Positions 1 to 64,000 of a stretch of 64,000 nt of DNA are shown piece after piece. The stretch lies in NCBI RefSeq assembly GCF_013409065.1, contig NZ_JACBZP010000001.1:2924518-2988517 (forward strand), read 5' to 3'. The translations under genes were made by a program, and so were the position numbers. A model generated the notes under the pieces. That model saw only the letters and a program-made list of their open reading frames with translations, searched no databases and was not told the DNA's origin. The DNA is from Spelaeicoccus albus (GTDB lineage: Bacteria; Actinomycetota; Actinomycetes; Actinomycetales; Brevibacteriaceae). Position 1 is the stretch's first letter, and each line of letters begins with the position of its first letter.

Positions 1-529
1 ACGGCAAGCCCGGAAGCAGATTGACGACGCCGAGAGCCAGGTTGGCGAAGGTAATGGCGAACAAGAGGAGCCACGTGACCGAGCCGAGAGCAGTGCCGTG
101 CAGGATGAGCCATCCGGCCAGAGCCAGAAACAGATTCGTGAGCGGCCCGACCACGGAGACGACGAGCGAGCGCACGGCAGGCGAGCCGTCGGTCCGTCCC
201 GAATCCGAGGTGAAGTGCGTGTACCCGCCCCACACGTTCAGCTCGATGCCGATGATGTCGTGGCCGTATACCTTGGCGGCGATTGCGTGGGCAAGCTCGT
301 GCAGAAAAACCGATACAAAGAGCAGCACGGCGTACGAGAATGCCACGACTATCGACAGCGGCATCGGCACGCCGTAGCCGGACACCCACGGCGTGAAGAT
401 CACGATGATGATGATTGCCGCAATGAACCATGACCAGGACAGCACTACCGGGGCGCCGAGGATCGTACCGAGTCGAAGCCCGCGGTATTGCTGGGCATCC
501 TCGACCGCAGGCGTTTCTGAACTCGGCAT
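1..529 (-). CDS. Site-2 protease family (peptidase M50-like) membrane protein, partial
   Basis: The gene runs off the left edge, so only the N-terminal ~176 residues are present. The first ~20 residues are hydrophilic. They are followed by a hydrophobic segment rich in Ile/Val, a second hydrophobic stretch, and the zinc-protease motif HELAH (HExxH) in FVSVFLHELAHAIAAKVYG. A GxxTH-like segment and further membrane helices with VVGPLTNLFLAL follow. This order is typical of intramembrane zinc metalloproteases of the M50/rhomboid-like site-2 type, which cut membrane-bound substrates such as anti-sigma factors; the substrate here is unknown. The ATG at 529 is the only in-frame start close to the divergent recB-like gene, 63 nt away. 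The C-terminal NPDG-type motif would lie outside the window and is not checked. Confidence 0.8.
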   Translation of the reverse strand, partial: MPSSETPAVEDAQQYRGLRLGTILGAPVVLSWSWFIAAIIIIVIFTPWVSGYGVPMPLSIVVAFSYAVLLFVSVFLHELAHAIAAKVYGHDIIGIELNVWGGYTHFTSDSGRTDGSPAVRSLVVSVVGPLTNLFLALAGWLILHGTALGSVTWLLLFAITFANLALGVVNLLPGLP

Positions 530-592
530 GATTCCAGCATATCGGCGGGCGACGACCACCGGACGGTCGGTGGCGCCAGCTACAGTCGGAAC

Positions 593-1393
593 ATGGTCGA
601 ACTTCGTTCGCTGTCGCCGTCCCGCGCCAACGATTTCATGCAATGCCCGCTGCTGTACCGGTTTCGCGTGGTCGACAAACTCCCGGAACCGCCGAGCCTT
701 GCCGCGTTGAAGGGCAGCCTCGTGCACGCCGTGCTCGAGGACTTGTTCGAGCTGCCGGCCGCCGAGCGCACGCCGTCAGCCGCGCATTCAATGCTGCCGG
801 TAGCCTGGTCGAACTTGCTGGCCAAGGACCCGACGGTTGAGGAACTGTTTTCCGGGCCGGACGAGCGGGCTGCATGGCTCGAGTCCGCCGCCTCCCTGGT
901 CGGCGACTATTTCACCCTGGAATTCCCCGGTGGCGTGCAAACGGAAGACCGCGAGCTGTTCGTCGAGACGCGGCTGGACAACGGCGTCACGCTTCGCGGC
1001 TTCATCGACCGCGTGGATGTCGCCCCGACCGGTGAAACTCGGATCGTCGATTACAAGACGGGCAAGGCTCCGCCGCCCGCGTTCGGGGCAAAGGCCGATT
1101 TCCAAATGAAGTTCTACGCACTCGTGGTCTATCGGCTGCGCGGCGTGCTGCCGCATACGCTGCAGTTGATGTACCTCGGCAGCCGGGACGTCGTGCGGTA
1201 CCGCCCCCGGATCGAAGACATGCACGTCACCGAGGGAAAAATCGAAGCCTTGTGGGATGAGATTCGAGCTGCCGCCCGGTCGGGAAATTGGCGCCCGCAG
1301 AAGTCCAAGCTGTGCAATTGGTGTCACCACCGGCCCATTTGCCCGGCCTGGGGCGGCACTCCCCCGGACCCGCCCGACGTCACGGTCATCTGA
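593..1393 (+). CDS. RecB-family exonuclease (PD-(D/E)XK, Cas4-like, Fe-S)
   Basis: This 266-residue protein carries the nuclease core of the RecB/Cas4 group: a helix with LVHAVLEDLF near residue 46, FIDRVD near 137 and the VDYKTGKAP motif near 152, whose Asp and Lys are the catalytic pair. Cys18 together with Cys241, Cys244 and Cys250 in LCNWCHHRPIC form the spacing used for a 4Fe-4S cluster in AddB/Cas4 proteins. Actinobacterial homologues are stand-alone, single-domain nucleases presumed to act in DNA repair; no helicase or cas gene is nearby. It is divergent from the protease gene. It ends just before a long intergenic palindrome shared with the convergent HAD gene. Confidence 0.88.
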   Translation: MVELRSLSPSRANDFMQCPLLYRFRVVDKLPEPPSLAALKGSLVHAVLEDLFELPAAERTPSAAHSMLPVAWSNLLAKDPTVEELFSGPDERAAWLESAASLVGDYFTLEFPGGVQTEDRELFVETRLDNGVTLRGFIDRVDVAPTGETRIVDYKTGKAPPPAFGAKADFQMKFYALVVYRLRGVLPHTLQLMYLGSRDVVRYRPRIEDMHVTEGKIEALWDEIRAAARSGNWRPQKSKLCNWCHHRPICPAWGGTPPDPPDVTVI

Positions 1394-1399
1394 TCCCGC

Positions 1400-1460
1400 G
1401 CCGAGTGGTGGCGAATGGCTGCGAAATCGCAGATTTAGCAGCCATTCACCACCACTCGGC
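1400..1460. repeat. Intergenic palindrome, copy A of a dispersed 57-61 nt element
   Basis: The two arms start GCCGAGTGGTGGCGAATG and end in its complement, with GCTGCGAAATC and GATTTaGCAGC towards the centre. It is a nearly perfect inverted repeat with two mismatches. It lies between two convergent genes, so it can act as a bidirectional terminator or as a REP-type element. Near-identical copies lie at 11506-11564 and 29911-29968. Confidence 0.85.
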
Positions 1461-1522
1461 GGGCGAGCGTGCGGGCGTGCGGGGGCCGGGTCGGATGGTC
1501 GGGTCGGTGACGCTGCGGCCCT

Positions 1523-2200
1523 TCAGACTTTCGATGATCGGGACGCCGCAAAGATGCGGCGCAGGTCGGCCGGCGTGACGCCGTCGAGCGTCGGCAGCAC
1601 GGTGCGCGACGGGGCGTCGTCGATCGGCACCATATGCGGTACCGCGACGGTACAAGCTCCCGCGGCCTCGGCTGCGCCGATGCCGGGCTTGGAGTCCTCC
1701 AACGCCACGCACTGCTCCGGCCGGACGCCGAGCGCCGCGGCGGCCGTGAGATAGGGCTCGGGGTCGGGCTTGCCGCGAGACACTTCGTCGCCCGGGACGA
1801 TGGCGCGGAAGCTGCCGTCCGGTAACGATTCGACGACTGCCTCGGCGAAATTGCGGTAGGACATCGTGACGAGAGCGCACGGGATACCCTCGTCGCGCAG
1901 AGCCAGCAGCAACTCGTAGGCGCCCGGACGATACGGCACGTGCTCGTGGACCTGCTCGATCACCGAGTCCAGGAGCATATCGACTATCCGTTCCGGCGCG
2001 AGGTCGACCCCGCCGCGCTGCCGAATGAGTTCCGCGGATGTCAGTAACGGATTACCGACCAACGACATGGCGTCGTCGTTGTTCCACCGGCCGTGCCCGT
2101 ACTCGGCCACCATCCGTGATTCTTCCTTGATCCAATACGGTTCGGTATCAACAAGGGTCCCGTCCATGTCCCAGAGGACGGCGGCAAGTTCTTCAGGCAT
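1523..2200 (-). CDS. HAD-superfamily hydrolase (beta-phosphoglucomutase-like phosphatase)
   Basis: This 225-residue protein has all HAD motifs in order: WDMDGTLVD with nucleophile Asp11 and acid/base Asp13, the ALVTMSY motif II near residue 112, Lys in RGKPDPEPY near 145, and ALEDSKPGIGAAEAAG near 170. The helical cap between motifs I and II places it in subfamily IA with phosphoglycolate/phosphoglucomutase-type enzymes; the substrate cannot be read from the sequence. The ATG at 2200 was chosen because the longer upstream frame is low-complexity Arg-rich and has no homologous look. The gene is divergent from the PAC2 gene and convergent with the recB-like gene. Confidence 0.88.
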   Translation of the reverse strand: MPEELAAVLWDMDGTLVDTEPYWIKEESRMVAEYGHGRWNNDDAMSLVGNPLLTSAELIRQRGGVDLAPERIVDMLLDSVIEQVHEHVPYRPGAYELLLALRDEGIPCALVTMSYRNFAEAVVESLPDGSFRAIVPGDEVSRGKPDPEPYLTAAAALGVRPEQCVALEDSKPGIGAAEAAGACTVAVPHMVPIDDAPSRTVLPTLDGVTPADLRRIFAASRSSKV

Positions 2201-2260
2201 ACCTCTATCGTGCCTGCCCGCACTCCGCGCGCGGTGACCGCCCCGTCGTAGGGTAGCCGT

Positions 2261-3172
2261 ATGGAGGATCAAACATCCGGTGCCGACCAGCCGGCGATAC
2301 CGCTCATCACGGAGACCGGCCGGGCGCATGCGCGTGCCGAGGGCGCCGAACGCGACACGGTCATGATCGTCGCGTTCGAGGGATGGAACGATGCCGGAAA
2401 CGCCGCAAGCGCGGCGGTGTCGGACTTGTGCGAATACTGGGACGCCGAAGAGATCACGGAGCTCGATTCGGACGTGTTCTACGATTTCCAGTTCACGAGG
2501 CCCGTGGTCGGACGCGACGCCGACGGGGTTTCGTCAATCACGTGGCCGGGCACCAGGGTGTTCAAAGCGTCCGTGAAAGGCCAAGACCTCGACGCCGTCA
2601 TTGTGTTGGGAGTCGAACCGTCATTTCGGTGGCACCGGTTCGTCGACACCATTTTGAGCCACGGCAGCAGCGCGGCAGGAATTATCCTTGTCGGCGCGCT
2701 CTTGGCCGACGTGCCGCACAGCCGGCCCATCCCGGTCTCGGTCAGCAGCGAGAACGCCGAATTGCGCGAGACACTCGATATCGAGGTGAACCATTACGAG
2801 GGCCCGACCGGCGTCATCGGCATTTTGTCCCATGAGGCATCCGTGCGTGGAATTCCCGCGGTGTCGGTGTGGGCCGCCGTCCCGAGCTATGTGGCGGCGC
2901 CGCCGTCACCGAAAGCCCAGCTGGCGATCACGTCCAAGATCGAGGAACTCCTTTCGGTGTCGATTCCGCAAAACGAGCTCATTGAGGATGCGCGCGCCTG
3001 GGAACGAGGCGTCAACGAACTGGCTGAAGAGGACGAGGACGTCGCGGCGTACATCCACCAACTCGAACAAGTGCAGGACACCGCGGACTTACCGGAGGCA
3101 TCCGGCGAGGCGATCGCCCGGGAGTTCGAGAAATACCTGCGCCGCAACCCGCCCGATGGTCCGAAACGGTAG
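2261..3172 (+). CDS. PAC2 family protein
   Basis: This 303-residue protein belongs to the actinobacterial PAC2 (proteasome assembly chaperone 2-like) family. The family start VMIVAFEGWNDAGNAAS lies near residue 36 and the central GVEPSFRWHRF near 127. An LGALLADVPHSRP-type segment near 150 and HEASVRGIPAVSVWAAVPSYV near 190-210 follow. The C-terminal third is acidic and helical (NELAEEDEDV). In proteasome-bearing actinobacteria the family often sits near proteasome/mycothiol genes, as here beside mshC, but its biochemical role is unknown. The start ATG follows the divergent HAD gene by 60 nt. The stop is 12 nt from the convergent mshC stop. Confidence 0.88.
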   Translation: MEDQTSGADQPAIPLITETGRAHARAEGAERDTVMIVAFEGWNDAGNAASAAVSDLCEYWDAEEITELDSDVFYDFQFTRPVVGRDADGVSSITWPGTRVFKASVKGQDLDAVIVLGVEPSFRWHRFVDTILSHGSSAAGIILVGALLADVPHSRPIPVSVSSENAELRETLDIEVNHYEGPTGVIGILSHEASVRGIPAVSVWAAVPSYVAAPPSPKAQLAITSKIEELLSVSIPQNELIEDARAWERGVNELAEEDEDVAAYIHQLEQVQDTADLPEASGEAIAREFEKYLRRNPPDGPKR

Positions 3173-3184
3173 AGCCGCCCAGTA

Positions 3185-4411
3185 TTAGAGCCGGATACCG
3201 AGCAACGCATCGACCGCCGTGCACATGGCGGGCCCATCGGCCGGAGTCCCGCCGGTGGACGCGGCCCACCGATCGACCGCGTCGAGCGCAGCCGGCGTGT
3301 CAAGATCGTCGGCCAACCGCTCGCGGAGCCGGCTCACAGTGGGCGCGGCAGGCCCGCATGAATGACCGTCGACGGCGTCTTTCCACCGTGCCAGACGTGC
3401 TTCGGCGTCCTTCAGCCCTTCGCGAGTGAACGACCAGTCGGTCCGGTAATGGTTGGCCAGGATGAGCAGCCTGATGGCTGCCGGATCGACGCCCTCGGCT
3501 CGAAGCGAGGACACCAGGACCAGATTGCCGAGCGATTTGCTCATCTTCTCGCCGTCCAGGCCGACCATTCCGGCATGGACGTAATTGTCCGCGAACGGCC
3601 TGTCGGACAGGGCCGTGGCATGCGCGGCGCACATTTCATGGTGCGGGAAGACCAAGTCGGAACCACCGCCTTGCACCGAGACGGTCGGACCCAGATAATG
3701 CATGGCTATCGCGGCGCATTCGATATGCCAGCCCGGGCGTCCGGCACCCAGGCGTCCACCGGGCCACGACGGCTCGTCGGGCCGCGCCGTGCGCCAGACG
3801 AGTGCATCGAGCGGGTTCTCCTTGCCCTCGCGTTCCGGGTCTCCGCCGCGCTCGGCGAACAATTCGCGCATGTTCGAGGCATCGAGACCGCTGACCGTGC
3901 CGAACGGCGGCGTAATTGGCTTATCGACGCGGTAATACACGTCGCCGCCGTCGACCCGATAGGCGAATCCGTCGTCCAACAATTTTTGCACTGCGTCGAC
4001 GACGAGCGGAATCGATTCAACCGCTCCGATATAGTCCCGCGGCGGAAGCACCCGCAACGCCGCCATATCGGTGCGGAACAGTTCGATCTGCGATTCGGCA
4101 AGATCCCGCCAATCGATCCCCGTCTCGTGGGCTCGTTCGAGCAGCGGATCGTCGACGTCGGTGATGTTCTGCACATAGGACACGTCGAATCCCGCGTCGA
4201 GCCATACGCGTTGAAGCACGTCGAACGCCACATACGTGGCGGCGTGGCCGAGGTGCGTGGCGTCGTACGGCGTAATGCCGCACACGTACAGCAGTGCATC
4301 CGACCCGGCTGCCGGAGAGTGGCGCATCGACCGGGATGACGAGTCGTAAAGCCGAGGAGTTCGCCCCGTGTCGGGCAGCGAGGGCACATCGGGGGCAGGC
4401 CATGATTTCAT
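3185..4411 (-). CDS. mshC: Cysteine--1D-myo-inosityl 2-amino-2-deoxy-alpha-D-glucopyranoside ligase
   Basis: MshC joins cysteine to GlcN-Ins in an ATP-dependent step of mycothiol synthesis, the main low-molecular-weight thiol of actinobacteria. The 408-residue length is normal for the family. The class I synthetase motifs are visible: Cys44 (zinc ligand) in [16 protein letters not shown], where THLGH is the HIGH equivalent, then [14 protein letters not shown] with further zinc ligands, and the EKMSKSLGN (KMSKS) loop near residue 289. MshC differs from CysS by the ATHLGHA signature. It is the third gene of a minus-strand operon after DUF3090 and SCO1664-family genes, 10 nt after the latter. 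Cytosolic. Confidence 0.96.
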
Positions 4412-4421
4412 TTCAACCAGC

Positions 4422-5240
4422 CTACAGCGGAGGCCACGGCAGCGCGTATCTGGAGGTGGGCGGCGCGGGAAAGCATCCCTCGGAGAGGACGCCGGCCAGC
4501 CGTGCCCGCGCGGCGTTGATTTCGTCGTCGTCCAGGACGGCGGACAGCTCGCCGGCGAATGCGTCCCACTGGGCGTCCAAGTGCTTCAACGCATCCGACT
4601 CGTCCGCACTGAGCGGCAGCCCGGCGAACCCCCAGAGGATCGTTCGGAGTTTTTCGTCGGCGTTGAACGTCAACCCGTGATCGATGCCGATGGTGCGGCC
4701 GCCCGGGGCATGGAGTATGTGGCTTCCCTTGCGGTCGGCGTTGTTGGCGATGATGTCGAACAACGCCAATCGTCGCAACCTGTCGTCGACCCGGTGCGCC
4801 ACGACGAGCGGTGCTCCGTCTTCCGATTCCGCTTGGATGACGGGTTCCCAACCGTCCGGCACGCCGGTCGGTTCGAAAACGTCGACGGACGTCGTCTCGT
4901 CGGCTTCCAGCCACAGCTGCAGGCTTCCGGTGCCGGCCGGCAGATCGGTCCGCAGCACGGTCGGCTGCACGAGATCCCAACCGAGTGCGACGTCCAAGCG
5001 GTAGGCGGCCCATTCCCGACCGGCCAGGGTCCCCGGCGGGAAATCGGCCAGCGGGCGTTCACCCGAGACGGGCTTGTAAATGGCTTGAACGGTGGGCGGC
5101 TGCGGGCCCGACGGCGTCGGTTCGAGCGGCTCGGGCGCGGACACGACGGCCAGCATGGTGGCGTTGGACGAATCGAGCAGACGTCCGAGCACCGTGACGG
5201 TTCCGTCGGCAAGCAGTTCAAGCTTTTCCGGGCCGTCCAC
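4422..5240 (-). CDS. SCO1664 family protein (kinase-like fold)
   Basis: This 272-residue protein is a member of the SCO1664/TIGR03843 family, always found beside mshC and DUF3090 genes. The segment [16 protein letters not shown] near residue 160 and [10 protein letters not shown] near 183 resemble the catalytic N-D-x-x-N and DHG loops of PI3/4-kinase-like and HipA-type kinases, so a phosphotransferase role is possible but unproven. The start is taken as the GTG at 5240, four bases after the upstream DUF3090 stop with AAGAGG in front. The longer frame reaching 5468 overlaps DUF3090 and is not family-like. Mycothiol-linked function is inferred only from context. Confidence 0.85.
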
Positions 5241-5244
5241 CCGA

Positions 5245-5793
5245 CTACCTCTTGACGCCGTTGGCACGCGGACAAATATGTCCGCCGGGCTCCAGCGGAC
5301 GCGAGCAGAACGGGCAGTCCGGTCGTCCGGCGGCGACGACCTCCTTCGACCGGCGTACGAATTCACGCCCTTGGGCGCCGTCCAGTACGACGCGCAGTCG
5401 GTCGAGTTCGGAGGTGTCTTCTTCTTCACCTTCTTCGGTCTCGGTGATGGGAAAACACTCGATGACAAGGGTGTTCTCTTCCGTGTCCCAGGCCAGGCTC
5501 ATCGTGCCTACCTGGAATTCGGCGGTGGCGGGCATGTCCAGTTCCGCGTTGTCGCGATCCGCTTCGCGTGCCGCCGCCGGCACGGGGCTGTCGCCGCCCG
5601 CGCGGCGCACGACGACGTCCAGCAATTCATCGATCCGTTCGGCGAGAGCCTGCACTTGCTGCTTTTCCAGCGCGACGCTGTTCACCGTCCGCCCGGATTT
5701 GGCCTGCAGGAAGAACTGGCGCTCCCCCGGCATCCCGATGGTTCCGGCGACGAATCGGTCGGGGTGATCGTGTTGGTAGATGATCGGCGGCAT
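5245..5793 (-). CDS. DUF3090 family protein
   Basis: This 182-residue protein matches the DUF3090 family (TIGR03847 type). It begins MPPIIYQHDHPDRFVAGTIG, with GQRQFFLQAK-like and VALEKQQVQALAERIDELLD segments. It ends in a small zinc-like site: Cys160-x-x-Cys163 and His172-x-Cys174 in CPFCSRPLEPGGHICPRANG. The family has no assigned function. It is the first gene of the operon DUF3090-SCO1664-mshC and is divergent from the MSMEG_4193-type phosphatase. That four-gene block is conserved in many actinobacteria. Confidence 0.9.
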   Translation of the reverse strand: MPPIIYQHDHPDRFVAGTIGMPGERQFFLQAKSGRTVNSVALEKQQVQALAERIDELLDVVVRRAGGDSPVPAAAREADRDNAELDMPATAEFQVGTMSLAWDTEENTLVIECFPITETEEGEEEDTSELDRLRVVLDGAQGREFVRRSKEVVAAGRPDCPFCSRPLEPGGHICPRANGVKR

Positions 5794-5891
5794 ATTCCCA
5801 GCCTATGCCAGCCGGGCATCGAGCAATGAAGCACCACGACCCCAAAGGTGCACGCCATCCCTGTCGCCGGGCGGGCGTCTACGCTGGACGT

Positions 5892-6575
5892 ATGGCTACA
5901 GTTCTCTTGATTCGGCACGCCGAATCAACCGCCAACAAGGCCGGAGAGCTCGCCGGCCGCACGCCGGGAGTCGATCTGACGCCGGACGGCGCCGAGCAGG
6001 CGCGCCGTCTCGGCTTGCGTCTTCGGCAGGTGCGTCCGGTGCGCATCGTGCATTCGCCGTTGGACCGGTGCGTGCAAACGCTCCGGAAGATCCGCGAGGC
6101 CATGGACGGCGCGCCGATGCCCGACGGCCTACCGGACGACGCCCTCAACGAAGTCGATTACGGCGGCTGGCAGGGCAAGAAGCTCGCCGATCTGGCCGGG
6201 CAGCCCGAGTGGAAGACCATCCAGAACACGCCCTCAGCCGTCAGATTCCCGGGCGGCGAATCGATCGCCGAGATGTCGGCGCGCGCCGTCGCGGCGGTTC
6301 GCGGGCACGATGCCGAGGTCGAAGCCGACGCCGGCAACGATGCCGTCTGGATGGTCATCGCCCACGGGGACATCATCAAGGCGGTGCTTGCCGACGCCCT
6401 CGGCATGCCGCTCGACTTGTTCCAACGCTTGGTGGTCAGCCCGTGCAGTCTTTCGGCGATCCGGTACACCTCCGACCGCCCGTTCCTGTTGGCGCTCGGC
6501 GCACATGCCGACCGGCTCGTCCGCCTGCCCGAAGCCGACAAGGCGGCCGAAGGAGTCGTGGGCGGCGGCGACTGA
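5892..6575 (+). CDS. MSMEG_4193 family histidine phosphatase (phosphoglycerate mutase-like)
   Basis: This 227-residue protein starts MATVLLIRHAESTANKAG, placing the RHG phosphohistidine at His9, with the second catalytic His in WMVIAHGDIIKAVL near residue 155. It has the acidic and Arg residues expected of the histidine phosphatase superfamily (SPLDRCVQT). Family members beside mshC are annotated as putative phosphomutases; the substrate is unknown. The start at 5892 was chosen over the longer frame because it places the beta-strand and RHG motif directly at the N-terminus. Divergent from DUF3090 (98 nt gap) and convergent with the LLM oxidoreductase. Confidence 0.9.
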   Translation: MATVLLIRHAESTANKAGELAGRTPGVDLTPDGAEQARRLGLRLRQVRPVRIVHSPLDRCVQTLRKIREAMDGAPMPDGLPDDALNEVDYGGWQGKKLADLAGQPEWKTIQNTPSAVRFPGGESIAEMSARAVAAVRGHDAEVEADAGNDAVWMVIAHGDIIKAVLADALGMPLDLFQRLVVSPCSLSAIRYTSDRPFLLALGAHADRLVRLPEADKAAEGVVGGGD

Positions 6576-6602
6576 CCCAGCCGCGGGAAAGCGACGCGAC
6601 AG

Positions 6603-7631
6603 CTACCCGAGCGCCTTGGCCACCAGTTCGGGCATTTTGGCGATATCGCGCATTTTTGCCTCCGGTGTCGCACCGAACGGCGACACGGCAAGCGTCGTGA
6701 CCCCCGCTTCGGCATAGCGGCGGATCCGCTCGATGACCAGGTCGTCCGGACCGACGAGACTCGTTTGCCGGATCAGTTCCGCCGGGACGGCTGCCGCAGC
6801 GTCACGGTGTCGCTTGGCCAAATACAGTTCCTGGACGGCGTCCGCTTCATCGCCGAAGCCGAGCCGGTGGGCCAAGTCGTTGTAGAAGTTCTTGTCCCGG
6901 CTGCCCATGCCGCCGATGTACAAGGCGGTGTAGGCACGGATCAGGTCAGTGCATTCGTCGACGTCGTCGCCCAGCGCGACAGGCACCGTCGGTACGATGT
7001 CGAACCCGTCAAGACCGTCCGGTCGTCCGGCGCGAATATGCGACAACGAGAGCTCGGCCTGCTCGGGCGCAAAAAAGATGGCAAGCCAGCCGTCGGCGAT
7101 CTCACCGGTCAATTCCAAATTCTTCGGACCGACGGCGGCAAGATAAATGGGTGGCATGTCGACGTGCGCGGCCGAACGGATCGCCTTTGCCTGCGGGGCG
7201 CCCAACGGCAGTTCATGATGCCGGCCGTTGAACTCCAGGGGCTTGCCGGACAGCGCCAGCTTCACGACTTCGACGTATTCGCGCGTGCGGCCGAGCGGCG
7301 CTCGGAAGGGCACGCCGTGCCAGCCTTCCGAGACCTGCGGCCCCGACACGCCGAGGCCGAGCCGGAACCGGTTGCCGCTGAGCGCTTGCATTCCGGCCGC
7401 CGTCATGGCGGTCATGGCCGGAGTGCGCCCGGGGATCTGGAAGATCGCCGACCCGAGATCGATCGTCGACGTGTGAGCGGCCAACCACGCCAGCGTCGTC
7501 GCGGCGTCATAGCCGTACGCTTCGGCGGCCCACACCTGCGAATAGCCGCTCTTTTCACACGTGTGGACGGCAGTCAACGTGGCGGCAGGATCCTGGGGGC
7601 CGGTAATACCGAGCATCAGCGCAAGTTTCAC
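6603..7631 (-). CDS. LLM class F420-dependent oxidoreductase
   Basis: The protein of about 342 residues has the luciferase-like monooxygenase TIM-barrel pattern: MLGITGPQDP at the start, SGYSQVWAAEAYGYDAATTLAWLA, LGSAIFQIPGRTPAMTAM (the LGTGI-like strand) and RFRLGLGVSGPQVSEGWHG. It then has PIYLAAVGPKNLELTGEIADGWL. The last two are strong signatures of the actinobacterial F420-linked branch. Cofactor choice is inferred from family. The start is taken at the GTG giving VKLALMLG. Another GTG nine bases upstream (7640) would add VSA and is equally possible. Divergent from the aldo/keto reductase. Confidence 0.88.
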   Translation of the reverse strand: MKLALMLGITGPQDPAATLTAVHTCEKSGYSQVWAAEAYGYDAATTLAWLAAHTSTIDLGSAIFQIPGRTPAMTAMTAAGMQALSGNRFRLGLGVSGPQVSEGWHGVPFRAPLGRTREYVEVVKLALSGKPLEFNGRHHELPLGAPQAKAIRSAAHVDMPPIYLAAVGPKNLELTGEIADGWLAIFFAPEQAELSLSHIRAGRPDGLDGFDIVPTVPVALGDDVDECTDLIRAYTALYIGGMGSRDKNFYNDLAHRLGFGDEADAVQELYLAKRHRDAAAAVPAELIRQTSLVGPDDLVIERIRRYAEAGVTTLAVSPFGATPEAKMRDIAKMPELVAKALG

Positions 7632-7698
7632 AGCACTCACTCTAGGCGATAGGCGTGGCGGGGGTTCCCGCGCCGGGTCGCCGGGTAGATTGGGTGCC

Positions 7699-8622
7699 GT
7701 GCAGTTCAATCAACTACCGGGAAGCGGCCTGCGAGTCTCCCAAATCGCGCTCGGCACCCTGACGTGGGGGCGCGGGGTCACCGCGGAGACCGCCGGAGAC
7801 CTGCTTCGAGCGTATCGAGATTTCGGCGGGAACATGATTGACACGTCCGTGTCGTATCCCGGCATGGAGATCCTCGGCGAGCTGATCGGCCAAGCGCCCG
7901 ACCGCGACGAACTGACGATTACGTGCAAGTCGGGCGTCCGGATCGAGGACGGCGCTCCCGTCCCGGACGCGTCCCGCGGACATTTGATGCGCGGGCTCGA
8001 TGCCGCGCTGACCACGCTTGGCACCGATCACGTGGACGTGTGGCTACTGGAGGCGTGGGATCCGCGGACTCCGCTGGACGAGACGCTCGCCGCGTTGGAG
8101 ACCGCGCAACGCAGCGGACGCGCCACCTATGTCGGCCTGGCCAATGCGGCGGGCTGGCAGTTGGCCGTGGCCGCGTCGACCAGCCCGGTCCCGCTGGTGG
8201 CAACCGAGGTGGAGTATTCGCTGCTGCAGCGACAGGCGGACTACGAGGTACTGCCGGCTGCCGACTATCTTCGACTGGGAGTGTTCGCGTCGTCGCCGCT
8301 GGGCCGGGGCGTCTTGAGCGGCAAGTATCGGCACGGCAAACCGCGCGATTCTCGAGCCGCGCTGAGTGCATGGTCGGCGTTCACCGACGACTATCGTGAC
8401 GAGCGGAGCGGGCGCATCGTCGAGGCCGTCTCCGCCGCGGCTTCCGGATTGAACATTTCCTTGACCGAAGTGGCGCTGGGCTGGCTGACGCGTCAGGAAA
8501 CCGTCACCTCGATGATTACGGGAGCGCGCACCGAGACGCAGTTGAAGGAAGTGCTGGGAAGCGCCGACGTCGAGGTTCCGGACGAGGTGCTGGACGCGCT
8601 GGACGACGTGTCGACAGGCTAA
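7699..8622 (+). CDS. Aldo/keto reductase
   Basis: This 307-residue (alpha/beta)8 barrel enzyme has the family pattern GSGLRVSQIALGTLTWG at the start, MIDTSVSYPG with the Asp/Tyr region, ITCKSGVR with the candidate catalytic Lys, DHVDVWLLEAWDP, and a C-terminal NADPH-binding segment with TSMITGARTETQLKE. It reduces carbonyl groups with NADPH; the substrate is unknown. The usual His in the LLH/LIH motif reads LLE here, as in some members. The GTG at 7699 gives the natural N-terminus, while the upstream extension overlaps the divergent oxidoreductase. Its stop overlaps the stop of the following convergent gene by 3 nt. Confidence 0.88.
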   Translation: MQFNQLPGSGLRVSQIALGTLTWGRGVTAETAGDLLRAYRDFGGNMIDTSVSYPGMEILGELIGQAPDRDELTITCKSGVRIEDGAPVPDASRGHLMRGLDAALTTLGTDHVDVWLLEAWDPRTPLDETLAALETAQRSGRATYVGLANAAGWQLAVAASTSPVPLVATEVEYSLLQRQADYEVLPAADYLRLGVFASSPLGRGVLSGKYRHGKPRDSRAALSAWSAFTDDYRDERSGRIVEAVSAAASGLNISLTEVALGWLTRQETVTSMITGARTETQLKEVLGSADVEVPDEVLDALDDVSTG

Positions 8623-8924
8623 TTGGACGATTCGCGGTCGAGCTCGATGCCGTCGTCGTCCTCGTCCTCACCGAACAGATCGAGATCGTCTTCGTCGACG
8701 TCATCGTCGAGCGCGTCTTCCACGTCGTCGTAAAGTTCGAACGGCGTGACCTCGTCGTAGGCCTGGTAGAGCGCGTCTTCATACACTTCGAATGCGTCGG
8801 CGACCGACGTGTACGCGGCCTCGACGCGGGGGTCTTGTTCCCCCCGCCTGTCGGCAGCAGCGACCAAGTGTTCTTCGAGTGCGGACACCAAGGCTGCCAG
8901 AGCTTCGCGCGGATCGGTAGTCAT
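8619..8924 (-). CDS. Conserved small acidic protein of unknown function
   Basis: This 101-residue protein has two parts. Residues 1-60 are helical and neutral (REALAALVSALEEHLVAAADRR, VADAFEVYEDALYQAYDEVTPFELY). Residues 60-96 are almost entirely Asp/Glu. The first part looks like a conserved actinobacterial family. The tail resembles the acidic tails of histone- or ribosome-mimic proteins, but no function can be assigned. The stop codon overlaps that of the convergent aldo/keto reductase. The ATG at 8924 is followed by TTDPREAL. Confidence 0.75.
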   Translation of the reverse strand: MTTDPREALAALVSALEEHLVAAADRRGEQDPRVEAAYTSVADAFEVYEDALYQAYDEVTPFELYDDVEDALDDDVDEDDLDLFGEDEDDDGIELDRESSN

Positions 8925-9094
8925 GGTTAAAAACTAACCGGAAAACCAGCCAAATGCAGCCCATTTCGGCGGATTCCCATCAATCCCGCAGCCGGCGAGA
9001 CGTCGTGAACGTGCAGTTGGCGCCCGACGACGCGTCGTATCGCCATGTGGCTGCCTCGCTCGAAACTGAGCGAATCCGTCCTAACATATTGTGC

Positions 9095-9295
9095 ATGGCA
9101 CGTTCCTCGGTCCGGCAGTATGAATACCGGATTATGACATTTGGCCGCGAGACCTCGCGTCGAGAAAGCCTGCAGCTCCTCACCGAGCATGCCGAATACG
9201 GACATTGGGAGCTGGCGCGCACAATTTTGGGTATGGGCGGACGGCGCACCGTATGGCTTCGCCGCAAAATTATCAGGATGCAACCGACCCTGTAG
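9095..9295 (+). CDS. DUF5703 family protein
   Basis: This 66-residue basic protein has the compact DUF5703 pattern: SSVRQYEYRIMTFGRETSRR, then LLTEHAEYGHWELARTILG and the Arg-rich end GGRRTVWLRRKII. The function is unknown; the family is widespread in actinobacteria. There is no Shine-Dalgarno sequence. Instead TAACAT at 9082-9087 lies 7 nt before the ATG, which is the spacing of leaderless actinobacterial promoters. The frame is open further upstream, but that part is not family-like. Confidence 0.82.
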   Translation: MARSSVRQYEYRIMTFGRETSRRESLQLLTEHAEYGHWELARTILGMGGRRTVWLRRKIIRMQPTL

Positions 9296-9348
9296 GGCTT
9301 CGACGGGCGCATGCCAAATGCGACGGTCGACTGCTGAGCCGGGCCGGC

Positions 9349-9801
9349 TCAGCCGAACAGCCGTGGCTCGGTGTGCCGTCGCAGCCGGTCCCGCGCAGTG
9401 GCACAGGCGACTTGGGTATCGAGCACGGCACGGCTGAAGCGGGAGCCGTCGATCAGCCGGAATCGGATCAGAAACGCGACGAGCCGGTCGGTCATGCTCA
9501 CTTGCGTACGCGCGTCTGCTCGGCAGGCCGGCAACCTTTCGTCTTCGACGAATCCGGGCAGCAGGACAACGAGTTCCTCGGCGGTCATGATTCGCAAGAA
9601 CGCCCCGCTGCTGTCGAATTCGCGTTCGGCCGCCACGAGCTGCGCGACATCGTCACCAAAACAGTCCGCGACGTCGACGGTCTCGATGTAACGCGCCAAC
9701 GCGGCTTGGGTGCGCACGTATCGGGCGCGTGTCGCAGCCGACTTGCCCGCCTCGGCGTCGAAAAAGAAGGTCTCCAGGACGGCTGAGATATTCGGTGTCA
9801 T
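9349..9801 (-). CDS. Hypothetical protein
   Basis: This protein of about 150 residues is not recognised. It is mostly helical: NISAVLETFFFDAEAGKSAATRARYVRTQAALARYIE at the start is reminiscent of an integrase-like N-terminal helix, but no catalytic domain follows. The middle is acidic (VAAEREFDSSG, AEELVVLLPGFVEDE) and the C-terminus is Arg-rich. The start is uncertain: three in-frame ATGs lie within 12 codons, and 9801 was chosen as the last one. It lies 45 nt downstream of the M20 peptidase stop on the same strand and may be co-transcribed with it. Confidence 0.6.
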   Translation of the reverse strand: MTPNISAVLETFFFDAEAGKSAATRARYVRTQAALARYIETVDVADCFGDDVAQLVAAEREFDSSGAFLRIMTAEELVVLLPGFVEDERLPACRADARTQVSMTDRLVAFLIRFRLIDGSRFSRAVLDTQVACATARDRLRRHTEPRLFG

Positions 9802-9846
9802 GCTCATAACGGCAATCATGCCGCCGACCACCGACACCGGCCGCGA

Positions 9847-11166
9847 TCATGCGTCGACCATGAACCTGCGCAGCACGCGCGTGCCGAATTCGAGAGCCGA
9901 CGTGGGAACACGTTCGTCCACGCCGTGGAACATTGCCGGGAAGTCCAGATCACTGGTCAGCTGCAGCGGTGCAAAGCCGTATCCGGTGATGCCGAGTTTA
10001 CTGAGCGACTTATTGTCCGTGCCGCCGGACAAGTTGTACGGCAAAACCCGGGCCGACGGGTCCTCGGCCAGCAATGATGAGGTCATGGTGTCCACCAGCG
10101 ATCCGCTGAACTCGGTCTCCAATGCGACGTCTTCGACCATCATCTGCAGGTCGACGCCGTCACCGGCCAGTTCACGCACTGTATCGAGTACGTGCTTGTC
10201 GTCGCCCGGCAGCGTGCGGATGTCGATCAACGCTTCAGCGGTACCGGGGATGACGTTGTGCTTGTAGCCAGCGTGAAGCGCCGTCGGATTCGACGTGTTC
10301 TGCAACGTCGCACCCACGAATTTGGCAACGGAACCGAGCTCGGCAAGCAGCTCGTCGGTGTTGTCGGCGTTGAACGTCAGACCGGTGATATCGGCGACGC
10401 CTTCGAGCAGCTCCCGGACGGCGGGCGTGAGCCGCTTGGGCCATTGGTGGGCGCCGATCCGAGCGACGGCACCGGCCAATCGCGTGACCGGGTTGTCATC
10501 GTTGATCTGCGAACCGTGCCCGGCGCTCCCCTTGGCGATCAGTTTGATCCATGCGATGCCTTTTTCGGCGGTTTGGACCAGATACGTACGCCGGCCCCGA
10601 AGATCGACCGAGTACCCGCCGACCTCCGAGATGGCTTCGGTTGCCCCGTCGAAGAGTTCGGGGTGGTTCTGAATGCACCACCGTGCACCCTGCACTCCCC
10701 CGGCTTCCTCATCGGCAAAGAACCCGATGATGATGTCGCGACGCGGCTTGATGCCGTTGCGGATCATCTCCCGCACGTTCGCCACGATCATGGCGTCCAT
10801 GTCTTTCATATCGACGGCGCCGCGGCCCCAGATCAGGCCGTCGCGGTCTTCCGCAGAGAACGGGTCGACGCTCCATTCCGATTTGTCGGCGGGCACGACG
10901 TCGGTATGCCCGTGGACGACGAGGGCCGGCGCAGAGGGATCGGTACCCTCCAAGCGGGTGAAAATACTGGCGCGACCGGGTTCGGATTCGTAGATGGTCG
11001 TGTCGAGTCCGACTTCGTCGAACAACGTGCCAATATGTTCGGCGGCCTTGCGCTCGCCCGGGCCGGAGCCGTCGCCGTAGTTCGAAGTGTCGATACGGAT
11101 CAGATCGCGGCAGATGTCGGCGACCTCGGCCTCGGCGGTCTGGGCGTGCGCGGTAGTGTCCGACAT
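9847..11166 (-). CDS. M20/M28-family metallopeptidase (dipeptidase-like)
   Basis: The 439-residue zinc exopeptidase has the M20 signatures in order: LVVHGHTDVVPAD near residue 84 (first metal His/Asp), WGRGAVDMKDMDAMIV near 110 (bridging Asp), GFFADEEAGGVQGARW near 140 (catalytic Glu-Glu), and PYNLSGGTDNKSLSKLG near the C-terminus. It follows the pattern of actinobacterial M20/M25/M40 carboxypeptidase/dipeptidase-type enzymes. The exact peptide or acyl-amino-acid substrate is not evident. The ATG at 11166 has AAAGAGG 8 nt upstream, which decides the start over the longer frame. Cytosolic, with no signal peptide. Confidence 0.9.
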   Translation of the reverse strand: MSDTTAHAQTAEAEVADICRDLIRIDTSNYGDGSGPGERKAAEHIGTLFDEVGLDTTIYESEPGRASIFTRLEGTDPSAPALVVHGHTDVVPADKSEWSVDPFSAEDRDGLIWGRGAVDMKDMDAMIVANVREMIRNGIKPRRDIIIGFFADEEAGGVQGARWCIQNHPELFDGATEAISEVGGYSVDLRGRRTYLVQTAEKGIAWIKLIAKGSAGHGSQINDDNPVTRLAGAVARIGAHQWPKRLTPAVRELLEGVADITGLTFNADNTDELLAELGSVAKFVGATLQNTSNPTALHAGYKHNVIPGTAEALIDIRTLPGDDKHVLDTVRELAGDGVDLQMMVEDVALETEFSGSLVDTMTSSLLAEDPSARVLPYNLSGGTDNKSLSKLGITGYGFAPLQLTSDLDFPAMFHGVDERVPTSALEFGTRVLRRFMVDA

Positions 11167-11332
11167 TGTCGATACCTCTTTTACTGGTGCGGATTCGGTG
11201 CGATCTCCTACAGTATCGCCCGCCGGATGTGGCGTGCATCTCGGAACCGGATACCCGGTCACGACCAGCGCCGGAGTCATGTTAGAGTTGACGACGGTTC
11301 ATGCGCGCTACGGCGCTTGCGAACCAGCCCGG

Positions 11333-11418
11333 GTCCGGGTGGCGGAAATGGCAGACGCGCTAGCTTGAGGTGCTAGTGCCCGTATAGGGGCGTGGGGGTT
11401 CAAGTCCCCCCTCGGACA
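11333..11418 (+). tRNA. tRNA-Leu (anticodon GAG)
   Basis: The acceptor stem GTCCGGG pairs with CTCGGAC, followed by discriminator A; CCA is not encoded. The D-loop is TGGCGGAAATGGCAG-type, the anticodon stem is CTAGC/GCTAG with loop TTGAGGT, and the long variable arm is GTGCCCGTATAGGGGCGT. The T-arm reads GGGGGTTCAAGTCCCCC. The long class II variable arm and the GAG anticodon identify it as a leucine tRNA reading CUC/CUU. Confidence 0.97.
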
Positions 11419-11423
11419 CGAAT

Positions 11424-11460
11424 CCCGCATCATCGTTTCTACGGTGTGCGGGACTTTTTT
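11424..11460 (+). terminator. Intrinsic terminator of tRNA-Leu
   Basis: A hairpin with CCCGCA and TGCGGG at its base and inner pairs around CA.CG/CG.TG is followed by AC and six T residues, 5 nt after the tRNA 3' end. Confidence 0.8.
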
Positions 11461-11505
11461 ATATCGGTTGCGGCACCCGAGTTTTCTTTGTCGGCATGGG
11501 GCCCA

Positions 11506-11595
11506 CCGAGTGGTGGCGAATGGCTGCGAAATCGGTGATTTCGCAGCCATTCGCCACCACTCGGCGCGGGCCGGCAGCCATTCGCCACCACTCGG
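11506..11595. repeat. Intergenic palindrome, copy B, plus an extra right half
   Basis: Bases 11506-11564 form a full inverted repeat (CCGAGTGGTGGCGAATGG arm, centre GCTGCGAAATC/GATTTCGCAGC). A second right-hand half, GCAGCCATTCGCCACCACTC, follows at 11573-11595. It lies between the tRNA-Leu terminator and the convergent small-protein gene. It is the same element as at 1400-1460 and 29911-29968. Confidence 0.85.
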
Positions 11596-11642
11596 TGCGG
11601 TTGGACGCAAAAAAGTGGCTCGCTCGGCCCCTGAAAAAACAA

Positions 11643-11674
11643 TTGTGGCCGTGCGATCAATCGCACGGCCACAA
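11643..11674 (-). terminator. Terminator of small-protein gene copy 1
   Basis: A perfect 14-bp hairpin with arms TTGTGGCCGTGCGA and TCGCACGGCCACAA around a 4-nt loop is followed on the minus strand by a run of T residues. It lies 24 nt after the stop codon. Confidence 0.88.
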
Positions 11675-11698
11675 TCAGTTCGCGTCAAATTGCGCGAA

Positions 11699-11842
11699 TT
11701 ACTTGCCCTTATATCCGGGGGCGGCAAAACGGGTAAATGCTTCACCGTATGCACGGTTGTGTTCGAGCCAACGGTTAAACCCGCGAGCAACCACGTTTCC
11801 GCTACGACCCTGGACCTCTTGGCTTTGAGTTGTCTTGCTCAT
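11699..11842 (-). CDS. 47-residue cationic small protein, tandem copy 1
   Basis: The 47-codon gene starts with ATG and ends with TAA. It has a good ribosome site (GAGAGGAG, 7 nt before the ATG) and its own perfect terminator. The product begins MSKTTQSQEVQGRSGN. It continues with an Arg/aromatic-rich middle (GFNRWLEHNRAYGEAF) and ends in a Gly-Tyr-Lys-Gly-Lys tail. It has about eight Lys/Arg against three Glu, six aromatic residues, no Cys and no membrane segment. I do not recognise the family. The protein sequence of copy 2 is identical because the only coding change is silent. A real gene is supported by start, ribosome site, terminator and the silent substitution. Confidence 0.75.
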   Translation of the reverse strand: MSKTTQSQEVQGRSGNVVARGFNRWLEHNRAYGEAFTRFAAPGYKGK

Positions 11843-12024
11843 GTGACTGCTCCTCTCGAATCAAATCTGGGATCTTTCTTAGGCCTTCTGCCTACATCCA
11901 GCCTAACGACCGCACGGACGCTTTTCATCCTCAGGAGACCGTTTGTGAGCAAGCTCTCCCCGCCGCACGCTCGCGCGCCGCGGACGCCGCCCGCGGTCTT
12001 TCGCACAATATGCGTCAAAAACAA

Positions 12025-12056
12025 TTGTGGCCGTGCGATGAATCGCACGGCCACAA
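12025..12056 (-). terminator. Terminator of small-protein gene copy 2
   Basis: Same 14-bp hairpin as copy 1 (arms TTGTGGCCGTGCGA/TCGCACGGCCACAA), with loop TGAA instead of TCAA. It is followed on the minus strand by T-rich sequence. Confidence 0.88.
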
Positions 12057-12080
12057 TCAGTTCGCGTCAAATTGCGCGAA

Positions 12081-12224
12081 TTACTTGCCCTTATATCCGG
12101 GGGCGGCAAAACGGGTAAATGCTTCACCGTATGCACGGTTGTGTTCGAGCCAGCGGTTAAACCCGCGAGCAACCACGTTTCCGCTACGACCCTGGACCTC
12201 TTGGCTTTGAGTTGTCTTGCTCAT
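12081..12224 (-). CDS. 47-residue cationic small protein, tandem copy 2
   Basis: It encodes the same protein as the copy at 11699-11842, with one silent Arg codon change (CGT to CGC) before the Trp. It has the same ribosome site and terminator. It lies downstream of the cyclodeaminase gene on the same strand, with 128 nt between them. Two intact copies suggest selection for dosage, or a very recent duplication. The family is unknown to me. Confidence 0.75.
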   Translation of the reverse strand: MSKTTQSQEVQGRSGNVVARGFNRWLEHNRAYGEAFTRFAAPGYKGK

Positions 12225-12352
12225 GTGACTGCTCCTCTCGAATCAAATCTGGGATCTTTCTTAGGCCTTCTGCCTACATCCAGCCTAACGACCGCACGGA
12301 CGCTTTTCATCCTCACGAGACCGTTTGTGAGCAAGCTCTCCCCGCGTGCGTG

Positions 12353-12913
12353 TTACCGATTCGATTTGGCGCATTCCCGGGCAAATTCAGCGGCTTTTTC
12401 GGCGGCTTTCGACGCCTCCGCGACGCCGCCGGACGAGTTCGCCTCAAGGAGCGTCACGGCCACCTGGGCGGCAGCGGCGGCAAGGGCGGCAGCAGCCGCC
12501 GCATCGAAGCGCAAATTCGGGTTTCCCTGCCGCACCAACAACCACGCCAACCGGGCAGTCGTCTCGCCGGCGGTCGCGACGGCGAGCGGCACAACCGTCG
12601 TCTTGCCGAATGCGGCGGCGCGCTCGGACTTCGGGACCGCCAGCGCGGCGGCGTACAACCGGGCGTCTTCGGTGATCAGCGATGCCAGTTCCTCGGCGAC
12701 CGCCGCGGCGTCCGCACGCACGCGTTCGGATTCGTCGAACCGCGCAGCCGACCGGGCGGCGGTCTTGGCCACGAGTCCCGCAGCCATGGCGGCGGTCGCC
12801 GCGATTGTGGAACCGGCGGCCGGTACGGGGCCGGACCCGGCGATGTCGGCAAGCAGGTCAGCTAGCGGCCGCTCACGGTAGTCGCGCCCGCTGCCGTCCG
12901 CACCGTCCGGCAC
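12353..12913 (-). CDS. Cyclodeaminase/cyclohydrolase family protein (FTCD C-terminal domain-like)
   Basis: This protein of about 186 residues resembles the formiminotransferase-cyclodeaminase C-terminal family and acetogen methenyl-THF cyclohydrolase FchA. It has LADLLADIAGSGPVPAAGSTIAATAAMAAGLV at the N-terminus (PxPAGGS-like loop), then long Ala-rich helices with VPLAVATAGETTARLAWL and NPNLRFDAAAAAALAAAA (the N-P-N-L-x-S/F-D motif). It would convert 5,10-methenyl-THF to 10-formyl-THF, or release ammonia from formimino-THF. It sits directly after formate-THF ligase. The start is uncertain: GTG at 12913 has GGAGG 11 nt upstream, while a TTG at 12940 would overlap the fhs stop by TTGA. Confidence 0.8.
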   Translation of the reverse strand: MPDGADGSGRDYRERPLADLLADIAGSGPVPAAGSTIAATAAMAAGLVAKTAARSAARFDESERVRADAAAVAEELASLITEDARLYAAALAVPKSERAAAFGKTTVVPLAVATAGETTARLAWLLVRQGNPNLRFDAAAAAALAAAAAQVAVTLLEANSSGGVAEASKAAEKAAEFARECAKSNR

Positions 12914-12936
12914 CCGGTCCGATGCCTCCGTGCCGG

Positions 12937-14634
12937 TCAAGCGAGTCCGACGATCTCGCCGTCGGCATCGATATCGATTCGCTCGGCCGCCGGGAACGAG
13001 GACAAGCCGGGCATTGTCTGCATATTGCCGCAAATCGGATAGACGAATCCCGCTCCGACCGACGCGCGTACTTCGCGCACCGGCAGACGCCATCCGGTGG
13101 GTGCCCCCTTGAGCGTCGGATCCGACGACAACGACAGGTGCGACTTCGCGATGCACACCGGCAAGTTGCCAAACCCGCACCGCTCGTAGTCGTCCAGCTG
13201 CTTGGCCGCAACCGGCGAGACGTCGATGCCGTTGGCGCCGTACACCTTAGTGGCAATCGTTTCGATCTTCTGGCGCAAGGTCATCGAGTCCTCGTACAGG
13301 GTGTGATACGACGACGGTTCGTCACACGTCTCGGCGACGGCCCGGGCCAGGTCGGCCGCACCCTTGCCGCCATCGACGACGTGCGTGCATACAGCGGCGC
13401 GAACGGATTCATCGGCAGCGATCTTCATGATGGCGTCGTGTTCGCTGGGGAAATCGGTCGGGAAGGCGTTCACGGCCACGACCGGCTCCACCCCGTGCAA
13501 ACGGATATTGGCGATCTGCTTGCGCAGATTGTCGGCGCCGGCGAACACGTCGTCAGGGCCTTCGGCCAGCATTTCCTCGGGCAACGGTTTGCCCGCGACG
13601 ATCTTGTACTTCCCCGAGTGCGATTTCAGGTCGCGCACCGTGACCACGACAACCGCGGCGTCCGGCACCAGCCCCGAATTGCGGCACTTGATGTTGAAGA
13701 ACCGTTCGGCGCCCATGTCCGCGCCGAAGCCGGCCTCGGTGACCAAGTAGTCGCCGGCGTGAATGCCGATGAGATCGGCCACAATTGACGAATTGCCGTG
13801 CGCGATATTGCCGAAGGGGCCGCAATGGACGAGCACCGGCGTGTTCTCTACGGTCTGCATGAGGTTCGGTTTGATGGCCTCCCGCAAGATCACGCACATT
13901 GCGCCGGCGGCTTTGAGCATTTCGGCAGTCACGGGATTCTTGTCGCGGTCGTAGCCGACGACGATCCTGCCCAGCCGAGCCCGCAGGTCCTGCAACGACG
14001 TCGACAGCGCCAGAACCGCCATCACCTCGCTGGCCGCCGTGATATCGAATCCGGTCTGTCGCGGTATGCCGTTCGCCTTGCCGCCGAGGCCCGTGACGAT
14101 TTGGCGCAGATCACGGTCATTGACGTCGAGCACGCGTCGCCACGTGATGGCGAACGGATCGATGTTCAAGGCGTTGCCCTTGTGCAGGTGATTGTCGAGC
14201 ATTGCCGAGAGCATGTTGTGGGCCTCGGTCACCGCGTGCATATCGCCGGTCAGGTGAAGGTTCAAGGCTTCCATGGGCACGACCTGCGAATATCCGCCGC
14301 CCGCGGCCCCGCCCTTGATGCCGAAAGTCGGGCCCATGGACGCCTGCCGCACGGCCAGCACGCCGCGCTTGCCGATGTGGCTGAACGCTTGCGCCAGCCC
14401 CACGGCGGTCGTCGTCTTGCCCGTTCCCAGCGGTGTCGGCGTGACGGCCGAGACGACGACGTACTTCGCCCGAGGACGGTCCCCCAACGCCTTGACCGCT
14501 TCGAGGGAGATCTTGGCTGCCGACCGTCCGTAGGGTTCGAGGAATTTCTCCTCGATCCCCATCTCCGCGGCTATGTCCGTCAACGGAGCCAAGCGGGTGT
14601 TGCGCGAAATTTCAAGATTAGTAGGCATGTTCAT
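12937..14634 (-). CDS. fhs: Formate--tetrahydrofolate ligase
   Basis: This 565-residue enzyme activates formate with ATP to 10-formyl-THF, or runs in reverse to release formate and ATP. The family P-loop TPTPLGTGKTTT lies at residues 65-76. It is followed by ASMGPTFGIKGGAAGGGYSQVVPMEALNLHLTGD and later ITAASEVMAVLALS and TEAGFGADMGAERFFNIKCR, all strongly conserved family blocks. The C-terminus ends IDIDADGEIVGLA. The ATG at 14634 has GAGGT 5 nt upstream; a second ATG two codons later is an alternative. It lies between the DmdA-like demethylase and the cyclodeaminase on the same strand. That fits a catabolic role in disposing of methyl-derived C1 units. Confidence 0.95.
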   Translation of the reverse strand: MNMPTNLEISRNTRLAPLTDIAAEMGIEEKFLEPYGRSAAKISLEAVKALGDRPRAKYVVVSAVTPTPLGTGKTTTAVGLAQAFSHIGKRGVLAVRQASMGPTFGIKGGAAGGGYSQVVPMEALNLHLTGDMHAVTEAHNMLSAMLDNHLHKGNALNIDPFAITWRRVLDVNDRDLRQIVTGLGGKANGIPRQTGFDITAASEVMAVLALSTSLQDLRARLGRIVVGYDRDKNPVTAEMLKAAGAMCVILREAIKPNLMQTVENTPVLVHCGPFGNIAHGNSSIVADLIGIHAGDYLVTEAGFGADMGAERFFNIKCRNSGLVPDAAVVVVTVRDLKSHSGKYKIVAGKPLPEEMLAEGPDDVFAGADNLRKQIANIRLHGVEPVVAVNAFPTDFPSEHDAIMKIAADESVRAAVCTHVVDGGKGAADLARAVAETCDEPSSYHTLYEDSMTLRQKIETIATKVYGANGIDVSPVAAKQLDDYERCGFGNLPVCIAKSHLSLSSDPTLKGAPTGWRLPVREVRASVGAGFVYPICGNMQTMPGLSSFPAAERIDIDADGEIVGLA

Positions 14635-14702
14635 GCCGCACCTCGTTCCTATTCCCGGTGGGCGCCCTGTACGGAGCTCGCCGCCGTACCTCAGTCTTCT
14701 CG

Positions 14703-14748
14703 ACGCGGCCGCGATATTCAAGGGTGTCTTGGACCATCGCGGCCGCGT
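14703..14748. repeat. 13-bp inverted repeat between demethylase and fhs genes
   Basis: Perfect arms ACGCGGCCGCGAT and ATCGCGGCCGCGT are separated by 20 nt, 3 nt after the stop of the DmdA-like gene. There is no T run on either strand, so it is a stable mRNA hairpin (3' end protection, attenuation or weak termination) rather than a classical terminator. A smaller hairpin, GTACGG/CCGTAC, lies between it and the fhs ribosome site. Confidence 0.7.
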
Positions 14749-14751
14749 GAG

Positions 14752-16056
14752 CTAAATTGCCGCGTCGAGCCCCTTCTTCTTCAGGATCTCCCGCTGATTG
14801 GGGTTCACGGATGGCCGGAACGGCATTTCGACCACGTCCGCCTTGACCGGCGTTCCGGCGAAGTCGGCGTATTCGTCCGGCAGGTGCACCCACAGTTCGG
14901 TGCCGAGGGTGCTCAGCGAAATCGGCACGTACCCCATGGCGATATTGGTGCCGAGCTCGGGAGAGAACCAGGGCGATGTCACGTACCCGACCGGCTCTCC
15001 GCCTTCGATCGCACTGATCAGCCAGAAGTCCGGCGCATAATCGTCGATCGGTTTGCCGCCGAGTTTCAGGCCGACGAGCGTGTGCGTGAACGGAGGATCG
15101 CCGGCGTTGATCTTGTCGCGGGCCGCTTCAAGCGCCTCTTTGCCGATGTAGGGGGCTTCCTTTTTCCGCGGCACCTGATAGCTCAAGTTCACCTGGAACG
15201 GCAAAGTCTCGTTGTCCATGTCCTGGCCCCAGGAAAGGATGCCTGCCGCGATACGGCGGTGGTGTGCCGGCGCGATGACCCGCAGGTTGTACGGCTTACC
15301 GGCCTCGAGGACGGCGTTCCACATCTTCTCGGCGTACGCCGTGGCATCACGCAGATAGATTTCGTAGCCCTTTTCTCCGGTGAACCCGGTTTGGGACACG
15401 ATGACTTCGCAGCCGCCGACAGCCGAGGACAGCAGGCCGTACGACGGGATATCGCGCGCGGCAGGCCCGACAAGGTCGGCCATCAGGTCGATCGACTTCG
15501 GTCCCTGTATCTGCACGGGGGCGACATCGATCTCATTGATCTCGACATCGAACCGGCGGCCGACGTTGACTCCTTGCAGCCACCACAGGATGTCCGAGTC
15601 CGAGATGCTGAACCAGAACTCGTTCTCGGCGACGCGCAGCAGTACCGGGTCGTTGAGAATGCCTCCGGCCTCATTGCACAAGATCACGTACCGGGCGCGC
15701 ATGGGCGGGATCTTCGTGGCATCACGAGTGATGACGTAATTGACGAAGTCTTCCGCGTCCGGCCCGAGCACCTGGATCTGCCTCTCGACAGCCACGTTCC
15801 ACATGGTGACGTCGTGCACGAGCGATTCGTATTCGGCCATTGCCCCGCCGTCTTCGGGGCGGATATAGCCGCGCGGGTGGTACATCCGGTTGTACACCGA
15901 AGCCCGCCAGCAGCCTGCCTCGTGGGACAACTCCCAGTACGGCGATTTGCGGATGCGCGTGTAGATGAGCATTTCCACCGGCGTACGGCCGGACTGACGA
16001 AGATTGATGGGTACTGTCCGGTCGCTTTGGTCGACCGAGGGATAGTTCGCGTTCAT
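14752..16056 (-). CDS. GcvT-fold aminomethyltransferase / DmdA-like THF-dependent demethylase
   Basis: This 434-residue protein belongs to the glycine-cleavage T-protein superfamily. The diagnostic block MWNVAVERQIQVLGPDA near residue 85, ILNDPVLLRVAENEFWFSIS near 132-151, VQIQGPKS near 178 and GFTGEKGYEIYL near 223 follow the T-protein order. They read closest to DMSP demethylase DmdA-type sequences as I remember them. It lacks the GcvP/GcvH neighbours of a true glycine cleavage system. The likely reaction is transfer of a methyl or methylene group from an N- or S-methyl compound to tetrahydrofolate. The substrate is not known. It lies between an IclR gene (79 nt upstream) and fhs (117 nt downstream). 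An operator-like inverted repeat lies in front of it. Confidence 0.8.
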   Translation of the reverse strand: MNANYPSVDQSDRTVPINLRQSGRTPVEMLIYTRIRKSPYWELSHEAGCWRASVYNRMYHPRGYIRPEDGGAMAEYESLVHDVTMWNVAVERQIQVLGPDAEDFVNYVITRDATKIPPMRARYVILCNEAGGILNDPVLLRVAENEFWFSISDSDILWWLQGVNVGRRFDVEINEIDVAPVQIQGPKSIDLMADLVGPAARDIPSYGLLSSAVGGCEVIVSQTGFTGEKGYEIYLRDATAYAEKMWNAVLEAGKPYNLRVIAPAHHRRIAAGILSWGQDMDNETLPFQVNLSYQVPRKKEAPYIGKEALEAARDKINAGDPPFTHTLVGLKLGGKPIDDYAPDFWLISAIEGGEPVGYVTSPWFSPELGTNIAMGYVPISLSTLGTELWVHLPDEYADFAGTPVKADVVEMPFRPSVNPNQREILKKKGLDAAI

Positions 16057-16083
16057 GATTTTCTCCGAATCCTACGATCCATA

Positions 16084-16105
16084 ATATGGAACTTAACTCC
16101 CATAT
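16084..16105. promoter_or_regulatory. Operator-like inverted repeat upstream of the DmdA-like gene
   Basis: Perfect arms ATATGG and CCATAT are separated by 10 nt, and one more base pair is possible on each side of a mismatch. It lies 27 nt before the start codon of the demethylase gene. IclR-family operators are often TGGAA/TTCCA-type palindromes, and the minus strand here reads TATGGGAGTTAAGTTCCATA, so this is a candidate site for one of the two adjacent IclR regulators. Confidence 0.55.
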
Positions 16106-16135
16106 CATGAGTCTAGAACGCGTATCACGATTTGA

Positions 16136-16888
16136 TCAAGAGGCGCGCCGGGTCGGCCATTTCGCCAAGACTTTCGCCAGCCGGTTCGCTTCCTCGACGA
16201 GAAGCTTGCCGACCTGCTCGTGCGTGTCCCCCAGCCGGAATTCCGGTCCGGAAACGCCGATTGCCGCATGCACCACGCCGTCACCCATCACGGGCGCCGC
16301 CACCGCATCGAGACCCTCCTCGAGTTCGCCCCGAGTGATGGCGAATCCGGCTTGCCGAATCGCGACGAGCTGGCGTTCCAAATCCGCCCGCTTCGACGTG
16401 CTGGCCGGCGTGCGGGACTCGAGAGTCCCGGTCGGAATGCTGAGGGCGCCGAACGCGTACATCACCTTGCCGAGAGCCGACAGATGCGGCGGGACGTCGA
16501 CGGCTTCCCAGTTCGTCGTGCCCAGGATGTATGCCGAATCCACCTGCGCGACCTGGACGACGGTATTGCCGCTGGGAACGCCCAGGTTCACCGTTTCGCC
16601 GGTCTCTTCGGCGATACGATCGAGCGCCGGCCCGGCTGCCGACACGATGGACTCGACCCTGTCGAAGCGCGAGGCGTATTCGGCGAACAGGGGCCCCCCG
16701 CGATATCCGCCGTTGCCGTCCTTTTCGATCATGTCGCCGCGCTCGAGCGCTTGGAGCAGCCGGGACGTCGTCGACCGCGCCAGCCCCGTCGACTGCGTCA
16801 GCTCGGTGTACGTCGGAGGGGTCTCCGCACGTACGATCAGCGACAGCAGTTCCGCGGCGCGGTCTACCGATTGCGCTCCGTCACTCAT
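16136..16888 (-). CDS. IclR family transcriptional regulator
   Basis: This 250-residue regulator has an N-terminal winged helix-turn-helix (SVDRAAELLSLIVRAETPPTYTELTQSTGLARSTTSRLLQALER, residues 7-52). The IclR effector domain shows ETGETVNLGVPSGNTVVQVAQVDS, HLSALGKVMYAF and GFAITRGELEEGLDAVAAPV. Family members bind small carboxylates or aromatics and control adjacent catabolic genes. It is upstream of and co-directional with the DmdA-like demethylase and divergent from a second IclR gene 72 nt away. Confidence 0.93.
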   Translation of the reverse strand: MSDGAQSVDRAAELLSLIVRAETPPTYTELTQSTGLARSTTSRLLQALERGDMIEKDGNGGYRGGPLFAEYASRFDRVESIVSAAGPALDRIAEETGETVNLGVPSGNTVVQVAQVDSAYILGTTNWEAVDVPPHLSALGKVMYAFGALSIPTGTLESRTPASTSKRADLERQLVAIRQAGFAITRGELEEGLDAVAAPVMGDGVVHAAIGVSGPEFRLGDTHEQVGKLLVEEANRLAKVLAKWPTRRAS

Positions 16889-16960
16889 CGATTTATTTCC
16901 CCCTGAAGCTTGCCCGATGTTGCAGCTACCACGTTACTCACGATGGATTACGGTTGCGTC

Positions 16961-17752
16961 ATGAGCAACGTCAGCGGCGAGCATTCGGCGTCCGGGGTCC
17001 AGTCAGTCGATCGAGCGGTCACCATTTTGGAAATCCTGGCTCGGACCGGGGAGTCCGGAGTGACCGAGATTGCCGGTGAGCTCGGTGTCCACAAGTCGAC
17101 GGCGTTCCGGCTCGTCTCGGCGTTGGCGGCCCGAGGCCTCGTCGAACAGAGCACCGAACGCGGCCGATACCGACTCGGTGTCGGTGTCGTCCGACTGGCC
17201 GGCGCCGCCACGGCCCGGCTCGACGTCGTCCGCGAAGCACGACCGTTGGTCCGGGAGCTCGCGCGGGACACCGGTGAGACTGTCAATATCGCCGTACTCA
17301 GCGAAGGCGCGGCACTGTACGTCGAGCAGGAAGCGGGATCGGCCGCGCTGCAGGCCCACAATTGGGTGGGACAGCATATTCCGTTGCATGCCACGTCCAA
17401 TGGCAAGATCCTGTTGTCCGGACTGCCGGACGACGGCGTCGAAAGTGAAGTCGGACGCCGGCTGCGTGCGTATACGCCGTCGACGGTCACCTCCCTGCCG
17501 GCGTTGCTCGGACAATTGGACGGCGTCCGGCGCGCCGGGTACGCAGTCGCAGTCGAAGAACTCGAGCCGGGGCTGACGGCCGTCGCCGCTCCGCTGCGCA
17601 ATGCGCACGGCGATGTGATCGCCTCGCTGTCGGTGTCCGGTGCGGCGTTCCGCTACGACGAGGCAATGATCAAGTCGGTGATCGAGGCGGTCACGGCCGC
17701 TGCCGGGACCATTTCGGCCCGGCTCGGCTGGCATTCGGCGCAGACCCCTTGA
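16961..17752 (+). CDS. IclR family transcriptional regulator
   Basis: This 263-residue protein is a second IclR regulator, paralogous to its divergent neighbour. It has an N-terminal HTH (SVDRAVTILEILARTGESGVTEIAGELGVHKSTAFRLVSAL) and an effector domain with DTGETVNIAVLSEGAALYVEQE, HATSNGKILLSGLP and GYAVAVEELEPGLTAVAAPL. The ATG at 16961 gives the expected short lead before the HTH; the upstream extension is discounted. It lies directly before the dimethylglycine dehydrogenase-like gene and is likely its regulator. Confidence 0.92.
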   Translation: MSNVSGEHSASGVQSVDRAVTILEILARTGESGVTEIAGELGVHKSTAFRLVSALAARGLVEQSTERGRYRLGVGVVRLAGAATARLDVVREARPLVRELARDTGETVNIAVLSEGAALYVEQEAGSAALQAHNWVGQHIPLHATSNGKILLSGLPDDGVESEVGRRLRAYTPSTVTSLPALLGQLDGVRRAGYAVAVEELEPGLTAVAAPLRNAHGDVIASLSVSGAAFRYDEAMIKSVIEAVTAAAGTISARLGWHSAQTP

Positions 17753-17820
17753 CACCCGTCGTCCGGCGGGCCACGATTCAAGCATAGTGTTTCGTATCAC
17801 GCTACGCGTTGCGTATCGCG
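17749..17820 (+). promoter_or_regulatory. Candidate promoter and repeated operator motif of the flavoprotein operon
   Basis: TTGACA at 17749-17754 lies 17 nt from CACGAT at 17772-17777, a plausible but weak -35/-10 pair. Downstream, CGTATCACG at 17793-17801 and CGTATCGCG at 17812-17820 form a direct repeat. The same 9-mer CGTATCACG occurs at 16121-16129 near the divergently oriented demethylase promoter. This makes it a candidate shared IclR binding motif. Confidence 0.45.
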
Positions 17821-17862
17821 CAACTCGCGGCGGATGGTCTTCGCGGGAATCAGGTGGGCACA

Positions 17863-20379
17863 GTGGCGGATCTACCGGGCAGCGCACGCGTCGTAGTGAT
17901 AGGCGCCGGCATAGTGGGAAATTCCATAGTTCATCATTTGGCCGAGCTCGGCTGGCGGGACATCGTGCAGATCGACAAGGGGCCGTTGCCGAACCCGGGC
18001 GGCTCCACCGGCCACGCGTCGAACTTCATCTTTCCGGTCGACCATTCCCGGGAAATCACCGATCTGACGCTCGACAGCATGCGGCAGTACAAGGAACTCG
18101 GTGTGTTCACCGAGTCCGGCGGGTTCGAAGTCGCCCGCACCGATGAGCGTCTTCAAGAGCTCGCCAGACGGCTGACGTCCAGTCAGGCGTGGGGAATCCA
18201 TTCATCGTTGGTCTCACCGGCCGAGGTCGCCGAGCTCGTGCCGTATCTCGACCCCTCCGTCATCAGCGGCGGTTTTTACACTCCGTCGGTCGGCGTCGTC
18301 GATTCGCAGCGCGCCGGCACGCTGATGCGCGAATCCGCCGAGCGCCGCGGCGCTCTGACGGTGGTGCCGACCGTGGAAGTGCTCGGCATCGATGTCGAGG
18401 GCGGTCATGTGCGACGGGTGCGTACGACGTCCGGCGATATCCGGACCGACATCGTTGTCGTGGCATGCGGCGTGTGGAGTCCGAAGCTCGCGCGAATGGC
18501 CGGCGCATCGATCCCGCTGACGCCGGCCGTGCATCAAATGATCAGCGTCGGGCCCGTGCCGCAGTTCGCCGGGACCAGCGGTGAAATCGAGTTCCCTATC
18601 GTGCGCGATATGGATACCGGCTGTTACGAGCGTCAGCACGGCGGCGAGATGGAGGTGGGGTCGTATTCGCACCGGCCCATCCTCCCGGACGCCGAGCAGA
18701 TCCCGTCGATCGAGCAGGCCAAGCTCTCCCCCACTGAGATGCCCTTCACGGAAGACGATTTCGATCCTCAGCTGGAGGGGGCGCTCGAGTTGATGCCCGC
18801 CATCCTCGGCAATCCCGACGTGGAGATCCGCTACGCCATCAACGGACTGCTGTCGATGACGCCGGACGGCAGCGCGGTGCTGGGCGAGAGTCCCGAGGCG
18901 GCCGGCCTGTGGTCGGCGGCCGCCGTCTGGGTCAAGGAGGGCCCGGCCGTGGGCCGGATGATCGCCGAATGGATGACGGACGGCAACCCCGAATACGACC
19001 TCCACACCGCGGATATCGCCCGGTTCTATCCGCACCAACGCACCAAGACACACGTCAAGGCCCGTGCCGGCGAAGGATTCAACAAGACGTACGGGATCGT
19101 GCATCCCGGCGAGCAGTGGTTGACCGTCCGCGATGTCCGTCTGCCGCCGATGCATGCTTCGGAAGTCGAACTCGGCGCGTCGTTCGTTGAGGCGGCCGGC
19201 TGGGAAAGACCGAACTGGTACGAGTCCAACGCATCGCTGCTCGGCGACTACGGCGACGCCGTCATGCCGCGAGAAGCCGAGTGGGACGCGCGCTGGTGGT
19301 CGCCGATCATCAACGCCGAACATCTGGCGATGCGCGAGCGTGCCGGCATCATCGACCTGACGGCCTTCAGTATTTTCGACGTCATCGGTCCGGCAGCCCT
19401 GGATACCGTGCAGCGCACGGCCGTCGCGCAAATGAACGTCGCCGAGGGGCGCGTCGTCTACACGCCGGTGCTCGACTCGCGCGGGGCCATGCGCTCGGAC
19501 CTGACGATCATGCGGCTGGGCCCCGACCGGTTCCGCGTCGTCACGGGCGGCGGCGTCGGCAACACCGACCGACGATGGTTCGAAGGCCACTTGCCGGCGG
19601 ACGGATCGGCGGTCATCGTCGACCGGACGTCGGCGTTCACGACGATCGGGCTGTGGGGGCCGAAGGCACGGGACGTGCTGGGACGCGTGACCGACGCCGA
19701 TATCAGTCACGAGGGCTTCCGGTTCGGCACATGCCGACAGCTCGACGTCACCGACGTGCGCGTGCTGGCCTCGAGGATCTCGTACGTCGGCGAGCTCGGT
19801 TGGGAGCTCTATGCGCCGATGGAAGAAGGCGCGCGGCTCTGGCAGCGTCTACTCGAGGCCGGAAAGCCGGACGGCGTGGTGCCGGTGGGGATCGGCGTCT
19901 ACGGCACGACCGGCCGGATGGAAAAAGGGTACCGATCGTACGGCGCCGAGCTCGATACCGAACGCACGGTCATCGAAGCCGGAATGATGCGTCCCAAGGT
20001 CAAGCCCCAGGACTTCACCGGGCGTGAGGCCTATCTGAAACAGCGGGAGTCGGAGCCGGACGCCGTCCTGTGCTCGCTCACGGTCGACGATCACACCTCG
20101 GCAGACGGCGTGAAGCGGTACATGCTGGGCGGCGAGGCGATCCTTGGTCCGGATGGCGAAGTGTTGACGGACAAGGCCGGCCGCCACCCCTATGTCACGT
20201 CGGCGGGATCCGCGCCGTCGCTCGGTAAACACATCTTGATGGCGTACTTGCCGCCGGACAACGCCCGCGTCGGCGAACACTTGTCGGTGCACTACCTCGG
20301 CCAGAGGTATCCCGTCACGGTGGCCGCCAACGACGCGACACCGCTCTTCGATCCCGACAACGAACGCGTCCGGAGGTGA
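17863..20379 (+). CDS. Dimethylglycine/sarcosine dehydrogenase-like FAD protein fused to GcvT domain
   Basis: This protein of about 838 residues oxidatively demethylates an N-methyl amine and passes the C1 unit to tetrahydrofolate. Residues 9-380 are a DAO-type FAD domain with GAGIVG at 14-19 and GGSTGHASNF at 46-55. His51 lies where related enzymes attach FAD covalently. Residues ~420-838 are the folate-binding GcvT domain (SIFDVIGPAALDTVQRT, ISYVGELGWELYAPMEEG, GREAYLKQ). Length and order match Arthrobacter-type dimethylglycine oxidase and mitochondrial DMGDH. GTG at 17863 with AGGTGG upstream is chosen. Co-transcription with EtfBA argues for a dehydrogenase rather than an oxygen-using oxidase. 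The substrate (dimethylglycine, sarcosine or another N-methyl compound) is inferred. Confidence 0.85.
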   Translation: MADLPGSARVVVIGAGIVGNSIVHHLAELGWRDIVQIDKGPLPNPGGSTGHASNFIFPVDHSREITDLTLDSMRQYKELGVFTESGGFEVARTDERLQELARRLTSSQAWGIHSSLVSPAEVAELVPYLDPSVISGGFYTPSVGVVDSQRAGTLMRESAERRGALTVVPTVEVLGIDVEGGHVRRVRTTSGDIRTDIVVVACGVWSPKLARMAGASIPLTPAVHQMISVGPVPQFAGTSGEIEFPIVRDMDTGCYERQHGGEMEVGSYSHRPILPDAEQIPSIEQAKLSPTEMPFTEDDFDPQLEGALELMPAILGNPDVEIRYAINGLLSMTPDGSAVLGESPEAAGLWSAAAVWVKEGPAVGRMIAEWMTDGNPEYDLHTADIARFYPHQRTKTHVKARAGEGFNKTYGIVHPGEQWLTVRDVRLPPMHASEVELGASFVEAAGWERPNWYESNASLLGDYGDAVMPREAEWDARWWSPIINAEHLAMRERAGIIDLTAFSIFDVIGPAALDTVQRTAVAQMNVAEGRVVYTPVLDSRGAMRSDLTIMRLGPDRFRVVTGGGVGNTDRRWFEGHLPADGSAVIVDRTSAFTTIGLWGPKARDVLGRVTDADISHEGFRFGTCRQLDVTDVRVLASRISYVGELGWELYAPMEEGARLWQRLLEAGKPDGVVPVGIGVYGTTGRMEKGYRSYGAELDTERTVIEAGMMRPKVKPQDFTGREAYLKQRESEPDAVLCSLTVDDHTSADGVKRYMLGGEAILGPDGEVLTDKAGRHPYVTSAGSAPSLGKHILMAYLPPDNARVGEHLSVHYLGQRYPVTVAANDATPLFDPDNERVRR

Positions 20380-20385
20380 CGGATC

Positions 20386-21159
20386 GTGACAAATGTTCTC
20401 GTTTGTATCAAGCGGGTACCCGAAACGTCGAGCGAGGTGCGGCTCACCGACGATTCAATGGACATCGATGCCGGGTACGTCGGCTACACGCTCAGCTCGC
20501 ATGACGAATGCGCCATCGAGCTCGCCTCGCAGATCGCCGAAGAGACGAAAGGGACCGCAACGGCGCTCAGCGTCGGCTCGCCGGACGCCGCCGAGCAACT
20601 GCGCGGCGCCGTGGCGCTCGGATGCAGGGGCGCCATCCTGCTGGAGGCCGAGCTCGGACAGTTCGGGCCCGTCGACATCGCCGCCGCCATTGCGGCCGAG
20701 GTGGCTCGCCGCAGCGACGACGGCGAGGAGTTCGACCTGATCCTGGTCGGAAACGATGCTGCGGACACCGGAGATTTCCAAGTCGGCGTTCGGCTGGCCT
20801 ATCTGCTGGGACGTCCCGTCGCCATGGGCATCTCGACCGTCGAGATCGACGGCGACCGGGTGATGGCCAGAGGCGTGGCCGGGGCCGGAACCGAGATCTA
20901 TTCGCTCCCGCTGCCGGCGGTCGTCGCGATCCAAGAAGGCGGAGTCGATCCGCGGTATCCGTCGATCCCCGGGCGCATGCGCGCCAAACGGATGAAGATC
21001 GAGCAGCGGCCGGCCGACGTGACGCCGTCCGGATCCGGGCGGGTCCGATTGCGGCGGAGCGCCCCGAAGCCGAGCGAGGTACAAATCCTGGGTGAGGGGC
21101 CGGACGCCGCGGCCGCGTTGGTGGACGTCATGTACGAGATCGGAGTGGTTCCGCGATGA
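20386..21159 (+). CDS. etfB: Electron transfer flavoprotein beta subunit
   Basis: This 257-residue ETF beta subunit begins TNVLVCIKRVPETSSEVRLT. It has LSSHDECAIELASQIAEE, ILVGNDAADTGDFQVGVRLAYLLGRP and the late PLPAVVAIQEGGVDPRYPSIPGRMRAK signature. With EtfA it forms an FAD/AMP heterodimer that takes electrons from acyl-CoA or dimethylglycine/sarcosine-type dehydrogenases. It starts with GTG six nucleotides after the dehydrogenase stop and overlaps etfA by ATGA, so it is part of that operon and probably its dedicated acceptor. Confidence 0.93.
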   Translation: MTNVLVCIKRVPETSSEVRLTDDSMDIDAGYVGYTLSSHDECAIELASQIAEETKGTATALSVGSPDAAEQLRGAVALGCRGAILLEAELGQFGPVDIAAAIAAEVARRSDDGEEFDLILVGNDAADTGDFQVGVRLAYLLGRPVAMGISTVEIDGDRVMARGVAGAGTEIYSLPLPAVVAIQEGGVDPRYPSIPGRMRAKRMKIEQRPADVTPSGSGRVRLRRSAPKPSEVQILGEGPDAAAALVDVMYEIGVVPR

Positions 21160-22181
21160 TCACCGTTTTAGCCGAGGTTGACGGCGCCGACGTGGCCGAG
21201 ACCTCATTGGAAGCCCTGACGTTCGCCCGTACCCTGGCCGGCGGCCGGGGGACGTCGCTCGGCGTCGTCGTCATCGGCATTGGAGAAACCACCGACGAGA
21301 TCGACGACTCGGCCGCGGATTCCTTAGCGCGCACGTTCGCCGACTACGGGGCTACCCGGGTGCGGTTCATCGGCGGGCCGGACGTCGCAGCGTATTGCGC
21401 GGCGGCGTATGCGGCCGCCCTTGTCGACGCGGCCCGGCAGTGGCAGTCGGATGTCGTGATCGCCTCGGGCACTCCGCGCGGCACCGAAATGCTGGCGCAC
21501 GCGGCCGTGAGATTGGACGCCGTGATGGCCGCCAACGCCGTGGAAACGCTCAGCGACGACCCGCTTGTCGTGTCTCGGCAAGTGATGGGCGGGTCGATCC
21601 TCGAAGACATGCGGGTCGACTCGCCGGTCGCCGTCCTGACCGTGGCCGGGCACGCCGTCGAGGCAGCACCCGCCGAGCGGGGCGAGTCGTCCGATTCGGG
21701 GCGCGCCGCCCCGGAGATCGAACGCGTGGAGCATCGTGCCGACCCGGCGGATCTGGTCATGGCCATGCAGCGGCTGGAGCCGACCGAGCAAGCCGACACG
21801 GCCGCGCTGACGGGCGCTCGAGTGGTCGTCGGCGCCGGCCGCGGCGTGGGCGGTGCCGACGAATTCGACGACGTCCTCGAACTCGTGGACCTATTGGGCG
21901 GCGCCCTCGGCGTCTCGCGAGTCGTGACAAACCTGGGGTGGCGGCCGCATCACGAGCAGGTCGGGCAAACCGGAAGCCGTATCAGTCCGGACCTCTACGT
22001 GGCGTGCGGCATCAGCGGCGCCATCCAGCACCTCGCGGGATGCAGTTCGGCGCGGACCATCGTGGCGATCAACAGCGATGCGGACGCGCCAATGGTGACG
22101 AATGCGCAGTATGCGGTGATCGGAGATCTGCACGAGATAATACCGGCGGTCAACGAGGAACTGCGGCGCCGACGCGGATGA
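21156..22181 (+). CDS. etfA: Electron transfer flavoprotein alpha subunit
   Basis: This 341-residue ETF alpha subunit has an N-terminal Rossmann-like domain. The FAD-binding C-terminal domain reads ARVVVGAGRGVGGADEFDDVLELVDLLGGALGVSRVVTNLGW, then QVGQTGSRISPDLYVACGISGAIQHLAGC and IVAINSDADAPMVTNAQYAVIGDLHEIIP, all canonical. The start overlaps the etfB stop by 4 nt. It is the last gene of the dehydrogenase-etfBA operon; the convergent gnd stop is 4 nt away. No ETF:quinone oxidoreductase gene is seen in the window. Confidence 0.95.
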   Translation: MITVLAEVDGADVAETSLEALTFARTLAGGRGTSLGVVVIGIGETTDEIDDSAADSLARTFADYGATRVRFIGGPDVAAYCAAAYAAALVDAARQWQSDVVIASGTPRGTEMLAHAAVRLDAVMAANAVETLSDDPLVVSRQVMGGSILEDMRVDSPVAVLTVAGHAVEAAPAERGESSDSGRAAPEIERVEHRADPADLVMAMQRLEPTEQADTAALTGARVVVGAGRGVGGADEFDDVLELVDLLGGALGVSRVVTNLGWRPHHEQVGQTGSRISPDLYVACGISGAIQHLAGCSSARTIVAINSDADAPMVTNAQYAVIGDLHEIIPAVNEELRRRRG

Positions 22182-22185
22182 GTGC

Positions 22186-23205
22186 TCAGCCGGACGGCTT
22201 TTCGGCGTGCCCGCCGAACTGCTTGCGCATGGCCGAGAGCACCTGATTGGCGTACAGGTCCAGGTCGCGTGACTGGAAGCGCGAGTAGAGCGCCGTCGAG
22301 AGCACGGGCGCCGGCACTCCTTCGTCAATTGCCGCCTGGGCGGTCCAGCGGCCCTCGCCCGAATCGGACACGCGGCCGGAGTAGTCCGACAACGTTGGCG
22401 ATTCGACGAGCGCCGCCGCCGTCAGGTCGAGCAGCCACGAGGCGATGACGCTTCCTCGGCGCCAGACTTCGGTGACGGCGGGGATGTCGATGTCGTACTG
22501 GTAGAACTCCGGGTTCTCCATGGGTGCCGTCTCGGCGTCGCTGTCGCGGTCGACGGTTCCGGCGTTGGCGTTCTTCAAGATGTTCAGCCCCTCGCCGTAC
22601 GAGGCCATGACGGCGTATTCAATGCCGTTGTGCACCATCTTGACGAAGTGGCCGGCGCCGTTCGGGCCACAATGCAGGTAGCCGTGTTCGGCCTGTGTCG
22701 GCTCGCCGGTCCGCCCGGCAGTGCGCTCGGCTGCCTCGATTCCCGGCGCAATGGCTCGGAAGATCGGCTCGCAGCGTTCCACTGCCGTCGTGTCGCCGCC
22801 GATCATGAGCGAATAGCCGCGTTCGAGCCCCCAGACGCCTCCGGAGGTGCCGCAGTCGATGAAGTGGATGTTCTTTTCACGCAACGCTTGTGCGCGAGCG
22901 ATGTCGTCGCGGTAATACGAATTGCCGCCGTCGATGATCACGTCGTCGGCGTCCATGTGCTCGCCGAGATCCTTGATCGTGTTGCCGGTGATGTCACCGG
23001 ACGGCACCATGACCCAGACGGCGCGCGGCGTTTCGAGCTTGGACATCATCTCGTCGAGATTCGCCGCAGCGACGGCACCCTCGCCCTCGAGTTCCTTCCG
23101 AGCGTCCGGATTGAGATCGTAGACGACGCATTCGTGTCCGGCGCGCATGGCACGGCGTACCAGGTTCGCGCCCATTCGGCCCAGGCCGACCATTCCCAGT
23201 TGCAT
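22186..23205 (-). CDS. gnd: 6-phosphogluconate dehydrogenase, decarboxylating (short type)
   Basis: This 339-residue protein has the NAD(P) motif GLGRMGANLVRR at residues 7-18, substrate loop IIDGGNSYYRDD near 93 and IDCGTSGGVWGLERGYSLMIGG near 118. The catalytic Lys/Asn segment HFVKMVHNGIEYAVMASYGEG lies near 190. The length is that of the short GndA/YqeC-type enzyme rather than the ~470-residue classical form; short forms usually prefer NAD. It converts 6-phosphogluconate to ribulose 5-phosphate. A strong ribosome site (AAAGAGGAAG) precedes the ATG at 23205. Confidence 0.93.
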   Translation of the reverse strand: MQLGMVGLGRMGANLVRRAMRAGHECVVYDLNPDARKELEGEGAVAAANLDEMMSKLETPRAVWVMVPSGDITGNTIKDLGEHMDADDVIIDGGNSYYRDDIARAQALREKNIHFIDCGTSGGVWGLERGYSLMIGGDTTAVERCEPIFRAIAPGIEAAERTAGRTGEPTQAEHGYLHCGPNGAGHFVKMVHNGIEYAVMASYGEGLNILKNANAGTVDRDSDAETAPMENPEFYQYDIDIPAVTEVWRRGSVIASWLLDLTAAALVESPTLSDYSGRVSDSGEGRWTAQAAIDEGVPAPVLSTALYSRFQSRDLDLYANQVLSAMRKQFGGHAEKPSG

Positions 23206-23300
23206 GTCTTCCTCTTTCCCTTCGGGGTTGCCCTGATGACGTATGGTTCAAACCTACTCATCGGGCGGAGCGCCCGGCGCACGGGGCGCACCGGCGTCAG

Positions 23301-24164
23301 TCATGCGCGTTGTGCCGCCGCCGCATCGGCCGATAGGTCCTCCACCGCGAGCATGTGGGCGGGCCGGTTCCGGAACGGCGTCCGGCTGTGACATGCCAGC
23401 CCGGCGTCCACGTGCAGCAATTCGCCCGGTTCCATCGGCCTCCACCCGGGGTCGGCGTCCATGGGCTCGGTCGCGATGACTACCGTTTCCCGGGCGAGCG
23501 CATCGCTGTGCGCACGGATCCGCGCGCTGTGGGCACGCATGGAGCCCCGGGCGTCTGTCCTGGTCAACACGTAGAGCGGATGGGTCTCGGGATAACGCAA
23601 CGCCCACAAATCGGTCGCCGTCGTGACGATGAGGTTCAGGCTGAGGACCGGCAGATTGTCGCTGATCCAGGTCACTGCCTCGATGAGTCCCGCCGACACG
23701 TCGCCGTCGGCACGCCTCGTCTCGGCAGTGATCAGCGCAAACAAGCGTTCGCTGTCGGTGTCCCCGTGCACCAGGTCGGCGGCCTGCAGCATCGCCAGCC
23801 GGTCGTCGAGCCGGTCGATGCCGGACAAGGCACCGTTGTGTGCGAAGAGCCGGTCATCTTGCATGAACGGATGCGTGTTCCGCGGTTTCGGGGCGCCGCC
23901 CGTCGAATACCGCACGTGGGCAACGAAAGTGGTGCTCGTCAGCTCTCTGGCGGCGTAGGCGAACTCGCGGTCGTGCCACGCGGCGATCGGTTGTTTCGTC
24001 ACGTACGGCGCACCGGCGTCGTCGCCCGAGTGCCGGTAGATGCCGATGCCGGCGCCGTCCGGTTCTCGACGGCTTTGCTCGGCAAGACTGTCCGGCGCGC
24101 TCAGCAGCCAAAAGGTGGCGGCTGCGGGCGAGCGGCCGGCGTGCAATCCGAACAATCGACACAT
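23301..24164 (-). CDS. Class II glutamine amidotransferase domain protein
   Basis: This 287-residue protein starts MCRLFGLHAGRSP, so Cys2 is the N-terminal nucleophile after Met removal. FVAHVRYSTGGAPKPRNTHPF and RLFAHNGALSGIDRLDDRL carry the Arg/Asn/His/Gly residues of Ntn-type glutaminase domains. A second half has HGDTDSERLFALIT and the late VVIATEPMDADPGWRPMEPGELLHVD. It resembles EgtC/YafJ-like stand-alone amidotransferases. EgtC hydrolyses a gamma-glutamyl bond in ergothioneine synthesis, but no other egt gene is here, so the substrate is open. The ATG has GGGAGG 4 nt upstream. Confidence 0.88.
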   Translation of the reverse strand: MCRLFGLHAGRSPAAATFWLLSAPDSLAEQSRREPDGAGIGIYRHSGDDAGAPYVTKQPIAAWHDREFAYAARELTSTTFVAHVRYSTGGAPKPRNTHPFMQDDRLFAHNGALSGIDRLDDRLAMLQAADLVHGDTDSERLFALITAETRRADGDVSAGLIEAVTWISDNLPVLSLNLIVTTATDLWALRYPETHPLYVLTRTDARGSMRAHSARIRAHSDALARETVVIATEPMDADPGWRPMEPGELLHVDAGLACHSRTPFRNRPAHMLAVEDLSADAAAAQRA

Positions 24165-24206
24165 TTGTCCTCCCGTCTCGTTCTACCACGGAGTACATTT
24201 GCCCAG

Positions 24207-25640
24207 ATGAGCGAGTTTCTCACCTGGTTTTCCGCCGGGGACCAGCGTTTTGCCCGGCTGGTTCTCCAACGGGGCATTGCTGCGGTTTTCGCCGTCGCGT
24301 TCTTCAATGCAGCATGCCAGTTCCGGCCGCTCCTCGGAACGCACGGGCTCCTGCCGGCGACGGATTTGCTTGCGGCCACGAAGTTTCGTCAGACGCCCAG
24401 CATTTTCCATTGGCGTTACTCGGACGGGTTGTTGCTGGTCGTGGCCTGGACCGGCGTCGTCGTGGCGCTCGTGGTCGTGGCCGGGCTGCCGCAACTCGGG
24501 CCGTTCTGGCTGCCTCTTGCGGCTTTCGGCGTGCTGTGGGCGCTCTACTTGTCGATAGTGAACGTGGGCCGCACGTTTTACGGTTACGGTTGGGAGTCGT
24601 TGCTGCTCGAGGCGGGATTCCTTGCCGCTTTCCTGGGGTCGGACCGCACCGCTCCCCCGGCCGCCATCCTGTGGCTCACCCGGTGGCTGGTCTTTCGGGT
24701 GGAGTTCGGGGCCGGACTGATCAAAATTCGCGGCGATACCGTCTGGCGCGATCTGACGGCGCTCTACTACCACCATGAGACGCAGCCCATGCCGAATCCG
24801 CTCAGTCGGTATTTCCACCACCTGCCGCGGCCCTTGCACCGCATCGAAGTGCTCGGCAACCACTTCGCTCAGCTGGTCGTGCCGTTCCTGTTGTTCGCTC
24901 CGCAACCCATCGCCTCGATCGCGGCCGCCGTCATCATCGTCACTCAGCTGTGGCTCGTGTTGTCGGGCAACTTCAGTTGGCTCAACGTCGTGACAATGGT
25001 GTTGGCGTTCTCCGCGCTCGGCGATGCGCAGGTGGGCCTGCTGATCCCGTCGGTCGGCGGCGGCCTCCCGCCGATCTCGGTGCCGTTTGCCGCGATCATT
25101 GCGGCAGTCACCGTTTTCGTGCTGATTTTGAGCGTCCGGCCGGCTCTCAATCTTGTGTCGCGTCGCCAGCTGATGAACGCCAGCTTCAACCCGTATCACC
25201 TGGTCGGCGCGTATGGAGCGTTCGGCAGCATCACCCGTACCAGGAACGAAGTGGTGATCGAGTGCACGGGCAGTCGGACACTGGATGCGGATACCGTGTG
25301 GCACGAGTACGAGTTCAAAGGCAAGCCGGGCGACGTCCGGCGGATACCGCGGCAATTTGCCCCGTACCACCTTCGGCTCGACTGGCAGATGTGGTTCCTC
25401 GGTCTCGGTGCCTCGGGGCAATGGTTCCCCGCCCTGTTGACCAAACTGCTGCAAGCCGACCGAGCCGTCTTGAAGCTGATTCGAGTGGACCCGATGGCCG
25501 GGGCTCGTCCGACGTGGGTACGCGCCACGCTTTGGGAATACCGTTTCTCCACCAACGCGGAACGCCGCGAGACCGGCAACGATTGGGTACGCACCTATCT
25601 CGCCGAAATCGTGTCGCCGCGCTCCTTATCCCCCAAGTAG
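24207..25640 (+). CDS. Lipase maturation factor family membrane protein
   Basis: This 477-residue protein is polytopic. About six to eight hydrophobic segments fall between residues 20 and 320, with the family pattern YGWESLLLEAGFLAAFLG, WLTRWLVFRVEFGAGLIKIRGD, LTALYYHHETQPMPNPLS and YFHHLPRPLHRIEV. They are followed by a soluble C-terminal domain containing YEFKGKPGDVRRIPRQFAPYHLRLDWQMWF. This order is diagnostic of the LMF1-type family, which in vertebrates folds lipases in the ER. The bacterial role is unknown and no lipase gene is adjacent. The ATG at 24207 gives MSEFLTWFSAGDQRF; upstream sequence belongs to the divergent amidotransferase. Confidence 0.9.
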   Translation: MSEFLTWFSAGDQRFARLVLQRGIAAVFAVAFFNAACQFRPLLGTHGLLPATDLLAATKFRQTPSIFHWRYSDGLLLVVAWTGVVVALVVVAGLPQLGPFWLPLAAFGVLWALYLSIVNVGRTFYGYGWESLLLEAGFLAAFLGSDRTAPPAAILWLTRWLVFRVEFGAGLIKIRGDTVWRDLTALYYHHETQPMPNPLSRYFHHLPRPLHRIEVLGNHFAQLVVPFLLFAPQPIASIAAAVIIVTQLWLVLSGNFSWLNVVTMVLAFSALGDAQVGLLIPSVGGGLPPISVPFAAIIAAVTVFVLILSVRPALNLVSRRQLMNASFNPYHLVGAYGAFGSITRTRNEVVIECTGSRTLDADTVWHEYEFKGKPGDVRRIPRQFAPYHLRLDWQMWFLGLGASGQWFPALLTKLLQADRAVLKLIRVDPMAGARPTWVRATLWEYRFSTNAERRETGNDWVRTYLAEIVSPRSLSPK

Positions 25641-25658
25641 TTCAATTAACGAACTACT
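25636..25658. promoter_or_regulatory. MarR operator (inverted repeat)
   Basis: Perfect 8-bp arms AGTAGTTC and GAACTACT are separated by AATTAAC. The repeat overlaps the stop codon of the preceding gene and ends 9 nt before the marR start. TACTAT at 25655-25660 lies 7 nt before the GTG, matching a leaderless -10 element, so binding here would block the marR-transporter promoter. Confidence 0.75.
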
Positions 25659-25667
25659 ATTGCTACT

Positions 25668-26117
25668 GTGACAAGCATGTACTCGGCGGATGAACTGGCC
25701 GGCGGCGTCCGCGCCCTGGCGCGGGTGGCCCGGATGCTCGAGCGGTCGACCAGCGAACTGAGCTTCGGGCATTACCGAATTCTGACCTCCATCGCGTCCG
25801 GGCACGAACGTGCTGCCGCAATCGCCACCTTGCTGTCGCTCGGGCGGCCGACGGTCAGCGCCGCGGTCGACTCGCTGGCCCGGCGGGGACTGCTGACCCG
25901 GGCCGCGACCGACGCCGACGGACGCGTCCGGTCGCTGGCGCTCACGCCGTCCGGCGTCGACTTGCTGCACCGGGTGGAAGCCGCAATGACCGAACGCCTC
26001 GCCGTATTGTGCGACAACGCACCCGACGGCGAGGCGTTGCTCCGGGCGCTCGTCCATATGGGTGAGGCGTTGGACGCCGTGCACGCCGATCACCGGCGAG
26101 CTCGTGATGCCCGGTGA
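25668..26117 (+). CDS. MarR family transcriptional regulator
   Basis: This 149-residue winged-helix protein has LSFGHYRILTSIASGHERAAAIATLLSLGRPTVSAAVDSLARRGLLTRAATDADGRVRSLALTPSG across residues 30-100, the MarR HTH and wing, flanked by dimerisation helices. It starts with GTG and ends in a GTGA overlap with the ABC exporter gene, so the two are translationally coupled. The operator palindrome at 25636-25658 makes autoregulation of an efflux operon the natural reading. Confidence 0.92.
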   Translation: MTSMYSADELAGGVRALARVARMLERSTSELSFGHYRILTSIASGHERAAAIATLLSLGRPTVSAAVDSLARRGLLTRAATDADGRVRSLALTPSGVDLLHRVEAAMTERLAVLCDNAPDGEALLRALVHMGEALDAVHADHRRARDAR

Positions 26118-29100
26118 GCGAGTCGATACAGCCGGGCTGGGTCCGCAGGCTCACCCTCTACGTGCTTCGCCACCGCGCCGACGTCGGCATTGCGGTCGGT
26201 GCGGCGATTCTCGGCAGCGCGTGCCAAGTCGCGGTCCCGCTGGTGGCGCGCACCATCCTGGACGACGTGATAGTCGCCGATTCTGCGCCGCTGCTGCCGT
26301 GGATCGGTGTGCTGTTCGCTGTCGCGATCGCCGGATTCGGCTTCACGTATCTGCGCCGGTATCGCGGCGGCCGTGTCGCGTTGAGCGTCCAATACGACCT
26401 CCGTAACGACATGCAGGCGAACTTGCAAACAATGGACCAGGCGTCGCTGTCCCGGCTGCCCACCGGACAGCTCGTGTCGCGCGCCAATTCGGACACGTCG
26501 ATAGTGCAGGGCCTGCTCAGCATGCTGCCGGTGATGAGCGGAAACATCCTGCAAATGGTGCTCTCGCTCGTTGTCATGATCGTGCTCAGCCCGCCGCTGG
26601 CAATCATCAGCGTTCTGACCGCGCCGCTGCTTTTACTCGTGTCGTATCGGATGCGGTCGAAGATCTTCCCGGCCAGCTGGGATGCGCAACAACGCGAGGG
26701 TGATGTCGCGCAAATCGTCGATGAAGATGTGTCCGGCGTGCGCATCGTGAAGGCGTTCGGCCAGGAAAGGCGGGAATTGCGCCGACTGATCGGCGTGGCA
26801 AAGAACTTGTACGGCTCGCAAATGCGCGCCGTCCGGCTGCAAGCGCGTTATCAGCCGCTGATGCAGACGATCCCGGTGCTGGCGCAGGTCGCGGTGCTGG
26901 CGTTCGGCGGATGGATGGCGTTGCACGATCAGATCACGCTGGGCACGTTCTTGGCGTTCTCGACGTATATCGCCAAGTTCACGGCGCCGGCCCGGCAGCT
27001 GGCCGGCATCATGACCATCGCCCAGCAGGCCAGAGCCGCCGTCGAGAGGATTGTTGAAATTCTCGACATGCGGCCCTCCATCGTCGACGAACCCGGTGCC
27101 CTCCAGCTGCGCGACGTGCGCGGCGAGCTCGAGTTCCGGGACGTCGACTTCCACTTTGGCGACGGCACTGACGTCTTGCAGTCGTTCAACTTGCGCGTCG
27201 GCGCGGGCGAGCGGGTCGCGATTGTCGGGCCGAGCGGAAGCGGAAAGACGACCGCGGCAATGCTGGCCGGGCGGTTCCACGATCCGACGTCGGGTACCGT
27301 CAGCATCGACGGACACGACCTCCGCGGAGTCTCCGTGCACAGCTTGCGCGATCAATTGGGGTTCGCGTTCGAAGAAAGCTTCCTGTTTTCGGACAGTGTC
27401 CGAGCCAATATCGCCTACGGGCGGCCCGACGCCGGCGACGACGAGGTGCACGGTGCCGCGGTGGCCGCGCATGCGGACGGGTTCATCGGCGAGCTGCCGA
27501 ACGGGTATGACACGCCGGTCGGCGAGCGCGGGCTGACGCTTTCGGGCGGGCAGCGGCAACGTATTGCACTGGCCAGGGCGATTGTGAAAAACCCGCGCAT
27601 CCTGATTCTTGACGACGCGACGAGTGCCGTCGATGCGCGGGTGGAACAAGGCATTCACGATGCGTTGCGGGAAGTGACCGCCGGGCGCACGACGCTCTTC
27701 ATCGCACACCGGGAATCGACAATTCACCTGGCCGACCGGATAGTCGTCCTTGCCGAGGGACGGATCGCGGACACCGGGACGCACGAGGATTTACTGGAGC
27801 GAAGCACGATCTACCGGGCACTGATCTCGGGGCTGGACGACGGCCAGGTCGCCGACGATGTCGACAGCCTTTCTGCCCGTGCGGCCGGGGGCGACGGCTG
27901 GTCGAACCCGGCGTCCGGCGACGGGGCCGGACGCCGCGGCACCGCAGGTACGGCGCGCACCGGGTCTACCGTCGGTCGCGGCTCGGGAGGCCGGTGGCAA
28001 ATGAATTTGGCACCGTCGCCGGCGCTGTTGGCTCAGGTCGATGCCTTGCCGCCCATCCGCGACACCGCCGAAGTCGACGAGGAGGCGGAGACTCGGCCCG
28101 ACCCCGCGTTCAGCCTGCCGCGGTTGCTGAAGGGATTTCGCACCCCGCTGATCATCGGCTTGGCCCTGGTCGTCCTTGACGCGTTGGCGGGACTGGCCGG
28201 CCCGGTTCTCGTCAAAACCGGCATCGATGACGGCGTTTCCAAGGGCGTTGTCTCGGTGCTGATCGTCGCTTCGGCATTGTTTCTTGCGATCTCGCTGTTC
28301 GATCTGGTCGTCAGCATTGGCGAGACGTTCGTGACGGGCCGCACGGCTCAGCGCATCATGCTGTCGTTGCGGGCACGAATATGGGCCCAACTGCAACGAC
28401 TGTCGCTCGACTATTACGAACGCGAAATGGGCGGCCGCATCATGACGCGCATGACGAGCGATGTCGACCAGTTCGAGTCACTCATTCAAAACGGACTCTT
28501 GTCGGCACTCGTGTCCATGGTGACTTTTGTGGGCGTCGGCGTGGCGCTGCTGACCATCGACGTCGAACTGGGGCTCTATACGCTCGTCGTGGTGGCGGTC
28601 CTGGTGGTGGCCACGTACTATTTCCGTCGCGCCGCGTCCAGGTTGTACAGCCAATCGCGCGACCGGATCGCCGTCGTCAACGCGGACTTCCAGGAGAGCC
28701 TGTCCGGCGTGCGCGAATCGCAAGCCTACGTACACGAATCGGCGACAATCGAACGGTTTCGGCGGCTCGACAAGCGATATCTCGACTCGCGGGTGGCCGC
28801 GCAGCGCCTGGTGGCCACGTTCTTCCCGTTCGTGCAATTCCTGGCGGCTGTCGCCGACGCGATCGCCTTGGGTGTCGGCGCGACGCTGACCGAGCACGGT
28901 CAGCTGACGTCCGGGGCCCTCATTGCATTCCTGCTGTACCTGAACATGTTCTTTGCGCCGATCCAGCAGCTGTCGCAAGTCTTCGATTCGTGGCAGCAGA
29001 CCCGCGTGTCGGTCGGACGCATCTCGGAACTCATGCAATTGACGACGCTCACGCCGCAGGCGGACGATCCGATCATTCCCGGGCACATGACCGGTCACCT

Positions 29101-29851
29101 GCACGCCGACGATGTTCGCTTCGCCTATCCGGTCCTCACCCCGGAGTCCACCCCCGAGGCGCTGCGCGGAATCGATCTCGACATCGCGGCCGGCGGATCG
29201 ATAGCTCTGGTCGGCGAAACCGGTGCCGGTAAATCCACCGTGATGAAATTGCTGGCGCGATTCTACGATCCGGATTCCGGCACGGTGTCCTTGGACGGCT
29301 ACGACCTGCGCTCGCTCGACCTTGCGGCGTTCCGCAGCCGGCTCGGGTACGTTCCGCAAGAGTCGTTCCTGTTCACCGGGACGGTTCGCGACAATATTGC
29401 GTATGGGCGGCCCGAGGCCACCGATCGAGAGGTCGAAGACGCCGCCCGGGCAGTGGGCGCGCACGAATTCGTCCGCCGGCTGCCGCACGGATATTTGCAG
29501 CCCATCGCCGAGCGAGGCGGATCACTGTCGTCGGGAGAGCGGCAACTGATTGCGCTGGCACGTGCCCAACTTGTCGATCCGGTGGTGCTCTTTCTGGACG
29601 AGGCGACGTCCAATCTGGACTTGATCACCGAGTCCCGCGTGACTGCGGCAATGAATACGCTCACCAGCGGCAGGACGACGGTGCTGATCGCCCACCGGCT
29701 GCAAACCGCCCGGACGGCGGATCGGATCGCCGTCCTCGATGCCGGAAAGATCGTCGAGCTCGGCAGCCATCACGAATTGCTGGACCGCGGCGGGACGTAT
29801 TCGCGGATGTGGGAACTCTTTGCCTCCGGCGCTCCCGCCCCGCCCCGCTGA
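26114..29851 (+). CDS. Fused heterodimer-type ABC exporter (two TMD-NBD halves in one chain)
   Basis: This 1245-residue protein contains two complete ABC exporter halves in tandem: TMD1 (1-320), NBD1 (~340-580), a low-complexity linker (~590-660), TMD2 (~670-980) and NBD2 (~990-1240). NBD1 has Walker A GPSGSGKTT near 372, signature LSGGQRQR and Walker B ILILDDATSA, where Asp replaces the catalytic Glu. NBD2 has Walker A GETGAGKST near 1034, altered signature LSSGERQ and canonical LFLDEATS. The NBD1 Walker B change and NBD2 signature change fall in the same composite ATP site, so one degenerate and one active site are predicted, as in heterodimeric exporters such as TM287/288. It resembles the mycobacterial drug exporter Rv0194 in layout. 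Substrate unknown; MarR control suggests toxic compounds. Confidence 0.93.
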   Translation: MSESIQPGWVRRLTLYVLRHRADVGIAVGAAILGSACQVAVPLVARTILDDVIVADSAPLLPWIGVLFAVAIAGFGFTYLRRYRGGRVALSVQYDLRNDMQANLQTMDQASLSRLPTGQLVSRANSDTSIVQGLLSMLPVMSGNILQMVLSLVVMIVLSPPLAIISVLTAPLLLLVSYRMRSKIFPASWDAQQREGDVAQIVDEDVSGVRIVKAFGQERRELRRLIGVAKNLYGSQMRAVRLQARYQPLMQTIPVLAQVAVLAFGGWMALHDQITLGTFLAFSTYIAKFTAPARQLAGIMTIAQQARAAVERIVEILDMRPSIVDEPGALQLRDVRGELEFRDVDFHFGDGTDVLQSFNLRVGAGERVAIVGPSGSGKTTAAMLAGRFHDPTSGTVSIDGHDLRGVSVHSLRDQLGFAFEESFLFSDSVRANIAYGRPDAGDDEVHGAAVAAHADGFIGELPNGYDTPVGERGLTLSGGQRQRIALARAIVKNPRILILDDATSAVDARVEQGIHDALREVTAGRTTLFIAHRESTIHLADRIVVLAEGRIADTGTHEDLLERSTIYRALISGLDDGQVADDVDSLSARAAGGDGWSNPASGDGAGRRGTAGTARTGSTVGRGSGGRWQMNLAPSPALLAQVDALPPIRDTAEVDEEAETRPDPAFSLPRLLKGFRTPLIIGLALVVLDALAGLAGPVLVKTGIDDGVSKGVVSVLIVASALFLAISLFDLVVSIGETFVTGRTAQRIMLSLRARIWAQLQRLSLDYYEREMGGRIMTRMTSDVDQFESLIQNGLLSALVSMVTFVGVGVALLTIDVELGLYTLVVVAVLVVATYYFRRAASRLYSQSRDRIAVVNADFQESLSGVRESQAYVHESATIERFRRLDKRYLDSRVAAQRLVATFFPFVQFLAAVADAIALGVGATLTEHGQLTSGALIAFLLYLNMFFAPIQQLSQVFDSWQQTRVSVGRISELMQLTTLTPQADDPIIPGHMTGHLHADDVRFAYPVLTPESTPEALRGIDLDIAAGGSIALVGETGAGKSTVMKLLARFYDPDSGTVSLDGYDLRSLDLAAFRSRLGYVPQESFLFTGTVRDNIAYGRPEATDREVEDAARAVGAHEFVRRLPHGYLQPIAERGGSLSSGERQLIALARAQLVDPVVLFLDEATSNLDLITESRVTAAMNTLTSGRTTVLIAHRLQTARTADRIAVLDAGKIVELGSHHELLDRGGTYSRMWELFASGAPAPPR

Positions 29852-29877
29852 GCACCCGCCTCGTTGCGTGCCCGATC

Positions 29878-29968
29878 GCCGAGTGGTGGCGAATGGCTGC
29901 TGCCCCTCCTCGAGTGGTGGCGAATGGCTGCGAAATCGCCGATTTCGCAGCCATTCGCCACCACTCGG
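29878..29968. repeat. Intergenic palindrome, copy C, with an extra left half
   Basis: A left half copy, GCCGAGTGGTGGCGAATGGC, lies at 29878-29900. A full 57-nt palindrome follows at 29911-29968, with arms CGAGTGGTGGCGAATGGCTG and centre CGAAATC/GATTTCG. It lies between the convergent ABC exporter and baeRF genes and is the same element as at 1400-1460 and 11506-11595. The extra half is on the opposite side from that of copy B. Confidence 0.85.
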
Positions 29969-30013
29969 CGCCGGAGCGAGGGCGGAAAGGCTACGGCGAG
30001 GGCGGCTCGGCGG

Positions 30014-31117
30014 CTACAGCGCGGGGCGGTGTTCGCGCGCCGGGTCACCGCTTTGGCTCGAGATCGAATTGGACCGCGTCGACTCGTCCTTCCAGCGCAG
30101 CAGGGCGCCGACGCCGTCGGGCAAGTCGATGACGCCGGCGTCCGCGCTTTGCACGCCGGCGTCTGTCTGCACTGCGGCGAACAACACCTCTTCGATGTTG
30201 TCCGGGGCGCCGCCGTCGACCAGCACGAGGTCGTCGACCTGGCCACGGTCGAGCGCGCGCATCACCTCGACGGCACCGGCCACGCTCTGACCGTCCCGAG
30301 CCTGTTCCTGCCGGAGCCGTTCGGCAACCGCCCGTTCGCGGGCCCTGATGAACTCGTCCGTCACGGCGCTGACCTCCTTTTTGAAGGCGGGCCGCTCCAA
30401 CCCGGTGCCGCGAGTGCCGCCCGGCACTTCCTTCAGCCGTGCTGCAACTTCTTGGCCGACGGCGCCGGCCAGCAATGCAGTGGCGCGAACGTCGCCGGTG
30501 AGGATCACCAGGTCCGGCCGGTACTTCCCCACCAGCTTGTTCAATTTCAACGCGACCGTCTCGGCATTGCGCTCCCAGGAATCCTCGACGCGCGTTTCGA
30601 ACTTGTGGCCGCGCCAGCCATTACGCGCCTTGTGCAGTTCATCGTGGCTTCCTTGCACGCTGGACTGGTCCCCCAGTTCGCTCGTACCGCCGGCCGGCCG
30701 CGGGTCGTCCGGTCCGCGCAAGCGGAAATCGGCCCCCGACCGGTCCGCTTCGACGAGCAGCACGGAGACCGCGCGCGCGGCAACACGCATCATGGGCAGC
30801 AAGACCGGGCGCGGCCCCCACTCACTGACGTCTTCGAGGGGCGGAACCGGCAATACGCGGTCGATGAGCATTCCGGACGAATTGGCGATGAATGCGCGTC
30901 CGTGGCGTCCTCCGATCTCGGACGGCGTGAGCACTGCCTCTTCGATTTCCGTCAGCACCGTCTCGGGAGCGCCCTGTTTGGCGGCGCGGGCCCGAAGGTG
31001 AGCCCACCGTGCGGACAGATCGGCTGCTTCGGCCTTGTCCTTGCGGGTGGTATCGACGTAGATCGACAGGAACGGTGCCTCAGCAGCCAAAGCTGATTTG
31101 AGCCACGGAAAGCGCAT
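30014..31117 (-). CDS. baeRF family 2 / Vms1-like eRF1-superfamily protein (Rv2629-like)
   Basis: This 367-residue protein has the layout of bacterial archaeo-eukaryotic release factor family proteins. An N-terminal domain with FLSIYVDTTRKDKAEAADLSARW is followed by a central eRF1 domain 2-like region (HKFETRVEDSWERNAETVALKLNKLVGKYRPDLVILTGDVRATALLAGAV). The C-terminal domain-3-like part contains VMRALDRGQVDDLVLVDG. Relatives are linked to ribosome quality control or hibernation, but this branch is not characterised as far as I know. There is no GGQ motif in the place expected for peptide release. Divergent from aconitase with a 249-nt gap; a GAGGTG ribosome site precedes the ATG. Confidence 0.82.
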   Translation of the reverse strand: MRFPWLKSALAAEAPFLSIYVDTTRKDKAEAADLSARWAHLRARAAKQGAPETVLTEIEEAVLTPSEIGGRHGRAFIANSSGMLIDRVLPVPPLEDVSEWGPRPVLLPMMRVAARAVSVLLVEADRSGADFRLRGPDDPRPAGGTSELGDQSSVQGSHDELHKARNGWRGHKFETRVEDSWERNAETVALKLNKLVGKYRPDLVILTGDVRATALLAGAVGQEVAARLKEVPGGTRGTGLERPAFKKEVSAVTDEFIRARERAVAERLRQEQARDGQSVAGAVEVMRALDRGQVDDLVLVDGGAPDNIEEVLFAAVQTDAGVQSADAGVIDLPDGVGALLRWKDESTRSNSISSQSGDPAREHRPAL

Positions 31118-31366
31118 CGGAACACCTCACATCAGTCGTGGGCCGGCCTCCCGCCGATCGGGCGACGGCCCGTCGTAAGCCACTCTGTCACGAACGACGG
31201 ACCGAGACAACGGGCCGCGTGACGTATTCGTCGGTGCGCGCTCCGGTTTCGCACGGCGAGCGGCCCCAAGTGCCCTCGAATTACCGGAAAGTGCTTACGA
31301 TGGGGGTTCAGAAGCCACGCCCGCGGGTTGGTCCACGAGGCGTGGACGGCAACGTAAGGGGTCGTA

Positions 31367-33298
31367 ATGTCGCAAAATGTCGCACAAAAGCTGATCAGTT
31401 CGCATCTCGTGTCCGGCGAAATGACACCGGGTTCGGAAATCGGGCTGAAAATCGACCAAACGCTGACCCAGGACGCCACCGGCACCATGGTCATGCTGGA
31501 ACTGGAATCGCTCGGGCTCGACCGGATTCACACGGATTTGTCGGTGCAATACGTTGACCACAACCTGTTGCAGACCGACGCGAAGAATCCCGAAGACCAT
31601 TTGTTCCTGCGTTCGGCCGCCCAGCGATTCGGCCTGTGGTATTCCAAACCCGGCAACGGCGTGTCGCATCCCGTTCACCAAGCTCGTTTCGGCAAACCCG
31701 GCGTCACGATGATCGGCTCGGACTCCCATACCTGCGCAGCCGGCGCCATCGGCATGCTGGCCATCGGCGTGGGCGGTCTCGAGGTTGCCATGGCCATGGC
31801 CGGCGACCCGCTCTATGTCGAGATGCCGCAGATCTGGGGTGTCGAATTGACCGGCGAGTTGCCCCCTTGGGTCTCGGCCAAGGACGTCATCCTCGAACTC
31901 CTGCGCCGTCACGACGTCAAGGGCGGCGTCGGCAAGATCGTCGAATATCACGGCCCCGGCTTGAAGAATCTCACGGCGATGGACAGGCACGTCATCGCGA
32001 ATATGGGAGCCGAACTCGGAGCGACGACGAGCGTGTTCCCGGCCGACGATGCCGTCAAAACGTTCATGGAGGCCGTGGGACGGCCCGGCGACTACAGCGA
32101 ACTGCTTGCGGATGAGGACGCAACGTACGACATCACCGAAACCGTGGACCTTTCCTCGCTCGAACCGCTGATCGCCAAACCGACGTCGCCCGGCAATGTC
32201 GTGCCGGTGCGCGAGGTCGCCGGCGAGGACGTGTTCCAGGTGGTCGTTGGTTCATCGGCAAACCCCGGGCTGCGCGACTTCGCGGTGTTCGCGGAGATTA
32301 TCAAGGACTCGCAGACCGAATCGCAGGTGTCGGTCGACGTGAATCCGACGTCCCGAGAGATCTACGAGGACATGGCGCGAGGCGGTTGGGCCTTCGACCT
32401 GATGCGATCCGGCGCTCGCATTCATCAATCCGGCTGTATGGGGTGCATCGGCATGGGTCAGGCGCCCGCGATCGGGCGCAACAGTCTGCGCACCGTGCCC
32501 CGCAACTTCCCGGGCCGGTCCGGAACCGACGAGGACGCCGTGTGGCTGTGTTCGCCCGAAACGGCCGCCGCCGCCGCGCTGACCGGTAAGATCACCGATC
32601 CGCGCGAACTCGACAAGGACTATCCGCGGCCCGAACTTCCGGCGAAATACAGCGTGAATACCAGCATGCTGCTCGAGCCGTTGCCCAAGGACGAAGCATT
32701 GAAGGTCGAGCTCGTCAAGGGATCCAATATCAAGTCGCTGCCGGACTTCGAGCCACTGCCGGACGACATCGAACTGCCGGTGCTGCTGAAGGTCGGCGAC
32801 AACGTCTCCACCGACGAGATCATGCCGGCCGGCTCCCGCGTGCTGCCGTTCCGCAGCAACATTCCCAAGATCGCCGAGTTCGTCTACATCCAAGTCGATG
32901 ACACGTACGCCACGCGCGCCGCGGACACGGACGGGGGCCACGCCATCGTCGGCGGCGAGAACTACGGCCAAGGCTCGTCCCGTGAGCATGCGGTCATTGC
33001 GCCGCGCTACCTCGGTCTTCGGGTCGTCGTAGCCAAGTCGTTCGCCAGGATCCATTGGCAGAATCTCGCCAATTTCGGCGTACTCGCCCTGGAGTTCGAC
33101 GATGAGGCGGATTACGACGCGCTCGGCCAAGACGACGTCTTGAAGTTCGAGGGCCTGCGCGACGCACTGGAAAATGGGGGCACCATCACGGCGACGGCGG
33201 GTGACCGATCCGTTCAGCTGCGCCACCATCTCTCCGCTCGCCAAGTCGCCATGGTGTTGGCCGGCGGCCGGATCCCGTACCGCGCGGCCAAACTCTGA
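31367..33298 (+). CDS. Aconitate hydratase (short, Aquifex-type)
   Basis: This 643-residue enzyme interconverts citrate and isocitrate through cis-aconitate. The iron-sulfur ligands are visible as the Cys in GSDSHTCAAGAIG near residue 122 and the two Cys in SGCMGCIGMGQAP near 358-361. The C-terminal swivel domain has GDNVSTDEIMPAG, GGENYGQGSSREHA and KSFARIHWQNLANFGVL. The length is shorter than AcnA (~900) and fits the Aquifex-type/mitochondrial-like form. The start ATG has AAGGGG 6 nt upstream. Homoaconitase is excluded only by family resemblance. Confidence 0.92.
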   Translation: MSQNVAQKLISSHLVSGEMTPGSEIGLKIDQTLTQDATGTMVMLELESLGLDRIHTDLSVQYVDHNLLQTDAKNPEDHLFLRSAAQRFGLWYSKPGNGVSHPVHQARFGKPGVTMIGSDSHTCAAGAIGMLAIGVGGLEVAMAMAGDPLYVEMPQIWGVELTGELPPWVSAKDVILELLRRHDVKGGVGKIVEYHGPGLKNLTAMDRHVIANMGAELGATTSVFPADDAVKTFMEAVGRPGDYSELLADEDATYDITETVDLSSLEPLIAKPTSPGNVVPVREVAGEDVFQVVVGSSANPGLRDFAVFAEIIKDSQTESQVSVDVNPTSREIYEDMARGGWAFDLMRSGARIHQSGCMGCIGMGQAPAIGRNSLRTVPRNFPGRSGTDEDAVWLCSPETAAAAALTGKITDPRELDKDYPRPELPAKYSVNTSMLLEPLPKDEALKVELVKGSNIKSLPDFEPLPDDIELPVLLKVGDNVSTDEIMPAGSRVLPFRSNIPKIAEFVYIQVDDTYATRAADTDGGHAIVGGENYGQGSSREHAVIAPRYLGLRVVVAKSFARIHWQNLANFGVLALEFDDEADYDALGQDDVLKFEGLRDALENGGTITATAGDRSVQLRHHLSARQVAMVLAGGRIPYRAAKL

Positions 33299-33348
33299 CG
33301 GGCGGCGCGCCCCTCGCGGAATCCGATACACCGGGTCATCATGGAGGT

Positions 33349-33978
33349 ATGCCTTTCACCGACAGGCGGGACGCGGGACGCCGGCTCGCCGCACGTCTCA
33401 CCGGGCGGTTCGGCGCGGACGGCGTCGTGGTCATCGGGCTGCCGCGCGGCGGAGTGCCGGTAGCCGCCGAACTTGCTGCAGCGCTCGAAGCCGACCTCGA
33501 TGTCACGCTGGTGCACAAGCTCGGCGCTCCGTACCAACCGGAGTTCGCCATCGGCGCGGTGGCGCACGGCGGCGCACGCATTGTGGACCAGAAGGCGGCA
33601 CGGCACGTGCGAGCAAGCGAACACGATCTGGCCGAGATCGAGCGGCGCACTCGCACCGAATTGGCCAGCCGGGCCAGAAGGCTTCGCCGCCGCTACCCCG
33701 AGGTGCCCGTCGAAGGCCGGACAGTGATAGTCGTCGACGACGGCGCGGCCACGGGCCTGACTGCGCAAGCCGCGTGCCGAAAACTCCGCGGTCTGCAGCC
33801 GGCCGCGCTCATCGTGGCGTTGCCGGTCGCGTCCCGGGCTGCGGTGTCGACTCTCCGCCACTATTGCGACGAGATCGTCTGCCTCGAGACTCCGGCCGAT
33901 TTCCGGTCCGTCGGCCAGTGGTACGACGACTTCACCCAGACCAGCGACGACGAAGTGCTACGGCTCCTGGGCGTGTGA
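33349..33978 (+). CDS. Phosphoribosyltransferase-domain protein
   Basis: This 209-residue protein has the type I PRTase fold with the PRPP-binding loop VIVVDDGAATGLTAQAACR near residues 125-143. It begins with the stand-alone family signature FTDRRDAGRRLAARL and VVVIGLPRGGVPVAAELAAAL, followed by LVHKLGAPYQPEFAIGAVA. Such proteins are common in actinobacteria and their substrate is unknown; some are fused to dienelactone hydrolase-like domains, which are absent here. It ends 5 nt before the stop of the convergent flavoprotein gene. Confidence 0.88.
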   Translation: MPFTDRRDAGRRLAARLTGRFGADGVVVIGLPRGGVPVAAELAAALEADLDVTLVHKLGAPYQPEFAIGAVAHGGARIVDQKAARHVRASEHDLAEIERRTRTELASRARRLRRRYPEVPVEGRTVIVVDDGAATGLTAQAACRKLRGLQPAALIVALPVASRAAVSTLRHYCDEIVCLETPADFRSVGQWYDDFTQTSDDEVLRLLGV

Positions 33979-33983
33979 AGCGT

Positions 33984-35402
33984 TCACAGTCCGTATTCTT
34001 CGAGCAGACGCAGCCACACTTCGCTGATTGTCGGATACGCCGGCACGGCATGCCACAGCCGCTCGAGCGGCACTTCGCCGACGACCGCGATAGTCGCGGC
34101 GTGCAGCATTTCGGACACGTCCGGGCCCGCGAACGTCGCACCGACGATCACTCGCGCATCCTCGTCGACGACGAGCCCGGCCCAGCCGCGGTAACGATCG
34201 GCATGCAGGGCGGCGCCGGCCACCGCCATGTCGTGCGTGACCTCGCGAGTGCGAATCCCCCGTTCGGCGGCCTGATCCGGCGTCAGACCGATCTGCGCGA
34301 TCTCCGGGTCGGTGAACACGACCTGCGGCACGGCGCGCTGCGACGCCGTCGCCGCAAATCGCGACCATCCGGCCGGCTCCGGGTCGTGGCCCGCGGCGCG
34401 GGCGACAATCACGTCGGCAACGATCCGGGCCTCGTACTTTCCCTGGTGCGTCAACGGCGCATTGCCTGCCGCGTCCGACACGGCATAGAGCCACTGCCCA
34501 TCGACACCGTCGACGACGCCGTCCGCACCGACCGACAGGCCGGTCGAAGCATCGAACCCCACGCTGTCGAGTCCGAGCTCGGTCACCGCCGGACGTCGCC
34601 CGGTCGACACCAGCAGCTCCTCGGCCTCGATGATGCCGCCGTCGTCAAGTTCGATCCGGACTACGTCCCGGTCACCGCCCCGCCGGACTCGACGCGGCGA
34701 CGTGAAAGTCCGCACGTCGACGCCTTCGGCCTCGAGTGCCTCCGCCACGAGAGCCACTGCCGGCTCCGGAAGCCCCGACAATAGCGTCGAACGGGCCAAC
34801 AGGGTCACGTGCGAGCCGAGACGGCCGAACGCCTGCGCCAGTTCCGTGCCGGCTACTCCCCCGCCGATGACGGCCAACCGGGCCGGTACCTCCCGGGCCG
34901 ATGTCGCCTCGCGGGTGCCCCAGTACCGCGTGGAGTCGAGACCGTCAATGGGCGGCACGACGGGAACGGAACCGGACGCGATGACCACTGCGTGCCGCGC
35001 CGTCCACGTTGCAGCACCGGCCTCGTCTTCGACGACCACTGTTCGCTCGCCGGTCAGCCGCGCTTTGCCGCGAACCACCCGGATCCCTGCGCCTTCGGCC
35101 CACTCCACCTGGCCGGCGTCGTCCCAATTCGCCGCAAAACGATCCCGCCGAGCCAACACGGCCCCGACGTCGAGCCGGCCCGTCACCGCCTCGGCCGCAC
35201 CCGCCACCGCCTGCGCGGCACGGCGGGCCGTGCCCGGCCTGATCAGTGCCTTCGACGGCATGCACGCCCAGTACGAACATTCGCCGCCCAGAAGCTCCGA
35301 TTCGACCACGATGGCGCTGAGGCCCTGAGCGACGACGCGCCCCGCCGCGTTCTCGCCGGCCGGGCCGCCGCCGATGACTATGACGTCGATTGAAGACTCC
35401 AT
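33984..35402 (-). CDS. NAD(P)/FAD-dependent pyridine nucleotide-disulfide oxidoreductase
   Basis: This 472-residue flavoprotein has FAD motif IGGGPAGENAAG at residues 10-21, a redox Cys pair Cys42/Cys47 in GGECSYWACMPSK, and NAD(P) motif IGGGVAGTELAQAFGRLGS near 170. VSTGRRPAVTELGL and a dimerisation domain with VVFTDPEIAQIGLT follow. It resembles lipoamide dehydrogenase/mercuric reductase. The C-terminal motif reads HAVPAYPTISE, with Tyr where lipoamide dehydrogenase and glutathione reductase have the catalytic His, so it is unlikely to be a classical Lpd. The ATG at 35402 is the natural start. Its 5' region faces the divergent bioY gene. Confidence 0.87.
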   Translation of the reverse strand: MESSIDVIVIGGGPAGENAAGRVVAQGLSAIVVESELLGGECSYWACMPSKALIRPGTARRAAQAVAGAAEAVTGRLDVGAVLARRDRFAANWDDAGQVEWAEGAGIRVVRGKARLTGERTVVVEDEAGAATWTARHAVVIASGSVPVVPPIDGLDSTRYWGTREATSAREVPARLAVIGGGVAGTELAQAFGRLGSHVTLLARSTLLSGLPEPAVALVAEALEAEGVDVRTFTSPRRVRRGGDRDVVRIELDDGGIIEAEELLVSTGRRPAVTELGLDSVGFDASTGLSVGADGVVDGVDGQWLYAVSDAAGNAPLTHQGKYEARIVADVIVARAAGHDPEPAGWSRFAATASQRAVPQVVFTDPEIAQIGLTPDQAAERGIRTREVTHDMAVAGAALHADRYRGWAGLVVDEDARVIVGATFAGPDVSEMLHAATIAVVGEVPLERLWHAVPAYPTISEVWLRLLEEYGL

Positions 35403-35467
35403 GCGGCTCATTATGCCCGAGTACACTTGCCTGGAAACGGAATCCAACGCAACCTCCGGGAGCGACC

Positions 35468-36103
35468 TTGCACAAGTCCGCCGCCGATCACGACCGGCGC
35501 GCCGCGCTCCGCCAATCGCCGACCGCTACCCGCGCGCCGTATTTCGGCGCGCGCGACTTGTCGCTCATCGGAGTGTTCGCTGCATTGATCGCGGCATTCG
35601 GAGTGATGCCGGCCATCCCGATCGGCGGCATCGGCGTGCCCATCACGCTGCAAACGCTCGCCGTGGTGCTGACCGGCCTCATTCTCGGCCCGCTGCGCGG
35701 ATTTGCCGCTGCCGGACTCTACGTCGTCGTCGGGCTCATCGGACTGCCGATCTTTGCGAACTTCAGCGGGGGGCCCGGAGTGCTCGTGGGCCCGAGCGGC
35801 GGCTACGTCGTCAGCTTCCCCTTCGTGGCCGCGGCGGCCGGCGCGCTGGCAATCGTCGCGGTCCGGAAGGCTGCCCGGGCCCGGCGGATCGCCATGCTGA
35901 TCACGGCCGGCCTGGTCGGCGGGGTCGTCGTCGGGCACGCCTTTGGTATGGCCGGGATGATGGTCAACCTCCATTTGTCGGTTCCGGCCGCCTTTGCCGC
36001 CGACGTCGTGTTCGTTCCGGGAGACGTCGTGAAGGTTGTGATCGCTGCGCTCATCGCGGCCAGCGTGCACCGTGCCTTTCCCGATCTCCTTCGCCGTCGG
36101 TGA
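35468..36103 (+). CDS. bioY: Biotin transporter substrate-binding component BioY
   Basis: This 211-residue membrane protein is the S component of an ECF biotin transporter. After a hydrophilic lead it has DLSLIGVFAALIAAFGV, GIGVPITLQTLAVVLTGLILGPLRGFAAAGLYVVVGLIGLPIFANFSGG and VGPSGGYVVSFPF, the hallmark BioY sequence, with about six membrane helices. The start is taken as TTG at 35468, preceded by GGGAG at a good distance; the open frame begins earlier but overlaps the divergent gene. It is the first gene of bioYMN, 2 nt before the ATPase gene. Confidence 0.93.
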   Translation: MHKSAADHDRRAALRQSPTATRAPYFGARDLSLIGVFAALIAAFGVMPAIPIGGIGVPITLQTLAVVLTGLILGPLRGFAAAGLYVVVGLIGLPIFANFSGGPGVLVGPSGGYVVSFPFVAAAAGALAIVAVRKAARARRIAMLITAGLVGGVVVGHAFGMAGMMVNLHLSVPAAFAADVVFVPGDVVKVVIAALIAASVHRAFPDLLRRR

Positions 36104-36105
36104 CC

Positions 36106-36807
36106 ATGATCCGCTTTTCCGCGGCGGGCGTGCGCGTTCGTGTCGACGATGACCTGCGAACTCTCCTGCATCCCACGTCGCTTGACCTGACCGAGCGGCG
36201 CGTCAGCGTGATTGGCGCGAACGGATCGGGTAAGTCGACATTGCTGCGGCTGGTCAACGGGTTGACGCTTCCGACGACCGGCTCGGTGAGCGTGGACGGC
36301 GTCGATACGCACTCCCGCGGAGCGGACGTGCGCCGGCTGGTCGGGTTCGTCTTCACCGATCCGCTGGCCCAGCTGGTGATGCCGACGGGGCTCGAAGACG
36401 TGATGCTTTCGCTCCGCCGCACCGGCATCCGCGCCCGCGACCGGCGCCGGGCAGCCTTGGACCACATCGCGGCGTTCGGCCTGGGCGGGCACTCCGAGCA
36501 GAGCATTTACGACCTTTCCGGCGGTCAACGGCAACTGATGGCGTTGGCGTCCGTGCTGGCCACGGCTCCGCGGGTACTTGTTCTGGACGAGCCGACGACG
36601 TTATTGGATCTGACCAACAGGGAACGCTTTCGCCGCGTCCTGAACGGACTCCACCAGCAAATCCTCTTTTCGACTCACGATCTCGAACTGGCGCTGGACG
36701 CCGAGCGTACGCTCGTCGTCAATAGCGGCACTATTGCGTTCGACGGCGCGCCGGCCGACGCCGTCCGGTTCTATCGCGAGCTTGCCGTGACGGGCACGCC
36801 GTCGTGA
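36106..36807 (+). CDS. bioM: ECF transporter ATPase (biotin, BioM)
   Basis: This 233-residue ATPase has Walker A IGANGSGKSTLLRLVNGL near residue 41, the Q-loop region FVFTDPLAQLVMPTGLEDV typical of ECF A components, signature LSGGQRQLMALASVLA and Walker B VLVLDEPTTLLDL, with switch His in STHDLELAL. It energises BioY/BioN biotin uptake at the membrane. It starts 2 nt after bioY and overlaps bioN by 4 nt (GTGA). Confidence 0.94.
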   Translation: MIRFSAAGVRVRVDDDLRTLLHPTSLDLTERRVSVIGANGSGKSTLLRLVNGLTLPTTGSVSVDGVDTHSRGADVRRLVGFVFTDPLAQLVMPTGLEDVMLSLRRTGIRARDRRRAALDHIAAFGLGGHSEQSIYDLSGGQRQLMALASVLATAPRVLVLDEPTTLLDLTNRERFRRVLNGLHQQILFSTHDLELALDAERTLVVNSGTIAFDGAPADAVRFYRELAVTGTPS

Positions 36808-37451
36808 CGTCGGTGTTCGGCAGGTACGTGCCCGGCACGTCGTGGCTGCACCGCTGTCCGGTCTGGCCAAAGGTTGCGCTGATTGCCGCTGTCTCGCTGG
36901 CCGTGCTCATTGTCGACAGGCTGTGGGCCTCCGGCACTCTGGTTGTCGCGGCTCTCATTGTGGCCCGGGCCTGCCGGTTGCCGTGGCGCGTCGTCCTGGC
37001 CCCGTTGAAATTCCTGTGGATCGTGCTGGCGGTCATCGCCGCCTATCAGAGCTTTGCCGTGGGAGTGCTGCCGGCCGTGCGGATCGCGGCAAACATCGCA
37101 GCATGCATCCTGACGGCGTCGCTCATCATGGCGACCACCTCCGATGCGCGGCTGATGGATGCCGTGGCGGCCGCCGGCCGGCCGTTGAAGTACGTCGGCG
37201 GCGATCCCGAACGGTTTGCGCTGACCGTGGCAATCATGTTCCGCAGCATTCCGTACCTGCTCGGCTCGGTGTCCGCGGTGCGCGATTCGGCAAAGGCGCG
37301 CGGGCTCGAACGGTCGCCTCGCGCCTTGGTCTTGCCGGTCGTCGTGGGTGCCGTCGCATACGCACGCCGGACCGGGGACGCGCTGGCGGCCAGAGGTCTC
37401 GGAGAATTGGGTCTCGGGGAGGCAGGCGGGGACGAACCCCCGCTCCCGTAG
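36804..37451 (+). CDS. bioN: ECF transporter transmembrane component (BioN, EcfT family)
   Basis: This 215-residue protein has four to five hydrophobic helices and the EcfT coupling motifs: SKARGLER appears here as DSAKARGLERSPRA, and a second A-R-G appears in DALAARGLGELG. These bind the ATPase. The short N-terminal GRYVPGTSWLHRCPVWPKV is typical of the family. The GTG start overlaps the bioM stop. Together with bioYM it completes a dedicated biotin uptake system. Confidence 0.93.
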   Translation: MTSVFGRYVPGTSWLHRCPVWPKVALIAAVSLAVLIVDRLWASGTLVVAALIVARACRLPWRVVLAPLKFLWIVLAVIAAYQSFAVGVLPAVRIAANIAACILTASLIMATTSDARLMDAVAAAGRPLKYVGGDPERFALTVAIMFRSIPYLLGSVSAVRDSAKARGLERSPRALVLPVVVGAVAYARRTGDALAARGLGELGLGEAGGDEPPLP

Positions 37452-37461
37452 GCTGATCACC

Positions 37462-38562
37462 ATGACTGCGCAAGGTTCGGCTGCCGTGATCGGTGCCGGA
37501 ATCTCCGGCCTGGCGTCGGCGGCAGCGCTGATCCGCGCCGGATGGCGCGTCGACGTGTTCGAGAAGTCCGAGCGGCTGCCGGACGCCGGCGCGGGAATCT
37601 CGCTGATGCCCAACGCCGTCCGTGCCCTCGACTTCCTTGGCATCGGCGACGCCGTCCGCGATCTGGCCGAGACCGACGGGATGGCAGGGATCCGCACCAT
37701 GCACGGGTATTGGCTCACGCGCATGCATGCTGCCGACTTCACCGACAGGTTCGGGCCGCTCGCCATCCTGCCGCGAGCCGACCTGCTGCAACTACTTGTC
37801 GACACGGTTCCGGACGGCACCGTGCGGTACGGTGTCCGCATTGACTCGGTCGATCCGGAGGGCAGCGTTCGCACCGACGCGGGCGCTGCGGACTACGACC
37901 TCGTGGTGGGCGCCGACGGGCTGCGCAGCGTCGTCCGTGCCGCGTGCTGGCCGAACGCCGCCCGCCCGCGGTACACGGGATACACGGCATGGCGGTTCGC
38001 GACTGACGAATTGGACGAACCACCCCGGCACGGCGCCGAGGTCTGGACGCGCGGCGAGCGTTTCGGCTATGCGCCGATGCCGGGCGGGCGCGCCTATTGC
38101 TTTGCCGTGCAGAACGCCCCGGTCGGCGGCACCGACGCGACTTTGCCCGATTACGGTTACTGGCCCGCCCCGGTGCCCGAGCTCGTCCGCGCCGCCTCAT
38201 CCAACGGCGTCCTTCGGGACGACGTGTACTATCTGCCGCCGCTGCGCTCGTTCGTGCACGGGCGGGTCGCGCTTGTCGGCGACGCCGCGCACGCGATGCC
38301 GCCGGATCTCGGGCAAGGTGCGGCACAAGGGTTGGAGGATGCCGTCCGGCTCGGCGCGTCCTCGCACGACCTGGCACTGTACGATGCCGAGCGGCGGCCG
38401 CGGGCCCAGGACGTTGCACGGCGTTCCCGCCGAATCGGTGCGATGGCCCAATGGGTGTCGCCGCGCGGCATTTGGCTGCGCAACACGGCCATCCGGATCC
38501 GGTCCGTTAATGGTCTTATCCGCGTTTTGGCGCCGGTACTGGACTGGCAACCACGTAAATAA
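37462..38562 (+). CDS. FAD-dependent monooxygenase (salicylate hydroxylase-like)
   Basis: This 366-residue protein has FAD motif VIGAGISGLASAAALIRAGW at residues 9-28, the class A DG motif YDLVVGADGLRSVVR near 150 and VALVGDAAHAMPPDLGQGAAQGLEDAV near 270. These are the three signatures of single-component flavin monooxygenases. The substrate is unknown. It starts 10 nt after bioN on the same strand but is not obviously biotin-related. The ATG at 37462 is the natural start before the Rossmann strand. Confidence 0.9.
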   Translation: MTAQGSAAVIGAGISGLASAAALIRAGWRVDVFEKSERLPDAGAGISLMPNAVRALDFLGIGDAVRDLAETDGMAGIRTMHGYWLTRMHAADFTDRFGPLAILPRADLLQLLVDTVPDGTVRYGVRIDSVDPEGSVRTDAGAADYDLVVGADGLRSVVRAACWPNAARPRYTGYTAWRFATDELDEPPRHGAEVWTRGERFGYAPMPGGRAYCFAVQNAPVGGTDATLPDYGYWPAPVPELVRAASSNGVLRDDVYYLPPLRSFVHGRVALVGDAAHAMPPDLGQGAAQGLEDAVRLGASSHDLALYDAERRPRAQDVARRSRRIGAMAQWVSPRGIWLRNTAIRIRSVNGLIRVLAPVLDWQPRK

Positions 38563-38666
38563 CGGTTGTTTGCGATAGCGTCTGTCGAACACAGTTTGGT
38601 TAAGAAAATGCGATAAACGTAACGTACGCCACGTTTTGCGAACCCAATCCCCATATGGTGCTTAGT

Positions 38667-38743
38667 GCGTCCGGGCATCGGTGCCCGGACGCCGGTAAGA
38701 AAGAACCATTGGAGCTCGGTCGCCGCGATCCGGCGACGGCTCC
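38667..38743 (+). promoter_or_regulatory. Structured leader with two hairpins before the ABC importer operon
   Basis: The first hairpin (38667-38692) has 11-bp arms GCGTCCGGGCA/TGCCCGGACGC and a TCGG loop. The second (38711-38743) has GGAGC...GTCGCCG pairing with CGGCGAC...GCTCC around loop CGATC with a small internal bulge. Neither is followed by a T run, so they look like leader structure rather than terminators. No known riboswitch class is recognised. The preceding ~100 nt is AT-richer than the surroundings and probably holds the promoter. Confidence 0.5.
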
Positions 38744-38764
38744 CCCGAACTGGAAAGTCGTGCA

Positions 38765-38836
38765 ATGTCGCTCATCCCCATGAATCCCCCAGACCGCTCC
38801 AGCCGCCTCGCGGGAGGTTGGAACACCGCGCGTTGA
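38765..38836 (+). CDS. Possible 23-residue leader ORF coupled to the permease start
   Basis: An ATG with GGAAAG 7 nt upstream opens a 23-codon frame (MSLIPMNPPDRSSRLAGG then WNTAR). Its TGA stop overlaps the TTG start of the permease as TTGA. No function is known. The overlap suggests translational coupling or a leader-peptide control. It could also be chance. Confidence 0.4.
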   Translation: MSLIPMNPPDRSSRLAGGWNTAR

Positions 38837-39813
38837 TCTCCTTCATTGTCCGGCGGTTCATCAACTATTTGATACTGACGTTCCTTGCAACTATCGGGGC
38901 GTATTCACTGTCGAGCATGTTGATGGACCCACGGGAACGGTATTTGAACCGCAATCCGCCGCTTTCGAAAGAAAGCATCAACGCGATCATGGACGCGCAC
39001 GGAACAAATCCGAACACCCCCGTCCTCGAGCGCATCGGCCACTGGCTGCACGAGTTGTTCCTGCACGGGTCGCTCGGCGATACGATTCACAACGACGCCG
39101 TCATGCACGAGATGCTCTTGCGCTCGTCCATCAGCTTGCGGCTGCTCATCGTCGGCTCGATTCTGGGAGCGCTCGTCGGCGTCATCCTGGGCGTCTGGGG
39201 CGCCGTCAAGCAGTACAAGGCAAGCGACCAGACGGTGTCGTACATCTCGTTCGTGGTGATTGCCGCGCCCACGTTCGTGGTCGGCGCAGTCCTGATGATC
39301 TTGGCAACCAAGTTCAACAATCTGATCGGCGTGCAGCTGATCAACTTCAGCGGCGAGTATTCGACGGGCGTCCACGGGTTCTGGCCGATCCTCGGCGACA
39401 GGCTCTCCCATATGCTGCTGCCCACGCTGGCACTCATCATGTTCGCGGCTGCCGGATTCTCCCGGTATCAGCGCAGCATCATGCTCGACGTGCTCGGACA
39501 GGACTACATCCGCACTGCCAGGTCCAAGGGCCGCACGCGACGTTCGGCGCTGGTCCGTCACGGCGTGCGAATGGCAGTCATCCCGATGTCGACGTACTTC
39601 GCCTATTACTTCGGCACGCTGATCGCCGGTGCGCTCTTCCTCGAGGTGCTGTTCAGCTGGCACGGCATGGGCGAATTCGGCATCAACTCGATCACGCAGA
39701 GCGACATCAACGGCGCCACGGGCTTCGCCTTCTTCAACGCCGTCCTCGTCCTCATCTCGGCCACCTTGGCCGACGTCCTCTACTCCGCCCTCGATCCGAG
39801 AGTGAGGGTCTGA
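38833..39813 (+). CDS. Peptide-type ABC transporter permease (DppB-like)
   Basis: This 326-residue permease begins with the family start ISFIVRRFINYLILTFLATIGAYSLSSMLMDPRERYL. It has about six membrane segments and the EAA coupling loop SRYQRSIMLDVLGQDYIRTARSKGRTRRSALVRHGVRMA near 225-260. It pairs with the next permease and the fused ATPase to import peptides or similar solutes. The TTG at 38833 is chosen because it gives the usual N-terminus; the upstream extension is hydrophilic and not family-like. Confidence 0.88.
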   Translation: MISFIVRRFINYLILTFLATIGAYSLSSMLMDPRERYLNRNPPLSKESINAIMDAHGTNPNTPVLERIGHWLHELFLHGSLGDTIHNDAVMHEMLLRSSISLRLLIVGSILGALVGVILGVWGAVKQYKASDQTVSYISFVVIAAPTFVVGAVLMILATKFNNLIGVQLINFSGEYSTGVHGFWPILGDRLSHMLLPTLALIMFAAAGFSRYQRSIMLDVLGQDYIRTARSKGRTRRSALVRHGVRMAVIPMSTYFAYYFGTLIAGALFLEVLFSWHGMGEFGINSITQSDINGATGFAFFNAVLVLISATLADVLYSALDPRVRV

Positions 39814-39814
39814 C

Positions 39815-40741
39815 ATGTCCACACTCAAATTGAACGAACAGCCCATCGATCCGACGGTGGACGGTGTCGAGGCTCCGCGGCACAAACCCACCTCCCGCGG
39901 CAAACTCGTGCTGCTGCGTCTTCGCGGTATGCCCCGGTTCTGGGTCGGATTCGGACTGATTGCATTCATCGCACTGTTTGCCGTCGTCGGCAACGTGTTC
40001 AACATCTACACGATCACCGACCAGGACCCGATGGCCCTCAACCAGCCCCCGTCGGCCCAGCATTGGTTCGGCACCGACACGATCGGCCAGGACCTTTACG
40101 CGCAAACGGTCTCCGGTTTGCGCAAATCACTCATCATCGGCCTGATCGTCGGCCCGTGTGCGACTCTCCTGGCCGCTCTCCTCGGTGCCACGGCCGGGTA
40201 TCTGGGCGGCAAGATCGAGGCGATCATCGTCTGGTTCACCAACTTCTTCCTGGCACTGCCCAGCCTCATCATCCTGATGCTGGTCAGCCCGATCTTCGCG
40301 AAGCTCAGCTGGATCTTCATCGCCGTCGTGTTGATCTTCACCTCGTGGATGGTGATGGCACAGGTAGTGAAGAACCAGACCAAATCGTTCCGCGACCGCG
40401 AATTCGTCAAGGCAGCCAGATATATGGGCGCCTCCACCTTCACGGTCGTTCGCCGTCACATCATCCCGAACGTGGCGTCCATCCTCGTGATCGACGCAAC
40501 ACTGGGAATTGTCGGCGCCATCTCGGCCGAAGCCGGCCTGAGCTTCTTCAATCTCGGCGTGCAACCGCCCGACGTGTCACTGGGCACGCTTTTGCAGGAC
40601 GGCGCGTACGCCGCAGTGACCCGGCCGTGGCTGTTTGCCTTCCCCGCGACGTTCCTGGTGGCCGCCCTGTTCGCCCTCGGCCTCATTGGCGACGCCATGC
40701 GCGACGCATTCGACCCAACGTCAGGAGCCAACCGTGACTGA
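39815..40741 (+). CDS. Peptide-type ABC transporter permease (DppC-like)
   Basis: This 308-residue permease has the DppC/OppC pattern. A hydrophilic N-terminus is followed by FWVGFGLIAFIALFAVVGNVF, then QHWFGTDTIGQDLYAQTVSGLRKSL, a hallmark of the family. The EAA loop is FRDREFVKAARYMGASTFTVVRRHIIPN. AGLSFFNLGVQPPDVSLGTLL is also typical. It starts one base after the stop of the DppB-like gene (TGACATG), and its end overlaps the ATPase start by 8 nt. Confidence 0.94.
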   Translation: MSTLKLNEQPIDPTVDGVEAPRHKPTSRGKLVLLRLRGMPRFWVGFGLIAFIALFAVVGNVFNIYTITDQDPMALNQPPSAQHWFGTDTIGQDLYAQTVSGLRKSLIIGLIVGPCATLLAALLGATAGYLGGKIEAIIVWFTNFFLALPSLIILMLVSPIFAKLSWIFIAVVLIFTSWMVMAQVVKNQTKSFRDREFVKAARYMGASTFTVVRRHIIPNVASILVIDATLGIVGAISAEAGLSFFNLGVQPPDVSLGTLLQDGAYAAVTRPWLFAFPATFLVAALFALGLIGDAMRDAFDPTSGANRD

Positions 40742-42866
40742 TCTCGCGTATGACAATCCGGCCACGCGGAGCGGCCGGGCTCCCCTGCTGGAGGTCGACG
40801 ACATCAATGTGACGTTCCGGCAAAAGTCCGGCGATGTGCACGCCGTCCGCGGCGTCAGCTTCCACGTCGACCCCGGAGAGTTCCTCGGCATCGTCGGCGA
40901 ATCCGGTTCGGGCAAGTCCGTCTCATCCATGGCGGCCATCGGTCTGTTGCCCTCGAGCGCCCACGTCACCGGCGACGTGCGGCTGCGCGGCAGGTCGCTG
41001 GTGGACCTGGACGACGACGAGATGTCCAAGATCCGCGGCAGCGACATCGCCATGGTGTTCCAAGATCCGCTGTCCGCGCTCACTCCCGTGTACACGGTCG
41101 GTAAGCAGTTGATGGAAGCCCTTCAGCTGCACGACGCCTCGCTGTCGAAGCACGCTGCCGAAGCGCGTGCGATCGAGCTGCTCGGAACGGTGGGGATTCC
41201 CGCGCCCGAGCGGCGTGTGCACGCGTATCCGCACGAGTTCTCCGGCGGCATGCGGCAGCGCGCCATGATCGCCATCGCCATCGCGAACGATCCCAAGGTC
41301 ATCATCGCCGACGAACCCACGACGGCGCTGGACGTGACGATTCAGGCCCAGATCCTCGAAGTGCTGCAAGAGGCACGCCGCATCACGGGCGCGGCACTCG
41401 TGCTCATCACCCACGATCTCGGTGTCGTTGCCGGTCATGCCGATCGGATAGCGGTCATGTACGCCGGTCGGATAGTGGAGACCGGGGCCGTGGACGACGT
41501 ATTCTCCTCGCCGCTGATGCCCTACACGGCGGGCCTGCTCCGGTCGGTGCCGAATATGCTCACGGCCGGCGAACACCGGCTCTTCCCCCTTGAGGGCAAG
41601 CCTCCCTCGCTTGCGGACTTGCCGCCGGGATGCCCGTTCGCGCCGCGCTGCCCGGTGGCGATCGACAAATGTCGTCAGTCCGAACCGCCGCTGGAAGATC
41701 CGAACGGCCACGGGCGGACGTCGGCGTGCTTCCGCAGCCACGAGATTGCGACCGGCAGCTTGTCGTCGTCCACGATCTTTCCGGCTCCGCAGCCCGTCAC
41801 GGTGCGGCCGCCCAATGCCGACACCGAGTATGTGCTCGAGACGGACGATCTGGTCCGGCATTTCCCGCTGACCAAGGGCGCCGTGTTCAAACGGCGCATC
41901 GGCACCGTCCGGGCAGTCGACGGCGTCTCGATGACCATCAAGCCGGGCCGGACGGTTGCCCTCGTCGGCGAATCGGGATGCGGCAAATCAACGACTGCCG
42001 GCGAGATCATGGAAATGGCGGCCCCGCAGTCCGGGACCATCCGGATCGGCGGCGTCGACGTGTCGACAATGACGAAATCGCAGCGACGCACGGCAAGGCG
42101 CGACGTGCAGATCGTCTTCCAGGACCCGATGGCGGCGATCGATCCACGCCTGCCGGTGGCCGACATCATCGGCGAGCCGCTGGCAATCGCCGGCACTGCC
42201 GGTGCCGAACGCCGCCGGCGTGTGCAAGAAATGCTCGACGTCGTCGGGCTGGACCCCTCGATGGCCGATCGATACCCGCACGAATTCTCCGGCGGGCAGC
42301 GCCAGCGCATCGGCATCGCACGCGCGCTCATCACGGATCCCAAGCTCATAATCCTCGACGAACCGGTCTCGGCGCTCGACGTGTCGATCCAGGCCGGTGT
42401 GATCAACCTCTTGGAAGATCTGCGCGACAGTCGAGGCTTGTCGTACTTGTTCGTCGCGCACGATCTCGCGGTCGTCCGGCAGATGGCCGACGACGTCGCG
42501 GTGATGTATTTGGGCAGGTTCGTCGAATACGGCCCGGTCGAGGAACTGTACGCCAACCCGAAGCACCCGTACACCCGGGCGCTGATGTCCGCCGTGCCCG
42601 TGCCCGATCCGGAAATCGAGCGCTCACGGACCCGCATTTTGCTGGACGGGGACCTGCCCAGCCCGGCGCAAGAGATCAGCGGGTGCAATTTCCGCACCCG
42701 CTGTCCCTTGTACAAACTGCTCGACGAACGCTCACGCGAGCTTTGTCGGCAAGACGACCCGGCGGCGCGCCGGGTCGACAATTCGGAGGTGGCGTGCCAC
42801 CACACGGAGCGTCTCGGACTCCTGGACGACCCGGCCGAACCACCGTCGGCACCGACGCCGCGGTGA
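40734..42866 (+). CDS. Fused dipeptide ABC transporter ATPase (DppD-DppF fusion)
   Basis: This 710-residue protein has two full ATPase domains. Domain 1 (~18-345) has Walker [12 protein letters not shown], signature [16 protein letters not shown], Walker [15 protein letters not shown] and the oligopeptide C-terminal zinc-like motif [17 protein letters not shown]. Domain 2 (~365-690) has [40 protein letters not shown] and a C-terminal [12 protein letters not shown] motif. In many bacteria these are separate DppD and DppF subunits; fusion is frequent in actinobacteria. The Cys-rich tails can bind a 4Fe-4S cluster in relatives. GTG start inside the previous gene's end. Confidence 0.94.
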
Positions 42867-42895
42867 ACCTCAGAGAAGAGAAGGAGAATCCCCTC

Positions 42896-44581
42896 GTGAG
42901 AAAGCGTTTCGCCACGGCTGTCGCTTTCCTTGCGGTCACCGGTCTGATGCTGACCGGCTGCCAGCAAAGCAAGGAAGGATCCAGCGTTGACAACAAGAAG
43001 GCCGAACAAGAGGCCAGCAAGCTCCCCGCCACCGACTGGCAGCGCGCAGCCGCCGATGAGGTCAAGCAAGGCGGAAGTCTGAAGCTGGCGATCGGCCAGA
43101 TGCCGTCGAACTTCAATATCAGCCAGGTCGACGGCGCGCTGGTCGACCTCGACACGATGATGGATCCCACTCTTGGCGGTCCGATCAAGATCAAAGAAGA
43201 CGGCAGCTGGACCGTCGACCACAATTACGCCAAATCGGTGAAACTGGTCAGCAAGGACCCGCAGGTCGTCGAGGTCAAACTCAACCCGAAGGCCGTCTGG
43301 CAGAACGGTGATCCGATCACTTGGAAGGACTATTACTGGTTCTGGAAGGCCAATAACGGGTCGAACAAGAAGTACCAGATCGCCTCGAACCGCGGCTTCA
43401 AGGACATCGGCAAGATCGAAAAGGGCGAGAACAAGTTCGACGTGAAGATCACGTACAAGAAGAAGAACGCGGATTGGGCCAATTACACCGCCGCGCTGCT
43501 TCCCGCCTCCGTCTCCAAGGACCCGAAGAAATTCAATAAGGGCTTTGAAAAGAAGATGGTGCCCTCGAACGGCCCGTTCATGGTCACCAACATCGATCAC
43601 GGCGCCGAGGTGATCACGGAGAAGCCGAACCCGAAGTGGTGGGGCGACAAACCGAAACTGGATTCGATCACCTGGAAGGTGATCGAGCAGCAGCAACAGC
43701 CGCAGGCGTATGCCAATAAGGAGCTCGACGCCGTCGAGACTGACACCAACGCCGACGCCTACAAGACGGCAAAGAGCCGCAAGGACGGCGCGATGCAGAA
43801 GTCCACCGGTTTGATCTGGACCCACCTGACCTTGAACGCCAAGCACGGAGCGCTTGCCGATAAGAAGGTGCGCCGGGCCATCGGACACGCGATCAACCGC
43901 AACGTGATTGCAAAAGCCGCCATGTCGCCGGTGGGTGCGCCGGTGATGACGCAGAACAACACGATCTTCATGCCCGGCCAGAACGGCTATCAGGACAACA
44001 CTCAGGGCACTATGAAGTACGACCCGAAGAAGGCCAAGAAGATCCTTGACGACGCCGGGTACAAGAAGCAGGGCAATGTGCGTGCCAAGGGCAACAAGAA
44101 GCTGGCCTTCAGCATCGTGGTGCCCGCCGGCACCCCGACCAATGCGCAGCGCGCCAAGCAGGTGCAAAAGAACCTGAACGACATCGGCTTCAAGATCAAG
44201 TTGCAGACGGTGCCGAGCGCCAAGTACTTCAGCGATTACATCGACCGTCACAAGTTCGACATGGCCACCTTCTCGTGGCAGGGCACGGCGTTCCCGATCG
44301 ATTCGACCGTGAACTTGTTCTACCCGGCCGACGCCGGCCAGAACTACACCGGAATTTCCGATCCGTCGATCGGCAAGCTGGCCACCAAGGCGAATTCCGA
44401 GTTCGATGAGGACAAGCGCCGGGATCTGGCCAATGAAATCGACAAGAAGATCTTGGACGTCGAAGGGGTGATGCCGATTTATCCCACGCCGCAGATCTTC
44501 GGTGTCAAGAAAGGGCTCGTGAACTACGGAGCCGCTCAGCTCGAAAGCATTGACTGGACGATAGCGGGCTGGAAGAAGTAA
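42896..44581 (+). CDS. ABC transporter substrate-binding lipoprotein (family 5, peptide type)
   Basis: This 561-residue protein begins with a signal peptide (RKRFATAVAFLAVTGLML) and lipobox LTGC, with lipidation at Cys22. It is followed by an SBP_bac_5 fold: QGGSLKLAIGQMPSNFN, VWQNGDPITWKDYYWFW, TNIDHGAEVITEKPNPKWWG, KKVRRAIGHAINRNVIAKAA and a C-terminal PIYPTPQIFGVKKGLVNYG. The mature protein is unusually Lys-rich. It delivers the solute to the two permeases and fused ATPase encoded upstream. GTG at 42896 lies after a strong AGAGAAGAGAAGGAG purine stretch. A perfect hairpin terminator follows the gene. Confidence 0.94.
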   Translation: MRKRFATAVAFLAVTGLMLTGCQQSKEGSSVDNKKAEQEASKLPATDWQRAAADEVKQGGSLKLAIGQMPSNFNISQVDGALVDLDTMMDPTLGGPIKIKEDGSWTVDHNYAKSVKLVSKDPQVVEVKLNPKAVWQNGDPITWKDYYWFWKANNGSNKKYQIASNRGFKDIGKIEKGENKFDVKITYKKKNADWANYTAALLPASVSKDPKKFNKGFEKKMVPSNGPFMVTNIDHGAEVITEKPNPKWWGDKPKLDSITWKVIEQQQQPQAYANKELDAVETDTNADAYKTAKSRKDGAMQKSTGLIWTHLTLNAKHGALADKKVRRAIGHAINRNVIAKAAMSPVGAPVMTQNNTIFMPGQNGYQDNTQGTMKYDPKKAKKILDDAGYKKQGNVRAKGNKKLAFSIVVPAGTPTNAQRAKQVQKNLNDIGFKIKLQTVPSAKYFSDYIDRHKFDMATFSWQGTAFPIDSTVNLFYPADAGQNYTGISDPSIGKLATKANSEFDEDKRRDLANEIDKKILDVEGVMPIYPTPQIFGVKKGLVNYGAAQLESIDWTIAGWKK

Positions 44582-44600
44582 CTCCTCCCTATCGCCGAAT

Positions 44601-44648
44601 GGTGGATGGATGCCCGGTTACCGGTCGGTAACCGGGCATCCATCCACC
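44601..44648. terminator. Perfect 22-bp hairpin between convergent genes
   Basis: Arms of 22 nt, starting GGTGGATGGATGCCCGG and ending in the exact complement, surround a GGTC loop, 19 nt after the transporter lipoprotein gene and 13 nt before the stop of the convergent gene. It likely terminates transcription from both sides. Its sequence is unrelated to the dispersed palindrome elsewhere in the window. Confidence 0.85.
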
Positions 44649-44661
44649 TTTCGCGTGTGGG

Positions 44662-45195
44662 CTACAGGACGAGAGACAGCGCCGACCACGCCGCGCACAC
44701 GACTAGTGCGGCAGTCGGGGGAAGGTCCAGTCGCCGGGTCACCGGCTCCGGTCGGCGATCCGCCTCGTAAGCGTTCCACCGGTCCGCGAGCAACTGAGAA
44801 TCCGGCTGCGCGTCGTCCTTGGACCGCCGCTTCGGCGTTCCCGGCGCGTTCCAGGAGGTGAGCCGGTAGACGCGCCCGCCGCCGTCTCGGAGCTGCACGC
44901 TCACCGTCGGCCCGATGCGCACGTCGACAATGTCGGCAAACGGCAGCTCATAGCTGACGAAGGGGTTGCGGATGGTGGCGGTGCCGGTGCCGACGATCAG
45001 TGCGGGCCGCCACAGCAGTGCATACAGCACTGCCGCGATCAAGAGCAGCCACGGCGCTCCGACGCCGACCACGTGCCAGGCACCGCGCACGAGCGCATCA
45101 ATCAGCAAATAAGCGCAAAACGCCCAGCCGACGAGCGGTATCCAATAACCGCCCGCTTGTTTGAGGACGACCGGCGCCCAGTTGTTCGCGGCCAC
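44662..45195 (-). CDS. PH-domain-like membrane protein
   Basis: This 177-residue protein has two adjacent membrane segments near residues 15-60 (WIPLVGWAFCAYLLIDAL, APWLLLIAAVLYALLW). A bacterial PH-like/YdbT-type domain follows, with ALIVGTGTATIRNPFVSYELPFADIVDVRIGPTVSVQLRDGGGRVYRLTSW. A final hydrophobic helix lies at the C-terminus. Function unknown. It follows the decarboxylase gene by 3 nt on the same strand and may be its operon partner. Confidence 0.8.
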   Translation of the reverse strand: MAANNWAPVVLKQAGGYWIPLVGWAFCAYLLIDALVRGAWHVVGVGAPWLLLIAAVLYALLWRPALIVGTGTATIRNPFVSYELPFADIVDVRIGPTVSVQLRDGGGRVYRLTSWNAPGTPKRRSKDDAQPDSQLLADRWNAYEADRRPEPVTRRLDLPPTAALVVCAAWSALSLVL

Positions 45196-45198
45196 CGG

Positions 45199-46557
45199 CT
45201 AGTCCATCGAATCGAGGATCCGGACAAGATCCTCTTTGGTGGTGCGCGGATTGATGAGGGCGAACCGTGTGACGGGCCGTCCCTGATGCGAGCTGGGCAC
45301 CACGAACGAATCGCCGGATTCGAGCAGGCGCTTGGACCACGCCGCGTAGTCGCCGGCTGTCCACCCGTCCTTGCTGAACACGACCACCGAGAGCTCGGGC
45401 TCGCGGACGAGCGTGAAGCCGGGCCGCGAGCGGATCTCGTCGGCAATGACGTGGGCGAGCTCGATGGTGCCGGCAATGGCCTCCCGGTACGCGCGCACGC
45501 CGTATGTGGCAAGTGAGAACCACAACGGCAGACCGCGTGCGCGCCTCGTCAGGTTGTAGGCGTAGTCGGACGGATTCCACTCATCGGCGCCAGTGAGCGG
45601 GTCCAAGTAGTCCGCATGCTGCGTATGCGCCTGCCTGCCGAGTTCGGGGTCGCGATAGATCAGGGCACAGGCGTCGAACGGCGCATACAGCCATTTGTGC
45701 GGATCGACGATGAATGAATCGGCGTTCTCGACGCCGGCGTAGAGATCCCGATGGGCGGGCGACAGGATCCCGGCCAGGCCGTATGCGCCGTCCACATGCA
45801 GCCAGAGTCCGCGACGCTTCGCGACTGCCGCAATCGACGCCAGATCGTCGACGATGCCGAAATTGGTGGTGCCGGCCGTGGCGACTACCGCAAACACGCC
45901 GTCCCCGGCGTCGGCGAGCGCGGCGTCCACTTCGGCGCCGTTCAACCGCCCGGACGAATCGACCGGGATCGGCACCAGATCGATGTCCATCACCCGGGCC
46001 GCCGCGGCCAATGACGAGTGTGCTTCATTGCTGCACGCCGCCTTCCACCGCTCCGGTCGGCCGCGGCCGTCGGCCTCGCGCCGCCTGGCCGCTTGATCGC
46101 GGGCGGTGACGAGAGCCGAAAGGTTGCCCAGCGTGCCGCCCTGAACGAACACGCCGCCGGCGTCGCCGGGAAATCCGACCTCCGATGCGAGCCACGAGAG
46201 TACCTGGTTCTCGGCGTACACGGCGCCGGCGCCCTCCATCCACGAGCCGCCGTAAATACACGATGCGGCAACGACCAGGTCGAACATCGTGGCGGCCTCG
46301 GTGGGAGCGGCGGGGATGAACGACACGTAACGCGGATTGTCGGTGGAGATGCAGGCCTGGGCCAGCACGTCCTCGAACAGCTTCAACGCGGGGAGGCCGC
46401 CGATGCCGTCCTCCGTCACGGTCTTGGGAACTACCGCGTCGAGTTCGGCGAGGGTTTTCGGCCCGTCCAACGGGACCGGGTCCATTTCCAGGCGTTCGCG
46501 GGAGTACGCCACGATGGCGTCGAGCAGTTTACTGGCTTCTTCGTCATGGGTATGCAC
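45199..46557 (-). CDS. PLP-dependent group II decarboxylase (aromatic-L-amino-acid/DDC-like)
   Basis: This 452-residue enzyme has the pyridoxal-dependent decarboxylase order. DNPRYVSFIPAAPTEAATMFD is followed by GGVFVQGGTLGNLSALVTAR, a HxxxxK-less Asn-Glu-Ala-His segment (CSNEAHSSLAAAARVM), and VATAGTTNFGIVDDLASIAAVA. The Schiff-base Lys288 lies in SFIVDPHKWLYAPFDAC. It probably decarboxylates an aromatic or related amino acid; the substrate is not determined. GTG at 46557 is chosen because it gives MHTHDEEASKLLD; a strong ribosome site is lacking and TAATAG lies nearby, so leaderless expression is possible. Confidence 0.88.
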   Translation of the reverse strand: MHTHDEEASKLLDAIVAYSRERLEMDPVPLDGPKTLAELDAVVPKTVTEDGIGGLPALKLFEDVLAQACISTDNPRYVSFIPAAPTEAATMFDLVVAASCIYGGSWMEGAGAVYAENQVLSWLASEVGFPGDAGGVFVQGGTLGNLSALVTARDQAARRREADGRGRPERWKAACSNEAHSSLAAAARVMDIDLVPIPVDSSGRLNGAEVDAALADAGDGVFAVVATAGTTNFGIVDDLASIAAVAKRRGLWLHVDGAYGLAGILSPAHRDLYAGVENADSFIVDPHKWLYAPFDACALIYRDPELGRQAHTQHADYLDPLTGADEWNPSDYAYNLTRRARGLPLWFSLATYGVRAYREAIAGTIELAHVIADEIRSRPGFTLVREPELSVVVFSKDGWTAGDYAAWSKRLLESGDSFVVPSSHQGRPVTRFALINPRTTKEDLVRILDSMD

Positions 46558-46639
46558 GGTCTCGATGCTATTACGCCGCGACTTCCCGGCCGACGGGCCG
46601 TCCGGCGGATACCGTGCGGTGGCTCGCGGTCGAGCGCTT

Positions 46640-47557
46640 TCAATTGTGGATGATCGATCCGGAAAAATGTTTCCTGCCGGACTTCGCATTCCACCCGACG
46701 TAATCGACACGGGCGCGGGACTCTTCCGCGCCCGCCTCTTCGCCTCTCTCGTTCGGCTGCGCGGCAAACGCCACTCGGCCCGGAACGATGGCCGGCGACC
46801 CAAAGGAGACTTGCTGGGTCATGGCGTCCCAGTGCCGCACGTCGGACGCCGCAACGGCCCGGGCCGCGAGGTACATGCCGTGGGCGATGGCGCGCCGGAA
46901 TCCGAGCAGTTTGGCGCCGGCCGAAGACAAGTGGATCGGGTTGTAGTCGCCGCTGACGCGGGCGTACCGGCGGCCGATATCGCCCGGGAGCGCCCACAGT
47001 CCGGTCGGCGTGGGCGGCTCGAACTCCGGTCGCGGTACCGTCTGGCGATCGTCGTCGTCCAGGAACACGCCCTTGGCCAAATACGTGGACCGAGAGTGCC
47101 AGCGCACGGTTCCGCCGACCCGCGCGGTGGCGGTGACGTCGACCTGCGTGCCGCGATGATGCGCACGCAGGTGATTGGCGCGGCAATCGATATCGATGGC
47201 TTCACCCAGGACGATCGGTGCGAACTGGTCGATCCGGTTGTCGAGGTGCACCATGCCCATCAGCGGCAACGGGAAGTCGCTCGCCGCCATCAGGCTCATG
47301 GCCACCGGAAAGCTCAACACATGCACGAAGCAGGCAGGCAAGCGGTCGGCCGCCGGCTCACCCACCAGATGCTGGTACGCCGTGAGCCGTTCAGCGGACG
47401 CCGTGATTGCTCGTAGCCGGTAGCGCGTGTCCGGAAGGGCGCCCGTGACGCCGGACGACGTGCGGGAAAACCGCCGTCGTCCGGCATCCTTTGCGGCCGA
47501 CGCGTAGATCGCCGGCAGCGACGGGGTGCTTGTCAGTTCCACAGTGCTCGTACTCAT
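46640..47557 (-). CDS. MaoC-type (3R)-hydroxyacyl dehydratase, HtdX-like
   Basis: This 305-residue protein has double hot-dog layout. The C-terminal half carries the hydratase motif YARVSGDYNPIHLSSAGAKLLGFRRAIAHGMYL near residues 203-235, with the catalytic Asp and His. The N-terminal half has LTAYQHLVGEP and PLPLMGMVHLDNRI. It dehydrates 3-hydroxyacyl-CoA or -ACP. Gene order matches the mycobacterial htdX-fabG4-fadA2-fadE5 cluster. It overlaps the preceding fabG4-like gene by ATGA, so it is the last gene of that operon. Confidence 0.88.
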   Translation of the reverse strand: MSTSTVELTSTPSLPAIYASAAKDAGRRRFSRTSSGVTGALPDTRYRLRAITASAERLTAYQHLVGEPAADRLPACFVHVLSFPVAMSLMAASDFPLPLMGMVHLDNRIDQFAPIVLGEAIDIDCRANHLRAHHRGTQVDVTATARVGGTVRWHSRSTYLAKGVFLDDDDRQTVPRPEFEPPTPTGLWALPGDIGRRYARVSGDYNPIHLSSAGAKLLGFRRAIAHGMYLAARAVAASDVRHWDAMTQQVSFGSPAIVPGRVAFAAQPNERGEEAGAEESRARVDYVGWNAKSGRKHFSGSIIHN

Positions 47558-48897
47558 GCCCCCACCAAATTCTGTCCGCAGACGCGGATCACGTCGCCGC
47601 GTACGCCGCCGGCCTGCGGCGACGACAAGAAGGCGATGGTCTCGGCCACGTCGACGGGAAGCCCGGCCTGCTGCAGGCTGTTGAGCCGCCTTGCCACCTC
47701 GCGGGTCGCAAACGGCATCCGGGCGGTCATCTCGGTGTCGATGAAGCCCGGCGCCACCGCGTTGGCAGTGCCGCCGACCGACTCCATCCGGGGAGCCGTG
47801 GCCCGCACCATGCCGATGACGCCGGCCTTGCTCGTCGCATAGTTGGTCTGCCCGCGGTTGCCGGCGATGCCGCTGGTCGATGCCAGCCCGACGATGCGGG
47901 GCGCATTGGTGAACTTGTCGCTGGCCAGCAGGGCCTCGTTGATCGTCAGCGGTGCCGCCACGTTGACCGCCACCACCGACGCGAACCGGTCTTCGGCCAT
48001 ATTGGCAAGCAACCGGTCGCGGGTGATGCCGGCGTTGTGCACCACGATGTCGATTCCCCCGTGCCGGGCCACCGCGTGATCGATGATCCGCTGCCCGGCG
48101 TCCTCTGATGTGATGTCCAGTTGCAGTGCCGTTCCGCCCACCGTGTTGGCGACCTTCGACAACGCTTCCCCGGCGGCCGGTACGTCCACCACCACCAGCG
48201 ACGCGCCGTCCCGGGCAAGCACTCGCGCGACTTCGGCGCCGATTCCGCGCGCGGCCCCCGTCACCACTGCGACCCGGCCGGCTAGCGGCAGTTCCCAGTC
48301 TTCCGGAAGCGATCCGGCGTTCGACGTCACGTGGATGAACTGGCCGTCGACGAACGCCGAGCGCCCCGACAGCAAGAACCGCAGCGCGCCGCTCACGCTG
48401 GGTGCGGAAGCCGGCACGTCGCCGGAGATCGCGATGCCGTTGGCCGTCGATCCGCCGCGCATTTCGTGCGCCAGCGACCGTAGCCACCCGTCGACGCCCT
48501 GCCGGGCCGCCGCCACCGGTGCGTCGTCGCCGGCGCAACTCGGCCGCGTCAGGACGACTATGCGGCCACCCGACTTCAAATCGCGAAGCGCGCCGCCCAC
48601 CGTGATCGAGGTCTCGGTCAAATCGGCCGGATGCGCCACCGAGGTGAAATCCACGACGATGGCGCCCAGTTTTTCGCCGGGCGCGGCATGACGCCGCACG
48701 TCCAGTCGCCAGTCGAGCAGCGTCGTCCGGACGGCGTCCCCGGCGTCCGATGCCGGGCCGGTCACGAGGACCGGGCCATCAATGACGGGGGCGCCCGGCA
48801 GGTAGCGGCGCAGCCTCGCCGGTTGGGGCAGGCCGAGCCGTTTGGCGATGTTCTTGCCCGCGCCGGATGAAATCAGGTCGATGTACTTGTCGCTCAT
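47554..48897 (-). CDS. High-molecular-weight 3-oxoacyl-[ACP] reductase, FabG4-like
   Basis: This 447-residue protein is about twice the size of ordinary FabG. The N-terminal ~200 residues are a degenerate Rossmann-like domain. The C-terminal SDR domain has VTGAARGIGAEVARVLARDG near 213, NAG in VVHNAGITRDRLLANM, and catalytic Ser/Tyr/Lys in SGIAGNRGQTNYATSKAGV (Tyr/Lys near 348-352). HMwFabG proteins of mycobacteria use NADH and act on long-chain CoA substrates. ATGA overlaps on both sides couple it with the thiolase and dehydratase genes. Confidence 0.9.
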   Translation of the reverse strand: MSDKYIDLISSGAGKNIAKRLGLPQPARLRRYLPGAPVIDGPVLVTGPASDAGDAVRTTLLDWRLDVRRHAAPGEKLGAIVVDFTSVAHPADLTETSITVGGALRDLKSGGRIVVLTRPSCAGDDAPVAAARQGVDGWLRSLAHEMRGGSTANGIAISGDVPASAPSVSGALRFLLSGRSAFVDGQFIHVTSNAGSLPEDWELPLAGRVAVVTGAARGIGAEVARVLARDGASLVVVDVPAAGEALSKVANTVGGTALQLDITSEDAGQRIIDHAVARHGGIDIVVHNAGITRDRLLANMAEDRFASVVAVNVAAPLTINEALLASDKFTNAPRIVGLASTSGIAGNRGQTNYATSKAGVIGMVRATAPRMESVGGTANAVAPGFIDTEMTARMPFATREVARRLNSLQQAGLPVDVAETIAFLSSPQAGGVRGDVIRVCGQNLVGA

Positions 48898-50177
48898 GCC
48901 GCCTCCACAATCGCTGCCACGCCTTGCCCGCCGGCCGCACAAATGGAAATCAGTCCGCGTCCGGACCCCTTGGTGCTGAGCATCTTGGCCAGCGATGCCG
49001 TGATACGCCCACCAGTTGCCGCGAACGGGTGGCCGGCCGCCAGCGACGAACCGTGCACATTGAGCTTGTCCCGGTCGATGCTGCCGAGCGGGCCGTCCAG
49101 GCCGAGCCGTTCGGTGCAAAACTTCGGGTCCTCCCACGCTCGCAGTGTCGTCAGCACGGTTGAGGCGAACGCTTCGTGCAGTTCGAAGAAGTCGAAGTCG
49201 TCGAACGTCAGCCCGTTGCGTGCCAGTAGCCGCGGAACCGCGTAAGCCGGGGCCATCAACAGGCCGTCCTTGCCGTGCACGAAGTCGACCGCGGCCGCTT
49301 CGGCGTCCACCAGGTACGCAAGCACGGGCAGCTCGTGTTGCCTTGCCCAGTCCTCGCTGCCCAGCAATACGGTGGACGCGCCGTCCGTCAGCGGCGTCGA
49401 GTTGCCGGCCGTCATGGTGGCCGGGGTGCTGAGCGACTTGCCGAAGACCGGCTGCAGCGCGGCCAGTTTCTCGATCGTGGAGTCGGGCCGGAGATTATTG
49501 TCCTTCGACAGGCCGCGGTACGCCGTCACGAGATCGTCGAAGAAGCCGGAGTCCCAGGCCTTGGCCATTCCTCGATGACTGGCCAAGGCGATTTCGTCCT
49601 GTTCGGCGCGGCTCACTCCCCACTGCGCTGTGGTCAGCGCCTGGTGCTCGCCCATTGACAGTCCCGTGCGCGGTTCACCGGTGTCGGGGGCCGACGGGGC
49701 AAAGAATCCGGGACGAAGCTTCGCCAGGACCGCGGCACGGGCCCGCAGCGATTTGGCCCGGGAGAGCTGCAAGAGCACCTTGCGCAGGCCCTCGCTGACG
49801 GCGATCGGTGCGTCGGACGCGGAATCAACGCCGCCGGCGATACCCGAGTCGATTTGGCCCAGCTTGATCTTGTCGGCCAGGATACTGACGGTTTCGAGCC
49901 CGGTCGCGCACGCTTGCTGCAGATCGAACGCCGGCGTGTCATGGCTCAACGCGGACCCCAGCACCGTTTCCCGGGTCAGATTGAAATCCCGGGAATGCTT
50001 CAACACTGCCCCGGCGGCGACCTCCCCAATGCGCTCGCCTTGCAGCCCGAACCGGGCCACCAGGCCGTCAAGGGCGGCAAGAAGCATGTCTTGGTTGCTC
50101 GCGTCGGCGTACTGCTTGCCGGCGCGCGAGAACGGAATCCGGTTGCCGCCGAGAATGGCGGCGCGGCGAGTGCTCAT
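48894..50177 (-). CDS. Acetyl-CoA C-acyltransferase (thiolase, FadA2-like)
   Basis: This 427-residue thiolase has nucleophile Cys90 in LQQACATGLETVS, the His of FFELHEAFASTVL, the GHPFAATGGR loop and the final Cys in ISICAAGGQGVAAIVE. These are the complete catalytic residues for beta-ketoacyl-CoA cleavage or formation. It is the first gene of a minus-strand operon with fabG4- and htdX-like genes. The ATG at 50177 has GGAG just upstream. The divergent TetR gene and a repeat-rich operator region lie in front. Confidence 0.94.
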   Translation of the reverse strand: MSTRRAAILGGNRIPFSRAGKQYADASNQDMLLAALDGLVARFGLQGERIGEVAAGAVLKHSRDFNLTRETVLGSALSHDTPAFDLQQACATGLETVSILADKIKLGQIDSGIAGGVDSASDAPIAVSEGLRKVLLQLSRAKSLRARAAVLAKLRPGFFAPSAPDTGEPRTGLSMGEHQALTTAQWGVSRAEQDEIALASHRGMAKAWDSGFFDDLVTAYRGLSKDNNLRPDSTIEKLAALQPVFGKSLSTPATMTAGNSTPLTDGASTVLLGSEDWARQHELPVLAYLVDAEAAAVDFVHGKDGLLMAPAYAVPRLLARNGLTFDDFDFFELHEAFASTVLTTLRAWEDPKFCTERLGLDGPLGSIDRDKLNVHGSSLAAGHPFAATGGRITASLAKMLSTKGSGRGLISICAAGGQGVAAIVEAA

Positions 50178-50212
50178 GGAGGTCTCCTCGTTTGTCGTAC
50201 CGTGACCGTGAG

Positions 50213-50242
50213 AGTTACTGATACTCAGAGTACCTGATACTC
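50213..50242. promoter_or_regulatory. TetR operator candidate with two 14-nt repeats
   Basis: AGTTACTGATACTC at 50213-50226 and AGTACCTGATACTC at 50229-50242 are direct repeats differing at two positions and separated by AG. Each is also a GAGT/ACTC palindrome. They lie in the 73-nt gap between the divergent thiolase operon and tetR genes, 8 nt before the tetR start. This is well placed to repress both directions. Confidence 0.7.
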
Positions 50243-50250
50243 TTGGTTCC

Positions 50251-50901
50251 ATGAAACAGCAGAGCGCCGTGGACGTCGCGAAGGACGGCCGCTCATCACG
50301 CTGGGACTCCCATCGGGAGACGCGCCGGGATGCGTTGATCGCCGAATCGCGCAAGATCATCCACAGGCTGGGGCCCGACGCGTCAATGGACGACCTCGCG
50401 CAGGCGGCAGGCACGTCCAAGTCGGTGTTCTACAGGTACTTCGGTGATAAGGCGGGGCTGCAGACCGCGGTCGGCGAGCTTGTCATCGCCGATATTGGGG
50501 CGACCTTGTCGCAGGCGCTGACCAGTGCCGGCGGTGCCCGCGCCGGAATCACCGCCATGGTCAACGCGTATTTGGCAATGGCCGAGGCCTCGCCGAACGT
50601 GTACGCGTTCGTGACTGCCCCGTCCGCCGGCCGAGCCGTCGGCATCGACGAATTCTCCGGATTCTTCTCCGCCATTGCGCGCATGCTCGTCGATGCGTTG
50701 CCCGCCGCTTTCCGCCGAGGGCCGGGGGCGTCCGGATACGCGGATGCCTGGGCATTCAGCGCGATCGGCATGGTGCGATTCAGCGGTGAGTGGTGGATGG
50801 CCCGGCGCGGGACCGGTGCTCCCGGGCGAAGCGATATGGCACACCGGATCGCCGAATGGCTCTGGTCCGGGCTCGATAACGAATTGGGGAAAACGAGATG
50901 A
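50251..50901 (+). CDS. TetR family transcriptional regulator
   Basis: This 216-residue regulator has an N-terminal HTH with ALIAESRKIIHRLGPDASMDDLAQAAGTSKSVFYRYFGDKAGLQTAV across residues ~29-75 and an all-helical effector domain. It is divergent from the thiolase-fabG4-htdX operon and overlaps the acyl-CoA dehydrogenase gene by ATGA. It is therefore likely the local regulator of fatty-acid degradation or remodelling genes, responding to an acyl-CoA (inference). Confidence 0.93.
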   Translation: MKQQSAVDVAKDGRSSRWDSHRETRRDALIAESRKIIHRLGPDASMDDLAQAAGTSKSVFYRYFGDKAGLQTAVGELVIADIGATLSQALTSAGGARAGITAMVNAYLAMAEASPNVYAFVTAPSAGRAVGIDEFSGFFSAIARMLVDALPAAFRRGPGASGYADAWAFSAIGMVRFSGEWWMARRGTGAPGRSDMAHRIAEWLWSGLDNELGKTR

Positions 50902-52931
50902 ACAAACCGGCATCCGTCAATGTGCCGCAGCTCGAGCGCATCCTGCTGGGTCGATGGGCCGAAGAACGTGTGCACAGCCGAAAGCTGGCAGCCCGCGACG
51001 AGATGGGCCCCGGTAACCATCTGGCCATGGCCGACCATCGTCAGCGAGTCCGCGAGCAGATGGCGGCCCTCGTATCCGACGGCATGGTCACCGCCGCTTT
51101 TCCGGAGAAGTTCGGCGGCAAGGGCAGACACGGGGCGAATGTTGCAGCGTTCGAGGAACTCATCGCGGCCGACCCGTCCTTGCAGGTCAAGGCGGGCGTG
51201 CAATGGGGCTTGTTCGGCTCGGCCATCCTGCACCTGGGCAATGAGGACCAACACGAGGCATGGCTCGGCAGCGCCATCGACCTGCAGGTGCCCGGGTGTT
51301 TCGCCATGACCGAAACCGGGCACGGTTCGGACGTCGCGTCGGTGGCCACGACTGCCGAGTATCTGCCGGATTCCGACGAATTCGAGATCAACACGCCGTA
51401 TCGGTCCGCCTGGAAGGAATACATCGGCAACGCTGCCGAGGACGGCAGGGCCGCCGTGGTATTCGCCCAGCTCATCACCCGCGGCGTCCGGCACGGCGTC
51501 CATGCGTTCTATGTGCCGATCCGTGACGCGGACGGCGAGTTCGTGAGCGGCGTCGGCGGCCAGGACGACGGCCTCAAGGGCGGCCTGGGCGGCGTCGACA
51601 ACGGCCGGCTGCACTTTACCGGCGTCCGGGTACCGCGAACCAATCTGCTCGACCGGTACGGCCGTGTGGACGCCGGCGGCGAATATTCGTCTCCCATCGC
51701 CAGCCCGGGGCGACGCTTCTTCACGATGCTGGGCACCCTCGTCCAAGGACGCGTGTCGCTGGACGGCGCGTCGATAGTGGCCGCCAAGATGGGCTTGGCC
51801 ATCGCGGTGCGCTACGCCGATGAACGTCGCCAATTCGCCGGTGCCGACCCGGTGGAGGAAAAGGTGCTGCTCGACTATCAACGCCACGGCCGCCGGCTCC
51901 TCCCCCGCCTTGCCGTGACTTATGCGGCGGGGTTCGCGCACGCCGACCTCTTGGACAGGTTCGACGATGTGTTTTCCGGCGCGCATGCCACCGACGAGGA
52001 TCGTCAGGATCTCGAAACGCTGGCGGCTGCCTATAAGCCGTTGTCCACGTGGCATGCGATCGACACTTTGCAAGAGGCGCGCGAGGCGTGCGGCGGCGCC
52101 GGGTACATGGCCGAGAATCGACTCGTCGATCTGCGGGCCGACCTCGACGTCTACGTGACGTTCGAAGGCGACAACACGGTTCTGCTGCAGCTGGTGGCCA
52201 AGCGTCTCCTGGCCGACTACAGCAAGGAATTCAAGGACGTCGACCTCGGCGGAGTCGCCAGGTACATGGCCAGTCAAGTGGTCGATCGCGGGGTGAACCG
52301 GTCCGGGCTGCGCCAGCTCGCCCAAGAGCTGGCGGACTCCGGTTCGCGCCGGCGGTCGGCCGGGCAGCTGCGTGAGGCCGACACGCAGCGCGAACTGCTC
52401 ACCGCGCGAGTTGAAACGATGGTCGCCGAGCTCGCCGGCAAGCTGCGCGAGGTGCGACGGGCCGCCGCGTCTGAGGCCGAACGGATTCTCGGCGACAATC
52501 AGGACATGCTCATCGAAGCTGCGAGGGCGCACGGCGAACTCCTCCGATGGGAGGCGTTCACGAATGCGCTGGACGGGATCGAGGACGACGGCACCCGCAC
52601 CGTTCTCACGTGGCTGCGCGATCTGTACGGGCTGTCGCTGGTGGAAAAGCACCTCTCTTGGTATTTGATGAACGGGCGGCTTTCCATGCAGCGCGCGCGC
52701 ACCGTCGGCAGCTACATCAACCGGCTGGTGGCACGGCTGCGCCCCCACGCGGTCGATCTGGTCGATGCGTTCGGGTACGGCGACGAACTCTTGCGTGCGC
52801 CGATCGCTTCGGGCGCCGAGGCCGAGCGACAGGACGAATCCCGAGAGTACGAACGCCGCAGGCGTGCCGCGGCCGATGCGCCGGTCGACGAAAAAGTGCT
52901 GCGCGCACGCGCCAAGCGCAAGGCGCGGTAG
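50898..52931 (+). CDS. Acyl-CoA dehydrogenase, FadE5-like
   Basis: This 677-residue flavoenzyme has the acyl-CoA dehydrogenase core. CFAMTETGHGSDVASVATTAEY near 134 is the FAD/substrate loop. RLHFTGVRVPRTNLLDRYG, FFTMLGTLVQGRVSLDGASIVAAKMGL, ACGGAGYMAENRLVDLRADLDVYVTFEGDNTVLLQLVAKRLLADY follow. It is larger than typical (~390) because of an N-terminal part and a ~200-residue helical C-terminal domain, as in FadE5 and acyl-CoA oxidase-like forms. It would catalyse the first step of beta-oxidation. It overlaps tetR by 4 nt. Confidence 0.92.
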   Translation: MNKPASVNVPQLERILLGRWAEERVHSRKLAARDEMGPGNHLAMADHRQRVREQMAALVSDGMVTAAFPEKFGGKGRHGANVAAFEELIAADPSLQVKAGVQWGLFGSAILHLGNEDQHEAWLGSAIDLQVPGCFAMTETGHGSDVASVATTAEYLPDSDEFEINTPYRSAWKEYIGNAAEDGRAAVVFAQLITRGVRHGVHAFYVPIRDADGEFVSGVGGQDDGLKGGLGGVDNGRLHFTGVRVPRTNLLDRYGRVDAGGEYSSPIASPGRRFFTMLGTLVQGRVSLDGASIVAAKMGLAIAVRYADERRQFAGADPVEEKVLLDYQRHGRRLLPRLAVTYAAGFAHADLLDRFDDVFSGAHATDEDRQDLETLAAAYKPLSTWHAIDTLQEAREACGGAGYMAENRLVDLRADLDVYVTFEGDNTVLLQLVAKRLLADYSKEFKDVDLGGVARYMASQVVDRGVNRSGLRQLAQELADSGSRRRSAGQLREADTQRELLTARVETMVAELAGKLREVRRAAASEAERILGDNQDMLIEAARAHGELLRWEAFTNALDGIEDDGTRTVLTWLRDLYGLSLVEKHLSWYLMNGRLSMQRARTVGSYINRLVARLRPHAVDLVDAFGYGDELLRAPIASGAEAERQDESREYERRRRAAADAPVDEKVLRARAKRKAR

Positions 52932-52948
52932 CCCGCCGACTATTTGCC

Positions 52949-53368
52949 TCAGGACGGGGCGTGCACGGGGTCGGCAGTGATCGGTGCGACGCCCTTCGGG
53001 TGGGAAAGGAACACGCCGCGCATGCGCACGCCGGCATCTCGTGCGGCAGCCGAGAGCGCACGCGCCCACCGTCTGTCCGATTCGACGATGCCGGCCGGGC
53101 CAAAGCGTTCGCGCACGAACACGAGAGAGCCGCCGTCGGCGTCTTGATCGACGATCGCCGCGAACATGGTGACGAGTTTGACGACGAATTCGTCGGGTTC
53201 GTCCGGCATTTCGGCAATCGGACACAGCGTGGGCATCTGCACGTCGTGGGCGTCGAACATGGCCACCCACAGCTCTTCTTTGCAGGCCGTGCCGATCAGC
53301 GCGGTCATGCGCTCGGTGAGCTCGGCGAAGGTAGTGACTGGCTGATGGTTGTTCTCGGCAATGTCCAT
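52949..53368 (-). CDS. Conserved hypothetical protein
   Basis: This 139-residue protein is not recognised. It has DIAENNHQPVTTFAELTERM at the start, then a likely mixed alpha/beta domain (ELWVAMFDAHDVQMPTLCPI, DEFVVKLVTMFAAIVDQDADGGSLVFVRERFG, ESDRRWARALSAAARDAG). It ends with MRGVFLSHPKGVAPITADP. No catalytic motif stands out. It follows metX on the same strand after 124 nt and is convergent with the acyl-CoA dehydrogenase gene (17 nt). The ATG at 53368 is preceded by a short open stretch without ribosome site. Confidence 0.65.
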   Translation of the reverse strand: MDIAENNHQPVTTFAELTERMTALIGTACKEELWVAMFDAHDVQMPTLCPIAEMPDEPDEFVVKLVTMFAAIVDQDADGGSLVFVRERFGPAGIVESDRRWARALSAAARDAGVRMRGVFLSHPKGVAPITADPVHAPS

Positions 53369-53492
53369 CTGCCGACTGTGTCGGATTTCATCCGGCCGCG
53401 TCCGGTTTTCCACAGGCGACACGGCGATGGTACAGCCGATGTCCGATTGTGGACGCAAGCCTCATCGGCGTCCGCCCGACGTGTGCGCAGGG

Positions 53493-54608
53493 TCAAACGA
53501 TGCGCTGGGCCAGCAAGCTGCCGATGGCTTCGGTCTCGAGTAAAAAACCGTCGTGTCCGTACGGGGAGTCGATTTCGGCAACGTGCGGCGACCCCGGCAA
53601 AGCATGGGCCAGTTCGTACGACCCGGCCGGCAAGTACAGCCTGTCGCTCGAAATCGCCGCAATCGTGAAGTCGGCGGTCGCGCCGGACAGCGCACGGCGC
53701 AGGTCTCCCCTGCCGCGCCGCACGTCGTGGCTGACGAGGGTTTCGGACACTGCGATGTATGAGTTGGCGTCGAACCGGCCGGCCAGCTTGTCGGCCTGGT
53801 AGTCCAAGTAGCTTTCGACGGCGTAACGCTCCCGCCCGGCGACCGACGAGCTGTGCCCGTACGGGTCTTCGGCCCCTTGCGGAAGCCGGGAGAACCGGGA
53901 CCCGAATTCGCTTTCGGTGCGATACGTGATGTGGGCAATGCGGCGGGCCAGGCCGAGACCCGCTGCCGGCGGCGGGCCGCCATAGTAGTCACCGCTGCGG
54001 AACGACGGGTCTTGGCGGATCGCCATCAGCTGCGGCTGTACCCAGGCGATTTGTTCGGCGGTCGAGTACGCTCCGGCGGCGATGACTGCGCAGTGGCGCA
54101 CGCGTCCGGGGTATTCGACGGCCCATTCGAGGGCGCGCATGCCGCCGAGCGATCCCCCGATCACCGCATGCCACCGGTCGATGCCGATCCGGTCGGCCAA
54201 CGCGGCCTCGGCACGCACCGAATCGCGCACCGTGATGAGCGGAAAGCGCGAACCCCACGGAACGCCGTCCGGCGCAACCGACGCGGGGCCGGTGCTGCCA
54301 AAACATCCGCCCACGATATTGGCGGCCACCACGAACCAGCGGCGGGTGTCGATCGCCAGGCCCGGCCCAATGAGACCTTGCCACCAACCGGGCCGCGTGT
54401 CGTCATCCGTCACGACGTCGGTGCCGCCGGTCAGCGCGTGTTCGACGAGGATGGCGTTCGACGCGTCGGCGTTGAGCGTGCCCCACGTCCGGTATCCGAT
54501 AACGACGTCCGGCAGCGTCCGCCCGTTGTCGAGCTGAACGCTGCCGATCGGACATCGACGCACTCCGGCCTCCGCCGGAGCACGCCGATGCTGCAGGGTT
54601 GAAATCAT
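53493..54608 (-). CDS. metX: Homoserine O-acetyltransferase
   Basis: This 371-residue alpha/beta-hydrolase fold enzyme acetylates homoserine for methionine synthesis. It has VIGYRTWGTLNADASNAILVEHALTG at the N-terminus, then DTRRWFVVAANIVGGCFGSTGPAS. The nucleophile elbow is IGGSLGGMRALEW, with Ser153. The C-terminal Asp and His lie in AISSDRLYLP and SPYGHDGFLLE. The ATG at 54608 overlaps the upstream metY stop by ATGA. This metY-metX order gives a direct sulfhydrylation route to homocysteine. Confidence 0.94.
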   Translation of the reverse strand: MISTLQHRRAPAEAGVRRCPIGSVQLDNGRTLPDVVIGYRTWGTLNADASNAILVEHALTGGTDVVTDDDTRPGWWQGLIGPGLAIDTRRWFVVAANIVGGCFGSTGPASVAPDGVPWGSRFPLITVRDSVRAEAALADRIGIDRWHAVIGGSLGGMRALEWAVEYPGRVRHCAVIAAGAYSTAEQIAWVQPQLMAIRQDPSFRSGDYYGGPPPAAGLGLARRIAHITYRTESEFGSRFSRLPQGAEDPYGHSSSVAGRERYAVESYLDYQADKLAGRFDANSYIAVSETLVSHDVRRGRGDLRRALSGATADFTIAAISSDRLYLPAGSYELAHALPGSPHVAEIDSPYGHDGFLLETEAIGSLLAQRIV

Positions 54609-55921
54609 GCCCCCTTGGCCGCCCGGAACCCGGCCTCGAGATCGGCCAGGATGTCTTCGACGTTCTCGATGCCGACCGACAGACGGACCAGGCCGGGCGT
54701 CACGCCGGACTGAGCCTGCTCCTTTTCGCCGAGCTGGCTGTGCGTGGTCGATGCCGGATGGATCACCAGCGACCGGACATCGCCGATGTTCGCCACATGC
54801 GAGTGCAGTTCCAGGCCGTCGACGAAGCGCTTGCCGGCCTCGATTCCGCCGGTGATCTCGAATCCGACGATCGCGCCGGTTCCCTTCGGGCCGTATTTCC
54901 GGCCGGTCTCGTACCAAGGGCTGGACTTCAGACCCGCATAAGCCACCGACTCGACGCCGTCGTGCTTCTCCAGCCATTCCGCGACCTTTTGCGCGTTCTC
55001 GACGTGACGCTCCACGCGCAGGCTGAGCGTTTCGACGCCCTGCTCGATGAGGAACGCGTTGAACGGCGAAATGGCCGAGCCGAGGTCGCGCAGCAGCTGG
55101 ACTCGGGCCTTGAGAATGAAGGCCAGGTTGGCGCCGAGCTTGCCTCCCTCGCCGAGGTCGCGGGCGTAGACGAGGCCGTTGTAGCTTTCGTCCGGCGTGT
55201 TGAAGCCGGGGAACTTCTCCGGATCCTTGCCGAAGTCGAATTTGCCGGCGTCGACTATCACGCCGCCAATGGCAGTGCCGTGGCCGCCGAGGTATTTGGT
55301 TGCCGAGTGGACGACGATATCGGCGCCCCATTCGATCGGGCGGATGAGGTACGGCGTCGCAAGCGTATTGTCCACGATGAGCGGGACGCCGTTCTCATGC
55401 GCCAGCGCTGCGATCGGCTCGATGTCGAGCACGTCCTGGCGCGGATTGGAGACGACTTCGCCGAAGAAGGCCTTCGTGTTGGGCCGGACGGCGGCACGCC
55501 ACTGTTCGATATCGCTGGGGTTCTCGACGAACGTGACGTCGATGCCGAACTTCTTGAACGTGCTCTTCAACAGGTTGTACGTTCCGCCGTAAATGTTCGG
55601 GCTCGCCACCACGTGATCGCCGACTTCGGCCACGTTGAGCAGGGCAAACGTCTCGGCGGCCTGGCCGGAGGCCAGAAGAAGCGCGCCGACGCCGCCTTCG
55701 AGGCTGGCGATACGGTTCTCGACAGCTTCCTGCGTCGGATTGTTGATGCGCGTGTAGATCGGGCCGAGCTCGGCAAGCGCAAACCTGTCCGCGGCCTGCT
55801 TGGCGCTGTCGAATACATACGACGTCGTCTGATAGATCGGCAGTGCCGCGGAGCCGGTGGCGGCGTCCGGCGTCTGCCCGGCATGGATCTGGCGTGTCTC
55901 GAAAGACCATCCGTTGCTCAT
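54605..55921 (-). CDS. metY: O-acetylhomoserine sulfhydrylase (aminocarboxypropyltransferase)
   Basis: This 438-residue PLP enzyme has ETRQIHAGQTPDAATGSAALPIYQTTSYVF, TRINNPTQEAVENRIASLEGG, PLIVDNTLATPYLIRPIEWGADIVVHSATKYLGGHG with Schiff-base Lys209, and a C-terminal HPASTTHSQL. These are diagnostic for the Met17/MetY branch, longer than cystathionine gamma-synthases. It converts O-acetylhomoserine plus sulfide to homocysteine. The ATG at 55921 has AGGAG 6 nt upstream, which decides the start. No SAM riboswitch is recognisable in the 158-nt leader. Confidence 0.95.
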   Translation of the reverse strand: MSNGWSFETRQIHAGQTPDAATGSAALPIYQTTSYVFDSAKQAADRFALAELGPIYTRINNPTQEAVENRIASLEGGVGALLLASGQAAETFALLNVAEVGDHVVASPNIYGGTYNLLKSTFKKFGIDVTFVENPSDIEQWRAAVRPNTKAFFGEVVSNPRQDVLDIEPIAALAHENGVPLIVDNTLATPYLIRPIEWGADIVVHSATKYLGGHGTAIGGVIVDAGKFDFGKDPEKFPGFNTPDESYNGLVYARDLGEGGKLGANLAFILKARVQLLRDLGSAISPFNAFLIEQGVETLSLRVERHVENAQKVAEWLEKHDGVESVAYAGLKSSPWYETGRKYGPKGTGAIVGFEITGGIEAGKRFVDGLELHSHVANIGDVRSLVIHPASTTHSQLGEKEQAQSGVTPGLVRLSVGIENVEDILADLEAGFRAAKGA

Positions 55922-56079
55922 TGGTGCTCCTTGGCTGGTGGGCGAAATCCCGCGTAAAGATTTGCTGACATCATCCAAGCTAGGCCGGGCCGGCTTTTCA
56001 CTGCTCTGTCCGCGTCACATTTCGCAATATGCGCGCCGAGAGGGCTTTCCGGCCCCACGCGGAACGACGGACGACGTGC

Positions 56080-56859
56080 TCAGACGAGGTCCACGACGTC
56101 CGCGATCGAGTCGAGCACCTGGGAGGGCAGATACGGGAACCGCTCCACCTGGTTCGGACGAGTCGAGCCGCTGAGCACCAGGACGGTGCGCAGCCCCGCT
56201 TCCATACCGGCGATGATGTCGGTGTCCAGCCGGTCGCCGACCATCACAGTCGTCTCGGAATGCGCTTCGATCTTGTTCAACGCGCTGCGCATCATCAGCG
56301 GATTCGGTTTGCCCACGAAATACGGGTCGACTCCGGTGGCTTTCGTGATCAGCGCGGCGACTGCGCCGGTGGCCGGCAGCGACCCGTCGGCGGACGGCCC
56401 GCTCGGGTCCGGATTCGTGGCGATGAAGCGGGCTCCCCGCTCGATGAACCGGATCGCTTGGGTGATCGCCTCGAACGAATATGTGCGCGTTTCCCCCAGC
56501 ACCACGTAGTCCGGACTGCGCGCCGTCATCACGTAGCCGATGTCGTGCAGCGCCGTGGTGACGCCGGCCTCGCCGACGACGTACGCGGTGCCGCCGGGTC
56601 GCTGATCGTCGAGGAATTGCGCCGTGGCCAGTGCCGACGTCCAAATCGAATCGGGATGCACGTCGAGACCCGAGGCCATCAACCTCGCCGACAGGTCGCG
56701 CGGCGTGAAGATTGAATTGTTCGTCAGGATGAGGAACTTCTTCTTCTCGCTGCGCAGCTTTTCAATGAACTCGGCGGCCCCCGGTACGGCCTCGTCCTCA
56801 TGCACCAGGACCCCGTCCATATCGGACAGCCAGGTTTCGACGGGTTTGCGCTCAGTCAT
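56080..56859 (-). CDS. HAD-IIA family phosphatase (NagD-like)
   Basis: This 259-residue hydrolase has WLSDMDGVLVHEDEAVPGA with Asp13/Asp15, then LILTNNSIFTPRDLSARL (motif II) and IATNPDPSGPS. VGKPNPLMMRSALNKI (motif III Lys) and MVGDRLDTDIIAGMEAGLRTVLVLSG (motif IV) complete the NagD-type set with a C2B cap. Relatives act on nucleotides or glycerol phosphate; the substrate here is unknown. It is co-directional with, and downstream of, the imuA-imuB-dnaE2 operon (39 nt after dnaE2), which may be incidental. Confidence 0.9.
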   Translation of the reverse strand: MTERKPVETWLSDMDGVLVHEDEAVPGAAEFIEKLRSEKKKFLILTNNSIFTPRDLSARLMASGLDVHPDSIWTSALATAQFLDDQRPGGTAYVVGEAGVTTALHDIGYVMTARSPDYVVLGETRTYSFEAITQAIRFIERGARFIATNPDPSGPSADGSLPATGAVAALITKATGVDPYFVGKPNPLMMRSALNKIEAHSETTVMVGDRLDTDIIAGMEAGLRTVLVLSGSTRPNQVERFPYLPSQVLDSIADVVDLV

Positions 56860-56898
56860 GGACCCATTGTGTCGTATCCGCCCGCCGACGCGAAGCGG

Positions 56899-60288
<3,390 letters not shown>

Positions 60289-60317
60289 AGTCGCCGTCCT
60301 TTTGCCATGCCGCCCGT

Positions 60318-61964
60318 TCAGTCATAGCTGCCGTCGATCGACCACCGGCCGGCACGGTAGCCGAGCAAAAATGCGTCGCCGTCCACGGTGAGCACCTGTA
60401 GACGGATCCGCTTATCGGCGGCTGTGTCCCACCAACGACCCGCGACGGGCCAGCCGCGCGACCAGGCGGCAAGCTCTCGCTCTTCCGTCTTCCCTCGAGG
60501 CGTACTGCCGCGAGGCGACTCGGTGCCGGCCGACCCGGTGCGGAGGCGGGCCGGGCGGCCGGTCAGCTCGGCGCGGGCGCTGACGCCGATGGGCTTGCCG
60601 GCGCCGTCGATCAACTCAGCGGGCCGGCGGAGCACGGCGGCCGGGTGCGGACTGGGCAGCCGGCCAGGCCAGGGACCGGGCCGCGGCACCGGCGCTGCCT
60701 GCTGCCACGGCGTCCAGCGCGTGTCGCCGGTGGCGTCCGGGCCTCCGACGAGCGTGCCGGCCAGTACCGTATCCATGCCGAGCAGGCCCTGGAGACGGCT
60801 GATCGTGCGCCGAACCCGTTCGTCGTCTTCGCGTTTGTCGTCCCATACGGTCGGCTGCAGCGCGGCCGGCGACGTGACCTCATCGGCTTCGAGCCGCAAA
60901 CCGGTGATCGGTCCGTTCGGCGCACTGCCGGTGCTCGCTCCGCTGAGCCAGCCGTCCAACTGCCATCGGGTGCGTTCGGCGATGTCCGCGGCCGTGAACG
61001 AGGCGCCGGCCCGCCACATGCGCACACTGACGTCGCCGGCGTCCGTATGCGCTTCAATCCGCACCTGGGTGCAGGTCAGCGACCGTCCCGCGATGAGCGA
61101 TAAGAACCTCTCGGCCAGCGGTCGTGCCGCGAATGCGGCCATGTCGACTCGGTCGGCCGGCGGATCAAGGACTGTCTCGACGGCGAGCTCGACATCCGGA
61201 CGAACGGCACCCATCGGGGTGTCGGGCAGTCCACGAGCTTGCCGATGGGCCCGTGCGGCGTCGGCGCCGAAACGTCCGGCCACGGCAGCCGGTTCGAGAG
61301 CGGCGAACGCCCCGAAGGTCGTCAGGCCGAGTCGGCGCAACAGCGAGATCAGTTCATGCCGGCCGGAGAATTCGGGTACCTCGGGCCGGTTCAACTGGCC
61401 CACGTCGAGGTCGGCCAGATATGCCGGAGTGCCGCCCGGCATGACCCGGGCCGACCGGGCCGCAGCGATCAGACCGGCAAACAGTCCGTCGGCAATGCCC
61501 AAGAGCGACTCGTAGCCGGTCTCGTCGGCCACTGCCGTCACGATACGTTCGGCCAGGATCCGCTCGGCCGTCGGCGCCGAGCCGAAATAGCGGGCCGCGG
61601 ACGCCGGCACCGTCAGCACGCCCGGATGGACCGACAAGGCCGCGGCCGCCACTTCCCCGACGCTGTGGACGACGGATTCGAACAACCTGGCATCGCGGCC
61701 GGGGTCGGGACGCAGAATTGCCAACTCGGGGCAGCGCTGCTGAGCCTGACGACGACGCTGCCCCACGGCGACCCCGACCCTCCTGGCCGGCGCCGAGCAG
61801 GCGGTGACGATATTGCCCGTGAAGATCGCAGCGGGACGGGACGCCGGAAGCTCCGCTTCGTGGGCGGCGGCCGAGACCGGCCAGTCCGGACACAACAGCA
61901 CCACCGTGCGGCGCCGGTCGCCGTCAAAACGGCCCGCCTCCTGCAACGGTTCCGCCGCGGCCAT
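60318..61964 (-). CDS. imuB: ImuB, Y-family polymerase-like mutasome adaptor
   Basis: This protein of about 548 residues has the DinB-like little finger and palm remnants. RTVVLLCPDWPVSAAAHEAE stands at the N-terminus, where catalytic Y-polymerases have an Asp. It also has PELAILRPDPGRDARLFESVVHSV, ELISLLRRLGLTTFGAFAALEPAAVAGRFG (HhH) and a long C-terminal tail. The missing acidic residues mark it as ImuB, which links DnaE2 and ImuA to the sliding clamp. The ATG at 61964 overlaps the imuA stop by ATGA, and dnaE2 begins 29 nt after it. A longer open frame upstream is antisense-like and rejected. Confidence 0.9.
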   Translation of the reverse strand: MAAAEPLQEAGRFDGDRRRTVVLLCPDWPVSAAAHEAELPASRPAAIFTGNIVTACSAPARRVGVAVGQRRRQAQQRCPELAILRPDPGRDARLFESVVHSVGEVAAAALSVHPGVLTVPASAARYFGSAPTAERILAERIVTAVADETGYESLLGIADGLFAGLIAAARSARVMPGGTPAYLADLDVGQLNRPEVPEFSGRHELISLLRRLGLTTFGAFAALEPAAVAGRFGADAARAHRQARGLPDTPMGAVRPDVELAVETVLDPPADRVDMAAFAARPLAERFLSLIAGRSLTCTQVRIEAHTDAGDVSVRMWRAGASFTAADIAERTRWQLDGWLSGASTGSAPNGPITGLRLEADEVTSPAALQPTVWDDKREDDERVRRTISRLQGLLGMDTVLAGTLVGGPDATGDTRWTPWQQAAPVPRPGPWPGRLPSPHPAAVLRRPAELIDGAGKPIGVSARAELTGRPARLRTGSAGTESPRGSTPRGKTEERELAAWSRGWPVAGRWWDTAADKRIRLQVLTVDGDAFLLGYRAGRWSIDGSYD

Positions 61965-62614
61965 CAGGACACCGCCGGTAGAGCGCGCCCGAGCGTTCCG
62001 TCCTCGCCGGGCAGGCTCACCACTGCCGTACCGGGGCGCGCCAGTTTCCCCGTTGCGGCGACGCGGATGGTGCGGGAACGCAAGCGCCCGGCCCCGGCGT
62101 CCAGACCGTGCCAGTGCGGCCCCCGGGTGGTCAAGGCCGCGCCGGTGCCCGGCAGTGGGCGGCCCAGACAGATCAGCACGGCCTGCCGTTCGCGAAGCTT
62201 GGCATGCAAACGGTTCATCCCGCCGGGCGGGGGCACCGCGGGCGCGGCAAGTATCAGCACGTCGACGGTTTCCACAAGGATCGACACGGCACGCAACCAC
62301 TGCTCGCCGGGATCCGGCAGTGCGATCAGCCGGTTCGGATCGATGCCGAGATCGGCCGCTGCCGAAAGCCCCAGCTCGGGGACGCCGACGACTGCGCACC
62401 AGTATCCGCGCTTCGAGGGCTCGGCGGCCAAGGCATACGCCAGCGACAACCGGGCACGGCCGTCGACCGACACGGCCGTTCCTCGGCGCAATGCCCCGCC
62501 CCGAAAGAGCCCCGCCAACGCCGCATGGACCGGCAGTGCGCTGTCCCCGGCCAGAGGCCCCGAGGCGGTGCGTAATCCGAACTGCTCGGCCAGTTCGGCG
62601 GCTGTCGTGCTCAT
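61964..62614 (-). CDS. imuA: ImuA-like RecA-superfamily protein (mutasome accessory)
   Basis: This 216-residue protein resembles actinobacterial ImuA' proteins. It has a degenerate RecA/SulA-like core, with ALPVHAALAGLFRGGALRRGTAVSVDGRARLSLAYALAAEPSKRGYWCAVVGVPELGLSAAADLGIDPNRLIALPDPG. The P-loop is not intact (SVDGRARLS). In mycobacteria ImuA' binds ImuB and DnaE2 and is needed for damage-induced mutagenesis. It is the first gene of the operon, starting 10 nt from the SOS box. Confidence 0.88.
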   Translation of the reverse strand: MSTTAAELAEQFGLRTASGPLAGDSALPVHAALAGLFRGGALRRGTAVSVDGRARLSLAYALAAEPSKRGYWCAVVGVPELGLSAAADLGIDPNRLIALPDPGEQWLRAVSILVETVDVLILAAPAVPPPGGMNRLHAKLRERQAVLICLGRPLPGTGAALTTRGPHWHGLDAGAGRLRSRTIRVAATGKLARPGTAVVSLPGEDGTLGRALPAVS

Positions 62615-62620
62615 TTTTCA

Positions 62621-62649
62621 AGTATCGAACATTTGTTCGAGTGACGCAA
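62621..62649 (-). promoter_or_regulatory. LexA-controlled promoter of imuA-imuB-dnaE2
   Basis: On the minus strand TTGCGT (62644-62649) and GATACT (62621-62626) are separated by 17 nt. The SOS box TCGAACAAATGTTCGA (62625-62640), a perfect TCGAAC/GTTCGA palindrome, sits between and overlaps the -10. The imuA ATG lies 6 nt beyond the -10, so the transcript is nearly leaderless. LexA binding would block RNA polymerase directly. Confidence 0.9.
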
Positions 62650-62775
62650 GAGCGGCGAAGCAGCCGCATTCGTCGATCTTCGCGTTCGGGGCCGACGAGA
62701 TCGCCCCGATCCTCGACGTGGCCCCGCGCACAGCCGCAGGCGAGCTCCACCGAGCCATGCGGGCCTCGGGGGCAC

Positions 62776-62798
62776 CTCCCGCCGCTCTGCGGTGGGGG
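62776..62798 (+). repeat. Small palindrome, left copy, inside the DUF222/HNH pseudogene
   Basis: A 23-nt core containing CTCCCGCCGCTCTGCGGTGG is itself a hairpin (CTCCCgCCGC/GCGGtGGGGGAG). It matches 63464-63486 in reverse orientation exactly over 23 nt. Here it separates two frames of the DUF222 sequence. Confidence 0.8.
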
Positions 62799-63463
62799 AG
62801 CTGCCACGGACTCTGGAGGCGTTGAAGTCGGGAGACTTGTCGGCGCGCCGGTACCGTGAGGTCGTGGCGAAAACCCGTGACCTCCGCGTCGACATCGCTG
62901 CCCAGGCCGACAAGGAGATCACCGGGTGGAACCCGGGCGTGCTCTTACAATCATTCCGGGCCCGCCTGGGCCGGTGGGTCGCCTCCCACGACACGCGGGA
63001 TGCCAGCAGCAAGTATCGGCAGGTCGATCGTGACCGGTGCGTCGAATTCGTCCCCGACGACAACGGCGCCGCGCAATTATTTGCTTATGGTCCGGCCGAT
63101 TCACTCCGCGCCCTGTTCAACAAACTCGACCGCGCTGCCCGTACCGGACGCGACCACGCCCCGGTGGAGGCACAAGAGTGCCGATTACACGTCACGGTGC
63201 CCGTGTTTGCCCTCCTTGGGTGGAACGATCCGGGCTACCTCGAAGGATACGGGCCAATCCCCGCATCCATGGCCCGCCGGCTCGCTGCCGGGGCGACCAC
63301 GTGGATCCGGCTCCTCACCGACCCGGCCACCAGCCGAATTATCCACGCCGACCCGAAGAAATACCGGCCGAACGCCGCACTCCGCACTATTGTCCGAGCC
63401 CGAGACGGCACCTGCCGGTTCCCCGGCTGCCACACACCCGCCACCACCTGCGAAATCGACCAG

Positions 63464-63486
63464 CCCCCACCGCAGAGCGGCGGGAG
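63464..63486 (-). repeat. Small palindrome, right copy, inverted
   Basis: The reverse complement of 62776-62798 over 23 nt (contains ACCGCAGAGCGGCGGGAG), lying exactly where the HNH motif EIDH of the pseudogene is interrupted. Homology extends imperfectly for several bases on either side. Confidence 0.8.
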
Positions 63487-63556
63487 ACACCCCACGACGA
63501 CCCATAAACCAGCCGGCGACGACCGCGAACAACGGCGAAACGCCAGGTCAGCACGC

Positions 63557-64000
63557 CTACCGCGCGGATTCCAAATACCGCAGGACGGCGAGCACCCGGC
63601 GATGATCGGCCGGCGACTGCGCCAGACCGAGCTTGGTGAAGATCGCCGTCACGTTCTTTTCCACGGCGCCGTACGACAAGAACAACGATTCGGCGATGCC
63701 GGCATTCGACCGGCCCTCGGCCATCAACACCAGCACCTCGCTCTCGCGCGGCGTCAGTGATTGCAACGGTCCGTCGCCTCTTGCCGATCCCATCAACTGG
63801 CTCACCACCTCGGGGTCGAGCACCGTTTGGCCGGCGTTGATGCGTTCGAGTGCATCGATGAACGATGACACATCGGCGACCCGATCCTTCAGTAGATACC
63901 CGGCACCTGCCGATTTGCCGGAGAACAGTTCGGCCGCGTATTGCGTCTCCACGTACTGCGAAAACACCAGGACGCCGATATCCGGCCGGCGTTCGCGCAG
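63557..64000 (-). CDS. LuxR/NarL-family response regulator, partial (C-terminal part)
   Basis: The gene enters from the right edge. The visible ~147 residues include the end of a receiver domain (RPDIGVLVFSQYVETQYAAELFSGKSAGAGYLLKDRVADVSSFIDAL), with the conserved Lys of YLLKDR. A LuxR HTH (LTPRESEVLVLMAEGRSNAGIAESLFLSYGAVEKNVTAIFTKLGL) follows. It would be phosphorylated by a sensor kinase probably encoded outside the window. The phosphoacceptor Asp lies outside. It converges on the DUF222/HNH remnant, whose decayed end lies close to this stop. Confidence 0.9.
   Translation of the reverse strand: MRERRPDIGVLVFSQYVETQYAAELFSGKSAGAGYLLKDRVADVSSFIDALERINAGQTVLDPEVVSQLMGSARGDGPLQSLTPRESEVLVLMAEGRSNAGIAESLFLSYGAVEKNVTAIFTKLGLAQSPADHRRVLAVLRYLESAR

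Follow-up and report, generated by a model that had tools for sequence, protein, structure and literature searches.

Tandem duplication occurs among some bacterial small RNA (sRNA) genes, and type I toxin-antitoxin loci are often tandemly duplicated. Duplicated type I loci such as zorO/zorP have been reported (PMC3919570), and taxonomically restricted (orphan) genes are a recognized class in bacteria (PMC1824705, PMC4765031). Here, we describe a near-identical tandem pair of small gene-like units in a 64,000-nucleotide stretch of the Spelaeicoccus albus genome (the window) and compare it with these systems.

Structure of the tandem units

The two units, designated A and B (Table 1), align over 329 bp without gaps and with exactly three differences (99% identity), at a start-to-start distance of 382 bp; a repeat of this length and identity is not due to chance. 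The differences are located at unit nucleotides 30 (C/G), 193 (T/C), and 306 (G/C), and one falls in the leader, one in the open reading frame (ORF), and one in the terminator loop. The sole coding difference, at Arg24, is silent. A whole-genome search identified exactly two copies of the unit in the source genome, which is a single contig of 4.03 Mb.

In both units, a strong Shine-Dalgarno sequence (AGAGGAG) is located immediately 5' of the ATG. The first-pass annotation had described two 329-bp units with three differing sites, a single silent coding change, and a ribosome site and terminator in each unit, and the gap-free alignment, the Arg24 codons, the AGAGGAG motifs, and the hairpins followed by T runs agree with that description. 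Its coordinates (11635-12345) were also right, and the strand, which it did not give, is the minus strand. Of the "recent tandem duplication" that it proposed, the duplication stands, whereas a recent origin and gene conversion of older copies would look alike.

The complement between the leader and the start region is equalled by 1.4% of shuffled leaders, the whole leader folds no better than its shuffles (z of about -0.65), and the accessibility of the start site is nearly independent of the leader. Pairing of CTTGCTCA with TGAGCAAG in a hairpin that would mask the start codon is thus treated here as a weak lead and not as a finding. The fold of the whole unit reaches a z of -3.1, in contrast to that of the leader alone, and the terminator supplies much of the fold energy. 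A promoter scan covering the sigma-70 type gave no sigma-70-like promoter on either strand of the region.

Table 1. Features of the tandem pair (positions in the window)
Feature	Positions	Strand	Description
Repeat unit B	12017..12345	minus	Upstream copy with respect to transcription; starts 7 bp past the stop codon of the cyclodeaminase-like gene (FTCD_C domain)
47-codon ORF, copy B	12081..12224	minus	MSKTTQSQEVQGRSGNVVARGFNRWLEHNRAYGEAFTRFAAPGYKGK; Shine-Dalgarno AGAGGAG upstream
Intrinsic terminator, copy B	12022..12059	minus	Stem of 16-17 bp, 4-nt loop, TTTTT
Spacer between units A and B	11964..12016	no strand	53 bp, G+C-rich, unduplicated, unrelated to the units
Repeat unit A	11635..11963	minus	Downstream copy
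Leader element, unit A	11936..11953	minus	With CTTGCTCA, perfectly complementary over 8 nt to the start region TGAGCAAG of the same unit; copy B has the same
47-codon ORF, copy A	11699..11842	minus	Protein identical to that of copy B; CGT replaces CGC at Arg24
Intrinsic terminator, copy A	11640..11677	minus	Stem of 16-17 bp, 4-nt loop, TTTTTT

Genomic setting

A minus-strand run of genes lies 5' of copy B and encodes an IclR regulator, a GcvT-like protein, a formate-tetrahydrofolate ligase, and the FTCD_C protein, whose gene ends the run. No terminator was found between this last gene and copy B. On the other side, copy A is followed by a palindromic repeat, a tRNA-Leu(GAG) gene, and then an M20 peptidase gene. 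The closest relative (G003) has kept the pair formed by the M20 peptidase (80% identical) and tRNA-Leu genes, and the small gene is absent from it. A homologue of the GcvT-like protein (76% identical) was present in five Brevibacterium-like relatives, in which the fetched regions contained neither the same operon order nor the small gene after it. These differences at the tRNA-Leu slot and in the GcvT neighborhoods indicate that the site is accessory. The window showed no duplicated tRNA end of the kind that marks an integrated island.

Past the tRNA-Leu gene of G003 (L098:6586-8018), we read two ORFs as genes resembling an AbiEi/AbiEii antitoxin-toxin pair, suggesting that the tRNA-Leu flank may serve as an accessory-gene site in the family.

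The palindromic intergenic repeat has 28-bp arms and a 3-nt loop. It is found next to copy A (11506-11564, with a half unit at 11574-11597) and also at 1403-1457 and 29881-29966, and its arms matched the source genome 208 times (at most two mismatches), versus 0 matches for a reversed control pattern. At three sites in the source genome (G000:C1 667100-668800, 732100-733800, and 3465600-3467260), an insertion sequence at the hairpin tip separates the arms by 1476 bp. This element encodes an rve-type integrase, is IS481-like in our reading, and occurs in either orientation; it apparently targets the palindrome at these three sites.

Coding potential, predicted product, and search for relatives

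The evidence on whether the 47-codon ORF is translated is mixed. Among dinucleotide-preserving shuffles of the unit, 41% contained an ORF of 47 codons or more, and 3.5% contained one that also had a good ribosome site. The reading frame scores best of the six frames and has a purine bias of 64/64/38% over the three codon positions, while its codon score was matched by 8% of shuffled ORFs (p of about 0.08), and was below those of all 211 real gene segments of equal length. In codon adaptation, it ranks under the 1st percentile of real segments. The G+C content is 53%, versus 66% for the window. This low value and the poor codon score would fit DNA that was acquired or arose recently, or a noncoding unit, and we regard the protein as plausible but putative.

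Comparison of the two units says little about selection. One coding change was observed among the three differences (1.3 expected), and 22% of all random coding changes, or 32% of transitions, would be silent, so that a single silent change is uninformative and dosage sensitivity cannot be deduced from it. The suggestion in the first-pass annotation of an "abundant or dosage-sensitive" protein thus does not follow, as three changes in 329 bp make a powerless substitution test, and neither abundance, dosage sensitivity, nor upkeep by selection is supported by the computed evidence.

If made, the product would have a pI of 10.5, a net charge of about +4.6, and a GRAVY value of -0.96. This hydropathy and a best 19-residue Kyte-Doolittle mean of -0.6 indicate a protein without a membrane span. 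An amphipathic stretch covers approximately residues 13 to 30 (helical moment maximum exceeded by 1.75% of shuffled peptides), and the single-sequence AlphaFold model consists of one helix (residues 4 to 40; mean pLDDT, 73), with which Foldseek returned no match. The product would thus be a soluble, strongly basic, one-helix protein. Judging from its charge and the single-sequence model alone, it would most likely act by binding an acidic partner, i.e., RNA, the ribosome, DNA, or a membrane surface.

No creditable match to the 47-residue product was obtained in Pfam, NCBIfam, PHROGs, PADLOC, or PDB sequences, and no relative was found in plasmid records, phage records, or IMG/VR, or in two scans of GTDB genomes with four different 8-residue seeds. 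The collection scans used exact seven- or eight-residue seeds, with which only close relatives are visible. A tblastn search of genomes sampled from the family (60), order (396), class (395), and phylum (396), with overlap between the samples and about 1000 actinobacterial genomes altogether, also revealed no relative. Weak hits other than the source genome's own copies numbered 3 at an E value of ≤0.01 (phylum sample), 31 at ≤0.1 (order sample), and 11 at ≤0.05 (class sample), which is at or below the chance expectation from the E values. The weak hits inspected, at nine loci in relatives, either overlapped other ORFs in a different frame or lacked a matching small gene, and they were rejected. 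A match to the phycobilisome linker CpcN (PDB; E value, 1e-6) was also rejected, since it adds up weak repeat matches and none of its single domains is significant. A Pfam match to NAGLU_N was below the cutoff. Apart from the tRNA, Rfam gave only subthreshold matches, none of them creditable for the unit.

Overall, the interpretation in the first-pass annotation finds partial support. The protein had been called unrecognized, and indeed nothing catalogued matches it. The first-pass annotation had also proposed tblastn as a check and had named the lack of any homologue with a conserved reading frame in related genomes as evidence against its proposal; no such homologue was found in any searched genome, among which the source genome was the only member of its genus. 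The remainder of the family is mostly one large genus, probably Brevibacterium-like. Within these sampled genomes and exact-seed scans, and with the source genome as the sole representative of its genus, the gene has no detectable homologue outside its lineage, and "orphan" here means restricted to a lineage that is otherwise unsampled.

Competing readings and comparison with described systems

We consider it probable that the pair represents a lineage-restricted orphan small gene in two near-identical copies, residing at an accessory site between the tRNA-Leu gene and a one-carbon catabolic operon and putatively encoding a soluble, cationic, one-helix product. A duplicated noncoding sRNA gene, with a transcript of ~250 to 330 nt running to the strong terminator and a fortuitous ORF, is a possible but unlikely alternative. 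The ordinary ORF length, codon usage unlike that of any real gene segment, the fold of the unit, and the absence of protein relatives all speak for such an RNA. However, the combination of an ATG, a strong and correctly spaced Shine-Dalgarno sequence, and an ORF of this length is rare among shuffles, Rfam offers no creditable match, and the fold owes much to the terminator, the leader alone being unremarkable. It is improbable that the units encode a small accessory protein of the upstream operon: copy B lies on the same strand, closely behind the last operon gene with no intervening terminator found, but a leader and a terminator are present in each unit separately, and in the five relatives with the GcvT homologue both the operon order and the small gene are missing from the region fetched.

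A type I toxin-antitoxin-like pair, in which the leader of a small-peptide mRNA would mask its own start codon and an antisense RNA would silence it, is highly unlikely. The near-identical tandem copies, the small ORF, and the leader complement recall such loci, whereas the product is not hydrophobic and has no membrane span, the leader fold is not significant, and the scan for sigma-70-type promoters revealed none for an antisense RNA. A leaderless bacteriocin-type antimicrobial peptide is the least credible reading. Although the genes are duplicated and the product would be short, cationic, and helical with an amphipathic stretch, it is strongly hydrophilic overall, and the neighbors are the M20 peptidase, tRNA-Leu, and folate enzyme genes, neither a transporter nor an immunity gene being adjacent. 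There is also a slim chance that the small proteins, cationic and one-helix, constitute a new family, that they were duplicated under dosage selection, and that translation is gated by leader/start-codon pairing that perhaps tells operon read-through from own-promoter transcription.

In the favored case of an orphan small gene, each unit would have its own transcription, receive read-through from the operon upstream, or both, and read-through is consistent with the lack of a detected terminator before copy B. A soluble basic protein with one helix (residues 4 to 40) and an amphipathic stretch would result, and it would most likely bind an acidic partner. The second copy, whose role is putative, would be a recent duplicate or would have been homogenized with the first by gene conversion.

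Orphan small genes are abundant and largely untested. With two complete, nearly identical copies whose start and stop signals are clear, this pair would lend itself readily to tests of translation and of copy-number effects; otherwise, it leaves current knowledge unchanged. Like other orphan small genes, it is short, has no detectable homologues, is atypical in composition, and occupies an accessory location; it differs from them in that it forms a nearly perfect tandem pair whose signals are complete and whose translation is putative. With the tandem type I toxin loci (Ldr, Ibs, and ZorO/ZorP), it shares duplicated, near-identical small-ORF units and a possible start-masking leader. However, those loci encode a hydrophobic membrane peptide, whereas the product predicted here is hydrophilic and basic, and an antisense RNA is not supported at this locus.
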